Positions 1 through 64,000 of a stretch of DNA of 64,000 bases are shown here, in pieces. The translations under genes and the position numbers were made by a program. Source of the DNA: Macrocystis pyrifera (Eukaryota > Sar > Phaeophyceae > Laminariales > Laminariaceae); NCBI GenBank assembly GCA_031763025.1, contig JASSKH010000006.1, forward strand, positions 11,343,979 through 11,407,978. The letters run 5' to 3'. Every line of letters begins with the position of its first letter. The stretch's first letter is position 1. The notes under the pieces were generated by a model. It was not told where the DNA came from. It ran no database searches and was given only the letters and a program-made list of their open reading frames with translations.

Positions 1-3000
1 CCCTTGTACCATCTCCGCTGTTGCCGATATCGTGCCCACCCAGGCTGCCGACACTACTCTGGGATCCGTTGACTCGCTCAAAGCTCAGGTGAAGGACGCA
101 GCACGAAAAACGCAAAGATGTTAAAAGCACCACCAAGAACATATGGATACGTACAGCAGCAGACTAGCATTCCCGCATTTCATGCACGTGACACACAGCG
201 CAGATCAACAGCAGTCGTAGACAGTGGTGGTCTCCACCGCCCGCCGACCCCGACGCGACCGGTACCAAAAGTAAACCTTCGTGGCTTGCCCTGTTTTGCC
301 CTGCATAGGCGCACTTCCGTGGTATTTGCATGCTCAAAATGTGACCATGGTTGCAGCCTCTGGTCCCGGGTGCAGTTTATGTTGCACTACCAGTGTGTAA
401 GGCGATATTCCTTTCTTGATGGGTAAACGGCCGTGTGACGTATGATTGCCTTTCCCCGGCAGGTCGGCGAGTTGGGCGCAAGCGCTCTTTCTCCGTTTCA
501 AAGACTAGGCGAGGCTATTTCCAGCGGCGTTACGGGAGAGCTTGAAAGCTTGAAGAGTGGGGCACAGGGTGCGGTGGAAGGGGCCCAGACACAGCTTGGC
601 CAATCTGTCACGGAGACCATCGGGAACCCATTGCAGGCACGTGTATCTGTTTTGTTGTATCAAGGCAGATATTTTTCATGTTTCAGGGTTGTTGCTCCAA
701 CAAGGCAAAGTAGTGTGAGTGATGTGAAACGTAATTATCTCCTCACGAGAGTAACTCTACCGGTGCCCTCCAAACGTGCACTATGTACTCGTGTCATACA
801 GAGCTAGATGGTTTACCTCACGCGAGCAGACCGCGCACTCTGCTCGCTCAGACTATCAACAAGGCGCGGCTAGGTAAGGTTCGGCAGGTTGATTCAACTT
901 TCTTGTCCAGTAGCATTAATCCTTGTCTGGCCGTGGGAGAAGTGTAGTCTTACAAACGGTGAACGTACAAAATGTAGTGGCCGCCGTGAGTGGTTAGTAG
1001 TAGTCGAACCCGCGGTCGTGGTTCTACTCTGGCCAAACCCTCTTCTCTCTACTGACGAGCATATGCCTTCGCCTCGTGACTGGATTTGCGCAGGAGAGTC
1101 TGGGTGGCATATTCTCCAAATTCGGCACCTCCCCGGAGGAACTGCTCAAGGAGGAACAGACGTGGACCACGGGCTTGCAAGAGGTATAGCAGTGGTATGA
1201 TAGCGAATGGGGTCGGCCGGTCGGAACTTGAGTTGTCCCGATCACTTTCCGGATAGCTTAACGTGCTGGTGCTCAGTTCCACACGCCTGCCCTTCTCCCT
1301 AAACCGTGGTATGCCCGCTTTTTTATCCTGGCGCAGACTGTGAAGGGCGTGGAGAAAGTGGCGACGCCAAGTACGTTATTCTACGCAGAGAACGCTGCAA
1401 TTCTTCCGCTGTGGGTGGGAATGATTGTCTGGCCGGAGAAGCCGCTGACCAAAACGGTCATGTCTTCCTACGCAACAGTGATGGTTGCCGCGGTTGTGTA
1501 CCTGTGGCTGACGTACGAGAGTTTCCAGGTGAACTGGTATTGTATTTGAATGCACGAAATGCTTCGTATTCGGTGCTCTACTTGATCCGTGGATAGTGAA
1601 TGATTGAGCCGCCTGCCTTGCACCTATAACAATGGGACCCCTACCGTCCAACTACGATCGTATGCCGCTCTTCTGCAGAATCCTGTCGCACTCCAAGGGT
1701 TTGCGAGTGGAATAACTGACCTGGGAGGCTTGACGAAGGGATTTGGAGAGGAGGTGTCAGTTGCGACCGCGTGGTCGCACTTCCTTGCGGAAGACTTATT
1801 CATTGTTGTGAGTCAAGGACTGTAACGGTTTCAACTTGCATTTCGCCGAAAGAATTCCCTGACATTTTTTTTTTTTTCCTATTTTCGGCTCATCCGCCTG
1901 CCGCAGTTGACACTCGAATATCCTCCCGCCGGTTGATATTGCAGGGACGATGGGTGTACCTTGATGGCCAGAAGAATGGCGTCTTCACGAAGCACAGCCT
2001 TGCTCTCTGCTACCTCTTCGGCCCAGTCGGATTTTTGAGCCACCTGGCTACACGCACGGCCTTCAGCATCGTCAAACCTGGCATCAAAGATATCATGGAG
2101 GTATTTGTTGTATAACAGGTGTTCGTTTCGCTGCGCGGTCCGCTGTTCCGCTGCCTTTGAGCTTCCCTCGCTTCATGCATCAATTAGAAGTCGGTGATGC
2201 ACATACATATTCGGGCGTTGCACACCCCAGCCACTTCTATATGCACTTGGTATGTGGCAGGTACGTGCAGACTTGCAGCATGATTAACTCGCGTTCACGA
2301 TCGTTAACGGCCGATTATGCAAGCCCAGTCCGCTCATACAATAGGTTTCCCGCTCACGCACACCTGGGCGGCGTGATTTTCTCCCATCTCCTGTCGCGTA
2401 CTGAATAACAGGGGGGTGCATCGCAACAGCCTGTAAAATCGTCGCCAGCAGCACCTCCTGTACCACTGCGGGCAGCACCCAGCGGCGAGGCAAAGGAGGT
2501 CGTCGCCAAAGCCAAGCGGGAAGCAGAAAGTATTTTGAGCCAAGCTCGCTCGGACGGAGCCGCCCAGGCTGCTTCTCTGCTGCAGGTGAGAATCCCGTCG
2601 TCCATAAATAGTGTCTAGCTCTAAGTTACTACAATAGTACCGTAGTGTGCTGGAAGAGCACGATTTATGCCCGGCCGTTTATGTGGTGTTTACGTGATCG
2701 TATCTTGTGTGTGACAGGGGAGGAATTACTGGTGTAGGGCAAGCCGCCCATGACTCGGGACTCAAACGTACCGTCTGCAAAAAAGCTGATCCTGCATCTG
2801 TTGGAATGAGCTGTAGCAGTTGTTGGTTTTCTCCTGCGTTCTCAAAATGTTTTTTCAACGCGATGCCGCGTCAGAACAATGCTGGGTTTGTGGTCATGGG
2901 CATATCGAACCCGATCGCCTCACGTGCTGTTTTGCCCGGTTTTGCAGGCGGCTGAGACAGAGGCACTTGACATTCTCAAGGGGGCTGAAGTGGAACGCTC

Positions 3001-3169
3001 TGCGCTGTTAAAAGCAAGCAAGACGGCACCACCAGCAGGATCGAGAGCTGAACCCCCGGCAGACGTTACGAACCCGGACGTTACAAAACCGGACGTTTCA
3101 AAACCGAAGGTTTCGACAAGTGCGCCGTTAAGTCCGCCACCGTCATCTGAAGCCGTCAACCCGCCGTAA
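1..3169 (+). CDS. ABA4-like (DUF4281) membrane protein, 5' end outside window
   Basis: Eight exons, all joined in phase 0: 1-88, 463-636, 1094-1183, 1337-1528, 1679-1807, 1945-2100, 2412-2585 and 2948-3169 (TAA stop at 3167). Exons 4-6 carry the ABA4/DUF4281 core: a hydrophobic stretch ending in VYLWLTYESF, then VSVATAWSHFLAEDLF and YLFGPVGFLSH, which match in order and spacing the plant ABA4 motifs around SAWIHLLVVDLF and LLFCPVG. Plant ABA4 is a plastid membrane protein needed for neoxanthin synthesis; a carotenoid role here is inference. The upstream exons code for an Ala/Gly/Gln-rich helical segment not expected in plant ABA4. The last two exons add a Pro-rich linker, a charged Ala/Glu/Lys helix and a tail with repeated PDV(T/S)xP units. 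The intron after exon 2 has a GC donor (637). Family call fairly sure, substrate unknown. Confidence 0.75.
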
Positions 3170-5078
3170 AACGTCGTGGCCGGTCGACTCGTGGGGTGAT
3201 TTTGTAATTTGCCGAAAGTGCGGCCACTGCATACGTGCTGATATATTGCAGTTTAATGTGTGGTGCGGATATCGTTTTGTAGATGTTTGTTTTACAGCTC
3301 ACGAAGTTGTGGTCGTAGACACGTAGACTGGCCCCGGTTTAGATTGTTGCGAAAGGAAGTAGATGGAATGCATGTTTCCACTGTAAACTAAAGGAGGCGT
3401 AGTCCTCACCTTTACGTCGACGTCTGGTTGGCGCACATGAAAATGACGTGGCCTAAGACGATATCGCAGTGTGTGCTCAAGGCTATTCGTTCATGTTTGG
3501 CTCTTGGGTGTGCTGGCGTGATTACCGTGGGTGTATAACATGGTGGTCAGTACGTCGGTGTATGTGCTGCTCTTTTAATCTTCATTTCGACGAATGGTCA
3601 CAAAGCGCTAGAAAACGCAGGGTCAATATTGATGGTTTTGATTCGTTTGTAGTGTTGTTCCTCTTTTTATTTTCAGCAAATTGAAGACGTACGTAGGTGC
3701 TGTCGCGTTTAATATGTGACGATTTCCGGTCGGGTGAGGTATCATCACAAAAAATTAAAAAATGCAATACTAAACAAAGATCTACACTGCAAGTGCATGG
3801 CATGTCGGCGGCGACATTTTTCTGGAGGAAAGAGCATTCGTCTCGTGCCGTATATCGCACTGACCAGCCAGCCTATCTCGGTCGACGAAATGCATGGGGG
3901 TACAAACCATTCGTGCAGAGACATATGAACCGTTTTCCGCGCAGAATCCGGTCTTGAGACGGGGGGGCGCAAAGGCTCCCGACCCTAAGGAAAACTGGAG
4001 GTCGAGTTCCAATCCAAGACAGTTCAGTCCCGCTGTTTGAGGGGGGCGGGTGCTACGAGAAAGAGTGTCATGTGGGCAGGCTAAACAGTCAACATGTCTA
4101 GCGTGAACTCTCGGTCAGGAGCATTTCGCTGAGCTCCACACGGCACACGATAAACCCCTTGTATACGGACAATTGGCTTTCAGGGCCGACAACGCGCCGA
4201 GCACCTCACGTCGTACGCCAAGGCCGTCAAAAAGGCACAATGCGAGAGCGTTGAGACGCCGCCTCCATTTGCGGGATCGTACAGCGGGCGATCAATGAAC
4301 GACTGATCCATCGGGTAGAATGTTTGGGACGATGACTGGTGGGGAGAACCCGGGACCAGGCCGACCAGAAACAAGATGGTCCCATGTCTAGCAGACGACC
4401 TGCAGGGTTTTCCAAGCCACCGAGGGGTCCACGGAAAGCTGCTCTTTGCTGTTCGGAGCAGAGACGAGGGCGACTAAGAAGAGTGAGAAGTGGTATCGGG
4501 GGGTCGTCGAAGCGCCAGACTGTTTCGTGGGGAGGTAGCACAGGGGCTAGGCGGAGAGAAGTTGGTTACGCCGCGAAGCTCAGGATGTCAAATGCGGTGA
4601 CAAGGAGGGGGAAGGGGACAGGCGTACTGATACAGCTGTCGATGAATGCAGAAACGAAATGATGAATCGGGTGGATCGGTATCGACCCCACTAGCCCTTG
4701 AATTCTAATACTTTTAAATTTGTTTCTTGTTGAGTTGTTCAATGGGGGGGGGGGGGGGGGGGGGACAGCGGCAGCAGTCACTTGACATCGCTATTGTCGA
4801 GAGTAGGAAGGAGACGGCAGAGGGTGTGGCAAGGTCCCCAAATCGGTTTTGTAGCCGAGACGGGAGCCCATGTTACTATAACCGCCTTGAGTACGATTTT
4901 CTCTCTTCTCTTGTCTCTCTTCTTTACTTTCTTTTTGCCTTGTTTCTCTATTTGTTTCCTTTCCCACCCCGCTGTCTTTTTTGCCTTTATCTTCCTCTCC
5001 TTCGTGTTGCCTCGTGCGTGCAGCAGCTATCTGTCTCCCCTTGAGCAGCTGGCACCCTCAGGAATGCGTCTAGTACCC
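3170..5078. other. Intergenic, no gene recognised
   Basis: 3' flank of the ABA4-like gene followed by sequence with only short shadow reading frames. It contains an uninterrupted run of 21 G at 4744-4764 and a pyrimidine-rich stretch at about 4900-5040. No transposon ends or RNA genes were recognised. Confidence 0.4.
4744..4764 (+). repeat. Poly-G tract (21 G)
   Basis: Unbroken G homopolymer directly visible. A tract this long is prone to slippage and sequencing error, so the exact length is uncertain. Confidence 0.9.
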
Positions 5079-5647
5079 ACTCGTAGATGTTTCGGCGGCA
5101 TATACATACGACTTGGGATTAGAGTAGGGAATTTGCAACCAAGATCCGTATTTCGCAGTTGTAGAATTCGTAGTTGATGCAAAATTACAGGAGTCCTAAG
5201 CTTTTTTGCCCTTTTTTGCAGTTTTTTGGGCCCAAGAAATTACTACCCATCATGGTAACGAAATTTCTCCTCGCGCCCCATCTTGGACGACGACTCTCTA
5301 AGAGATTTATCATCCGCCTGGAGAACAGCAATATTATAGTGAAGGTCTTTGCTTCATCGGCGATGTAGGCATTGTGCTATGCTCCCTTGCGTCAAATTAA
5401 ACAGTTTAGAGTTTTGCGAGCTTTTTGTGCTACTCGCTCGCAACTTCGAGTACACGAAAACACCTCGTGAGTCGCTTCTGGGTACCTGCGACTGCCGTCT
5501 GGCGCACCCGATACCCTCACACATCCCACCAAGAGCATCGCTCAATTTCGCGGGCTGTGTAGTATCCTATGAGGAGCTGTAGTTGTCCGCAAGTGAGGTG
5601 CAAACGTTCAGTTGGGGGGTGGTTGTCGTCTCATTTTGTGCACCCCA
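5079..5647 (+). repeat. Dispersed repeat, copy 1 (inverted copy at 23268-23845)
   Basis: About 570 bases that reappear in reverse complement at 23268-23845. Shared landmarks in matching order are GCAACCAAGATCCGTATTTC, GGAGAACAGCAATATT, AACTTCGAGTACACGAAA, GCGCACCCGA and, at the far end, GTGCACCCC. The two copies differ by many substitutions and small indels. No coding sequence was recognised, so this is probably a non-autonomous transposon or a piece of a larger one. Confidence 0.7.
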
Positions 5648-5869
5648 AATTTCGGCCAATTTCGACCACTGGAGCACCTCTAAGTCGAGATGTAGGCCTC
5701 TGTTGAGAACGGGCGGGAGATTAATCTCGAGAGAAGCACAAGCTGCTGTGATGAACTTCTTTCAAGTCACCGTCGCTTTCTGGTAAGCAAGAACCAGCCG
5801 AAGTTGTAGACGCACCGTGTTAAACTTACGATGTGTTTTTCTGTTCCGATAAAACATCTAGATATTAGA

Positions 5870-6153
5870 CTTATTTTATGATACTGCTTTGTATGAGGTT
5901 GAAAGCCCGGTAATTACCTGAGTTCGGGCACTGGGAACGTATTTGTAGTATTTGGAAGGCGTATCTTAGATGGAAAACCAGAGGGGTTTTCCAGAGACGC
6001 ACGAGCTTGGTCTCAGTCTCCGCGTACACGAAAGGAATAAAACTGCTCTTCTTCTATCGCTAAGCGAGCAACGCACGTGAGTACCAACGAGTACCGACTT
6101 AAAAGGCAGACCTGTCCAGGGATACAAAGTGTCCCGCAAGCTTGATCTTAACA
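5870..6153 (+). mobile_element. LTR of retroelement family A (diverged copy)
   Basis: Matches the LTRs at 9009-9300 and 10750-11032 over nearly its full length (TGAAAGCCCGGTAA, GAACGTATTTGTAGTA, GAAAGGAATAAAACTGCTCT, GGCAGACCTGTCCAGGGATA). It ends in CTTGATCTTAACA and is followed two bases later by TGGCGTCGTCGGCAGG (6156), which looks like a tRNA primer-binding site because it begins TGG, complementary to CCA. The 5' edge is eroded, so its start is approximate. Confidence 0.75.
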
Positions 6154-6180
6154 AGTGGCGTCGTCGGCAGGAAAAAAATA

Positions 6181-6590
6181 CTGACAAAAGACGATGCGTC
6201 ATATTCCTGCGCGGAGCTGTATATGATGGCTGAAAAGGCTCGCCTTTTTCAGGACTACGGCACAGCGGAGCGGATTATGGCCTCGCCAGACCCACGCGAG
6301 CACAAACGCCTCGTTCGAGGCGTGCATAACTTCGACTGCGCTATCTGGGACCGTGTTCGGGAAGACATCGTCCTTGTGCTGGTAATTTTGCCAAAATCTC
6401 GCAGAACCCGGTCATCAAGCAGCACCTATTGAGCACTGGCACCAATTTTTTGGCTGAAGCCAGCCCTTTTGATGCCGTGTGGGGCATCGGTCTCCGGGCA
6501 GACGACCCCGAAGCTCACGGCCCCTCGCAGAAACCCGGGAACCAGGGGACGCTTGGGTGCCAGCATCCTTCTACTTGGACTCTCTTTCTG
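6181..6590 (+). pseudogene. NADAR-domain (YbiA-like) gene fragment, frameshifted
   Basis: The first reading frame gives SYSCAELYMMAEKARLF, then DPREHKRLVRGVHNFDCAIW and VREDIVL. After a shift of frame near 6376 it continues with GNFAKISQNPVIKQHLLSTG, FLAEASPFDAVWGIGLRADD. These are the successive conserved blocks of the NADAR family (YbiA and relatives), which acts on NAD/ADP-ribose-type or riboflavin-pathway N-glycosides. The usual first ~40 residues are missing: the fragment begins right after the primer-binding site of the LTR at 5870-6153. A second frame change near 6530 is likely before the LG(x)ALM-like end. Broken, and either interrupted by or captured into the retroelement; not expected to make a working enzyme. 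Confidence 0.75.
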
Positions 6591-6664
6591 ATCTGTTTCC
6601 GTCACTTGTATTCAGTTTCATTTCAGAATTATTTTGTTTCTTTTTTCTCGTCTGTTTGTTCTTA

Positions 6665-7921
6665 GGGTCATTCTTATCGGAGAGCTTTTTTCCCATAATT
6701 TCCAGGGCTTTTCGCGGGTCAGGTCAAACCTCACGGGTCGGGTCGGATCGGATCGGGTCGGGTCAACTGACCCGACCCGACCCGCGAAAATTTTGAGGTG
6801 TGTTGACTTGACCCGATCCGACCCGCGAGATTTTGAAAGCCTCTTGACCCGACCCGACCCGACCTGGGAGATTTCAAAAGTTGTTAACCCGACCCGACCC
6901 CACCCGTGAGATTTTAGAATCTCCTGACCCGACCCGACCCGACCCGCGAGATTTCAAAACCTCCTGACCCGACCCGACCCGACCCGCCACTTTCGGATTG
7001 ACCCGTGAGACTCGGGTTTCATGCGGGTCGGGTTACCTTGACCCGCGAGACCATTTATATTGACCCGCAGGTTCGACCTGCGGATCTGGCCCGTGAGTCG
7101 ACACTTCAAAAACAATTTAATATCCATTTTTGTGCCCAGCAGCGATGTGTGGCCTGGCTGTAGTGAGTGTGGATGGATGCGGGCGTGCATATATAGATTG
7201 GGCGGTGTTTTATAATGTATGAATAAGATACCAAAGGAGTATCATTGAGTATTTGTACGAGAGAAGCCTTTGGGTAAAAGAGAGCGAGAAGTGTTTCAAG
7301 TGTCGGATCCGCGGGCTGGATGCGCCGGTCCGACCCGCGGGTCAGTAGAAAACAACTCACGGGTCACGCTGGCCCGACCCGCGAGTGACTCGTTTCTCAC
7401 GGGTCACGACCTGACCCGACCAGTGAGCTTTTCATCGCACCTCTTGACCCGACCCGACCCGACCCGTGAGATTTTGAAAAGTTTTTGACCCGACCCGACC
7501 CGACCCGTGAGATTTGAAAAACTCATGACCCGACCTGACCCGACCCGCGAGATTTGAAAGCCTCTTGACCCAACCCGATCCGACCCGTGAGATTTCGAAC
7601 ACTTCCTGACCCGACCCCCCACCCGACCGACCCGTGACATTTTGAACAACCCGTGACCCGACCCGCGGGTCGGGTCGGGTCATGATCCGCGAAGATCCCT
7701 GGTAATTTCCATGTTTTTTTCGCGCAATTTTTCAATCTTGCAGATTTTCCTGATCTTAATTTTCAACTATGTGAAATTTAACAACGTTTAACGTGATTTT
7801 TTTGCTTCCGGAGAATTTCACGAATAGGGACAGAACGCCTCCGTATATTGATACATATGTCTTAAATTATTTCCGAACTTCGGAAATTTTAGAAAAAAAA
7901 GCTCTCCGATAAGAATGAGCC
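6665..7921. mobile_element. Non-autonomous DNA transposon with ~27-45 bp terminal inverted repeats
   Basis: The left end (6665-6691) begins GGGTCATTCTTATCGGAGAG and the right end (7895-7921) is its reverse complement with one mismatch in 27 bases; weaker inverted similarity extends about 20 bases further inward (the AATTTCC blocks). Both ends are flanked by TTA (6662-6664 and 7922-7924), a 3-bp target duplication. A TTA duplication with GGG-starting termini is typical of PIF/Harbinger elements, so that superfamily is the best guess. There is no transposase; the interior is mostly the CCCGA minisatellite. Confidence 0.75.
6712..7690. repeat. CCCGA-type minisatellite inside the TIR element
   Basis: Two blocks (about 6712-7090 and 7295-7690) of degenerate units of about 45-50 bases. 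Each unit is GACCCGACCCGACCCG followed by YGAGATTTYRAAA and a short CTC/TTG spacer. At both outer edges the motif flips to its reverse complement (CGGGTCGGGTCGG at 6738 and CGGGTCGGGTCGGGTC at 7665), so each block edge can fold back on itself. Translated frames here are repeat artefacts, not genes. Confidence 0.85.
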
Positions 7922-9008
7922 TTATTTTCTGGTCTGGCTTGTGTTGCTGTGTTCTCGTACCCGGCACGTTGGCTTTTCACTTACAGTACTTGCTTACACC
8001 CATATATTTGCGATTATTTTTGTTTCGGGTTTTTTCTGTCTCACTGTCTGTGATGTGATAGAGTACCCTGGCTTATAGTATATAGACCAACCACCAGTAG
8101 GGACCGTTAGATATTATTCTAGTAATTGGATTTTATTCCTTTTATATAGCGTCTGGAATAAGATATCTTGTATTTGTAATACCGGTGCGCAGGTTAGTAT
8201 TCTTCCGCACACGTATCCCTTTTACCGTCTGGAATAAGATATTTCGTATTTGTAGTATCCCGTACGCAGGCTAGTATTCCTCGTACACGTACGTACCCCG
8301 TCTGGATTAAGATATTTGTATTTGCGGAAATGATACGCAGACTAGCATCTGAGTAACCGAGGAGACAGAGATGTACGCACGTGGTATGTTCGTACGTCAG
8401 GTTCTACGAGGTGTTGTACTGTTGAAGTCGAGGGTAACGCATGCACCCTTAGGTGGTGTTGCACTATTGAAGTTGAGGATATAGCATGCACCCTTGCCAG
8501 TAGATTATAGCCGGTTGAAGCCAGATGATACTTCTGGCTTCAAAAAGCATCTGCTTCCCCCCCCCCCTCCCTTCTCACTCTTCTCACTTGCCCCTTTTGA
8601 GCAAGCCTCGCACCAATAAAATAAGATAACTCTAATAAGAACTAGGTCTGAGTTTGACCAAGCACAGACACCTGTGTCTCACACCTCTTCTGTGGATCAT
8701 CTTCCCTTGGAACCCCTTACTGCTCTCCCACATCACATGTGACCACAAAATAATTAGTATCTCAAGAAAAGTACATGTATGTACAGGATACATAATCACC
8801 GGACATTGCGTGCGTACTCGTGAGTTGGGTAGAAATAACGGTTTGATGCAGAGAGAGCAGCACATACTATTACAGATTGCATTCATGGGGTGCTTTGCCA
8901 AAATCATGCACCTCGACACTCAATCAGTCAGTGCAGACGGTCGAGTGTGAGTGGTGAGTAAATAATGGTACACTACCTGGTATTGTTTTTTATACTCCAG
9001 AGCATAAC
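7922..9008. repeat. Intergenic with two degenerate tandem repeats
   Basis: Three diverged units of about 75 bases begin at roughly 8148, 8227 and 8301, each starting GTCTGGAWTAAGATAT. Two units of about 55 bases follow at 8400-8500 (GTTGAAGTYGAGG ... GCATGCACCCTT). A C-run lies near 8558-8567. This may be an eroded LTR, but no matching partner was found. No gene recognised. Confidence 0.5.
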
Positions 9009-9300
9009 TGTTAAGATATGGTCTTGTATGAGATTGAAAGCCCGGTAACTACCTGGGTTCAGTCACTGAGAACGTATTTGTAGTACTTGGAAGGCGTATC
9101 TTAGATGGAAAACCAGGGGTTTTCCAGAGGAGCACGAGCTTGGTCTCTGTCTCCGCGTGCACGAAAGGAATAAAACTGCTCTTCTTCTGTAGCTAAGCAT
9201 CTGTAGCTAAGCAAACAACACATGTGAGTACAATGTTTACCGACTTAAAAGGCAGACCTGTCCAGGGATACAAAGTGTCCCGCAACCCTTGATCTTAACG
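9009..9300 (+). mobile_element. Left LTR, family A
   Basis: Starts TGTTAAGATATGG and ends CTTGATCTTAAC, with the ends forming a TGTTAAGAT/ATCTTAAC(A) inverted repeat as expected for an LTR. It contains a 14-bp internal duplication of CTGTAGCTAAGCA absent from the right LTR. The last base of the expected TTAACA end is G. Confidence 0.8.
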
Positions 9301-9317
9301 AGTGGCGTCAACGGCAG

Positions 9318-9358
9318 GACATGGGTAGTTGGTCGTGAGTTCGAATCTCACGTCCACC
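9318..9358 (+). other. tRNA 3'-half-like sequence next to the primer-binding site
   Basis: GTGAGTTCGAATCTCAC (9332-9348) forms a perfect 5-bp T-arm with a canonical TTCGAAT loop and is followed by GTCCACCA, like an acceptor 3' strand. No matching 5' acceptor or anticodon arm lies in the expected place upstream, so it is not an intact tRNA gene. It may be a captured tRNA fragment or SINE-like piece. Confidence 0.4.
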
Positions 9359-9502
9359 ATGAAATCGCTTATTCAAGAAAAGTGAATTTCCTCATGTCAA
9401 GAACCTGAAAAAATACTTCTGGATCCCCAGAAATTAGAACCGCGTGTTGGTGTCACGCGTCGACCCGTATATATATATCCGGTCCGTTCCAGGGGGGGAG
9501 AG

Positions 9503-9575
9503 TGTTATGAGGCTTAGATTGGGTAGGCAATTGGTTAACCTTTTACCTTTAGACCAACGGACTAAGACCTTAACA
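9503..9575 (+). mobile_element. Short (73 bp) LTR-like unit between a polypurine tract and a primer-binding site
   Basis: Preceded by AGGGGGGGAGAG (polypurine-like), begins TGTTATGAGGCTTAG, ends CTAAGACCTTAACA, and is followed by TGGCGTCGTCGGCAGG at 9578. The ends are imperfect inverted repeats of each other. The size would suit a TRIM-type miniature retroelement, or this may be an internally deleted LTR. Confidence 0.45.
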
Positions 9576-9576
9576 A

Positions 9577-10190
9577 ATGGCGTCGTCGGCAGGACGCGGT
9601 TTGGAAAAGAGTACTGGACATCAATCGGTTAGAGGTCGAGGTGGCGTCATCGCGGTGATGTACGAGACGCACTGGAAGGGACTTTCCCGGCCATCCTGGG
9701 AACGGGAAATGGACCTTCAGCTTTCTCGCCACGCGATTTTGCGCTACTGGGCCGGCACCCCGAGCCAACACCGCCAAACCAACCGCCTGTATCGCCGAAT
9801 GAGAATTGGCGCGGCACAACGGGAGCTTTCTCGGAGTAACGGCGAGCGGTTTCTGGCACCCGGCTATGGTTGCGTATCGCACGCCGGTTGGCTCCGCCGA
9901 TACAGCAACACTGTACTTCCCAACGGGGCCCACTTTTGGTACAAGGGCGACGACGGTCTGTGGTGGCTCGGGAAAATCAGCGCAACTACACCAACGGATG
10001 GAGTCTATCTGGTTCGATTTTTGGACGACCCGGGACCACAATCAAGCTTTCTCTTTCTCCGGCGCGCTACACGACTTCGACGAGAGCTGTACGAGGTTCT
10101 TGGTGTCTGCAAATTCACTTGGCTAGCGCGTTTACACGGGGGGTCCAGCGTAACGTAGATGAATCTCGAGGTGCCGCCGTGGTTAACTGA
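9577..10190 (+). pseudogene. Retroelement-associated reading frame with Tudor/chromo-like motif
   Basis: An open frame of 193 codons starts with an ATG that overlaps the primer-binding site. Around residue 125 it has FWYKGDDGLWWLGKI followed by DGVYLVRFLDDPGP, a pattern like a small beta-barrel Tudor/chromo-type module. After about 10040 the better frame is the next one, giving SLSPARYTT and SWCLQIHLASAF, so a single frameshift is likely. No other retroelement domain follows. The role is unknown; the position right after a primer-binding site suggests it is the first product of a retroelement. Confidence 0.45.
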
Positions 10191-10749
10191 TTTTCGCTTT
10201 TTGACTGCACTCGTTATTTATTTATTTCTTGTCGTCTTCCTGGACCTTGGGAGATGAATTTTTGTCTACCCGATATGTTTCTGGTGTGTTTTCTTTTTTT
10301 TGGACTGGGTTGGGGATGTGTTTTCGCGTATTCTGTCCTGCCTACCCCCCCCGCTCAGTGTTTGATCCGGTCTGGGCACTCGGCCGCTCAATTGCGGCCC
10401 AGGGCGCGCTTTCAGAGTTGTGGACTGGGTTTAGGTGGTTCTTGCCATCTTCAGTGTTATTTTTATTTTCGTTCCCGTACGCACTTTTCGCTTTTCCGTG
10501 CATCTTCCTCGCCCCCCCCGTGCAGGCGGTATGGCGATGGCTTTCACTGACGTTTTTCTTCCTGCCCCTTAAGGCTAAGTCTTCCCTTTATTTTTTTTAC
10601 GTACTTTGCCGGCTTCGTTGCCTCGCCGTTCAGAGGTGTGGGAGTGGGTTTTGAGGAGCCGCATCTTCGACTCATGTTCTAGTTCGTGGAATCGGGGTTT
10701 CCACGAATTTCCCATAATTCTGCATATGCGGCTCATCAGAGTGGTCTAG

Positions 10750-11032
10750 TGTTAAGATATGGTCTTGTATGAGATTGAAAGCCCGGTAACTACCTGGGTT
10801 CAGTCACTGAGAACGTATTTGTAGTACTTGGAAGGCGTACGTATCTTAGATGTGGAAAACCAGGGGTTTTCCAGAGGAGCACGAGCTTGGTCTCAGTCTC
10901 CGCGTGCACGAAAGGAATAAAACTGCTCTTCTTCCGTAGCTAAGCAAACAACACATGTGAGTACAATGTTTACCGACTTAAAAGGCAGACCTGTCCAGGG
11001 ATACAAAGTGTTCCGCAACCTTGATCTTAACA
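10750..11032 (+). mobile_element. Right LTR, family A
   Basis: Near-identical to the LTR at 9009-9300, from TGTTAAGATATGG to CTTGATCTTAACA. No clear polypurine tract lies directly upstream (the flank is CATCAGAGTGGTCTAG), so the original 3' end of the interior may have been replaced. Confidence 0.8.
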
Positions 11033-11562
11033 TAACCCAGTTGAAACCCGATTTTCCGCTACACAATATAGTACCTGTACGTACACAGTGGTCCCGGAGT
11101 GCAGCAGCAAGACAGCAGTGCACACCCAACAATTAGGTGTACAGTTCGAACGGTAGCACAGCAGCAATGATACTCTCAGGTCTCAAGTAGATCTCAAGGC
11201 CACCATCTATCTGCGATCCTTTCGAATTTGAATTTTTGAGCTTGAACAAAAAATAACATTTGTTTTGTCGTTCCCGGTCCCCGGTTCCTGCTTTCTGGAT
11301 TCAACCGCCTCTCCCGGTGTTAAAATCCTGATATGCGGAGATTTTCTCGTATACAATTTCATGGCCGGTTACTCTTGACACAGCGCAGCTGCACGAGACA
11401 GGCGGTTGACACCCAAGGCCAGGGAACGGCAAGACTGCGAGCAAGCGTCTCTCATCGCACTTCGCCTAGAATGAGCTTTCCATATCACTGGTAAGTGCAT
11501 GGCAACCTCTCGTGCAACAAGCACATTTTCGCGTATTTTAAATATGATGAAGAATTTTCTAT
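11033..11562. other. Intergenic, nothing recognised
   Basis: Unique-looking sequence between the right LTR and a MITE. Only short overlapping frames with no protein-like composition were seen. Confidence 0.4.
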
Positions 11563-11664
11563 TACAATGGACCATAGTAAATAGGACCCACGGTTTACAC
11601 AAAAACCTGTACATCTTCCTATTTTTACTAACAATATTTGGTTCTATTTACTACGGTCCCCGTA
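11563..11664 (-). mobile_element. MITE family M, copy 1
   Basis: About 100 bp flanked by TA with inverted ends (TGGACCATAGTAAATAGGAC / GTTCTATTTACTACGGTCC). The interior reads, in reverse complement, AAATATTGTTAGTAAAAATA then AGGTTTTTGTGT. Copies in the opposite orientation lie at 39155-39271 and 60252-60354. TA flanks suggest Tc1/mariner-type mobilisation. Confidence 0.8.
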
Positions 11665-11788
11665 AATAGTTTCTTATAAAATATGCGCCGATCTCCAGCA
11701 GTATTCTGCGATCTACGATGTCTTCAAAGCGCACGGGCTACGATGAGGCTACGCGCCTAACTGGTACCTGGTACACCATTGCTACGAG

Positions 11789-12369
11789 TATGCGATCTGT
11801 GCTTTCACCTATCCTCTTGTGCTGTTCGTTGCCTGCTTCCCGAGCAGCGAAGTGCAGGTGACCTATCCATCGGCTTCGCTTGCGACAATAGCGTGCAACA
11901 CACTTGACGTGGACGAGGAGTTGCAACCGAACAAAATTGTACGGCTCCTTCGGGTGGAAGGATCGTCCCTCGTAGCGTGAGTACTACTATTAATGGTACA
12001 ACTATTAATAACTGCTCTGCAACAGCAGTCGCATGAATAGCACTATGTACGACAGCAAGCGTTAGACGTGACACCCTGAAATAGGTCAGGCCCTGAACGT
12101 TCACCGCAAGTTTGTCGTCGGCCATCCCCAGCTCGATGGGACAACAGGAAACAAATATCGACGGCGTCGGCCCAGCTCATACTCCCAATATTTTTTTTCC
12201 CTCGCTGCGCCCTTGCTATCCGTGGTACGTGCACGAACGTCCTTTGCCAGGCGTTTCGAGGCGACGGAAGCACGCACCCTTCGCGTGGTCCTCTCCGGGT
12301 TTTACGACATGGCATTGGTCATCTCACGAACATTTTTGGAATTTGATGAAGGGGTCGTGGGCTCAACAG
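11789..12369 (+). CDS. Unrecognised gene, two candidate exons
   Basis: Exon a (about 11789-11976) encodes a hydrophobic stretch (ICAFTYPLVLFVACF) followed by SLATIACNTLDVDEELQPNK and IVRLLRVEGSSLVA; it ends at a GTGAGT donor in phase 2. Exon b (12251-12369) follows an acceptor, continues in the matching phase with RFEATEARTLRVVLSGFYD and MALVISRTFLEFDEG, and ends before GTTGAC. The phase match and protein-like composition support a real gene with at least one possible membrane segment. The 5' start and later exons were not found; (CTG)n-rich sequence follows. I do not recognise the family. Confidence 0.35.
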
Positions 12370-13075
12370 GTTGACGTAAAGCAGTGGTCCCACGGCTTTG
12401 CTGTCCTCCCAAACTCCGACGTACTACGACTGCTTGCTGCTGCTGCTGTTGCGCTGGACATAACGGAAGTGCGACAAGCGGCCATACGGCACCGATGTAG
12501 GACACCTGTTGTTGTTGCTGCTGCTGTTGTTTGGACATGGTGTGACCACCCCTGCTTGGTTGGGGGCCAGGTACCTTGCGTTTTGTAAGTCATGTATGTA
12601 TCGTAATGGAGTTGGGATGGTGTCAGCTTTATTCGTTGCCTCTTAGTATTTGTGGGACACGGGCTGCTGCTGCTGCTGCTGCTGCTGCTATGCTACAAGT
12701 CGTGTTGTAGTCGTACGAGTGGTGTAGAGGTTATTTATGCTGCATGCAGTAGTTGAGGGTTGTCTATGTAGCAGATCTCGTTGTGCCACCCGCGCGTGCT
12801 GGTATGTGTCAGTACTTCTCTTGCTTGAAGGAAGTTATGGTACAGTAGTGGTCGTAGCTTTTCTTTGTGTCTTACGTGGTGTTTTCCTACTGCATCTGCC
12901 TGGGGTACCTTACCTGCAACGGTTAGAGCTTGGTCAAGCTTCACGTAGGGCCCTATTCTTGATTCAAGTACGTAGGCGGTCAAGGTATTGGGAGGCAATC
13001 AATATCGTGTGAAATCCCTCGTTGCAAGTGAGGCCCTAAATGCATCAACACCTACTTGCTAACATATTCGTGGCA
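12370..13075. repeat. Region with CTG/TGT trinucleotide runs
   Basis: Short trinucleotide tracts at about 12430-12450, 12507-12531 and 12664-12690 ((GCT)n). No further exon could be identified with confidence, though this may be intron or 3' end of the gene before it. Confidence 0.5.
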
Positions 13076-13290
13076 GGACCTTTGTCTGGTCGGTCGAGGC
13101 CGGCCGTTCGATCCTCCGATTTTTTTATATACTCGCCTCCTAAACACGCGGCGGAGCCGCGCGAGCGACCCTGCCGACCTCGAGCCTCCCATTAGATTGG
13201 GGCTCGGGATAGGGTTAGGGTTAGTGCTGGGGTCGTGTTGGGTCTGGGCCGACGTGCAAGATAGAAGTAAACCACAAGTAGTGGTCCTGC
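13076..13290 (+). repeat. Dispersed repeat family T, copy 1
   Basis: Shares AACACGCGGCGGAGCCGCG, CCTGCCGACCTCGAGC, GGGATAGG...AGGGTTAGGGTTAG and ACGTGCAAGAT in the same order with 49548-49760. It includes the short palindrome CGCGGCGGAGCCGCG and telomere-like GGGTTAGGGTTAG. Probably a SINE-like or other short non-autonomous element. Confidence 0.65.
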
Positions 13291-14516
13291 ACGAGTTGTT
13301 TTGCATGTTGGTGCCGCATTTAGGGGCACCCTCGGGGGAAGTTATGTGCCAGTTGTTGAGTAACGAGGAGTGCGTACGGCTGTCCCACCTTACGTATTTA
13401 CCGTGATATGGGTCGCTCATCCTTTGCGTATCCCAACGGACGGTTCACCACATCTATTTGTGGCTGACGAACCCTTGAAATCATAAATCCGAGTCAGTGC
13501 ATTCACCCTGGGGCTAGTCTGGTGTCGGAGATTCTCATGCCCGCGCACCCACGATATGAGGGTAACCATCTGCATTGCCACTGTTGCTGCCTATAACAGA
13601 AAGCCTGCGTTTCTATGTGGCGTTTCAGTACAGAACCTACACAAAAACACATGGAACTGTTGGTCCAGGGTGGACTATACATGATTCTCCCAGAATGCTG
13701 CCCTACGTTTGGCGTTTGTTGGTTGTCTCGGCGTCGGGGGGGTGGCGGCCTATTCAGGGGAGGATCCGCGATTTTTTTTGCAACGGAGGCCCAGCCTAAA
13801 ACCAGGATCTTTTACACATTTCCAGCTTTTTTTGTTGTTGGTCGTTTTCATGTCCGTTAGGTTTCTTCTGCTCTCAACACTGTAGTAATTTTCATGGCGA
13901 TGATTGCAACGCGTTTTGGTAGTTCTTCCTTGTTGGGGTTGGTGTGTTGTTTACCTACAACGGCCACAGACAGCTGCTATTGATACGCTCGTTGATGCTG
14001 CCTCACTCAGGCACGCTGGTGGTGCATGGGCCATTCGTTTTGGTCGTGGTGTCCTGCCTTCGCCATGTCTAAATCGACTGTCGTTGGTTATGGACAAGGG
14101 AATAATAGGTGACCAGGTAGCTCGATTGTTTGATACGCCAGGGAAATTCTATTTGGCACCGTCTAGAATTGTTTTTACTTTATGGGCGTTTGATCGAACA
14201 AGTTGGACGCGGGCAAACTAACTTCCGCATCATCCCACGTAATGTTTCCCTGTAAATATATGCTTACGTAATGCGTCACCGGTATGTTACACCATGGCAC
14301 AGCATTTGTAACCTTGGCTGCGTACGTTGGTAACTCTAAATCGGATAATACCTAACAGTAACGGACTCTAAAAGCTGTCCAAGTTGCTTGCAAACATGCA
14401 AGCTTGCAAGGCTAACATGAAAAATATCGGTTGCCGACTATTGACGACAAGGAATCATCGTACAGCCAAATCCCTGAGACTTACCTGGTACACCAAGGGT
14501 ACACATTAAGTTCCGG
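13291..14516. other. Intergenic, nothing recognised
   Basis: Only short frames without convincing splice partners or motifs. Confidence 0.35.
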
Positions 14517-15020
14517 GTGCTATTCTTGCAACAGAAAGTATCCATGAACGCTTGTCGAGGTAGGGCAGCTAGTAAATCCTTGTGTGACGTTGGTCAAAAC
14601 ACAAGGACAAGTGAATCCTACTGGACGGCACTCATGCAGACCCGCAAGCACAGGAACACCTACGAGGAGGCAGTGCTGATCGCGATACGTCAATTAACTG
14701 CCCCCACCTCCGAGGCGCGCAAGCGTCAACACTACGTTCGTCCGGGACATGTGCCCTTCCACAAACGGTGCGTCAAATTCTCCACTTTAGCGGTCGAAAG
14801 CTTTGGGCGCCTTCGGGGTGGAAGGGAGCTCCTTCATCGACCAGCTGACAGCTAGCGTCGCGGGGGGGAAGGATGGAGGATCGATGGCTTGGAAGGGGAT
14901 GGAGAAGGAACGTCTACCCCATATTATTTCGGTGACTACACAGGTCGCCATTTCGAGGAGGGTGTTGCGCTTTAAGGCTTCAAGGTCCAACTTAGGGATC
15001 GCCAAGAGGCAAGAAGGAGC
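14517..15020 (+). pseudogene. LINE-type reverse transcriptase C-terminal fragment
   Basis: The frame up to about 14812 gives ARKRQHYVRPGHVPFHKRCV and KFSTLAVESFGRL; after a frame change it continues GVEGSSFIDQLTASVAGGKD and KERLPHIISVTTQVAISRRV. The sequence ends with a short basic stretch. This arrangement is typical of the end of non-LTR retrotransposon ORF2 proteins. Short, frameshifted and without upstream catalytic motifs, so a dead 5'-truncated copy. Confidence 0.55.
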
Positions 15021-15986
15021 AGGGGGGAGGGGGGGGATGACAGACCCACACCGATGGTATGGTGGTGGAGCTTGGATGCGAATTAAGATCTAGAATAGAT
15101 AAGAGTAGGCAATGAGAAGGAAGGAGTAAGGACAACAGTAGATAGAGCTCAAGCCGGAAATACCTACAGATTCTAGGGAGTTAGAGTCTGTGCGTAGGGC
15201 TCCTTCTGTATCTGTGGTTTTCATCTTTCGGAGTTCTTTTGAGTTGCCAACGTTGAAATTGATGCTACCTACATATTGTCGGATGGCAATAGTAATATAA
15301 ATTGATATTATTAACACAACAACAACCTAGCTATTACAACTAAATACTGGTAGTATAGCACCAGCCGCCGACGTGATTTCTGTGTCATCATTAGGAATAT
15401 TAGCTGAAGGGTGTTCCACCGCTCGCCCGCAATTGAAGCGCCTTCCGCAGGTACACGCACACATCTACCCGTTATCGATTTTCTTGGGACTCCACAGAGC
15501 TACAAGAGGCAGGATCCAATCCTCCAACCCATTCCATAAAACGCTGCTCGATATCTCGAGCGTCCACGTACCAAGTATACGTACTGTAGATGTTCACTCG
15601 TATTGCACGTGGTGACGGGAGAACGCAGACACCTAGTAGTGGAGTGGCATTTGCGACTCCCGGCGCATGTGTGTCCTAGGAAGGTTATGGTAGGGGCGGT
15701 CGCCCTTGTCCTCTTGGTCGAACATGAAGGCATTGTCCTGTTCACAAAGGGGGTAGAGGTTGAGGTTCGCTTCAGAGAACGCTGACAACGAACAACGCCC
15801 ATGTCACAAAAGCGGCGAGAGATGACTTCACGTCTACATTATTAATAATAGGAGCAACCCATGTTATTCGTTGTCCACAATCACCAGCTTTCCAGAACAG
15901 CCGACTGAGGCCCCAACAATGCACTCTTCGTGTTTAGATATAACTACTCGGCCCACGAGATTGCCAGGCACAGAACCGTGTAGCTA
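15021..15986. other. Intergenic, nothing recognised
   Basis: AT-rich 3' flank of the LINE fragment followed by the region downstream of the NMNAT-like gene. No conserved frames were identified. Confidence 0.35.
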
Positions 15987-18900
15987 TTAGCTACTCAAGG
16001 CGAGGAAATACCTCACCTCTACCGTCCATTTGTGCTTGCCAGACACCCTCTGCGCAATGTCGTTGTCTCGGATATATCGAGCCACCGCCTTGCCCACCAT
16101 TCCTTCAACGGATTTTCCTTGCTTGAGAAGATGTCGCACCTACCAAAGCGGTTCCAGCGATACACCGTGACTCGTGCTCGACAAGGCCTTGACAACCCTC
16201 ACCATTTCGAATGATTCAATCATGCCGCGGGCCCAGGGGTCTTGGTTTACATCTGGCCGAGGAATGTCATTCGTTCGATGCTCCCAGGGGGTTCCCTGAA
16301 CCCGCATCTTGTGGCATAGCGCGATCTTTCCGACTGACATCACGACTGAGTGGGCACAGCAAAATGACCCTAGGCTTCTCCCTACCAAAACACAGGGAAA
16401 AAATCCCAGTACGTAGGAGCTGCGAAGCCATCGCAACCAAAGAATGGTGGCTATAAACGAAGCCAGTGATACAATGATAATTGTACCTAAAAGCTGTACA
16501 ACTGTAGCATCTTCGTCACACAACATTTGTCATGTAGGCTAGATTGTGCGATAGGTTTTGGCAAACCGTGTGGACCAGGTGCCCAAGAATATGAAGCGTC
16601 TCTGAGGGGTCGAAGTTGCCGGATAAGGGCACTCATGCAGGAACGACTCACCCGATATAGCCTTACCCGAAAAAGGAGCTTGTTTCCCATTTAAATATGG
16701 GAACCTGTCAAGGATACCGGTACTCTGTCATGTACGTATGGTATAATACTTACCAGGTATGTCGAAATTAGATGGGAACCAATCAGGTTACGTCGTACTC
16801 GGGTCACACGCAACGGATCTTTCGCTTCAAGTACTTCAGTGAACGCGCCCGCCCTGGGGTTACGATCTTTTTTCTTTTTTCTCCTTGGAATGGCATGCCG
16901 GCCCTCGCGCGATTATTGCTTCAGTCTTTTTTTCGGCACAACAACTGTGTCGTCTTGTATCGCGCACCCGTGTCCGCAGAGTTAGTGCACACTGTTTCAA
17001 ACGCAAACGACGGGATTGCTTCCAACCCCAACCCTCATGAGAAGAGGGCGCTTTCAGAGCTACGATTCGCACTCTCCACATCTCGAGATCATGACTGCCA
17101 AGGAAAAGGCTGCACAAGCGGTTCCGTTTTTCAAGCGTTTGAGCATTTCTACAGCCCGAAACTCTCACCATAGTGGACGAAGTCCTCTCCAGTTCGGCGC
17201 TAAGAATGGCCGAGTCCTCCACGAGAATGGCGATGTTACGCAAGCTCGGGCTAAGCTCCTTGAGGAGCCTCTCTTTCTCGAGCGGGCGGCATACAGTGAT
17301 CACGCCGAACCCCCCCGTTCGCAGCATGGTTGGGTTTAGGTGGTGTATCTGCGACAAGAAATCGTACCCTAGAAACTTGCAGATATTCTGGATATTGTTT
17401 AGGCATGTGCAGACGGTACAACATAACGGTACATGCGAGGGCCTAAGCATCAAACAATCCTTACCTGGGAGGTCTGGCACACATATAGGATCGAAATGTC
17501 GCCTGCGTGGCTAGGAAATGTCTCTTGACATACTTCCCTCGCGTGCTCCAGAACGCTCATGTAGTCCATGATTCGTTTGCGCGTGACTTCCCACGGATCA
17601 ACAGCTAACCAGCTGTTATCGGAAGAAAACGTCGTAACAGCATTGCAAAGAGGTGTCGTATGATGAGCGCGTGTGATGCTGCCAGCGACGCAATGTATGC
17701 GCCACACTGGAAAAAAGCAAGGATATCGTAGCTTCCAGGTCCACGTGCTTCAATCGAAGTCCGAAGAATAGTAGACACACTCTTGCAGAGCACCTTACAC
17801 ACCAACATGCAATAAACCAATGGCGTACCAAGTAGTTCAAGGGATACCCTGCAACAATCTGGTCATGATACAATTTCGGAAAAAAGCTCAACGGGGGCTC
17901 ATAATTTATTTGCGCGGAACACAATCGGGAGACCCGGCGACACCTCTACGACGGTTTCGGCATTTGACGGTACCTTCCTTCTCCTACTGCCGCGCGCGCC
18001 ATGGACAGTCTGTGCTTGGGTGGAATTATTTCGGCCGCCCTGACACGATGGCGCTGCCGGACTAGAGTCGGGTGAGAGGGTGAGACAATCCCGCCCACCA
18101 CCCTCATCTGTGTATTGCAATGACAAAACAGGCGATGTTGCGTGGTTCCAAAAGTACGTTATTGTAATAGCAGCGCGCATTAGTAGCTATATTATTGTCG
18201 CGACCTACGGAGATGAACACTTCCGTTGTGTATGTACTGTGTACACACGTATATATATATATATTATATATGTATATTATTTTGGAATGGCCACAGGCAC
18301 AGGTGCAGCCAAAACGGGAGCGCTTCTGATACTGGAGCAAGCGGGCGAGAAACGACTTGAATATCAAATGATACTGTAAAAAGCGTGGCATTACGGCTAC
18401 GGTATCAGCACTAGATTAGGTAGAATGGGACAAGCCCGACTACTGTGCAAGTTCGCTCTGGATACTCTTGATCGCTCACACGTGTTGGGTTCCTATTAGC
18501 GGTTCCTTGCCTCTCTAGAGCTTCTGAGCGAGACGGGAAGGCCTTCCTCTTTGAAGAACAATATTAAATAGCAACGCCTCCACAACCATGGAGGGGAAAC
18601 GGGGGTACCATGAAACAAGCCCACCTTGAAGGGTTGTAAATGAAGATGCATAGAAAATCAGGAGGGTACAACATCCATCCAGAAGTTTCGGAGAAACGCA
18701 TCGAAGGTACGGCGCTTGACAACCCACTCCCACTCCCACACCGAAAGCCGGTTAAAAACGCCTGCAGCCGACGGAAAGTAGATTTCGAACTAAAAATAAC
18801 TCGAGCACGGGGATACCATGACAATGTGTAATAATATCGTAGTCATATCGTGAATCATAACGTAAATCACATCGTAAATCATATCGTAACCGTGCATTTA

Positions 18901-20653
18901 CTATACCCAATACCTGGCACTATTGTAGCTGTCACATACGAAGTGTAGGGGGGGTGTTGTCATTGAGAGAGGCACAAAAGAGTAAAACCGTTCCCGGCAG
19001 TGAACTTGCGTCGCCGCGAATGTAAGTAATAGTTTTTCGTTGGGCATGCCACATATATTGTATTGGTGCAGCTCGATCGTTTTGTCGTTCCACAATACCC
19101 CCTCTTAGGTTGGTCCAGTGCGCATAACAACGCATAAAATCAAGGACAACGAGATATAAGCGAATACGGTGCCCGCACCGAATCCCACGCGACATCAAAT
19201 AAATACTACAGCACCAACTCCTCATTATAAGCTAAACATACGGCAAAGTACGTACCTGAGTGCGAGCTTTGTTAACCTTATGCCAACTTTTAGGCAGATC
19301 GTGCTCGTGTATTCCTACCAGGTACATATCACATCCCAGGTAGTATGATAGAAGAAAGGCACTCACCCCTTTGCGCGCCTCCAAGAAGTTCCTTGCCAAG
19401 TAAAATCTCCGAATGTGCAACTTGTGAACAGGATTGAACGTGCCGGACCCCACCAGAAGCACCTTGGGCCGTTTCTCACAGCCACTCTGCAAGCCCTGCT
19501 TCACCCGAGCTACTACGGTGTTCGAGGTCAAGGGGTTGTTGGGCGACACGAGCGATCTGCAATACCCAGCCCGAATTGTCCGTAGCTTCTGCCCGGGCAG
19601 TACAACTGCCGGTACTCGTACTCGTAGCCTTCGTGGCTTATTGCTGCCTCGAGCTTTTCCGTCCACTCCCACTACCACCTCATTATTTACCGTGTGTCTC
19701 GCCCTCCCACATCGTGGTAAAAATCTTGTTGTCCAACACTCGAATTATCGTACGAGTAGCAGCAGTTTGTGCCGCTGTCAACTGCCGAGGCCGTGAAGAA
19801 CTCCTCGCGGCGTGTGCTGACATCCACGTTGTTGAAATTGACATTAAAGTCCTGTCGATCGTCTGCATTCGCTGACGTAGCAGCCTCAACCCGAGCAGCA
19901 CTCGTAGAGCTAAGAGTATCAGATGCTGACCTGACACTGCTTGGGTTGTCATTGGATACGCCTGCTGGGGCGAAATATGCGAGCATTGAATGATGCCTCG
20001 AATGGGGCGACGATTGGTCAACTTCTGGTTCGGCGCCTTTTGTCGTTGCTCGAGAGGGTGAGCGCTGTGAAGCATTTGGGCAGGGCAGAAGAATGCCACC
20101 ATCGCCGCCAAAACGAGCCAAAGACCCTCGTGCCACCACCACTGCTGCTGCCCATGCTTCCTGCCGGTTCCGCCTTGATATTTTCACGTCCGTCGCCCTG
20201 CTTCGATGGCGCAGGGAGCCTATCAAGAAGACGGTTCCTATGCAATGCCACGGTCTGCTGGGCGAATGGATGTGGCGGTTGTGCGAAAGGGGTCGATTTT
20301 TCACCGAACGGCAGTGGCGAGAGGGAGGGGGCGCCTTTTTTATTCTCCTCCTCGAAAACTCTTTTCTGAGTAGAGGCTTTTGCGGGGAACGACTTTGCGG
20401 GAAGGCCTGATCCAGGTACCCGCCTCTTTCGATGTTGGCTGTGACCATGATGAGATTCGCAGTCGTCTCCGTGCCAAAGGGACTGCCTTGCCCCAAGTTC
20501 TGGTCTAGACGGCAAATCATCCAACGCCAAATTTGAGTAGCCCAAGTTTGTCTCAAGGGTTCGAACTCTCTTCCAGAGTCTCGCGTCCTCGCCCTCACGT
20601 CCTTCCCTAGCTCGATTCAAGTGCGGCGGTAGCGATCTTAGTGCAGCCACCAT
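15987..20653 (-). CDS. Nicotinamide/nicotinate mononucleotide adenylyltransferase (NMNAT-like)
   Basis: The enzyme family joins NMN or NaMN to AMP from ATP, the last common step of NAD synthesis. On the minus strand, exon 19556-19256 holds the nucleotide-binding motif VLLVGSGTFNPVHKLHIRR (GxFNPxHxxH). Exon 17612-17465 begins SWLAVDPWEV, the family's substrate-site block. Exon 17375 to about 17169 ends LERTSSTM, with VR either in this exon or the next, matching the ISSTxxR ATP-site motif. Exon 16187-16144 (ALSSTSHGVSLEPL) and a last block with VARYIRDNDI complete the C-terminal helix region. Upstream, 20653-20020 is open and codes for a long basic, Ser/Pro-rich, probably disordered N-terminus; its frame changes near 20030, so an intron or error lies there. 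An exon between 19256 and 17612 and the exact last junction were not resolved. Confidence 0.75.
18827..18895 (+). repeat. Short tandem repeat in an NMNAT intron
   Basis: Five degenerate 15-16 bp units of the form ATCGTAAATCATATCGT. Too small to suggest more than local slippage. Confidence 0.5.
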
Positions 20654-21279
20654 GCCTTGCCGGCCCATAGGGTGCCTCCCTGTTAGCGACCAACCCCCCT
20701 TGCATTTGCATGGTTCATCGCGATCCCTGAGTTACCAGCAGAGACCGTTCCGGGACTACGACGGCAACGAGGTGTCCTTCATTGCAGCAAAGCAGTGTGC
20801 GGCTCGTATTCGTCCAAACTCCTTCTGGTACTCGTAGATCTTATAGTAACACTCATATAATAATGTGCGGCGAGTTATTCCCGAACCGGAACGAAACGCC
20901 GATGCGTGGATCTTCGTGCATCACTGCTTTTGTGTCGTATCTCGTACGACTCGTAGTGCCGTGGTGTTACCTTGTCGAGGTGCGTGGCGTGTGGCATGCT
21001 ATGGGATCTGCTGCGGGGACAGCGAGGAGGCACCAGCCACGTCCAACTAGAGACGAGATGAATGGATACTTCGCAGTGAAGAAGGTGCTTAGGATGCGGC
21101 GTAATTACCTAAAACGATCGAAGAGGCTGCTTTTGCTTTTACTTTCCAGTTTCTTTCAAGATTTCCGTCGTGATGACTATGGCTGTGACTGTCAGCCAAC
21201 AATGGTGGCTATGGCTATAATAGTGGCCGTCGACTGATTTACCTGGCGACTGCTTGTTTTCTTTCCGTGCGGACAACAG

Positions 21280-24200
21280 GCATACGAAGCGATGTCGTCG
21301 AATCAACGAGGGCAGGATGCGGAGCTCGCTGCCTTGGCTGATATTTATCAGAAGGTACATAATATGGATATGCATGTATCAAACCATCAAACCGTGAAGA
21401 TTTCGAGCCCAGTGCAGGCTGTTGTGCGTGCCGGCGCATATCCCCCCGCACGTACCGCGACTCTCTCCTCTCTGCTCTTTCTTCTCTCCTTTTGTATTGA
21501 CTGTATAACACTTCGATTTATTTGTACGTGTAAGACTGAACGACTGTCGATGGCGATGTCGATGCTGGTCATGGCTTTTGGGCGAATACGCCGTTCTTGG
21601 CCGTTTAGGCCCCGTTTTTCGGTGTCAGGTATTTTATAAATTATGAAATACGCCAGCTGTGAGTATCAGTACTTACAGAGGGTGGGTCACGGGGTCCCGG
21701 GTGCCACAAACGACGAAAATTATTGTATGTACTGCTTTGTCTACTGGTACACAATATTATAAGTACTCGTACTGTAGTCGCAAACAACTACCAGACTCTA
21801 TATATAACGACAGCTTGTGTATACCATGCCTATCTTTGCCGACAGGCATCCGGATCTTGTGCAAACACAGGACGTGAGAGCATGGGAACAGCAAGCTGTG
21901 ACGTAGCCCATCTCTTGTCAATGAGTGACGACCAAAAGTTGGAGATGGGCAAGGCAGTTCTTGCAGCTGCGCTGCAAAGGGAGCTAAGTATGAGCGTCGC
22001 GGTGGCGCCAGGCAATAACTACGAAAAGTCGTTCGGCGGAACGAAACGCGATACTCAGGTGATATTCTGTTATATTTTAATTCACAAACACAGACGAGAG
22101 TACTTGGCGTACCGGGGGCGAGCTGTTTCAATTGATGAAACAGCAACGGCTGCACTCGGCCGTTGCCGATTTCTTTGTCGAAAAAAATTACAATGTAAAA
22201 CTGAGCAATTTGCGAAACTACAGACGAGCTTGAGTTATCCTCAATATCATACCTGGGAGCATCGTCTTCTTTCCCATGAAATAACATATAGTAGTACATT
22301 CACTGCATGTCCCACTCCGCCACGAGATGACATGATACGTAGAGAGCCTCCTGGTCAGCATTTCAGCACTGACTGGTCTGATGACTGGTCCTTGCTGACG
22401 CACAGATGGAAAACGAGTATGCCAGTCTGGTCAGGGGAGATCAGGGCAACGACGACTGTTCGGAAAACATTTCCCCAGTTCTGCTACCGCCCAAGTGCGA
22501 GAACGAAGAGGTGAGAGGGCTGCCTTTCGTGTCATCAGACAAAACTCCTATCCTCCTGCAGATCATTGTCCCGGCATTCGATATTACGATATCAAGTGTA
22601 CATACTGCTTGTAACAACTACTGCTGTATAGCATTTTTTCTGAGTCTCCTTCCTCAGTAGAGGCGCTCCATCCATATACCTCACCTCACCCAAAAAAAGA
22701 CATTTCGTGTCTTCAGCTTTCTGATAGGTCAATATTTTGTGATGCAATTTTTTATTGGTGATAGATACAGGCACTGTACAGGCAGTAGGAAACTCCTTTT
22801 TTGGAAGCAGGGAGTGGCCACTATGCATAGCAACTGCTCAAGAGACGACGGCAATTCCGGCCGAAGGCAATAATTGTTGTTGCAACATATTTATAGAACA
22901 ATTTTATCTACCCTGCTACGTACCTGGTATTCGATGACACCAAATAGTGTACGAGTAGACATATAGGATATCGACGGAACAGGAATCACTTACGGCCACA
23001 GAGGATCTTATCCACCCCCCTCCCTCAGGTTTCCGGGTGATCTCAATCTCTATTCTTATTTATCAGAATAGAGATCGGCGCCGCTTTTCTGACATGCGTC
23101 GTTTGCACCTTCGGGGGGTCGTACCTGCCAGAGAGCGGATGTGAACCAAGGGAGTTTCATCATGCACAGCTGCTTGTGATTATGTTCCGATTGACCTTTA
23201 TCAGGTTCTCAACCGAGGCGTACAGCTCGACTTAGAGGTGCTGCAGCGGGAAAAAATGGTCGATCCGTGGGGTGCATTAAATAAGAGAAAATACCCCCAA
23301 CTGAACGTTTGCGTTTCACTTGTGGGCAGCTAGCAGTTCCTCACAAGAAGCTACAGCCCGCGAAGTTGAGAGACGTTCCTGATGGGGTGTGTGAGGGCGT
23401 CGGGTGCGCCAGGCAGCAGTCGTAGGCGGCCAGAAACGACTCACGAGGTGGTTTCGTGTACTCGAAGTTGCGAGCCAGCAGCACAAAAAACTCCGAAAAT
23501 CACTGAAAATATGTCATAATAGTTCACGCGCGGAAGCCTACAGCAGTTGTACGATGGCTGCATCACCGATGAAAAATCGACCTTCACGAAAATATTGCTG
23601 TTCTCCAAGAGGACGTTTTTCACCATTCTTGCTAGGTAGTCGAAGATGCTGCCGAAGAGAAAGATACTTTCCCATGAGAGGTATTAAGTAGTTGGGCCCC
23701 AAGAAGAGCAAAAAAGGAAAAGAGGGCCCTGGGTTCTTGCTTATTTTGCATCCGTTTTTCTGACTTCGAAATACGGATCTTGGTTGCAAATCCCTTCCTC
23801 TATATCCAACTCGTACTTATACAATGCCGAAACGCCTACGCGCGCCTACTCGATACCATATTCCCGAATGATCTCCGCCCCCTTACGGTGAGAGTAAGCA
23901 CTCCTGTCTGTCCACATTACCAGATACCATGTTACCGAATAATTGGATTAAAAAAACTGAGGTAAATGCACACCCATATCTGTCCGTTCGTATGAACAAA
24001 TGAAGGCTTCAAATCTTCTTCGTGAAGGTCTCGTAGTTTCGGGCCGCAACCTACATTATGTATTGTGTACCTTCTGATACGTAATGGTAGGAGTTGGCGC
24101 GGCTACGATCGGCGGGGAAGTGGTTTAGGTATTTGGGAGCAAAAGGCTGCTACTTGTGGATCCATTCGCTGACGAAGGAAGTAACAGCGCTTCGGCCACA

Positions 24201-27200
24201 AGGCGACATCGAAGAGCAGGGTATTGCCGAAGACGGGCAGAAAGAAGACGTTTGTGGTGAGAGCGTGACACTGCTGCTGGTGTATATCGAGATGTTGGTG
24301 TATATCCAGATGAGAGAGCCGTGACATGAACCAACTGTGGGTTGGTTGATATTTGAACCGCTTTTTTTTTTGTTTTTTTTTTTTGTTCCAGCTCAGGTCG
24401 CCCCAATGGTCTATTAAGAATGGTCACTCGAATGCTACTATTAATAATAAGGTTGATACGTGAGTCCAAATCTCACCGTAGTGAGATTTTGGCTTTATTC
24501 GCCAAAACAAAACTAATCATAGGTAGGCATAATTCGACGCGAGTCGACGAGGGAAGTAAGGGCTAAAGTCTTCTCGCGATAAAGAAGTAAGGCATGAACC
24601 ATAGTGGGAAGGAGAGAGAAAATAAGGGCGAAAATAATCAATGAGATGAAAAATTAAATAAAGGTTAAGTCGCCGGAGGTTTTACCCCCAACGACCTTCT
24701 GGACTACCTCGTATGGCAGTGTGATAGCCGCAATCACAGATATCGTCCCTTTATCCCTCCAGGTAGGCACCTTCATGTATCTACAGTACGGTAACAGCTG
24801 AATGTACCAGCTGTTATAATATGATTAATACGGAGACGGTGGGTGATAATATCATGCTCGCAGCCCGCAATCGGGCACCGTTGACCATTCGTGAGCCGCA
24901 TCCCACGGCGTCAACTTGAAAATAAACCCGAATTTTCTTACTCTACTTCGTGAGCATATCCAGGCAGGCTGACAACGTTGTATTTGATCGGAAAACATGC
25001 ATGCGACACGCAGCAGCGATTTGGACTTCCGGGCGTGCTTATTTGTGGAAGCACGCAATACTGCCTGCGCATGTACTGACATCGCCGATAATATCTGTAT
25101 CACGTAACTATCAACCGGTGGTACAGAGAACGGTACGATGAGTTGTGATGTCTGTTGACTCCGATTCACTGTCCAACCTTATGACAGACGGATATCCTAC
25201 GTACCCGTTGTCGGGACTGATGGACGCCATCACGGCTGTCATCGAGGATGGCAACAAGACCCCACTGCTCATCGACAATTCAGAAGAAGAAAACGTGACG
25301 ACATTCCTTTCCTACAAGGTAACGACTTTGATGCCGGAGTATGATACGTACTGGTGCATAACAGCAGCGTGAGTGAGCTTGGAAGGTTGATTGGCGGCCG
25401 GGATTAAAGTATTCAAGCATTGAAAGAGTGAGGTGTGGACAGTCGATGTGTTCAGATACTAGGAACATACCTTCGCATTTGCTACTCTCACTGCGCTTAT
25501 ATGTTTGAGGACTTCGGGTTACGAGAGTAAAAAAAAGACAAGAGGATACATATGACAACAACGTATTGCCGCTTCCCTACTCTATCGCATTACCGGCAGG
25601 CTGTGCTGGTGGATGTTTCTATCCTGTCAGTGGGGTACCAGAAATCGGGGACTAAGGTGTGGCTTAGCTTAACATCACTGCTCCATCCATTCTAAATTTC
25701 GCTTTCAGGCACCACCTAGGGCCGTTACTATCGAAGAGTGTTTTCTCCTAAATTTCCTTATTTTCCTGATTCTTGTTTGTGTTCCCGATGCTCCTGATTT
25801 GTTTCCCCAAACGAGGAGCGCTAAGCGTTCCTGAATTTTGCCCTCCGTTAAATTTCCTGATTTAGGAAATATTTCCTCCTTTTCCTCTCTTGTTTGTAAA
25901 AAAAAAAGATGAAAATCAGGGGGAAAGTTATTCGGTATTAACGGCCCTTAGCCGTCAGGGTACATTTGCAAAGAGCACTATTAATACTACTATAGCCCTT
26001 GCACGATACCAGTACTTGATACTGCTGACACATTGGCCATTCAATACCTCGAAAACGTTAATCTGGAAAGTTGGGGCGGAGTTGCTCGCATACCTGTACA
26101 AATAAACCCTCCCTGCGAATGCGTCAAACCTTGTCGCTGTATATTCGCAACCGAAAACCCGACAGGCACCACAACACTTTGGATATGAAACACGAGCCAC
26201 CCATTGATATTCTCTATAGGCAATTCGATGTCAGTCGACGAGGGAAGACAGGGTCGAAGTCTTATCGCGATAAAAATGTCACTGAAGGCAAGGACTGTAA
26301 TGGGGAGGAGGAGGGAGAAAAGCCTGCTTTGTGACCCCGGATCTGAGCTACGCTATTAGCAGGAAGGATAGAGAACAGACGGGCGAATACAACGAATGGG
26401 ATGGAAAAAAGAAGAGAAAAAAGGCCCATCCTGTCATCTCAAGATATGCACCGGGTGTTATTGCTGTATACTGCAGGTGTCCGATCTCATGGAGACTGTG
26501 CGAATAAAAGCAGTAGCTGCCATGAAAGCGGGGTCAATGTTGGTGCTGCGACTAGGTGAGTGGGCACGGGAGGGAAAGACAGTCAGACGGTAGGTTGCCA
26601 GCACCCATTCCGACTCGACCTGAATCTGCGGACACTTTTTAACGAGACGAGAGGCAAACAAACTACTCTTATCATGTTATGAGAGAAACAACTACATATA
26701 CTACGCGAGCATCAAATACTCGACTATTTTGAGTGCAGAAGGCATCTTTACGATCTACCACCTCAGAACGCTTCTTTCGTCGACAACAACAAGCAGATTG
26801 TGCAATTTAACGTATCTATAAATATTATACTATTAATTGCAGTGATGGGAGAGGGTTCTTGTTTGTACTGGCTGGTGGTGCTGTCTGATGAGAGTAGGAC
26901 ACGCACAATCCTCATACCATGGTAGACGCCGCTAACAATACGAGACGGTTCAGAATCCACAGAGCTGTTTATGCAAGGACTCGCGCGACCCACGTATCCA
27001 CGAGCTTGAAACCATTCACCAGTTTGCTAGACTCACAGCTGGCTGATGTTGAACTTGAGTCTTTCAAGTAAGCCAGCGAAGTTGAAGTTAGTCAAGTCCG
27101 TCCGAAAACTGCAAAGCACTTGAGTAAGAGGTACCAGTTACCTATTATTCCATCAACGTTTCCTACGTAGGGTTGTACTTCATGCGAGCTGTCGTGTCCC

Positions 27201-28157
27201 TGGCTGGTACTCCAAAGCACTCTCCATTGCTACTGCTACTACTGCTGTGCATTTTTTTGTGTTTGTCTTGGTGCGAAGAGCAGGGCACCTCACATCGGAG
27301 CACGCCAATTTCAAGAAGAAACTATGCGTTCGGAATATCTTCCCCGCCGACATCTTTCAGGTACAACGACGAATCAAGCGCCCACCACGGGTAGGCCTTA
27401 TCTGCGGAGGGTGGGGGAGGGGAAGTTTGCAAGCGCGCCGAACTAAACCACGTCCGAACAAAAAGACGCCGAGTGCACACGTTTTCATTATTGATAACGT
27501 AGTGTCCGTTTTATGCTCACACCTCCCGTCGCTTTCCTTCCTTGCTGCCGCATCTTCCCAAATTCAGGAAGGAGGCAAGAAGATGTTCACGCCTCCGCGC
27601 AAACCCCGCTGCAACCTCATGTTTCGGGACGATGACATGGAGCAGGGCCAGTGTCTGGTGAAATCAGAAGGGTTCCGCTTTTGCGTGATAACTTCGCTCT
27701 CGCCGAAGGAGGTGGTCTTAAAGCTGGGAGATACGCTGCCACTAGGTTACATGACGCCGATTGTTATCGTATCGTGAGTCGTGGAAGATGTGCGGATTGC
27801 GACAACCATCTGAACAAAGCACACGATGATTGGTCGTATTATTATTTCAAAGGTCGAGAAGCCAATCGATCGTTTTTAGTTTTGGAAGCACAGTTTTAGA
27901 GCTTTCTAACTTCCCGCCCCGACAGCAATCAAATGAACACCCACGACATCGCTGTACTAAATATTCGTTGCATCTATTTTTTTTCACCTGATGGTGTCCT
28001 CACATCAGCTCACTTCCTTGAAAATCCTGCCTGTGGTCACAAAACAAGCTCTGTAACAAAATCCATCCCCATGGGAGAAAACAAACGAGTATCAAATAGT
28101 GCGCACGGCAGCAGTATCATAATAGTCCACAAGGAAAACGGTCCTAACGAACTGTAG
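21280..28157 (+). CDS. Large multi-exon gene of unknown function, WW-like motif
   Basis: Exons found by frame and splice signals: 21280-21354, 21846-22058, 22406-22510, 23205-23271, about 24094-24256, 25143-25318, 26477-26555, 27284-27360, 27568-27773 and 27926-28157 (stop). Phases agree from 24256 to 25143 and from 26477 through to the stop; the junction between 23271 and 24094 is unresolved, and an exon may be missing between 25318 and 26477. Seen in the protein: KWFRYLGAKGCYLWIHSLTK resembles a WW-type module; then TPLLIDNSEEENVTTFLSYK, AMKAGSMLVLRLG, FPADIFQEGGKK and FRFCVITSLSPKEV. This order of short hydrophobic strands loosely recalls dynein AAA-type modules, but I could not confirm a family. 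Starts upstream of 21280; the region shares a divergent upstream side with the NMNAT-like gene. Confidence 0.5.
23268..23845 (-). repeat. Dispersed repeat, copy 2 (inverted relative to 5079-5647)
   Basis: Reverse-complement match to 5079-5647 from the GGGGTGCA end (23270) through GGTGGTTTCGTGTACTCGAA, AATATTGCTGTTCTCC and AATACGGATCTTGGTTGC to GCCGAAACGCCTACG. Lies in an intron of the gene at 21280-28157, with its edge touching the proposed donor of the exon that ends at 23271. Confidence 0.7.
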
Positions 28158-29094
28158 TATTTTACTTTTACTTTCCAGCCCACTCGTAGGAGGTTTTACC
28201 CTCGACGATCTTCTGGACAAGCCGTGGTCACAGGTGTCGTCCCTTCTCCCCCCCGGTACGTGCCTTTATTTTTTGTCGCGCATAGGGTTCAGCATTCCCA
28301 CTGCTCGTCGATTTTTATCGAATGTAGCCAACTCACGCTTTCGCGCTTTCCGCTTATCAATTTTTTAAGCAAGAAAAAGTCCCTATGAGCATGCACTCGG
28401 TGAGACTTGAACCCACGAAAATGATCTTGACAGGCACGCGAACCACCTACCAAGCCACCGGGGACGCCGTGTACGTATTGTACACTCGAAAAAAATAAGA
28501 GGGCAAATAAAAAAAAAAAAACACGAAGAGGGAAAATATATAAGAAATAAAGGAAAAAGTAGAGGAAGAAAAGCGAAGCAAGCATGCGCTCACGGCGCGG
28601 GCCGGGTCGCGAGGACAAGGTTGCCCTGTGCTGGTACGATCGATCAATCCTCCTATGATACGTCAAGCTGATGAACCAACATAAGGGCGTCACAAAAAGA
28701 CCAGATGGAAGGCAACAAGGAAGGACTAGGGTAGAGACAAAGAGCTAACAACAAACAAAAAACGAGCAGATCTATGCCAGTGGTGGGTGGGTCGAGGACG
28801 ACACAACCGACCCAACGAGGACGGAGACAGACGGACCAAGGGGGGGCTGAAAACAAAATCGGAAAAAAGGAGAAGTAGCAAAGGATTACCCAAATACAAC
28901 AGTGAGGTGATGCAACTGACCCAGAATGGCACACGGGGGGAGGGGGAGGGGGTATCATCGACTTGGCAGGGAATAGGGGCATCACAACAAACGAAAAACA
29001 AGAAAAAACAACTAAAACTATGTACACGCGTAATCGAAACAAGAGTATAATTCAGACATTAACTCCCGGACAAGCAGACGCTACTCTAATACCA
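28158..29094. other. Intergenic; one tRNA-like element, otherwise nothing recognised
   Basis: A-rich to T-rich low-complexity patches and short frames only. The tRNA-like element at 28392-28464 is listed separately. Confidence 0.4.
28392..28464 (-). pseudogene. tRNA-like sequence or SINE head
   Basis: On the minus strand TGGCTTGGTAGG fits a Pol III A box and GGTTCAAGTCT a B box, about 45 bases apart. GTGGG-TTCAAGT-CTCAC makes a good T-arm. The anticodon stem pairs poorly and the acceptor ends do not match, so an intact tRNA is unlikely. A diverged tRNA gene or tRNA-derived SINE promoter is the best reading. Confidence 0.4.
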
Positions 29095-29181
29095 CGCAGG
29101 TGAGGCAGAATCGAACTGCTGCGACGCTAATCGCCTACGGATTTGAAGTCCGCACCCCGCACCAGCGAGGATCACCCCTGC
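29095..29181 (-). tRNA. tRNA-Sec (anticodon UCA), copy 1
   Basis: 87 nt, read on the minus strand. It folds in the eukaryotic 9/4 form: 9-bp acceptor with an internal U:U mismatch and discriminator G, 6-bp D stem (CCUCGC/GCGGGG) with a UGGU loop, anticodon loop CUUCAAA, long variable arm GCGAU-UAGC-GUCGC, and 4-bp T stem (GCAG/CUGC) with loop UUCGAUU. Every one of these features matches selenocysteine tRNA and no other tRNA. The tRNA carries Ser, later converted to Sec, and reads UGA at SECIS-bearing mRNAs. T-runs downstream on the minus strand could end Pol III transcription. Flank on the 3' side differs from copies 2-8. Confidence 0.95.
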
Positions 29182-29543
29182 CACGACGATTGCTCGCCTT
29201 GAAAAGAGAAAAAACATACCAGGTACCAGTATTTTATATAGGCCCACGAAGAAGAAAGAGCCTATAAATAGTAAGAACACTAGGCTCGCTTTCTTAGGGG
29301 CGCCGAGAACAGCTTTGAGAAAATGTGCTCAGCGGCGAGCGCTACGCTAAATCCTACAGAATAGTCTATGCTCAAGGTTAAACAAGGATGGCTTCACGAC
29401 AAGACTCTCAAGGCTTGCTCAGATCACGTGTTTCTTCTTAGCGGACCTGTACTGGAATCGAGTAAACCGTTCGACGCGCGCTCGCGCAAAAACAAAAAAG
29501 GTTCGCCCTAAAACCATAATTTTATCAAGCTGCGCTAATACGA

Positions 29544-29630
29544 CGCAGGTGAGGCAGAATCGAACTGCTGCGACGCTAATCGCCTACGGATTTGAAGTCC
29601 GCACCCCGCACCAGCGAGGATCACCCCTGC
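29544..29630 (-). tRNA. tRNA-Sec (UCA), copy 2
   Basis: Identical over all 87 nt to copy 1. On the minus strand TTTT lies about 30 nt downstream (in GGTTTTAGGG), followed by a TTTTTT run; either could terminate Pol III. First of the near-identical 468-bp units. Confidence 0.95.
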
Positions 29631-30011
29631 CACGACGATTGCTCGCCTTGAAAAGAGAAAAAACATACCAGTATTCAAAGAAAAAAAACATACCAGTATT
29701 CAAGTATAGGCCCACGAATGAGAAAGAGCCTATAAATAGTAAGAACACTAGGCTCGCTTTCTTAGGGGCGCCGAGAACAGCTTTGAGAAAATGTGCTCAG
29801 CGGCGAGTGCTACGCTAAATCCTACAGAATAGTCTATGCTCAAGGTTAAACAAGGATGGCTTCACGACAAGACTCTCAAGGCTTGCTCAGATCACGTGTT
29901 TCTTCTTAGCGGACCTGTACTGGAATCGAGTAAACCGTTCGACGCGCGCTTGCGCAAAAACAAAAAAGGTTCGCCCTAAAACCATAATTTTATCAAGCTG
30001 CGCTAATACGA

Positions 30012-30098
30012 CGCAGGTGAGGCAGAATCGAACTGCTGCGACGCTAATCGCCTACGGATTTGAAGTCCGCACCCCGCACCAGCGAGGATCACCCCTGC
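30012..30098 (-). tRNA. tRNA-Sec (UCA), copy 3
   Basis: Identical 87-nt gene. Spacer differs from copy 2 by isolated substitutions (for example CATGAATGAG for CACGAATGAG). Confidence 0.95.
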
Positions 30099-30479
30099 CA
30101 CGACGATTGCTCGCCTTGAAAAGAGAAAAAACATACCAGTATTCAAAGAAAAAAAACATACCAGTATTCAAGTATAGGCCCATGAATGAGAAAGAGCCTA
30201 TAAATAGTAAGAACACTAGGCTCGCTTTCTTAGGGGCGCCGAGAACAGCTGTGAGAAAATGTGCTCAGCGGCGAGCGCTACGCTAAATCCTACAGAATAG
30301 TCTATGCTCAAGGTTAAACAAGGATGGCTTCACGACAAGACTCTCAAGGCTTGCTCAGATCACGTGTTTCTTCTTAGCGGACCTGTACTGGAATCGAGTA
30401 AACCGTTCGACGCGCGCTCGCGCAAAAACAAAAAAAGTTCGCCCTAAAACCATAATTTTATCAAGCTGCGCTAATACGA

Positions 30480-30566
30480 CGCAGGTGAGGCAGAATCGAA
30501 CTGCTGCGACGCTAATCGCCTACGGATTTGAAGTCCGCACCCCGCACCAGCGAGGATCACCCCTGC
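30480..30566 (-). tRNA. tRNA-Sec (UCA), copy 4
   Basis: Identical 87-nt gene. Its spacer on the plus-strand side has AGAACGCTAGG in place of AGAACACTAGG. Confidence 0.95.
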
Positions 30567-30947
30567 CACGACGATTGCTCGCCTTGAAAAGAGAAAAAAC
30601 ATACCAGTATTCAAAGAAAAAAAACATACCAGTATTCAAGTATAGGCCCACGAATGAGAAAGAGCCTATAAATAGTAAGAACGCTAGGCTCGCTTTCTTA
30701 GGGGCGCCGAGAACAGCTTTGAGAAAATGTGCTCAGCGGCGAGCCCTACGCTAAATCCTACAGAATAGTCTATGCTCAAGGTTAAACAAGGATGGCTTCA
30801 CGACAAGACTCTCAAGGCTTGCTCAGATCACGTGTTTCATCTTAGCGGACCTGTACTGGAATCGAGTAAACCGTTCGACGCGCGCTCGCGCAAAAACAAA
30901 AAAGGTTCGCCCTAAAACCATAATTTTATCAAGCTACGCTAATACGA

Positions 30948-31034
30948 CGCAGGTGAGGCAGAATCGAACTGCTGCGACGCTAATCGCCTACGGATTTGAA
31001 GTCCGCACCCCGCACCAGCGAGGATCACCCCTGC
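30948..31034 (-). tRNA. tRNA-Sec (UCA), copy 5
   Basis: Identical 87-nt gene. The 3' flank (minus strand) shares an AGCTACGCTAAT variant with copy 6. Confidence 0.95.
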
Positions 31035-31415
31035 CACGACGATTGCTCGCCTTGAAAAGAGAAAAAACATACCAGTATTCAAAGAAAAAAAACATACCAG
31101 TATTCAAGTATAGGCCCATGAATGAGAAAGAGCCTATAAATAGTAAGAACACTAGGCTCGCTTTCTTAGGGGCGCCGAGAACAGCTTTGAGAAAATGTGC
31201 TCAGCGGCGAGCGCTACGCTAAATCCTACAGAATAGTCTATGCTCAAGGTTAAACAAGGATGGCTTCACGACAAGACTCTCAAGGCTTGCTCAGATCACG
31301 TGTTTCTTCTTAGCGGACCTGTACTGGAATCGAGTAAACCGTTCGACGCGCGCTCGCGCAAAAACAAAAAAGGTTCGCCCTAAAACCATAATTTTATCAA
31401 GCTACGCTAATACGA

Positions 31416-31502
31416 CGCAGGTGAGGCAGAATCGAACTGCTGCGACGCTAATCGCCTACGGATTTGAAGTCCGCACCCCGCACCAGCGAGGATCACCCCT
31501 GC
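31416..31502 (-). tRNA. tRNA-Sec (UCA), copy 6
   Basis: Identical 87-nt gene. One extra A in the following spacer (near 31690) makes the next period 469. Confidence 0.95.
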
Positions 31503-31884
31503 CACGACGATTGCTCGCCTTGAAAAGAGAAAAAACATACCAGTATTCAAAGAAAAAAAACATACCAGTATTCAAGTATAGGCCCATGAATGAGAAAGAG
31601 CCTATAAATAGTAAGAACACTAGGCTCGCTTTCTTAGGGGCGCCGAGAACAGCTTTGAGAAAATGTGCTCAGCGGCGAGCGCTACGCTAAAATCCTACAG
31701 AATAGTCTATGCTCAAGGTTAAACAAGGATGGCTTCACGACAAGACTCTCAAGGCTTGCTCAGATCACGTGTTTCTTCTTAGCGGACCTGTACTGGAATC
31801 GAGTAAACCGTTCGACGCGCGCTCGCGCAAAAACAAAAAAGGTTCGCCCTAAAACCATAATTTTATCAAGCTGCGCTAATACGA

Positions 31885-31971
31885 CGCAGGTGAGGCAGAA
31901 TCGAACTGCTGCGACGCTAATCGCCTACGGATTTGAAGTCCGCACCCCGCACCAGCGAGGATCACCCCTGC
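31885..31971 (-). tRNA. tRNA-Sec (UCA), copy 7
   Basis: Identical 87-nt gene with a spacer of the copy-1 type on its 5' side and many substitutions further out (CCAATAGATAG, TTCGCGAAAATTTGC). Confidence 0.95.
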
Positions 31972-32343
31972 CACGACGATTGCTCGCCTTGAAAAGAGAA
32001 AAAACATACCAGGTACCAGTATTTTAGTATAGGCCCACGACCACGAATGTAAAGAGCCAATAGATAGTAAGAACACTAGGCTCGCTTTCTTACGGACGCC
32101 GAGAACAGCATTCGCGAAAATTTGCTCAGCGGCGAGCCCTACGCTAAATCCTACATAATAGTATATGCTCAAGGTTAAACAAGGATGGCTTCACGACAAG
32201 ACTCTCAAGGCTTGCTCAGATTACGTGTTTCTTGGCGGGCCTGTACTGGAATCAAGTAAACCCTTCGACGGCCGCTCGCGCAAAAAAAAAAAAAAGGTTC
32301 GCCCTAAAACCATGATGTTCTCAAGCTATATCCGCTAATACGA

Positions 32344-32430
32344 CGCAGGTGAGGCAGAATCGAACTGCTGCGACGCTAATCGCCTACGGATTTGAAGTCC
32401 GCACCCCGCACCAGCGAGGATCACCCCTGC
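32344..32430 (-). tRNA. tRNA-Sec (UCA), copy 8
   Basis: Identical 87-nt gene. Its 5' leader has one change (ATTACTCGCC for ATTGCTCGCC), after which the spacer becomes unrelated to the other units. Confidence 0.95.
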
Positions 32431-32670
32431 CACGACGATTACTCGCCTTGAAAAGAGAAAACAACTATAAAAAATATCATACCCTGGTACACTACAGCAG
32501 TATAAAGTTGCTTCAACAGAAAGCACTCGATTCGTCCGCATGGCGATAGAGCAGTGCAGAGGCGTTGTATGAGGACCCTCGAGCTATCCACTTCGGTACT
32601 TGTTTTCAATCACCCAGGGACAATTGCGCAACGTGCCACACCATACAGCAGCACTACTGTACGTACCTGA

Positions 32671-32733
32671 TACCAATCTGGATTAGGTATACCAATCTAG
32701 ACTAGGTAGACCAATCTGGACTAGGTATACACT
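32671..32733 (+). repeat. Short tandem repeat between tRNA-Sec copies 8 and 9
   Basis: Three units of about 21 bases, ACCAATCTGGATTAGGTAT and variants. Confidence 0.7.
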
Positions 32734-32900
32734 GGTGCAAGCAAGGGCCTCTGGGGCCTCGTGCGTGTGACGTTTGGTCATGTCTGACCGATTATCGCGC
32801 ATTTGCCTTCCGGCAATCCCTATTTCACGATTTGTTTATACCCCTTCTACTGCTGTAGTACGCACATAAAACCCCGGAGAGGTGGAGAGCTACTCTACAA

Positions 32901-32987
32901 CGCAGGTGAGGCAGAATCGAACTGCTGCGACGCTAATCGCCTACGGATTTGAAGTCCGCACCCCGCACCAGCGAGGATCACCCCTGC
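32901..32987 (-). tRNA. tRNA-Sec (UCA), copy 9
   Basis: Identical 87-nt gene with the most diverged surroundings: only about 18 bases of 5' leader (GGCGAGCAATCGTCGTG on the minus strand) are kept. The 3' flank GTTGTAGAGTAG resembles that of copy 1 (ATTAGAGTAG) rather than copies 2-8. Confidence 0.95.
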
Positions 32988-34032
32988 CACGACGATTGCT
33001 CGCCATTGGTAACGTGGATTATTGTTCCTTCCGACCAGGTATCAGGTACCACGTATCTTGCACAGGAATGACTCACCTATTGCTGTTCTTTTTCGCGGCT
33101 TCTGCGGTGTCTCGATCCTTTTCGAAGGCGGCGGGCGGTGCTGCTGGTACTGGGCAACATGGGGGGTGGGCGTGCGATTGTAGCGCACATTCTGGAATGA
33201 GACAACGAGACGATAATGATGATGAGGCAAGAGCGATGAGGCAGATACCCTCGGGAGTTCAATTGAAGCACACGTGGCACGGGGAAAATATTGTTTGGAT
33301 TTTACGCGGTCGGTATTGTGTCAAACCCGTCGGTAGGTACGAGGGACTGTGAGGTTTCCTGCGTGTTTGTTTCGAACGGGCGAAGTGGACGCTGCAATCG
33401 CGGGTACTTGCTAGCCAAAGATGTGACATGCGAAGCAACGCAAAATGTGCTTTGTCAACGGTGAGGATTTCACACTAAAATCTAGTAGTTTGGTGTCAGT
33501 CGAGGCATGTCAAGGCAAAGCTGCTGTCTGTCAAGGGGTGAAAGTGCTGTCTCCTGACATCTTTGGTACTACGGCAGGAGCTGTCTGCTGCCGCTCGTCT
33601 GCCATCCCCAGCCAGGCTAACTAAGCGCGATGTGTGACCCACATAACTGCATAATGAGTGAAGGTGGGCATAACGTGCCATGGGGCAGCACCATAACTAG
33701 TATGACCCTCCACCCGAGTTCAAGCGTAGCAGAGAAGGCTATGCACTGCCCAGGAAGCGGTGTGGGTAAATCGCCGCGTCGACCCCTTCGACTCAGCCAT
33801 TGCTTCCTCGTCGCATGCCATCGCTCTCCGCACAACCTTGTCTTGCTCGTGCTAGCCACCATGGCGACCCGATAGATGTCATGGGGATGGTGCGAAACCG
33901 TGGCAGCAGGCCGCGCCGAGGTCGGCGCTCATTGTAGACCGCCCGGACGGCGAACGAAGGCCCGTTAATAATGAGACGAGCAACACGAACGACAACCTCG
34001 CTTGGATTTGGTCGGCGCAGGAGAGCTAGCAG

Positions 34033-34064
<32 letters not shown>

Positions 34065-34281
34065 GCAACAGTTGAGTGCCTACCCCGGGTGGGTGGTATT
34101 TGACGCTATGGCAATGGTGCAACATCGTAACAGCGGGCCAACGTCACCCCCGCCGCCCCCTCTGCGGTCGGCATCTACTACGCCTGTAGATCGTCCGCAC
34201 GGTGAACGAGCGGCAGGAGCTACAGCCGCCGGTGTCGGGTGTGTATGCTGGAGCTTGCGATACTTCTGGTGTGCCATGTGG

Positions 34282-34317
<36 letters not shown>

Positions 34318-34698
34318 CCTCCGGCGGATTGGTAAAAATAAAGCTTAAGCTCACCACACTTCCACGTTCCCAATTTCGTGTCGTGTGTCAATTTAGCCCA
34401 GTTGGGCACGTTGACCCGACCTGACCCCCGAGAGGAGCAGGTGCGGTGGAGATAGCCACCCGGGACAGTCATCCCTCCCGGGTAGTGTGGGACTTGCTCG
34501 CGCTCACCCACTAACAAAAACCAAGGCTATGAGGCCTTCCCGCCGGACTCGGACCAGTTACGGTCCACCCTACCCGTTGGGGCTGGAGACCCGGCAGGAG
34601 CAATGCCTTGATCGATAGCGCAATTCGATCGCCGGAAGGTATGGGGGGAAGCAGTCGATTCGCATCTTGATTTTTCTTCTCCGCCGCATTTCCGCAGA
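32988..34698. other. Intergenic; (AGC)n and poly-T tracts
   Basis: No gene recognised. Contains (AGC)n at about 34032-34062, a 33-base T run at 34283-34315 and a short GACCCGACCTGACCCCCGAG stretch near 34412 recalling the minisatellite at 6712-7690. Confidence 0.45.
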
Positions 34699-37600
34699 AT
34701 TACCAGCAGAGACCTGACGAAGCAGCTGAAGGAGTGCTACTTCGCCTTGGCCGACAACGGACCACCCAGGCGACTATTCAAGTATCTTCGATGGTCACTT
34801 CCCTCGACAAGCGTGCGACCAGCGCACGGTGCAACAAGTTGGAGATCGACAACGTGCTCATGACATGGACCTTCTTCTACAAGCGCGGCAAGAGGAGGTT
34901 AAGACTATCGACATGGACCTTGGCGCTCAACAGCTGAAGTTCAGTATATGACACGTATGGTTTTCGGAACTCGATTTCAGTTATCGAAAACGCCGGTCAA
35001 CTTCAGCCCGCACAACCGGAGGTCCATGTCGATGAGAAGTTGACCCCATCAGTCCGGATATTTCAGATAGCCTGCGTGCTAACATGTTCTTCACATGGAT
35101 ACTCGCACTATATTTTGGTTTCGGGCTGGTGTATCGCTGTCTTACGAGCGTACCTGTATGCAGGAACTCGACAACGGCGCTGCTTGTGTAGCTACTCCAG
35201 AAGTTCGTAGCGAATTCTGTCGTACATGCATGAGGCAGCAAATAGTGCTCATTTTATTTGACACGGCGAGAGTCTGCAGCGACGTCGGGCCTGGAAGGCT
35301 TTTACACTCCGGATGGGATCCAAAACGCGCACGTGCTTCTCTGGCGAGCGGAGTCCCAACGCATGTCGTTGAAATGATTAACCACTTCCTGGTAAGTCTC
35401 GCGTTTGCGGCATATCTTCAACCTTACGGAGTTTGAGAAAATGCTCGATTTTCCGTCATTCTGAGAGTACCGTTGTTCCGTATGTGTGCTGGTGGTAAGT
35501 TTTTTGCAAGTTTCTGGGAGACTTTTTACGATAAAGTGGACGCGCACACATTATCGAATAGTTCCAACCACAAGCGACGCCAGCAATAGCAGAACGCAAC
35601 ACAGTGACGCTCCAGAACTCATGTAACATGGGAAGCATTTTTTTTTCAGCCCTCTCAGAGAGCCGTGCAACCGCATGCGCAAGATGACTGCGCGGCAGGT
35701 TTGTGTACGACCCCTCTGACTGATAGAAACCTTGTGTTTATTAAGACTTCACTTTTTTCATTCCGCGTTCACTGTTTGCGACAAATGCCTGCTTCTATTT
35801 ATTGCCTACTTTTTGTTATTTTTTTCACCTTAGGTTCCACCGATCGTACTTGCCACGGATACACGGTGTGTGGTGCGACCGATCATGCAACAACGCTGTG
35901 GGCACCTTCTCGAAAGCTGCGGAGTTCTTCGCTGCGTTGGGCCAGGAGATGAGAGCAGCAGTGCCGGAGACAGTGCGGGTACGGCTGCAGGGCAAGACGG
36001 CATGCCGACTACGCCACCACTCGAACTTGGCGGTGTTTCGATCCCTGCGCTGGCGAACATGGGTGTCAACACCAACCCCATCTCGGGCTGCGGCCCTGTG
36101 GTTGAGGCAATCGACCCACAGTATGTTGAGGCTGCGGCTGACGTGTACGACCTGTTCTGCCGTGCGAGCGCGTCGGTGGCGATTCAACGGGGCTTGGACT
36201 TCTTCTGCCTCTTCGGCGTTGCCGCCAAAACCTCGCCGAGTGATGGGTGGGCCGTTGAGCTTCGCGACACCGTCGTCGACAGCTGGGGACAGATGCACGA
36301 AAGAGGGTACTACTTTCTTAGCTTGTACGAAGCAACTCTGGTTCAGATGGAGTGTTCAGACTCACGGCGGTGAGGTCGAAGGCCTTGCAGGAAACTCCCG
36401 ACACCTCCACTGGTAGTGGCGGCGGGGGCTCGAGAGGTCACGGGGTAGAGGGGGGACGAAACATTTCCGACCTCTGTACGGGTTCGACGAGTAGCATCGG
36501 AGGACAGGGAGGAAGCGGTGGGGGAGGAGGGGGAAGGAAGCGGCGGAGCAAGATGTTACACTGGCGCGACGTTAAGAAACGTGAAGGTTTTCTCCGCAAA
36601 GTGTTGACGACTGCTGCCGGTGCGGCCAAGCTTAGTGGAGCACCAACTCCGTCCGGCTTCTTCTCGGTTAGAGGCTCTGTCCCCGACCAGCCCGAAGGCG
36701 TGATAGGAAGATTGGATGCACTTCTCCAATACGGCGAGGTAAATAAAGCATTCTGCATATTAACTCAATGCATCGGCACAACCGAAAGCCCGGTGCATCC
36801 GAGCCGTGTTCACGACTTTTCTCAGGTTTGACTACGTAAGTCGACTCAGTCTGATTGTTTGAAATGACCTTGATTTTAATCCCTAAAAGCCTATCCCTGA
36901 CCCCGGCCGCCCGGGAAAGTTCTCTGAATTAAGTGCTACAGTATGAAGCTCTTGCAGTTAGAATTTTCTGTTAACTATCAACGATTTTGTCGGAATTGGA
37001 CCAAGTCGTAATCCACTACTACTTTTACATTCAGCGCATTATTGGCAGAATGTGCAAAGTTAACATTAATTCCGTATGCCTGTGAAAGGTGCCACTTGCC
37101 GTAGTACTACTGTGCAGTACGTCAATAATGTTAATTAATGATGGTATTTTGTCGCGTGTGGGTTGTTGACAGGCCAAGGTGACCTTCATCGCTCTGTTGA
37201 CAGACCAAGGTAGCCTTCATCGCTCACGGACTGAAGCCCGATAACGACCGCCTGAAGCAGAAAGGAGAAAGCAGAAACCAGGTGTGCCGATCCGCATTGG
37301 TAGCTGTTGGTTCTATTGGCTCGGCGCACATTCATTTTTCCTCTAACTACTTCTGTAGTGGTTTCGTCGTCGCATTCGTCCCCCGTGATTCTGTTGAGGC
37401 ATTCTTGTCTCGACACCGCCTTGACACGCCTTGAAATTTCTACCTGGTACGTACCATCTCTGGTGCATAATTACCCCTGCCGAACAACTAATACCGTAAC
37501 ATCATATTCTACTGCTTGTGAATCATCCTGACAACTCTCGTCCCGGCCACGATGTTTATGTCCCCATCACCATCGCCACAATTATTTCCGCAGTGAATTT

Positions 37601-37958
37601 TCTACGGGAAGGACTGGGGTTTGGGACCCCCGTCGATACTGTGAAGTGTGTGCAGATTGCACTGTTCGGCTACAACCCTGGGGAGAGCGCGAATGAGGAC
37701 AGACTGGTTCAAGATTACGGTCTTCCGTTCAACACCAACCCGCCGGAAGCGGACCAAGTTCGCAAGCGTCATCAGGTCGTCGGGAAATTGTCCGGGCTGC
37801 ATCTATCCGCCGATAATGGACCTGATAAGGCGAACATCCATGCTCCGAAGTGTCGCGCGACGTTTGGAGGGCTCGAGACATGCCAAGACCTAACGGACGT
37901 CATTCTGAACCGCCACAAACAGAATTGCGCAAAGAAGGAGAAATCCTTGCGTATTTGA
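34699..37958 (+). CDS. Unrecognised multi-exon gene
   Basis: Protein-like segments between good splice signals: 34699-34900 (ITSRDLTKQLKECYFALADN in one frame, with a second coherent frame after it); about 34981-35072 (QLQPAQPEVHVDEKLTPSVR); about 35285-35390, ending at a GTAAGT donor; about 35835-36371 (VEAAADVYDLFCRASASVAI); 36357-36738, with a Gly-rich linker then WRDVKKREGFLRKVLTT; 37204-37281 (KVAFIAHGLKPDNDRLKQK); and a last exon 37594-37958 ending in TGA (QIALFGYNPGESANEDRLVQ). Frames change between 36371 and 36357 without room for a normal intron, and the last junction is out of phase, so the model is incomplete. The product looks soluble; no family recognised. Confidence 0.4.
37168..37226 (+). 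repeat. Tandem duplication across a splice acceptor
   Basis: Two units of about 31 bases: GTTGACAGGCCAAGGTGACC and GTTGACAGACCAAGGTAGCC, each followed by TTCATCGCTC. The second unit supplies the acceptor and first codons of the exon at 37204-37281; the first is a decoy copy. Confidence 0.75.
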
Positions 37959-39154
37959 ACCTGATGGGCTGTAGTTCTTTCCCTTTCATGGTGACTCTTG
38001 TAGATGAGCTCGAGAAACCAGTCCATGAATCGCTTGTCGTTGGATCGCCTGGTAGGGAAAAAGAAGCAAGCCTATCACCCCCAAACTGTACAATAGTTAT
38101 TAGGCATGCAAAGGGGAGGTGCGGACATGCGGGCGGTGCTTTCGTTCGACTCCCTTCATGCGCCCTTTACGTCGCTTCGGCAGAGTTGCTCTGGCGTTTT
38201 TGGACTAAGAGTTGGCGTTGTAAGGTTTAGGACCGATTTCTGCTGTATGTACCATCAGTGATTATTTTTTTTATTATGTTTGCCATCCGACAACATGCAG
38301 CATCAGCCATGACCATGATACTACGAGCTTCAACGTTGATCTATGGTTGTTTTTAGTGGGGATGGAGACTACCAGGGGGACACCGTGAATCGTGGTTTTT
38401 AGTTGGGATGATGGCTGCCAGGGGGAACAAGAGGCCGGCGGGAAACGAACGCCCCCTTGCAGTTGCTCCGTTTGGCGATGTTGTATATTGATGTTGTATT
38501 GATGTTGCCGGCTTACCCCCCAGATGTGGATTTAAACAACACTTTTTCTGCTGGATTTTTCCAGACAGGGTGCACAAGGGTCGGCCAAGGATTGGGGCTA
38601 GGGTTATTTTTCGTTTTTCGTCTGTTTTTTCGCACACTGACAGGTGCCCCCTGGCACCACGTATGTACACGTAACCCTCAAGTACAATACACGCGGGCCA
38701 TGCCATATTTGTCGGTTCCCATGCTGTATCGTATATTTTTTCTTACATGCCTCGAGGGTACATATATATAGGCGGCTCAAAACCTGAAATCCTGTCCTTC
38801 TCATCCGTCTAGACATGTTGTAAGGGCCGTTTTTGACGACATGTAAAAAACTTGACAAACTAGTTGGGTTTTTTTCCAAGTCTCGAAATAGCTACTCCAA
38901 ATAGCAAAAGGCTATTAATAATAAAAATGAATAACGCCCTGCACATTGTCAGAAGGCAAATAATATAATAATAATAAAAATCCATAAATTTGCCAATGAA
39001 GGACCACGGGAATATCCAAGATGAAGTTTGGCAAAAAAAAATGTTATTTTGCGAGTCCAAGTTTCCATAAACTTGCCAATTTGGCACAAAAAACTTGCTA
39101 TACGTATGCGTACCAGGTAAATCCCTCTAGGGTTTAGTTTCTGTTGTGGCCATT
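37959..39154. other. Intergenic, nothing recognised
   Basis: 3' flank of the preceding gene and AT-rich sequence; short frames only. Confidence 0.4.
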
Positions 39155-39271
39155 TATGGGGGACCATAGTAAATATGACCAAATACTGTTAATAAAAATA
39201 AAAATAGGGAAATATATATATATATAGGTTTTTGTGTGTTCCGTAGGTCCTATTTAATATGATCCCCCGTA
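39155..39271 (+). mobile_element. MITE family M, copy 2
   Basis: TA-flanked, ends GGGGGACCATAGTAAATATG and ATTTAATATGATCCCCC in inverted orientation. Interior has the shared TTAATAAAAATA and AGGTTTTTGTGTGT plus a local (AT)n expansion that makes it longer than the other copies. Confidence 0.85.
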
Positions 39272-40542
39272 GTAAAAAAAAAAGGACCTCGGGTTTTTAT
39301 TTTCCCTCGTTATTTGGACGTGTTTTTTTACCCTCGTCGTTGAAGCATCCACGCTCAAGCAAGCCCCGGCCACGCGCTCGCGGCAGTGGTCACACACATG
39401 TCACCCGCCGCTGCTCCGGAAGTCTCGTGGTTCTGCTCGGTACGAGTACTGTACTGCTGTAGTCAACAGCACTACGTATACGTACAATACAGTAGTAGTA
39501 CGTAATGATACCGTGTGTGGTATTTAACACTACAAATTCCCTAAATGTGAACGATACCAGTGTATGTCCCAGAGGCGACAATCTGCATGTTGTGTGTACC
39601 AGGTATGTACGTAATAAAATACCCCTTGGAACCTGTGGAACACACGCGCTCATGGCCTTAGCTCCATGAACGCTCGGCTTATCTCCAAACAAAGGCCGGT
39701 GTATCCAACGCATATCCATGAACGGATTGTTGGACTGTTCCACACCTCGGACACAACATCGATTCCTGCTTCATGATAAATTAATACGTAGATCTTTCAA
39801 GGCAAATCTATACGAGTATTCATTCCCGATCTTGCATGATCTCTAGTTGATGTTACCGGGTGGGACCCGTGTAATCTGCACGATCTAGCACATGTTTCCT
39901 CGGTAGGAGCTGAACTATGCAGATCCTGCACAGCCTCTCAAAGTAACGGGCGAGGAACTGGATGATCTACGTAGATCGTGATCTGTCCGAGCTCTGGACT
40001 AGCTGTTAACAGTTAGTTGTTGATTCATACTGCTGTTGTAGCACATATACGATGATGTGTAGAAAACGAATAGAGGCTTTTGTTGCAGCAAGCCAACCGT
40101 CCGTGCACAAAGTATCATATTAGGTACAACGTGTTGTTGTAAAGTGCCCCGCTAGCCAGCACCAGCCGACACCAACCCCGCGGGCAGGTGTTTTTCGAGA
40201 ACAAGACACAAGACGATGGGGTACAAAGTACACAGCCACGGTAACTTTGAAATTTGGATTTTCCCAAGGTCGAGCACGCCTCCAGGATCTATTGAAACAC
40301 CCGCCGTATCCTTCTGTGCGCCCATCCATTTTGTGTACGATACGACAACGGACGAAGAGTGTACGCACCTCAGCATACACCATGCTAGCCACACTACCTG
40401 GTAGTAGAACGAAGCACGACGCACCACGAGTAGAGTTATCAGACGAAGCATCACATAGATATAGCTCCTTCGAGTAGCTGTTCATCCGCAACGAGCACCT
40501 CTCTCGGTAAGGACACCCATCACACTACGGTACTGTAACATC
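39272..40542. other. Intergenic upstream of the SEL1L-like gene
   Basis: No gene recognised. Rich in short palindrome-like strings (TACCAGGTA at about 39599, ACGTATACGT near 39473). Promoter elements could not be assigned. Confidence 0.35.
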
Positions 40543-43500
40543 ATGGTCCCGTTCAGGTTGAAAAAGATAGCTCTGATATGCTTATCAGGTGGTGGTTCAG
40601 CTATCGTCACTCGCGCGGATATAAGCATGACGCCTGGAGTTTCCTCTAAAGTAAATGGAGAAAAGTTGTGCGTAAAGGACGCTGTGCGCGTTCACTGGAG
40701 ACTGAGCGATTGGGCGGGCGAAACAGAGCTAGTTTGGATCGATGTCCAACGTTTAAATCCCGGCAGCGGAACACCCCACGATCGAGTTGCAAGGTTCGAC
40801 GTGTTCCAGTACGGCTACGAGCACGAGCACGACGAGTACAACTGGATCGGAGAACCGTCTCCCTCCCTGGAGCAAGTTCACCCGGTACACAAGTCGCTGG
40901 AGAGGCTCCACAGCTTGATTCAGAGTCGACACGATGGCCCCTTCAAGACGCCGGACATTGAAACGGTACGTACGGCACACGCTTTGAGTGAACCAAATCT
41001 TGCTCGCCTTACGTAGCGCTGTGATTGAGTGTTTTTTCGCGATTTATTTTGAGGACGACGACATCAATACAATGGTTGCACTAGTGTCTGTACCGGGGTT
41101 CTACACTATTTGACCTTGTCGTGGGCATGCCGTGGCATTGCCATGGTACCGCCCATGGCATCGTATGAACTCGAACCGGTCCTTTGGGGTACCGCCAAAC
41201 GCACGAAACCGCAGGAGTTGATCCAGACTGGTTCCGCCGCAGTATACACACTGAATCCGCATGAAACATACCGCACTGCTTGTAGTGCCGTGGCACTTTG
41301 TACTGCTGGTGTGGTCTACTCGCTACAGGCGACTATGTTACCGATCAGCCACTCGGGATAGGCTACTTGTTGGTCCATAGTAGCATATTGGTTAACGCAG
41401 ATACAGAGATCGAAACCACACGCGCATCCACAGTTAGTTGTATTAACAGTTTTCTCGCTGAGTACCGTGTGTAACTATTTAATAGCCCGACATGTACATA
41501 CAGCTGCTAAGCGGATAGTTACAGTAGTCCCTTGTAGGAATGACGAACAACATATTCTCTGCTGCTGCGCGTGTTTCTCACGCAACGCCTTAACTATTAG
41601 GCACCATGTTACTACTGTTGTTACAGGCGGAGTGGAGACTTGCCGACGACGGGCAATCATCGATGATCTTAAAATTATCAGAGCCGACAAATCGCCCTGC
41701 TCTAGAAACCGCTGTAGATTTAAACAACGCCATCGCCTTTACAATCATGACGGACCACGGCGACACACCGGTAAATATGAAAGCCGGCAGGGGAGCCTGG
41801 AGTCCCGACGGAGACGCCCTAACCATCACGGAGATGGATTCCGACAGCTGGAAAGCCGCCGTGGCCGCTATCTCCGCCGGTACCTTACGTGCAACACTGA
41901 AAAAGAAGCTTTTGGTTGGGGCAACACTGCTGTCGACCTTGCGGCCAGGAGGGTTCGACGACGACGAGTTCCCTTCAGGCGAACTTCGAGGCACCTTGAC
42001 CATGCGTATGTCATCACCTGGACGGTTCGGGGCTCGCCTCTATGTCGGCGAGAAGTTAGACTCCACGAGCGCCAGATTTGTTGATGTCGAGCTCTGCCCT
42101 GAGCAGGTGGTGGTGGTTGACGCCGCCAAACCTACGGACTCGCCACCTGGACCCGGTAGTGCATTTGCGACGCTTCCAAGCCCATTTTTTTCGGTGGGGG
42201 GCGTTTTGGCGATGCCAGGGGAGAGGTGGCTCAAGGTGAACACTATTATTTCCTGTACTAAATGGTACGCTTAGAGCGATACGCTTGGTATTCGGTAATG
42301 TTGACGTTTGTGAGAAGCCTGCACGGATTCTTGTCGAGTATGGGAGGGGTGACGATATTTTGTAGAATATGTAAACTTTGTTGATACTTTTACCCCCTTT
42401 ACCCTTTAATATTCAGTATGATAGCTTGTCACATCTACTGATACAGTTTGCCACGCTGTTGCTGTGGTGCACGTAGTGTAACGTCGTCGTCACAAGGTGA
42501 GAAGTACTGGTGCTATATGCTATATGCTAGATACGCTCGGGACGATACGCGCGGTAGTCCGTCATGTTGACTTCTGTGAAGCCGGCACGGACTCTCGTGT
42601 AGAAGCTTGGACGGATGCCGATGTTACCCTGTCAAAAGTTGCTCCGCCTTCAACAATATAATTACACTACTGAGTCCTGAAAACAAGGACCATTTTAATT
42701 ACATATTTATGAAAAATGTGTTCTTACATTCCGGGACAGAGTTTTATGAATTCAGGCTCGTCGTCACAAAAGAGGATATGACCAAATTAACTCTACAAAG
42801 AAAACACAACAAATACGAAAGGCAGACAATGCATCAAATCGCTTCCAGCGACACCTGCCACACCTTTACGGTGATACGTCTAGTCTAGAAGGAGAGAACG
42901 CCTCTTGGGGGTCTTCAATTTACAGTACCAGATACACATTTTCATATGAATAGTAGCAGTAGTAGTAGTACAGTGGTACAGTGGTACAGAAGTACAGTAG
43001 TACAGTACGCTGATGACCCGTTCGAAAGCGAAGTGCCCTCCCTATGGCGAACTAAATCCCATTTGATCTTCCGAGAGTACGTACTGCAGTAAGACGGGCA
43101 AAGCAAGGCAACCTTCCTTGATTGGCGTCGCTTATTTTGCTTCGAAAACAACGACAGGTTCCTTCAGGGATTTTCCCTACGCAGCGGGGACCTATACCCA
43201 AGGGCGATCTTGCTGAGAAGGGGATAGCGTCGGAGAGACGCGGTTCGTGGACGTTAGCATTTTGGATCTACCTCGTCGACAACGCGGATGGAAGGTGTGA
43301 GATATTTTCGATGTGTTGATCGAAATTCCTTATCTAGTTTCTATCCCACGTTAACGGTTGTGGAGTGTTCGTGATACTGCGTAATTTAACACCGGTCAAC
43401 GGAGATTTGGGGTTTGTATTGTGTGATAAGGGAATATTTTGCTGAGTGACTTGTCCCCAGATAAATCTCCGGCTGGGTAGCTTGCCCTTTGGGGCAGTCG

Positions 43501-46500
43501 ATGACGATAGCACGATACGACCCGAGTTTGTGGTATAACGATACTACCCGTATGCAGTATACTTGTTGGTGGAGCCGCAGACGTCGATTTTAAGGCGTAC
43601 TCCTTCGTCCTCTTCTTCACGGCATTGCGGCAGGCCGCCTGTACAGAAACGATACGACACGACAGCAGCAGCATATGTAACTAGCACGATCTAGAAAAGG
43701 ACAACGAGGCACACCTCATATTTCTGAGGTCTCTTTACCCCTAGAGTACTGCAGTGATGACTTCACTACAGCAGCAGTAGTTCAAAGTAATTTGTTCTGA
43801 AAGGCGTGGGCGCGGTCCTGAAAGGCGTTCAACATGAGGACCCCTTCTCGTGCTTCAAGTGTATGTACTCATTCAAGCAGGCTCGTCCTCCTCGTCCTCC
43901 AAGGTGTTGTATCTCGTTGCCAGGTATCGGATACAGCCCTTTCCCTCAATGTTCCAATGACTAAGGGAAGAAACAAGTGAGTACGCCTCCTCGCCCCCCC
44001 ACTCGTAAAAAGCCGAGAGCTGCAGCAAATTCTCTAACCATCCACACCTCCTTTTTATTTCAGCTTTCGCAGCCTATTCTACAAGGGCGGCGACGCGGGT
44101 GCTACTACTACGGGCAAAACGCCTTCCGCTTGGCTGTGTCCCCACTCCAATCGGATCGCTGTTAGGGTCACCAGCAACACAAAAAACGACTATGACAACA
44201 ATATTATTGGCGCCGACTCCACCGTGGCCATTAGTGCTGGATCGTGGAACCACATCGCGTTTTCCTTTGACAACAACACCATGGGAACGTTTTCGGCAAC
44301 CATTTTTGTGAACGGGGTGGTTGATATCTCGGTGGCGTTTCGAGAAGCCGATGTTGTGGGGAACGACGGCCCGCTGCACTTTGGGCGGGACCTGACCAGT
44401 CCGGGCGCAAGGCGAGTCTTGAGCGATGGGACGATATAGACGATAGGATGATAAACGATAGGATGGAAGTTGAAAGGATGATAAATTGTAGGACGATAGA
44501 ATGACATTTGAGATATGTCACGGTAGGGTGTGTTTAGTCGATATCATACATGGTCGTGGCCGTATGACTGTAGACCCCCGTATCCCTATAATACCGGGAC
44601 GGAGCACGTCGGGTTTTATCGACTAGGCAGACATTGCTTGCACCAAGTGCGAAGTGAATCGCCATTAAGTTGTTGGGGGGTGTACTAGGGGGGGTTGTGG
44701 CGGGAGGGGGGGGGGGGGGGGGGTACTCATCTGTTGCTTGGCTTGGTCATGTGAACATTGACCGTGCATCCCTTTCGAGGCGGAGTATCGTTCCTGCTCC
44801 TAAACGAGACACCTCCGTCCCTCCCTTACATGTGGGTTCATTCTGGTAGTATACAAGAGTCATGCTACGGGAAGGGGGGGAGGGGGTGAGGCTTCAGGTC
44901 CACAAACTTTGCGACACATATATTCGCAACCTCCGTTGTTTTTGTTCAACTTTTTTACTTCGTAATGTGCTTGCTTCGGTCGTGTTTATTTCGTCGAGTT
45001 GCGCGTACATTTATTTCCCGATATATATATATATATATTTGTGTGAGAGATATGTAGCTCCTTACTTTAGAAGAACGTGATATCACAACAATATAACAAT
45101 ATAGATACCCTAGTAGTTGATGTCCCTCGTCGAATCGAATTGAATTGCCGTGTACGTGTGCGTGCGCGTGCCTTGCCCATCCATATTTATACTATTTGTA
45201 CTCTAAACGTATTTTTATCATTGATGGGTTGCATGCAGCATCTATCGAGATGCATGTTGAGTTTATTTTTAACGCTCAAGAGTTGAGGGACTGAGGTGTA
45301 GCTAGAGCTGTGGCATGCGATGACAGAGGAAGCATTTTTCGTCAAACCGTTTCTGACTGACGGAGCGAGCTACTGGGCCGCTGAGCCATTGCGGCTGAGG
45401 AACTATCCCACAACGTTAGAACAGTCATGTTTTTACAGTATTTGTATTATTCAATGGTTCGTTGTTTAACTTAAGGTGGCTATGCAATTGTTCATCGGGT
45501 TAAGCGTCAAACATTTTTTTCGACGTCAGTTTTTGGGTGACTTACTGTAGTGATTTACTAGTAGTATATAGGTCCTTAAGCAAGACGCCTCAGAAGGTTG
45601 CACCCCTCCCGTATATTGAACACATTGAACATATTGAACGTATTGAACGTATTGAACGTATTGAACATATTGAACACATTGATCATATTGATCGTATTGA
45701 ACACATTGATCATATTGAACATATTGAACATACTGGACATATTGAACGTATTGAACATATTGAACATATTGAACATATTGAACACATTGAACATGTTGAA
45801 CATATTGAACACATTGAACATGTTGAACATATTGATCATACTGGACATCTGGTGCACGTTGAATGCATTGTTTCATTGTTCCCACTGACGGGTTGCGCTA
45901 TCTAATAATGATATCGAGATAAACATGCACGTTGAATGTGTTTCGGCCACAACCTGGTATGTGCATCTGCACTGCTTTGCACAGGTCTCTGGTTTATTTT
46001 TGCGGTTCTATATCGAGATGTACGTTGAACGCACCGACGGGTTGCGACATGTGTCGATAAGCATGCTGATTGCCTTCTTACCACGCACGGAGTTGCGATG
46101 ACATACGTACCATTATGTCGACATGCACGTTTAATGCCTTTGTGTTGTCACAACCTGTCTCTACTGTACATATCATACTTAAACTACAGGTCTCTGGTTT
46201 CTTTGCTGCAGCTGTGGGGGGAACCTCTTTCTCGAGAGCAGATCAAGTCCATCTTTGAGGCGTCAAGGCCTCTCTTCTACGGCGAATGCTCGCACGTCTT
46301 GGCGTCAAGGTACCCCGCAATCCGTGCCGTCACGCTGGTAACATCATCTCAAGACCCATATCAAGACCGGTCTCAAGACCCATCTCAAGAACAGCTCGGA
46401 ATCGCTGCCTACGAGACCGCGAACATGGCGACGGAAAAATGCAAACCGCTTTTTGAACGGCAAGAGATGTACAGAATTGCGGCCGACGCTGGGCATGCTG

Positions 46501-49500
46501 AGAGCCGAGTGAGGTGAGCGCTATGCACCTCAGGAGAGACCATATAATTGACTTGAATTTCCCAGATGGCAGAGGATGTATATCGTGTTTTCGTATAGCG
46601 TAACTGGTAGTTATTTATGCGCTGGACGACCTTGTCTACGTATATGATACCCAAACTTTGCAACATTCTAGCTGAGACGATACAAGAGCATGCGAATACT
46701 AATATCAGTTGTTGTTGTTTTTGTTGTTGTTGTTTTCTCTCTTTTCGGGCAATTAATGTTTGTGAGTGTGATCAGCGTTGAAGCTCACTATATACAGTAA
46801 GACATTGTTGGATGGCAAACGCAATGATACGAAACTAAAGTTGATGCTCTCATAGTGCAGTTATTCATGCACTGCATGGCCTAACCCATGACGAATACGC
46901 CACCCAAATTGTGCCAAGAACAAGAGCCGGGCATACATCCTCCTTCCGTTGGGGATGCGTCTGTCCTGAAATGAAAACACCCACTGTGACATTGTTCATA
47001 GAATGGATCCTATCGGTTAGCGCTCTCGTCATTACAGGGGAACATACAGTGATAATCAGAACCTAATATCGTTCATTAATATAGGGGGATACGTGGTTTT
47101 TGGGTCTATGGTGTGTTCTGATTTACTATGGTATGCCAGCCCGTGGTAGAAACTCGGGCTGCTGAATATTTGTAACCGCCGTCAACTGTTGTGTGTGCGC
47201 TGCTGGTAGAACGCACTGAAAACTAGCGGAGATTATCATTGATTATCTTTGGTTCGATTGACTGGTAGAATTTGGGTCGGACGGCGCGGAGATGATGAAG
47301 ATGATGGTAATAATGATTGTGATGAAGATCATGGCTCCAGGCTTCAGGCCTGCGGTTTCGCCCAGATCAAAAAGTAAGGCATTAAGGCATGCCCTTAATT
47401 TTCGGCGGCCACGTCAAATAATTGAAAGTAAATTCGTAATATCGTGCGTATCAAGAGAGGCGACGCTGATAAGTCGCACCCGTCTCCGGCAAAACCGACG
47501 TACGCTACGGTAGGGATACTGACTAAGCCACCTGCAGTTTTATGAGGCGGCTCCTAATTCAGTGCGCTCTATACGTCACCCAAAAAACTGGCTTGAAGAA
47601 AAACTGCGCATTTGAACCGATGAGAAATCAGTCAACCATTGCATGGCATGGCCTAGGTCTGAAGCGACAACAGCGATAATAAGGCATGCCTTACTGCATT
47701 GTTGGCTAGTTACTTCACGAATGCCCTTAAGGAACCCCGTTGGTCCCAGTGACAAAAACAAATGGCCAAAAAGTGCTACCAGGTACATACCTCTGTTGTA
47801 GAAGGCGTGAACTTACAGGGGTCCCTTAACCTTGGAGTTGACTCTTTACCTTCACAGATACGCTTCGTTGCTCCTGGCCGGCCGCGAGCAGCTCGACGGG
47901 GATGGAGATGGAGATGGAGGTGGAGGGTCGTCCTGCGGGCGTGAGACTGAAGCGGCAGACGTAAGGGCGACCGCGGAAGCTAGATGGAATGCTGGCGCCG
48001 TCACGACAGCTGTGGAGCAGCTGGAGCTGGCAGTGCGGGACGGGTCGCACCGAGCAGCGTTCCTGTTGGCCACTCTGATGCTATCAGGGATAGGTGGCAC
48101 CGCCGCACACGGCTTGCCTGCACCAGGTACTAATATATAGAGAGATTTAGATATGTAGATATTATATGAGTAGAATTCGTAGAACTAGTACTACAGTAGT
48201 AGTAATATGATCATGCCCGGAGTGTACGGTATACTATACGTTTGGGCCCAGCATTTTGTGACTGACGGGGCTCTTGACCTATTACCGGTAGTACTAATAG
48301 TACTTTCAATACTATTATTATAGTACTATAATACCAATACTACATACTCAACTGATGAAGTAACTGTCCAATATCGTTTCTGTAGTATTCCATTAATGTA
48401 CGTGATGCAATTTCGTTTGCTTTATGCCTAATATGGAATGCTACAGTACATACGTAACCGATGAGGTTGTGCGTCGGCCTGCGCCTACGTTGTACATGTA
48501 CACTTCTCTACGTCATTTGTATGTGTGAGGTATAACATAAATATTTATTATATAGCTCCTCGTCTTAGGAACCTGATGGAAAGTAATGGCATCGTACCCC
48601 GCCCCCCCCCTGGGCTAAATAAATACCTGGTATGTTTCATTATTTCTCAACAGCATACAACGGTTGGAGGCTCTGCATCTATTGCAGGAGTTGGGTGTAT
48701 ATTTAAACCGGCCACGATTGCGTCTATCGTATATACCCACGCATGGTAGACTCAGCCTCGACGCCTATACTATACTGCTAGCCTAGACTCGGAGTTCTGA
48801 GTTGCATTGCAGTCTCAGCCCCCAGCGGTCTCAGACCCCAGCGTCCAAAACCTTGAAAAAAAATACTTGTTTTTTCCAACATGTACATATGATACGTGCG
48901 TCATTCTTATTGGCTGGCAACAGGATGTAGAAGGTGCCACGCGTACCGAGTGGCTCCAGCTTTTCAACTCGCGGGTGTAGGGGTAGGTGCCGCAGTGCTG
49001 GACCAGTGGGCAAGCACAACGTCGGAAGAAGGTGTACGCGGACAGAAGAGCAGTACAGAGAGCAGTACAGGGAGTTCGAGAACTTGGAGCGTGCCGACGA
49101 CGGCTAGAGCAATTGGCTTGCTGCACTTTGCAGCGGTTAGTGGGCACCCCGAGGCACAGGTTGCCTTGGGTTTACGGTAAGAACGACTAGTAAACGTTGA
49201 ATTTTTTTTTTCAGTTTCCTGAGCTTTTCGGTACGTATCTTCGGCAAATGCCGAAGTGAACAAGCTCCAAATTATTAATTTTAAGAGGGGGATTGGTACT
49301 TTTGCGGGAAAACCCAATGTATTGAATCAAGGTAAGTCAAAGGATGCTGTGAGCAACGGGCAACTTTTTCGCATATTTGTTTCGTTTTTTACTAAAACAT
49401 CACGAAATACCGGAGAAAAAAATATCGGTACGTCGCCCATTTCGAACTGCATCCACGTTTGGTGGTTAGAGTGGGACAAAGTACCTGTAATTAGAGTGCA

Positions 49501-52500
49501 TGCCTACGGCAAGACTCGACCAATGTGCAGGATGCGAGTCTCATTGGTCAGGGCTGTGGTCTTTCGGCCGCCCAGCGTTTTTACGCCATCAAAACACGCG
49601 GCGGAGCCGCGTGACTGGCCCTGCCGACCTCGAGCACCCCAAAGGGTTCGGGTTCGGGTTGGGGATAGGATAAGGGTTAGGGTCAGGCCTGGGGTCGGGT
49701 TGGTCTGGGTTCACGTGCAAGATTGAAATTGACGACACAGGTCCTGCACAAAAACTTTGTGCAGGATGCAGGATGCAGCTGCACATAGCGCACGCCCTAC
49801 GGCAAGTAAGAGTGTTCCTACATTTCCTGAGGCGTGGTATTTAAGGAGTTCTCTATTTCACCCAGGCACTGCGTTTGACAAAACAACTGCGCACTTAGCC
49901 TGACGAACGATCGATCCCATGAACCACTGACCTCTAGTATTACCCCTCTTGCTGTACTTGATAACGCCAAAGTTATAATTGCTTCAGTCGCTATCTCGTG
50001 GTTCTTGATAGATACCGTATTTCATTAACAAGGTAAAGGAGCATGTGATGAGAAGGAAAGAACAACGACGGCAATTGATTTGAAAATATACTAAGCAGAA
50101 AGACGGTAGGAACAGAAAGGAGTTAGACTTCGTGCGTAGTTTTTCTGTATGTATACCTTCGGGGTAATGGGTGGAGTTTACGAGCTTCAAACCTTGAAGC
50201 TCATGTAGCACATTGTCGGATGGCAAATGTAAGAATAACAATCGTATTGTACAGCACGAATCACGAATCACGAATATTAGGAGTTCAATGATATCGACGC
50301 GGTATAGTTTCTCAGCTACTCAGAAACATTAGGCGCTATACTGGTGCAGTATTAACACCCCTGTCGTAGCAGGCGTCAAGGGATACCTACATTAACGTGG
50401 CAATAGGGCAACAGGCAATTGGTAAGTACTACAGGGTTAGGGTTAACAAAGGCCCCATTAACATATGCCAGGTACAACTTGACTTCTTTAACGGTATTAT
50501 CCTCGCGAGGTTTCAAACTCAAACATATTCCATAGCTCTGAGGTGTCATTGCGAAAAACACTTCTGTCGGTTTGAGTTCCGCCGTGTGATCCGTGCCTGT
50601 ACCTTTTCCCTTTTGCACCTTATGCAGCTACCTAGAAGGAAACGGGGTTCAACTTGACGTAGAAGCGGCAGCCTGGTACCTGGCATGCGCGTCTTCAGTG
50701 TCGTACGCAAGATATCACCTCGTCGGCCAGCAGCCCATTGTGGAAAAGCAACGCCTGACCGAAGCAAACGAGGAGGTCGTTTCGGCGGGCCAGCTGGGGG
50801 AAGAGGACGGCCTCATCCAGTACCAGGTGCAACAGTCAAACGCAGAACTGACTGATATATTACAGTGTAGGACACCTACCAAGAACTACTAAAGCGAGGG
50901 AATGATGGCCCAGGTTCGATTTCATCTTGGAAAATAGTGCATTTTCTCCACTACCCTTGGTATCACCTTTACTGCAGGAGTATTGTAACCCACACTAACT
51001 TCCGTATAACCGCTTCCGAATTTCTTAGTACTCTGTGAATCTCAGTGTAAAAGTATCTGGTTGGTATACCCTCGGCAGGTGGTAGCACAGGCTTGGGCTG
51101 GAAGTGATTATTACACCCGTACTCGTGTGTAGTGACTACACATCAACATAGATATGAATCTCAACCTCTGCGTTCTATTTCTGACTAGCTGCTGTACAGC
51201 AGTAGTCGCACTGAACACTTATCATGGCATTAGGCTCTGCAGTCGCCTATTTCTTAACGCTCCCCCTGAATGGAAGTCGCGTCTGCAAATATTGCTCATG
51301 TCGCGAATAAATGCCATCGTTACTTGTTAATCCTGCCCTAGGATTGTCTCCTAACTTAAATCCTGTGCAGTAAATTGTCGTTGCAACTGGTGTCCCCTCT
51401 TTCACTGTTGATCTTGCCATGTCAATGAATGCATGATGTCTTACCTTAAGCTTGTGCAGTGAAATGTCGATTTGTCGGTGTCCTCTTTCACTGTTGAGCT
51501 TGTGAACTTAATTAACAGCATACTAATGCATGTGTGCACTACCAAGTTACTCCGAAGTCATAAAAACGTCAATCGCACAGCATCAATGTTTCAATTAAAC
51601 ATACTACTGTAGGTACGTTGTAGCGACCGCCATTTAGAAGGCAACTGCAAGTTTTCAATGTCTACCGTGAGATGCACTGTATTCGTGTCTTACAGCGTTC
51701 CGTTTATTGGTAACCGCCCCCACGAATACACTCTGTGTTTTATCTATAAAGCCAAAGAAGCTGACGATGAAGCTGATGGAGTGGATGCAGTTGATGAAGT
51801 TAAAATAGCCGATGGAGATGATTTGCCTGTCCCATATTATCTCCGTGATGTTGTCGGATCGTCCCGTTGGAGCCGGTGATGTTTGCTCAGGTCCTGAAAT
51901 CCCTGATCAGCCCGATGAAGTGACGGTGGTGATGCTTGTTGAGGAAATTCGTCCATACATCTGGGATGTTGTCCTCAGTTGGCACGTAGCGAATGCTAAC
52001 CTTGCCTTCCTGCACGATCTCGTGGATGTAGAAAAGCCGCAGAGCCACATGCTTAGCACGCGAGCTGGAAATGCGGTTCCCGGCCAGATGCAGAGCTGAA
52101 GTGTTGTCGATGTCAAGCGGGACGCAGTTTAACGTCTTTCCGACCCGAGCTGTTCCATCATGTTAGCACGGTAGACTGCCTCTCTTATCGCTATTAATAG
52201 TGCTGCTGCGAAAAGTTCTGCCTCCATGGTTAACTGGGCCGTGATTCCTTGAAGACCCACCTTCAAACTCACGGGGCCATTGGACATTATTATGATGTAC
52301 GATGGCATTGACTTGCCGTTGTCCGGGTCGCTGCCCCAGTTAGCGTCCGAAAATGCGGTTGGGGTAATACCTCCTCTTTTGTAGGTGATGTCGAAGTTGA
52401 TCGTGCCGGCAAGATACCGGGGAACGTGCTCGGCCGCTCCCATGTGTGCATTGGATGACTTCGACATGACCCTCGCAAGCTGGTTGATGCAATAGAGGAT

Positions 52501-55500
52501 GTCGTACCGAGTCACGTGAACCAGGTGCAGTAAAGAACCTGTGGTCGCCTGATACCATTGCTTTTCTGCGTCGTAGGTTTCCTTCTGGCTGGTAGAATGA
52601 CAGTTCCATTCCTGCTCCGGGCGTGCTCACGGGTTTGCCCTCCCCCATTCCGTACTTTTCGAGCGCGCACCTGGTGTTGTCTGCCTGAGAGATGGTGAGC
52701 GTCTGCGGGTGACTTGCATACCGATTATCAGCGATGTGTCCCCCATGTCCGTTGTAGCAAAGCGACTCATCAGCTTCTCTTTTAGCATCTCGAGCACCGC
52801 CTTGTCGCCTTCAGCAAGAATTGGGTCGTCGACGAAGAGGGTGAGGATGGCCTCCGCCTTCTTGGTCGTGTTCGCCGTGCTGTTAACGATGGAATCGTCG
52901 TCCGTGTAGTAGACGTAGAGGCAGGGGTCAGACTTTAACCAGTTTCAAGCCAATTTTCCTTCTGTGGGTGTCGATAGTGCTGTACCAGTTCTTGAGGCTC
53001 TGGCTAAGACGGTACAAGCTTTCGCGAAGCCTCAACACCGGTGAAACTCCGGTCTTCTCCTCCTTCTTCTCGGAGCCCGAGGCCATTTTGACGTACACTT
53101 CCTCCTCGACATGAGCGTTTCAAAACGCGTTTTGGGCGTCCTACTGTAGGGTATCCCAGTCGAACCCCACTGCCGTTGCGAGCACCATTCGGATGCTCTG
53201 AGTTTCTGCAAACAGGGGCGAACGTGCAGCCACAGTGTTCTCCTGCGACTTGTCCCCAGCCTTGAACAACAAGCCTTCCAATGAAGGTCTTGTCCGCCTT
53301 GATTTTGTAGACCCACCGCGAGCCGACTGATTTCTGTCCGGCGGGAACGGATGTCGAGGGGACAAGGTCGCACACGTGGTGTTGCTCCAGACTTGCCATC
53401 TCCTTGTCCAACGCTGCCTTTCACAGGTCCGCCTCCGGTAGTCCCATGGCCTCTCTGAAGGTGTTTGGAATCACAACCACGTTCTCTCCCTCCGAACGGC
53501 TTTTGAGTTGCACGCTGGTGGTGGCGTAAGCGTATTCCGCGTGAGTTAGCATCTCCATGTAGTGCGCGATGCCCGGCATAACTTCTGTGGTGTCAAGGGA
53601 AAGTTTTTTCATTCCGCGAAGGGTACTGTCAAATAGCATCGCTTGTAGGTTTCCCTCGGAGGCTTTCGACCGCGTCAGAGCAGGGGTTACTTCCAGGCGA
53701 CGAGACCCTGCCGTTTGTGTGGCGGTTGAAGCTCCTTGATATGACGCAGATGTCACCCCTCCAGCGTGCTCTTCTTCAGCGCCCACTGTGCCCGCATGAC
53801 GGACTAGGGTTGTGGACCGCAGGCTGCTGCCCATTTTTTGTGGGCTCGGCCGCCAGCGTAACGCCGCTCGATCCAGTGCCAAGATCACGACTAGTGAGTT
53901 CGCGTAACCGTGCGAGGATCTCGGTCAGCTCCGTGCCAGCGAGCTGAGCGATCTCGATGGTATGGTCGGAGGTGTTGTGGAGGTAAAGATGCGATCTGTA
54001 GTCCCGGATGTCCCTCAGCAGGTAATCGTTGTTGGCGTAGACCCCGTCGTTGCCGTTCATGACCCTCCATCCTGTGGTGTGGTATTCGCTGTCGTCAGGA
54101 AGAAGAACTATGTGCGATGGCGTTTTGATGAAAGCGACGTTCCTGCTCTCGACTATCATCTGCGTCGCCGGGTTGTAAACGCGGTAGGCCTTGGATTCCT
54201 GATTGTAACTACAGAGTCGTCTCTCCCAGTCTTTGTTGCCGAGTTCCTTGGTGTTTCGTATATTGTTTCTTTCCTCTGGCTCTGCAGTCACGGTCAGAAT
54301 AAGACGTTATTTTGTCTAGAGAGCACCATTTGGAAGGCCCTTCTCTTCTGATATTCTTGTAGTTGGCGTCGCATGTAGGACAATCCACCTTACGGTGCCC
54401 AAACTGCCTGCAGATGTAGCACTTGACAGTACTGAGCATGGCGACCCCGCGTCCTGCAATTGATGGCGTGCTTGAAGAACGTGAGGGGAGACCCGCGTAC
54501 ATAATACGCATCGTGGAGTTTATGTCCTTTCAGCCTGACGAACCATGTTCAGCTCATGAGGTGAAATAGCCATAGCGTACATACGTGCAAGCAAGTTACG
54601 AGAAGAGGATGTTAGGTTGATCATCGGGACGTCGCAGTAAGTAAGCTTCCATGAGTAAGCATCAAGAAACGATGGTGTAGGTCGCCGAGTACAATGACTC
54701 GTAGGACGCAGTCTACGTAGCCGTAGATGGGAGTTGATCCAGGACGGTTGCACCCGCGCACATCACTCTCTCTCTCACTCCTCCCTTATCTCATCTCCTC
54801 TTTCGCCGTCCGCCCACAAGCAGAAACTTTCAACATGAAAGATCTTGGATTTCCAAACGCCAGCCAGGTAGTTTAACCACAACCGGCGCAAGCCTGTGCT
54901 ACCACCTGCGATACCCGAATACAGTCTGAGTTTCTTATTGCTCGTTTTGCTAGTAGGCGTCCAGTACTGTACTGTATATCTGGGTTAGGGTTACCGTTGA
55001 TGTTACCGTTGAATTCAAGAATGCCAGATGTTAGTTCTTCTGTAGAACGCCTGAATACCGTTTGACACGCAAGATAACACTCTGCTCCTGGGATGGACGG
55101 AATATGAACCGGCTTCCTCTAAACCATGCCTTAAGGGCCCTTGAGCGGGGCACACACAACGAAAATGGCGGCATTGGAAACGAAATATCTCTTCGAGGTC
55201 TTCCCATATAGGTGCATCGCTCGTCGTTCGCAATCTATCTCAACTGTTATCGAGACAAGCAGACAGGAAATACTCTCCGGGGGGGGTGTTATCTTAACTC
55301 TTTCAGGCCTGCAGCCTCTTTAGATCAGTTTTGGGGACAGACCGCTTGGAGTTTGAGTGGTTTGTCCCCAAAACGGGACTGCAGTTTTACAAGGGTTAAG
55401 CGTTATACCATGCCACGGTGGTGTCTTTCTGGTGAACGCACCGTGTCAAAACCGGTGCAACAGGGCGCCAATCGCTGGTGGAATATGTTTACGACACTAC

Positions 55501-58500
55501 ATTTGTTCCGTCCGCGGTACGTTTGAAGAATTTCTTTCTACACGGTGTTTGATTTGTACAACCATGTCGCCGTTCGACGGTATATCACTTTGCGATAAGG
55601 CAACAACAATGCCCCCGGGCCGGGTCACCTCACCCCACCAGCACGCTCACCTAGCTCGATAGTATATGTTTCCCTCGCTGCCTCGGCAAGGCATGCTGCG
55701 AGGTATGCCCCATCTGGCTTAGCGAGTGGGGTGGTCTTTCTGGCGGGTGTAAGAGCGGACTCACCCTCAAGGAGTGATACCTTCTTGCTCCTGCGTGTGG
55801 TGCGTGGCTTTGGCGTGGCGGTAGAGTTGGGTCGTACGTGGTGCGTCAGGCAAGGACACCTACGATTTGCCCGTCTTTTTTACGCAGCAGCGGCAGAGCA
55901 TCAATGCTCAATGAGGATGCCCGTGCGCGGAGGCAGGCGCCATCACAGGCCAAACCACGGCACAGTCTAAATTGCGCCGGCAGGAGACTGGATTCGACGA
56001 CGAAGGAGGAAAAAGACTCACCGTCGACGAGTCGGGAAGAGACGGATTGGACTCATCCTGCGCGAGAGTTTTCGTTTTTCAGATCAGAACCGCAAGTTGC
56101 GAGGAGCTTTTCGTTTTTGGGACAAGAGAGAAGGGGGGAACATACTGGAAGGGAATGTCAACGAGAGCACGTGCAAAGGAGCGGGTCAAGTGGGCCAAGG
56201 CGATGAGGCGGCCAGGGAGAACGGCAGCAGGACGGCACACAGAGCCGCGACCGGCGCGCACACCATCGCGAGAGCAGCAATCATCGTTTTCTTCTATATT
56301 TTGTTTTGTACGAGGCAGTACAGTAGCAACCTGTAGCACCTGTTAAAAACATCACTGTTCTTTGTAGTAGAGTTGTGTACCCTTCATGGGGAATGACCCC
56401 CTGCAATGATCAGGAAGTGGTATCATAGCTGTGCTGCACGTTGTCGAACAGTCCAGGATGACGCGGCGATCGTTGATATTTTTATGGTGGTTTTGGGTTC
56501 GATTCCTCTTTTTTCACTACATATCCGCGAGTCTTCACTCTGACGGCACCCCAGACAGCAGGCGTGTTCCTCTCTGTATTCACACCTACCGTTCGTTTCG
56601 TACGGCGCAGGCAGCACTCCAGACAGCAACCGCGGTATTCAGTAGCCATGAGTTGGCCAGTTGTGGGAACGGGGAGAAATTTTATGCTGTAATTGAGTGG
56701 ATACCCGCGGCCATGCTACAGCAATTCAGTTTGCACATTGATTTCATCGCATGCGTGCGCCTTCTTCGTCTAGTGAATTTTTAGGTGGGAGGCGTCGTGC
56801 TTCCCAGCCAAAAACACTGTTTTTTTCGAATGCTTATTCGGATCTTCCAGGGGCTCCAGCACCTTTGTGTGACCACGGACTCTTTGATTTGAGAGTTCAT
56901 GTGAGAACAACAACAACATATGTATTAGTCTTCATGAGCGTCACATCAGTTTTGATTTGTCGTCTGATACTGCCGCGCTTTTGTTCTGGAGAGTTCTTCA
57001 CTTTCTGTCAGTCCTTTTTAGAACAACACTACACATTGTCGGATGGCAAGCATAATAATAATATATACGAGTATGTACATTTTTTCACCTCGCCTGTTTC
57101 CTTTCGGACTCGGTTCCACGCGATGTCCGCCTCCCCGTGATGCGATGGGCTGTCTACAAACGAAAACAGATTCATCGAGCAAACCAGGGCGACGTTCCGA
57201 GTCAGGTGGCTTTGGGAGAACTCTTCTACTGGGGAGCCCGAGGGGTTCCCCGTGATCAGGTCCGAGCACTGAATTACTTCACAGCAGCAGCTGACGCCGG
57301 TGACAACACAGCACGGTGTGCGGCAGCGGTAAGTCAGACAGACGCCTTCAGACTGGACGTAAAATGTATCATATAAATAGTAGGCAAAATGGAGGAGTAC
57401 CCAGTACCCATCCGCCTCCCGAAAGAATCGTCCCGACCAGACATGAGTTTGCTACTAAGTATATTTGAGACGAATGTATGTATGTATGTATGTATGTATG
57501 TATGTATGTATGTATGTATGTATGTATGTATGTATGTATGTATGTATGTATGTATGTATGTATGTATGTATGTATGTATGTATGTATGTATGTATGTATG
57601 TATGTATGTATGTATGTATGTATGTATGTATGTATGTATGTATGTATGTATGTATGTATGTATGTATGTATGTATGTATGTATGTATGTATGTATGTATG
57701 TATGTATGTATGTATGTATGTATGTATGTATGTATGTATGTATGTATGTATGTATGTATGTATGTATGTATGTATGTATGTATGTATGTATGTATGTATG
57801 TATGTATGTATGTATGTATGTATGTATGTATGTATGTATGTATGTATGTATGTATGTATGTATGTATGTATGTATGTATGTATGTATGTATGTATGTATG
57901 TATGTATGTATGTATGTATGTATGTATGTATGTATGTATGTATGTATGTATGTATGTATGTATGTATGTATGTATGTATGTATGTATGTATGTATGTATG
58001 TATGTATGTATGTATGTATGTATGTATGTATGTATGTATGTATGTATGTATGTATGTATGTATGTATGTATGTATGTATGTATGTATGTATGTATGTATG
58101 TATGTATGTATGTATGTATGTATGTATGTATGTATGTATGTATGTATGTATGTATGTATGTATGTATGTATGTATGTATGTATGTATGTATGTATGTATG
58201 TATGTATGTATGTATGTATGTATGTATGTATGTATGTATGTATGTATGTATGTATGTATGTATGTATGTATGTATGTATGTATGTATGTATGTATGTATG
58301 TATGTATGTATCATATGCATGTCGGTACCGTGGTTATGGTGTGCCGTAGAATGGCTTCGTGTCTCACGGAGGGAGAATGCGAAAGCCGTTGTGTTTTTTT
58401 TTTGTGTGGTTGATTTATTACGATTTGTTGAAGAAGCCGACCACGCAAAGTGACGCTAAGGGGTGGTCTTGAGGATAAACGGGCCCCGCCATGTCATGCC

Positions 58501-61500
58501 AGCCCTGATTCTAACGGCGGCCTGCCCCGCCATCCTTCCAAAGCAGCTCTTGTAGAGGGAGGGCCTCAATCTCGCTGGGTGCCGGTAGGTTCTGCGTAGT
58601 TTTAACATTAATTAATTAATCATTGAACTGAGCGCCGTGCTACTGCACGGGTTTTACTTGATTCTGGTATAGCCGAAACTAGCTCCTCATCTGAGGAGCT
58701 ACGAAATGAGACATTTAGGCATGCCTTTTCGTTGGAATTTCCGACAAGTACTCGTTCGATACCATGATGCACTTTTTTCGTAAAAAAAGCCGGTTGCTGC
58801 GTGAGGCGTGATTTGTACAGCAGAGTGTTCCCATACTATACGAGTCAGATGGGGAGCCTCAGAAAAATGAGGCGCCACCCGTAACACGGGTCCCACTCCA
58901 ATTCCAACTAGTCTATACTAGTCACTGGTTGGTCCCCGTAAATGTGTGTACAGCCATAAACTACTTCTGAAGAGGTTGGAATGGATTATCGGCATTTCTG
59001 GTGATTCACCCTTTCACCCCTGAAAACTATTGTCCCTCCCTAATTTCAAGTAGTTTGTCTGCCGAACGCACAGTGCGTAGGTCGATTGATATTAATAATT
59101 ATTGGTATAATGCAGCACCTGCTATATACGATTCGTAGTTTTGTAAACGGTTTGGCCGATGACAAGGTCTTTAACCTCATCGTGCATGATATCGTCATCA
59201 TTTGTTTGACGTCACCATATTGTCGTGCTGTGATGGCAGGGAATGCACCTGAAAGGAGAGGGCACCGTGGCCAATCACGTTCGAGCGGTGGAACTCTACG
59301 AGACCGCTGCCGGAGAAAGTCACGTGCGAGCCCTCAACGGGTTGGGGCACGAATACTACACTGGGCATGCGCTTCCTCGCAACTTTGTGAGTCGTGTAGG
59401 CGTTGGGTCTACAAAATATATTATGATGGATAAATAAGTTGCATGCAGGCGTTGAGCAAAGCTAAAGCTCCGAGGCTATTACCACCTATAGTTACAAATG
59501 TAATAGTTGTATATGAGAGTAGTGCACGGTGTGTGTCGGCAAGACGGAACACTCTTAACCCCTTCGGGTGTTGCGACCAAAACAATGGTTGGCGGCTTTG
59601 CTTTGGTGTTATCGACCATTGCACCGTCTATGGTGCAGCGTGAGCGCCCAACAGTACGGGTAGGTAGGGTGTTGTTGAGCCCGTGTCATACGGCTCGTTG
59701 CATTCAACAATTGTAGCTCGGACATCAAGTGGTATCATCCCTCAATCCCGCAGTGACCATTGTTGCAATCGACACTTTTTTTCGGCAATTTTCCTCTCTG
59801 AAGCTTCAAGAGGGTTAATGGGAGGAAACTCTGCTTGTCGAGAAATGGAGATAGATGCCGTATGGTAGAGGCAGTATAGAGGCAGCAGGAGGGGTGCGGG
59901 AAAGTTTATTGCGGTCTACGCTCGGGGCGGTCCTACCCTTTTTCGTCGTGTTCGACCATTTCTTCTGTTGGGAATGGTTCGTTGCCAGCACTGTGCAACT
60001 CGCTGTATTTAGTTTTACCCCATACGGTGGTTCGAACCAAATGATACTAATACTAGTACTAGTAAATACTAGTAGTTGTTCACCACATATTTACAGTAGT
60101 GTCCGTATAGCATATACCGCGGATGTTGGACGAGCATCGCCCCCCCCTCCCCCGCCCAAGCAAGGAGCGTTGCGCCGCAGAGGTCGGAAACGTGTAAACA
60201 AGGGTGGCGGTGTACCGCTGCCGTGAGGCAGCAAAGGAACGATGCTACTATTACGGGGGTCCATAATAAACAGGACCAAATATTGTTAGTAAAAATAGGT
60301 GAATATGTAGGTTTTTGTGTGTACCATAGGTCCTATTAACTATGGTTCCCCGTATTACCACTCCACCGCAGCACGTAAGGACGAGTAGGTGGAACCAAAC
60401 AAACCATAAGATGTACCAGGGAGAGTTTTCTGGCCCATCTATCCACCGGCCGCGGGGGACCCACCTTAATTCACGCTAAGGCTACAGTTGACCTGCCAGA
60501 TGCGGGTCCGTTACGCCTCTCTTCTGGCGAGCAACTCCTTGATGACGTGATGATGTCATCCGTCAGATCGCTCTTAGAAGGCCCTGTTGGCCGTTACAAC
60601 ATATGATCTTCTATGACGAAAGAGGAGGCGTTCTGACCTCGAAAGACCATCCCCCGTTTTCATAGAATACCCCAACAACCTGAAGATTACTGCTTTTTGT
60701 AGACTAACCTTCTAACATGACATTTGTCAATGTTTAACCTTAACCTTGGTCGGTTGGTTATGTGTTGCTCCTTTTCGCGTTCCTGTTTTGACAGACCAAA
60801 GCCTACGAGTACTTCGAACGGGCGGCGTCCATGAAGCAAGACGCCGACAGCTTGTTCAATGCCGCCCATTGTCTTAGCACCGGAACCGGGACGGATCAAG
60901 ACCTTGAAGGGTGCGTCATCTCTAGGGCACAATTATCGCTCACTACTTCATGCATAAAAGTTGTTGCATTTTTAGTAATGTATGCCTGCTTAACATGATT
61001 GATACGGATCGGTCGGGTAGAGGTGGCGAGGGTAGCTGTTAATTATACGACTATATAGGCTGATCCGGGATGATGCTGCACGAGTCGCAAGTATAAAAGC
61101 TATCTACTGGTACGCATTTTTGCAAGTCTGATCAGTCATATCATGCACTCGACTGGTGCAGCACCATTCCGGATCTCAGCCTAACAGCTATCCGCGCCAC
61201 CTGTTCTACACGATCGACATCAATCAATCGGTCATGTGCACAACCCAAGGCCACAAATGTACCTTCAAATATACCTCGTAGAGTAGTAAAAACGACAGTA
61301 ATACAGCAGTCGTCGTCCACGACCGCTCAAGCCCAACTCCTCGCGTTTTACAGCTACTGTACAGGGAAACTCTACAGTCCGTACGCGAGAACTCTTGCGT
61401 TGCTGGATACAGAGTTCTTCCGACTTCCAAAACGCATATCAGCTCAATAACCACACTTTGACGAAAGAATGCCCGACCGGTTTCACTGCTGTCTCGTGAC

Positions 61501-64000
61501 CGCTCCTACAGACACAAGCAGAGTTTCAGCATCTACTTGACGTGCGGCAATTACTACAGCTAGTAGCTACGTTTGGAAAGTGACGGAACAATACTGTACG
61601 TTATTTCTACTGTCGACATCCAGCACGCCCAGTGTCCGTGACGAGTCTTCACACAGACTCTGTGGTACCAAAACCGTGACCCAGAGATACCGCATTGTAT
61701 TGCAACAAGCATAATAGATAGGTCGACATGATATCATGCCATCGTACTGAACACGAACGGCGCCACATACACACGCCAGCAATACATATACATGGCAAGA
61801 GAGAAAACAGCAGTATTATATCGTCGATGAGGAATAGAATATACTATACTGGTAGCTAAAATGAAATGTTGTGGGGAATGGGAATTTGGGAAACGACTGG
61901 CAGAGAAGTGTATGAGGGATACTACCTACTGATTTACGGTAGGATATATTTGGTTTATATAGGAACGGCATCTACGCTATTTTGTCAGAAGGCAAGCATA
62001 GTAATATTGATAGGCATGGACGGTTATTTTGCGCTCTGCCCATTGCTCCGACCGCACCATCTGCCATTTCGTGTGCCGAATTGAGAGGTTATCGACACCC
62101 TGTATATTGTTGTAGAGATGCTGAACAATGTATAAATACACAGCGACCCGCACAAACAAGGTGTCGACTTCTCATTTCAGTACGGGTAATGGTGTACGCT
62201 ACATAAAATGTCCATTGTCCCCACATTGATATTTTTATACCTACATTGCGTGCATGGGGAGGGTGCTGGCCACCTGTGCATATAAATCAGGCACCCACGA
62301 CTTACACATATATACATGTTTCTACTATTATGTGCCTGGCACCCCTGCTCTCATTTGGTGTTTCGACCCCGCAATGAACCCTTCCTAGTTGACACGCAAA
62401 CCCCGAGTAAGAGCACAAAACTTGAAAATACCATACCAGGTATTTGTAATATATTTGCAATAAATTAAACGTGCGAGGTGGGCCGCGGGCGACCCACCCG
62501 TACAGGGTTTATCGGATTTCCAGGGGCTCTTAAGTCAGGGTCTGGGCTCAGTTTTCGACTACGTAAAAACTGCCATCATTTTTCAAGCCGACGCAATCAG
62601 CTAATTGATCCGTCCATTGTGCCATAGGTCTTGGGACGATGGGCGGAAGCGCAGAGACGATATGTTCGACTGCGCCGGTCCTCGAACAAATAAAAAAATC
62701 GAGTATATTCTACCCGACGAGTGACTATTAATAAGACATTCATTCATTCGACCAACCCTGTCGCAGTTTCCGATGATCTTGGAGTCGCTTTCACATAGCG
62801 ATGGGCCGTCAGGCGCAGAAACCTTGTATGTATACCACTCGTCGTTGAATGCTGTGTGCGTTGGTAGAAGGTGTAAAAAAATGAACCAAAAATGGACGTT
62901 TTTGGTCATGCGGTGAGGAGATCCGACTTTTCTGAATTGAACGTATAATACGCTTCACCCAGCTGAAAAGCAAGGACTGCCATACTAAGGCACTATGACT
63001 TCAAGACATCCCCTATCCCCTACATTCAGAAGGCCGTGTAAATTAGGAACTAACGTTGCTCAAATAGAGTGAATATACCCCCCCGCCGGCAAAACGGAGG
63101 ATTCGCTGATCCGGCCGGCCCTCGCTTACGTTGAATGAATTGACAGCGCGGCGGAGCTGTTTCGCCTCGGGGCTGCGTGGGGCCATGTGGATTGTGCGTA
63201 TGAGCTGGCCTCCATGACCGCCGAGGGGAGGGGGGTTGAGCGAAGCGCTGCTGATGCGGCGATGTATCTCCAGATCGTAGCGCAGGTGCGAGACGGTGAT
63301 ATATTTTTTTCAAGATATCTCGTTCGCATCTACCTGGAGGGACCTAATACATCAACCAGACACACACCTCGTTACATCCTTTGTCAATCCCTAAAACCTC
63401 GTGGTTTAAGGACGGATGCGCCAATCACCGGCGTAATCGGGGACGACACACAATATCTGCCACCGGTGCCGGCAATGCAGGCCCTTTCTTCGAAATAACC
63501 GACATCCAACCTGGGGTGTTTGGGCACAAGTGCCCACAACCTACTGTATTAGATAGCGCCTCGAAACGGTTGTAGTCTAAAGTCTGCCCAATGTCCTGAC
63601 GCAAGATGCTCGCTTGCTGAAAACGGCGCGTCGGCCAAACAGGTGGGGCCGTGGGGGCGTCGGGTCCGAGAGGCATTCGACTGCTACCTCCGGGGTGATC
63701 CGCTGTGTGCGATCGCCCTCTATGCACAGGTAGGTGTGAAGGAATTACACCAGTGAATCGGGGAACACGGCGGCTGTGGATGCTGCGTTCGAAACCTTTC
63801 CCGACGCAAAACGCCCACGAATTGTGCCTGTACACCGTTCGTTGACCGCAGACACCAATGCGGTCGAACTTACAGCTGATGTATTCGTAATAATTTTAAT
63901 TTGGGAAAATTGTACTTTGTATATATATGTTGACGCCTATCGTCCTACTGTAGTTCGGATTGACCGTCTCGGAGGGAGCGATGCTGTGACTCTACGCCGT
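40543..64000 (+). CDS. SEL1L/HRD3-like protein with LamG domain, 3' end outside window
   Basis: Exons, all phase-compatible: 40543-40965, 41627-42235, 43158-43294, 44064-44411, 46190-46513, 47858-48126, 48924-49176, 50628-50826, 57170-57328, 59240-59386, 60795-60910, 63147-63285, 63643-63729, and one starting 63954. The start ATG opens a likely secretion signal (MVPFRLKKIALICL). Exons 3-5 form a LamG/concanavalin fold (SWTLAFWIYLVD, AGSWNHIAFSFDN, LHFGRDL, EPLSREQI). From exon 5 on come Sel1 repeats (ASLLLAG, VALGLRYLEGNGVQLD, VALGELFYWGARGVPRDQ, MHLKGEGTVANHVRAVELYE), and WGRRVREAFDCYLRGD matches the SEL1L region before its later repeats. SEL1L/HRD3 is the ER-lumenal partner of the HRD1 ubiquitin ligase in ER-associated degradation; that role is inferred. 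Two GT introns aside, the exon ending 44411 uses a GC donor. An in-frame TGA appears at 63987. Confidence 0.8.
44706..44723 (+). repeat. Poly-G tract in a SEL1L-like intron
   Basis: 18 uninterrupted G; length may be unreliable for sequencing reasons. Confidence 0.85.
45618..45850 (+). repeat. 9-bp minisatellite (CATATTGAA)n in a SEL1L-like intron
   Basis: About 25 units of CATATTGAA with variants CGTATTGAA, CACATTGAA, CATATTGAT and CATGTTGAA. Because the unit is a multiple of three, several frames on both strands stay open; these are not genes. Confidence 0.95.
45854..46140 (+). repeat. Degenerate ~90-100 bp tandem repeat before a SEL1L-like exon
   Basis: Units marked by ATCGAGATRWACRTGCACGT-like starts near 45854, 45926, 46018 and 46122, with GTTGAATG-type continuations. 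One unit carries ACAGGTCTCTGGTTT at 45977, repeated at 46187 as the real acceptor and exon start. Confidence 0.65.
47033..47140 (+). mobile_element. Possible diverged MITE related to family M
   Basis: GGGGAACATACAGTGATAA ... AGAAC at the left and GTTCTGATTTACTATGGTAT at the right form an imperfect inverted pair of similar size and end sequence to the family M copies. Interior similarity is weak. Confidence 0.4.
49548..49760 (+). repeat. Dispersed repeat family T, copy 2
   Basis: Same-orientation copy of 13076-13290. It has AACACGCGGCGGAGCCGCG, the CTCGAGCACCCC block, GGGTTCGGGTTGGGGATAGG, AAGGGTTAGGGT and ACGTGCAAGATTGAAA, and lies in a SEL1L-like intron. Confidence 0.65.
51887..54511 (-). 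pseudogene. Degenerate Ty1/Copia retrotransposon (gag and pol remains)
   Basis: Read on the minus strand. 54440-54370: zinc knuckle CYICRQFGHRKVDC (CX2CX4HX4C) and KWCSLDKITSYSD. About 54260-54110: integrase C-terminal segment with AYRVYNPATQMIVESRNVAF. The protease and integrase core that should lie between are deleted. 53420-53200: reverse transcriptase start (SLEQHHVCDLVP, GSRWVYKIKADKT). About 52900-52700: LFVDDPILAEGD, in which the usual YVDD block is altered. 52515-51887: RNase H with ITPTAFSDANWGSDPDN and, after a frameshift near 52128, LDIDNTSALHLAGNR to a TGA stop. Several frameshifts; dead. It sits in the 6.3-kb intron of the SEL1L-like gene in opposite orientation. LTRs were not located. 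Confidence 0.85.
54760..57169. other. Rest of the long SEL1L-like intron
   Basis: No additional exon or element could be supported. A fairly open stretch at 55838-56346 has basic, low-complexity translation and no recognised motif. Confidence 0.35.
57473..58310 (+). repeat. Perfect (ATGT)n microsatellite, about 210 copies
   Basis: 838 bases of uninterrupted ATGT with no visible deviation, in the SEL1L-like intron 57329-59239. Long open frames on both strands across it (Met-Tyr-Val-Cys and His-Thr-Tyr-Ile repeats) are artefacts. Confidence 0.98.
60252..60354 (+). mobile_element. MITE family M, copy 3
   Basis: TA-flanked with CGGGGGTCCATAATAAACAG / TATTAACTATGGTTCCCCG inverted ends and the shared interior AAATATTGTTAGTAAAAATA and AGGTTTTTGTGTGT. 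Lies in the SEL1L-like intron 59387-60794. Confidence 0.85.
60911..63146. other. Long SEL1L-like intron, nothing recognised
   Basis: 2.2 kb without supported exon, RNA or transposon ends; mostly AT-rich. Confidence 0.4.

Follow-up and report, generated by a model that had tools for sequence, protein, structure and literature searches.

Nine tRNA-Sec genes lie head to tail on the minus strand at 29095-32987 of the window, the whole 64,000-nucleotide stretch of a Macrocystis pyrifera contig (JASSKH010000006.1) that was analysed. All nine (9/9) were recovered independently by ARAGORN and by Rfam RF01852:

29095-29181, minus strand: tRNA-Sec copy A, last in the direction of transcription, outer left flank unrelated
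29544-29630, minus strand: tRNA-Sec copy B
30012-30098, minus strand: tRNA-Sec copy C
30480-30566, minus strand: tRNA-Sec copy D
30948-31034, minus strand: tRNA-Sec copy E
31416-31502, minus strand: tRNA-Sec copy F
31885-31971, minus strand: tRNA-Sec copy G
32344-32430, minus strand: tRNA-Sec copy H, 5' flank unrelated to the core spacers past about 31 nt
32901-32987, minus strand: tRNA-Sec copy I, first in the direction of transcription, 5' flank unrelated past 17 nt

The RF01852 covariance model scores each gene at 78.8 bits (E 1.5e-14) against a gathering cut-off of 47 bits, which excludes a chance origin of the nine matches. Direct comparison collapses all nine 87-mers to one sequence. The claim of the first-pass annotation that nine identical 87-nt minus-strand copies of tRNA-Sec are present is thus upheld, as is the structure scoring with a Sec model that had been set beforehand as its check (9/9 genes). 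Gene starts are 449-557 bp apart (ARAGORN), so that the array falls under the published definition of an identical-tRNA cluster, namely identical tRNA genes spaced <1 kb apart on one chromosome (PMC12652284), and TRF describes it as a period of 468 with 6.9 copies and 96% matches. When gene and leader together were searched as DNA against the whole genome (537,376,219 bases in 223 contigs; E<=10), no tenth or degraded copy was found elsewhere. In the window at large, Pfam was run on 18 of the 41 frames of at least 150 aa, and its sole significant match is a Copia-type domain.

By model and by structural criteria these are eukaryotic tRNA-Sec genes, whose transcription and charging with Sec are predicted. 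The anticodon is UCA (ARAGORN and a position-by-position reading), and the same reading gives a 9-position acceptor arm with a 4-bp T stem (9/4 geometry), a 6-bp D stem, a 6-bp anticodon stem and a long variable arm with a UAGC loop; the D stem and the variable arm are also seen in the alignment. The final base is G in 9/9 genes, giving the discriminator G73 that has been termed essential for tRNASec (PMC5330540). The diagnostics claimed at first pass (UCA, 9/4, 6-bp D stem, UAGC loop, U:U and G73) are all present, but the acceptor stem, in which 7/9 positions pair, holds a G:A at position 6 that had gone unnamed beside the U:U at position 8.

Directly 5' of 9/9 genes lies a 17-nt leader, with one C-to-T change in copy H:

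32988-33004, minus strand: leader of copy I, GGCGAGCAATCGTCGTG, found by sequence comparison
29182-29198, 29631-29647, 30099-30115 and 30567-30583, minus strand: leaders of copies A-D, adjoining the genes 5'
31035-31051, 31503-31519 and 31972-31988, minus strand: leaders of copies E-G, adjoining the genes 5'
32431-32447, minus strand: leader of copy H, with the single C-to-T change

Outermost copy I has only the tRNA and this leader in common with the other copies: it matches copy F across 104 nt, then at 4/17 and 5/26 sites, and its 3' flank at 5/20. Since the match ends there, the gene plus its 17-nt leader looks like the constrained unit, and the 17-nt block may act as a promoter or leader. 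Visual inspection of 12 U6 loci, out of 17 matches, showed no such block upstream, and at 30 ordinary tRNA loci, out of 63 matches, the best agreement was 10/17 at any of 24 offsets and 8/17 in the adjacent position; on these loci a role as general small-RNA promoter was rejected. Only 6/30 ordinary tRNA loci have a CAA that begins in the final 11 nt upstream, and as a start signal CAA is weak evidence in kelp. The external promoter of animal tRNA-Sec genes has a TATA near -30 and elements shared with U6. No TATA was seen by eye at -20 to -40 of copies A-G, a feature that defines the animal genes and not those of all eukaryotes, and the internal B box, read from the sequence, is intact.

The unstranded features of the spacers are as follows:

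29182-32343: seven core spacers that separate genes A to H, each 362-382 bp long
31567-31806 (approximate): dispersed ~240-bp repeat, one copy in a spacer, found by sequence search
29272-29465, 29709-29933, 30177-30401 and 30645-30869: dispersed-repeat part in spacers 1-4
31113-31337, 31581-31806 and 32116-32259: dispersed-repeat part in spacers 5-7
29652-29703: 25-bp internal duplication in spacer 2, 2.1 copies, found by TRF
30120-30171, 30588-30639, 31056-31107 and 31524-31575: 25-bp duplication in spacers 3-6

Part of the dispersed repeat is thus present in 7/7 core spacers, and the 25-bp duplication is absent from spacers 1 and 7. Spacers 2-6 are 98.2-99.7% alike mutually, spacer 1 is 97.5-98.3% alike to them, and spacer 7 stands at 91.1-93.0% to the other core spacers; no pair is identical, the first six differing by 1-9 substitutions. 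In its body spacer 1 resembles spacers 2-6 and in its leader-proximal part spacer 7, a mosaic of the kind that recombination would give. Across the seven, 36/359 ungapped columns are variable, a rate at which 8.7 variable sites would be expected in the 87 nt of the tRNA; 0 are observed (about 1e-4 if sites are independent). Among copies B-E alone just 2.1 differences would be expected, and their identity therefore says little. A spacer carrying another RNA was rejected, as Rfam has no match in the spacers at E up to 1; the lone extra match (E 0.69) lies left of the array. No tRNA was found in the three copies of the dispersed repeat that were scanned, and a mobile element derived from tRNA-Sec is ruled out by the lack of dispersed or degraded copies genome-wide (E<=10).

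tRNA-Sec is generally regarded as a single-copy gene (PMC5330540). The first-pass annotation knew of no array such as this one. We found no description of an identical tandem tRNA-Sec array in the open-licence PMC literature, yet eleven tRNASec predictions, nine of them without structure-breaking changes, are reported for another photosynthetic stramenopile, the diatom Fragilariopsis cylindrus (Santesmasses et al. 2017, PMC5330540). Those predictions are non-identical when 100-nt flanks are counted and three carry compensatory changes, whereas the nine kelp genes are identical and form one array; the first-pass remark is accordingly to be qualified, multiple tRNASec genes being already known from the diatom. 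The duplicate zebrafish tRNASec genes (cited in PMC5330540) are identical in sequence, as in kelp, yet number two only. Ordinary plant tRNA arrays, such as the 27 tRNA-Pro genes in tandem in Arabidopsis (PMC11700998), likewise place head-to-tail genes in short repeat units, but the reported examples serve ordinary amino acids and the kelp array serves Sec. A survey of 50 plants reports tRNA-Sec in four green algae only, with one or two genes each (PMC12652284), and Ectocarpus appears among 22 species, mostly land plants, with 68 predicted tRNASec genes in total (PMC7678280). The paper on the Macrocystis genome does not use the word tRNA in its main text, and a degenerate tRNASec pattern had 0 matches in viral contigs and 0 in genome contigs, both collections without eukaryote DNA.

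Sec machinery and selenoprotein genes with in-frame TGA are present in the kelp genome. In a tally of SecS, SPS and eEFSec, SecS has five exon matches, one of which enters a TGA after PLATG that is probably the exon end, and SPS, which carries Cys, has three exon matches, each under the whole-protein cut-off. An eEFSec-like exon of 61 residues has eEFSec (5izk) as its best PDB match (4.6e-20 vs 1.4e-7 for the next protein), but NCBIfam leaves it ambiguous, with 43.1 bits for EF-Tu and 41.8 for SelB; this SelB-model match (C131) is kept as a putative eEFSec on the basis of one exon. Other SelB-model matches were set aside: one of two scanned on C148 is EF1A, C209 is eRF3/EF1A-like and L102 looks like IF2 by eye. 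A SelT-like exon (CVSU) and a SelW-like exon (CGGU) have TGA at the CxxU site, and TGA is found at both loci of the Rdx family. GPx has three exon matches, one with Cys, one not covering the active site and one spanning model positions 35-70, which starts past what we take to be the active site. Rfam found no SECIS within about 1.5 kb of the SelT-like and SelW-like exons. The selenoprotein count, which covers the Rdx, SPS and GPx families, is a minimum.

Gene dosage in the service of heavy selenoprotein synthesis, as proposed at first pass, finds no support in these numbers, because few selenoprotein genes are reported in brown algae (5-6, PMC7539508, vs 36 listed for Fragilariopsis cylindrus in PMC5330540) and because SPS and one GPx have Cys in kelp. 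The small reported brown-algal selenoproteome thus leaves a need for dosage unexplained, and the Secmarker authors report no correlation between tRNASec copy number and selenoprotein number (PMC5330540). Most likely, the single locus would provide more tRNA-Sec, or provide it faster, without adding to the variety of selenoproteins.

We consider the array to be probably a working multigene tRNA-Sec locus in which a 468-bp unit has been amplified. The unit (17-nt leader, gene and spacer with dispersed repeat) would have been multiplied by unequal crossing-over, with a centre that may be young or still homogenising and edges that have diverged in their flanks. The alternative first-pass suggestion of a locally amplifying tRNA cluster is supported by the tandem 468-bp units, the alike centre, the diverged edges and the lack of copies elsewhere. 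Each of the genes has retained a leader and an internal B box and is probably transcribed separately. Purifying selection, probably aided by gene conversion, would hold the 87 nt and the leader alike, and all nine genes would therefore yield one tRNA species.

The strongest competitor, which we hold to be a good deal less likely though a real contender, is recent neutral amplification with concerted evolution, in which copy number drifts, no more than one or a few of the genes are needed and the others are identical through youth or conversion. Plants commonly have tandem clusters of identical tRNA genes (410 clusters of up to 26 genes, with 578 identical pairs in them, PMC12652284), copies B-F look young from their spacers, and the missing correlation with selenoprotein number also suits this account. 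It is opposed by spacer 7, diverged by 7-9%, and by the unalignable 5' flanks of H and I, next to which the 87 nt are unchanged, and no degraded copy was found genome-wide. The unrelated flanks of H and I may, for their part, reflect rearrangement or insertion, which would not require age, and gene conversion restricted to the gene alone could keep the copies alike without selection on each. An assembly artefact multiplying one unit is very improbable: the Secmarker authors deem copies identical including 100-bp flanks likely artefacts (PMC5330540), and B-F come near that, but the core spacers are all distinct, the stretch holds no N and the published assembly comes from haploid material sequenced to about 100x, with a mean read length of 15.8 kb that far exceeds the 3.9-kb array.

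Unusual transcription, with long 3' trailers and possibly not as simple Pol III units, for whose poor output per gene the array compensates, seems to us unlikely. Eight copies have their first TTTT at +30 to +35 and copy A has it at +78, whereas it falls within 23 nt at 27/30 ordinary tRNA loci; the other three, with T runs at 33 and 43 and none in 60, are equally far or lack one. The difference (Fisher 1e-6 with nine independent copies, 0.004 with three) comes from a test chosen post hoc on copies that share ancestry, and the intact B box also speaks against such transcription. The acceptor G:A mismatch could lower output or charging, and a title cited in PMC6463643 has Leishmania tRNA-Sec transcribed by Pol II as well as by Pol III. 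We give very little credence to a main role as a chromatin or boundary element, with Pol III factors on the tDNA array and tRNA dosage secondary; all copies share one orientation within 3.9 kb, but no sequence feature demands such a role. Insulator activity of tDNA is known in yeast and animals.

The preferred reading has a bolder extension, which we regard as speculative: a selected, homogenised tRNA-Sec array of a size uncoupled from the selenoproteome, with its own leader promoter and unusual termination. If this were true, the demand of kelp for tRNA-Sec would greatly exceed, or differ in timing from, what its few selenoproteins imply; the tRNA might, for example, feed surges of SelT/SelW synthesis or UGA readthrough, or its abundance might make up for a weak tRNA. 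The nine copies amount to natural replicates, from which the conserved part of a kelp tRNA-Sec gene can be read, apparently the 87 nt and the 17-nt leader, and nine identical, apparently intact copies in a lineage reported to have few selenoproteins make the control of tRNA-Sec supply testable.

The selenocysteine tRNA (tRNA-Sec) genes of the window lie in one tandem array, recovered by ARAGORN and by Rfam at gathering scores, and neither finds a further match in the 64 kb:

29095-32987, minus strand: nine tRNA-Sec genes, A (29095-29181) to I (32901-32987), transcribed from I to A
29182-32343: core spacers, one (between A and B) to seven

Successive gene starts are 449, 468, 468, 468, 468, 469, 459 and 557 bp apart. 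All nine genes are a single 87-nt sequence that scores 78.8 bits (the cut-off of the Rfam tRNA-Sec model is 47 bits) and, checked position by position, has the eukaryotic tRNA-Sec layout, so that both the nine identical minus-strand copies and the structure described in the first-pass annotation hold. The acceptor-arm U:U named there is present at position 8, accompanied by a second unpaired position, G:A at 6, which had gone unnamed.

The window is located at C220:11343979-11407978. Across the genome assembly (537,376,219 bases in 223 contigs), RF01852 gives at least nine matches (53 of 43,495 first-look candidates scored), and a DNA search with the gene and its leader (the 17 nt directly 5' of each gene) yields nine candidates, each of which is a match at E<=10 and lies within the array, eight at 100% and one at 99% (copy H, with a change in the leader); at that sensitivity, no tRNA-Sec pseudogenes or fragments were found genome-wide. 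The genome is reported to come from a haploid female gametophyte, sequenced with PacBio at ~100x (mean read 15.8 kb) and assembled with Canu (PMC10498591). An assembly artefact is unlikely, because the 3.9-kb array with its distinguishable spacers fits well inside reads of that length.

Spacers two to six differ by 1-7 substitutions in any pair, spacer one differs from them by 6-9, and spacer seven from the other core spacers by 25-32 substitutions plus indels, while spacer eight (between H and I) and the outer flanks can be aligned solely next to the gene. Copies I and F match over the whole tRNA and the 17-nt leader; beyond it they agree at 4 of 17 and then 5 of 26 sites, which is chance level, and in the 3' flank at 5 of 20. 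Copy H has ~31 nt of 5' flank in common with the other copies, with one change. Because H and I lose flank likeness beyond ~31 and 17 nt, respectively, the smallest unit present in all nine is GGCGAG(C/T)AATCGTCGTG plus the tRNA. In its body spacer one matches spacers two to six, and beside the leader it resembles spacer seven in lacking the 25-bp duplication, a mosaic such as recombination between units would give. Tandem units, near-identical spacers two to six and the lack of any copy found outside the array bear out the proposed local amplification. The array is real, structurally intact and locally amplified, and probably functional.

Every core spacer also contains part of a ~240-bp dispersed repeat, with at least 39 matching places elsewhere in the genome (40 of 523 candidates scored); in 23 aligned copies its ends are sharp near spacer position 79 and gradual across 280-320. 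The matching places are 70-83% identical to the spacer, and the repeat therefore probably predates the amplification. One of them (L044) sits within a cluster of five tRNA genes in 12 kb at C189:14627598-14639624, three of which read as tRNA-Asn; this single coincidence may be chance. Other features of the window are:

19232-19744, minus strand: frame with a GSGTFNPVHKLHIRRF stretch and no Pfam hit, resembling by this motif a nicotinamide-nucleotide adenylyltransferase exon
35834-36373, plus strand, right of the array: frame with a 60%-identical 314-aa relative among public proteins (P0002) and no Pfam hit, a probable conserved gene with no known function
52129-54306, minus strand: Copia-type retroelement remains, with an SH3_retrovirus domain (53776-54306; Pfam, 1.7e-9) and a polymerase-like frame (52129-52626; recognised by eye, no significant Pfam match)
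57474-58311: perfect tetranucleotide array with 209.5 copies of ATGT at 100% matches, several frames open on both strands

The B box of the tRNA-Sec gene reads as standard, and no TATA was seen by eye at -20 to -40 in copies A-G. The leader holds CAA at -11 to -9 (TAA in copy H), and in plants the tRNA transcripts made by Pol III are reported usually to begin at a CAA shortly upstream of the gene (PMC11700998); of 30 ordinary tRNA loci in the kelp just 6 have a CAA starting within 11 nt, which weakens it as a signal. The leader was not seen by eye upstream of U6 (12 loci read of 17 hits), and matches at most 8 of 17 bases beside ordinary tRNAs at any of 30 loci read (63 hits). The first T4 run falls at +30 to +35 in eight tRNA-Sec copies and at +78 in copy A, versus no farther than 23 nt at 27 of the 30 ordinary tRNA loci (33 and 43 in two, none within 60 in one); Fisher's test, post hoc and on related copies, gives 1e-6 if nine copies are independent and 0.004 if three flanks are. 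This suggests tRNA-Sec transcripts with long trailers or another mode of ending, which we grade as a lead because the test was unplanned and the copies are related. Nine tRNA-Met loci (L087-L095) all carry TGCGG directly before the gene (TGCGGG in eight), with the first T4 at +2 to +4 in eight and +8 in one; L087 and L088 may be one locus counted twice, since their flanks are nearly alike. Short fixed 5' leaders are thus kept by other kelp tRNAs too.

Judged by its genes, the kelp uses selenocysteine. SecS is represented by five exon hits grouped on one contig (C221), one of which reaches a TGA after PLATG that is probably the exon end, and SPS by three exon hits on another (C193), each under the whole-protein cut-off, with Cys in the active-site motif. 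A further exon (C131) is much closer in PDB to eEFSec (4.6e-20) than to EF-Tu (1.4e-7), though it scores about equally with the NCBIfam models of EF-Tu (43.1 bits) and SelB (41.8). Elsewhere, contig C148 holds two equal-score inverted matches ~10 kb apart (274828-275646, minus; 284766-285584, plus), of which the one scanned is EF1A. The two loci of the Rdx family, SelT-like (CVSU) and SelW-like (CGGU), both score above the SelT/SelW/SelH model cut-off, and in each the sole in-frame TGA falls precisely at the CxxU site. No SECIS was detected by Rfam in the ~1.5 kb around these exons, for which introns, distance or divergence of the element may account. None of three GPx exon hits has a TGA: one has Cys in NVASQCG, the second stops short of the site and the third begins past it.

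We prefer dosage of one tRNA species as the cause of the array, the main rival being that neutral amplification and concerted evolution produced it. Across core spacers one to seven, variation occurs at 36 of the 359 columns without gaps; at that rate the 87 nt of the gene should hold 8.7 changes, and 0 are observed; the probability of none is ~1e-4 under independence, a figure that overstates the case since the units share history. Copies B-E alone would be expected to hold 2.1 changes, so their identity is uninformative, and the case for constraint rests on spacer seven plus copies H and I, whose flanks may be unrelated through age or through rearrangement. Instead of selection on each copy, gene conversion confined to the gene may have kept the copies alike. 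The heavy selenoprotein synthesis initially suggested finds no support in selenoprotein numbers alone, whether reported or found in our partial survey: 5-6 genes are reported for brown and yellow-green algae and 20-44 for diatoms (PMC7539508), and tRNASec and selenoprotein numbers are described as uncorrelated (PMC5330540). Our confidence is fairly good, slightly lowered because two GPx hits leave the site residue unsettled and unrelated flanks need not mean age.

By the published account, tRNASec is generally assumed to be single copy, zebrafish has two identical ones, and three eukaryotes reach four when copies with compensatory changes are counted, among them the diatom Fragilariopsis cylindrus, with eleven predictions (PMC5330540); those predictions are non-identical, whereas the kelp's nine are identical and in one array. 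Tandem arrays of identical tRNAs are reported as common in plants (PMC12652284, PMC11700998), but these are ordinary tRNAs and not tRNA-Sec. We found no earlier report of such a tRNA-Sec array in the open-licence literature. What is new is the combination: the tRNA-Sec genes found in the genome are all identical and share a single array, and few selenoproteins are reported for the lineage.
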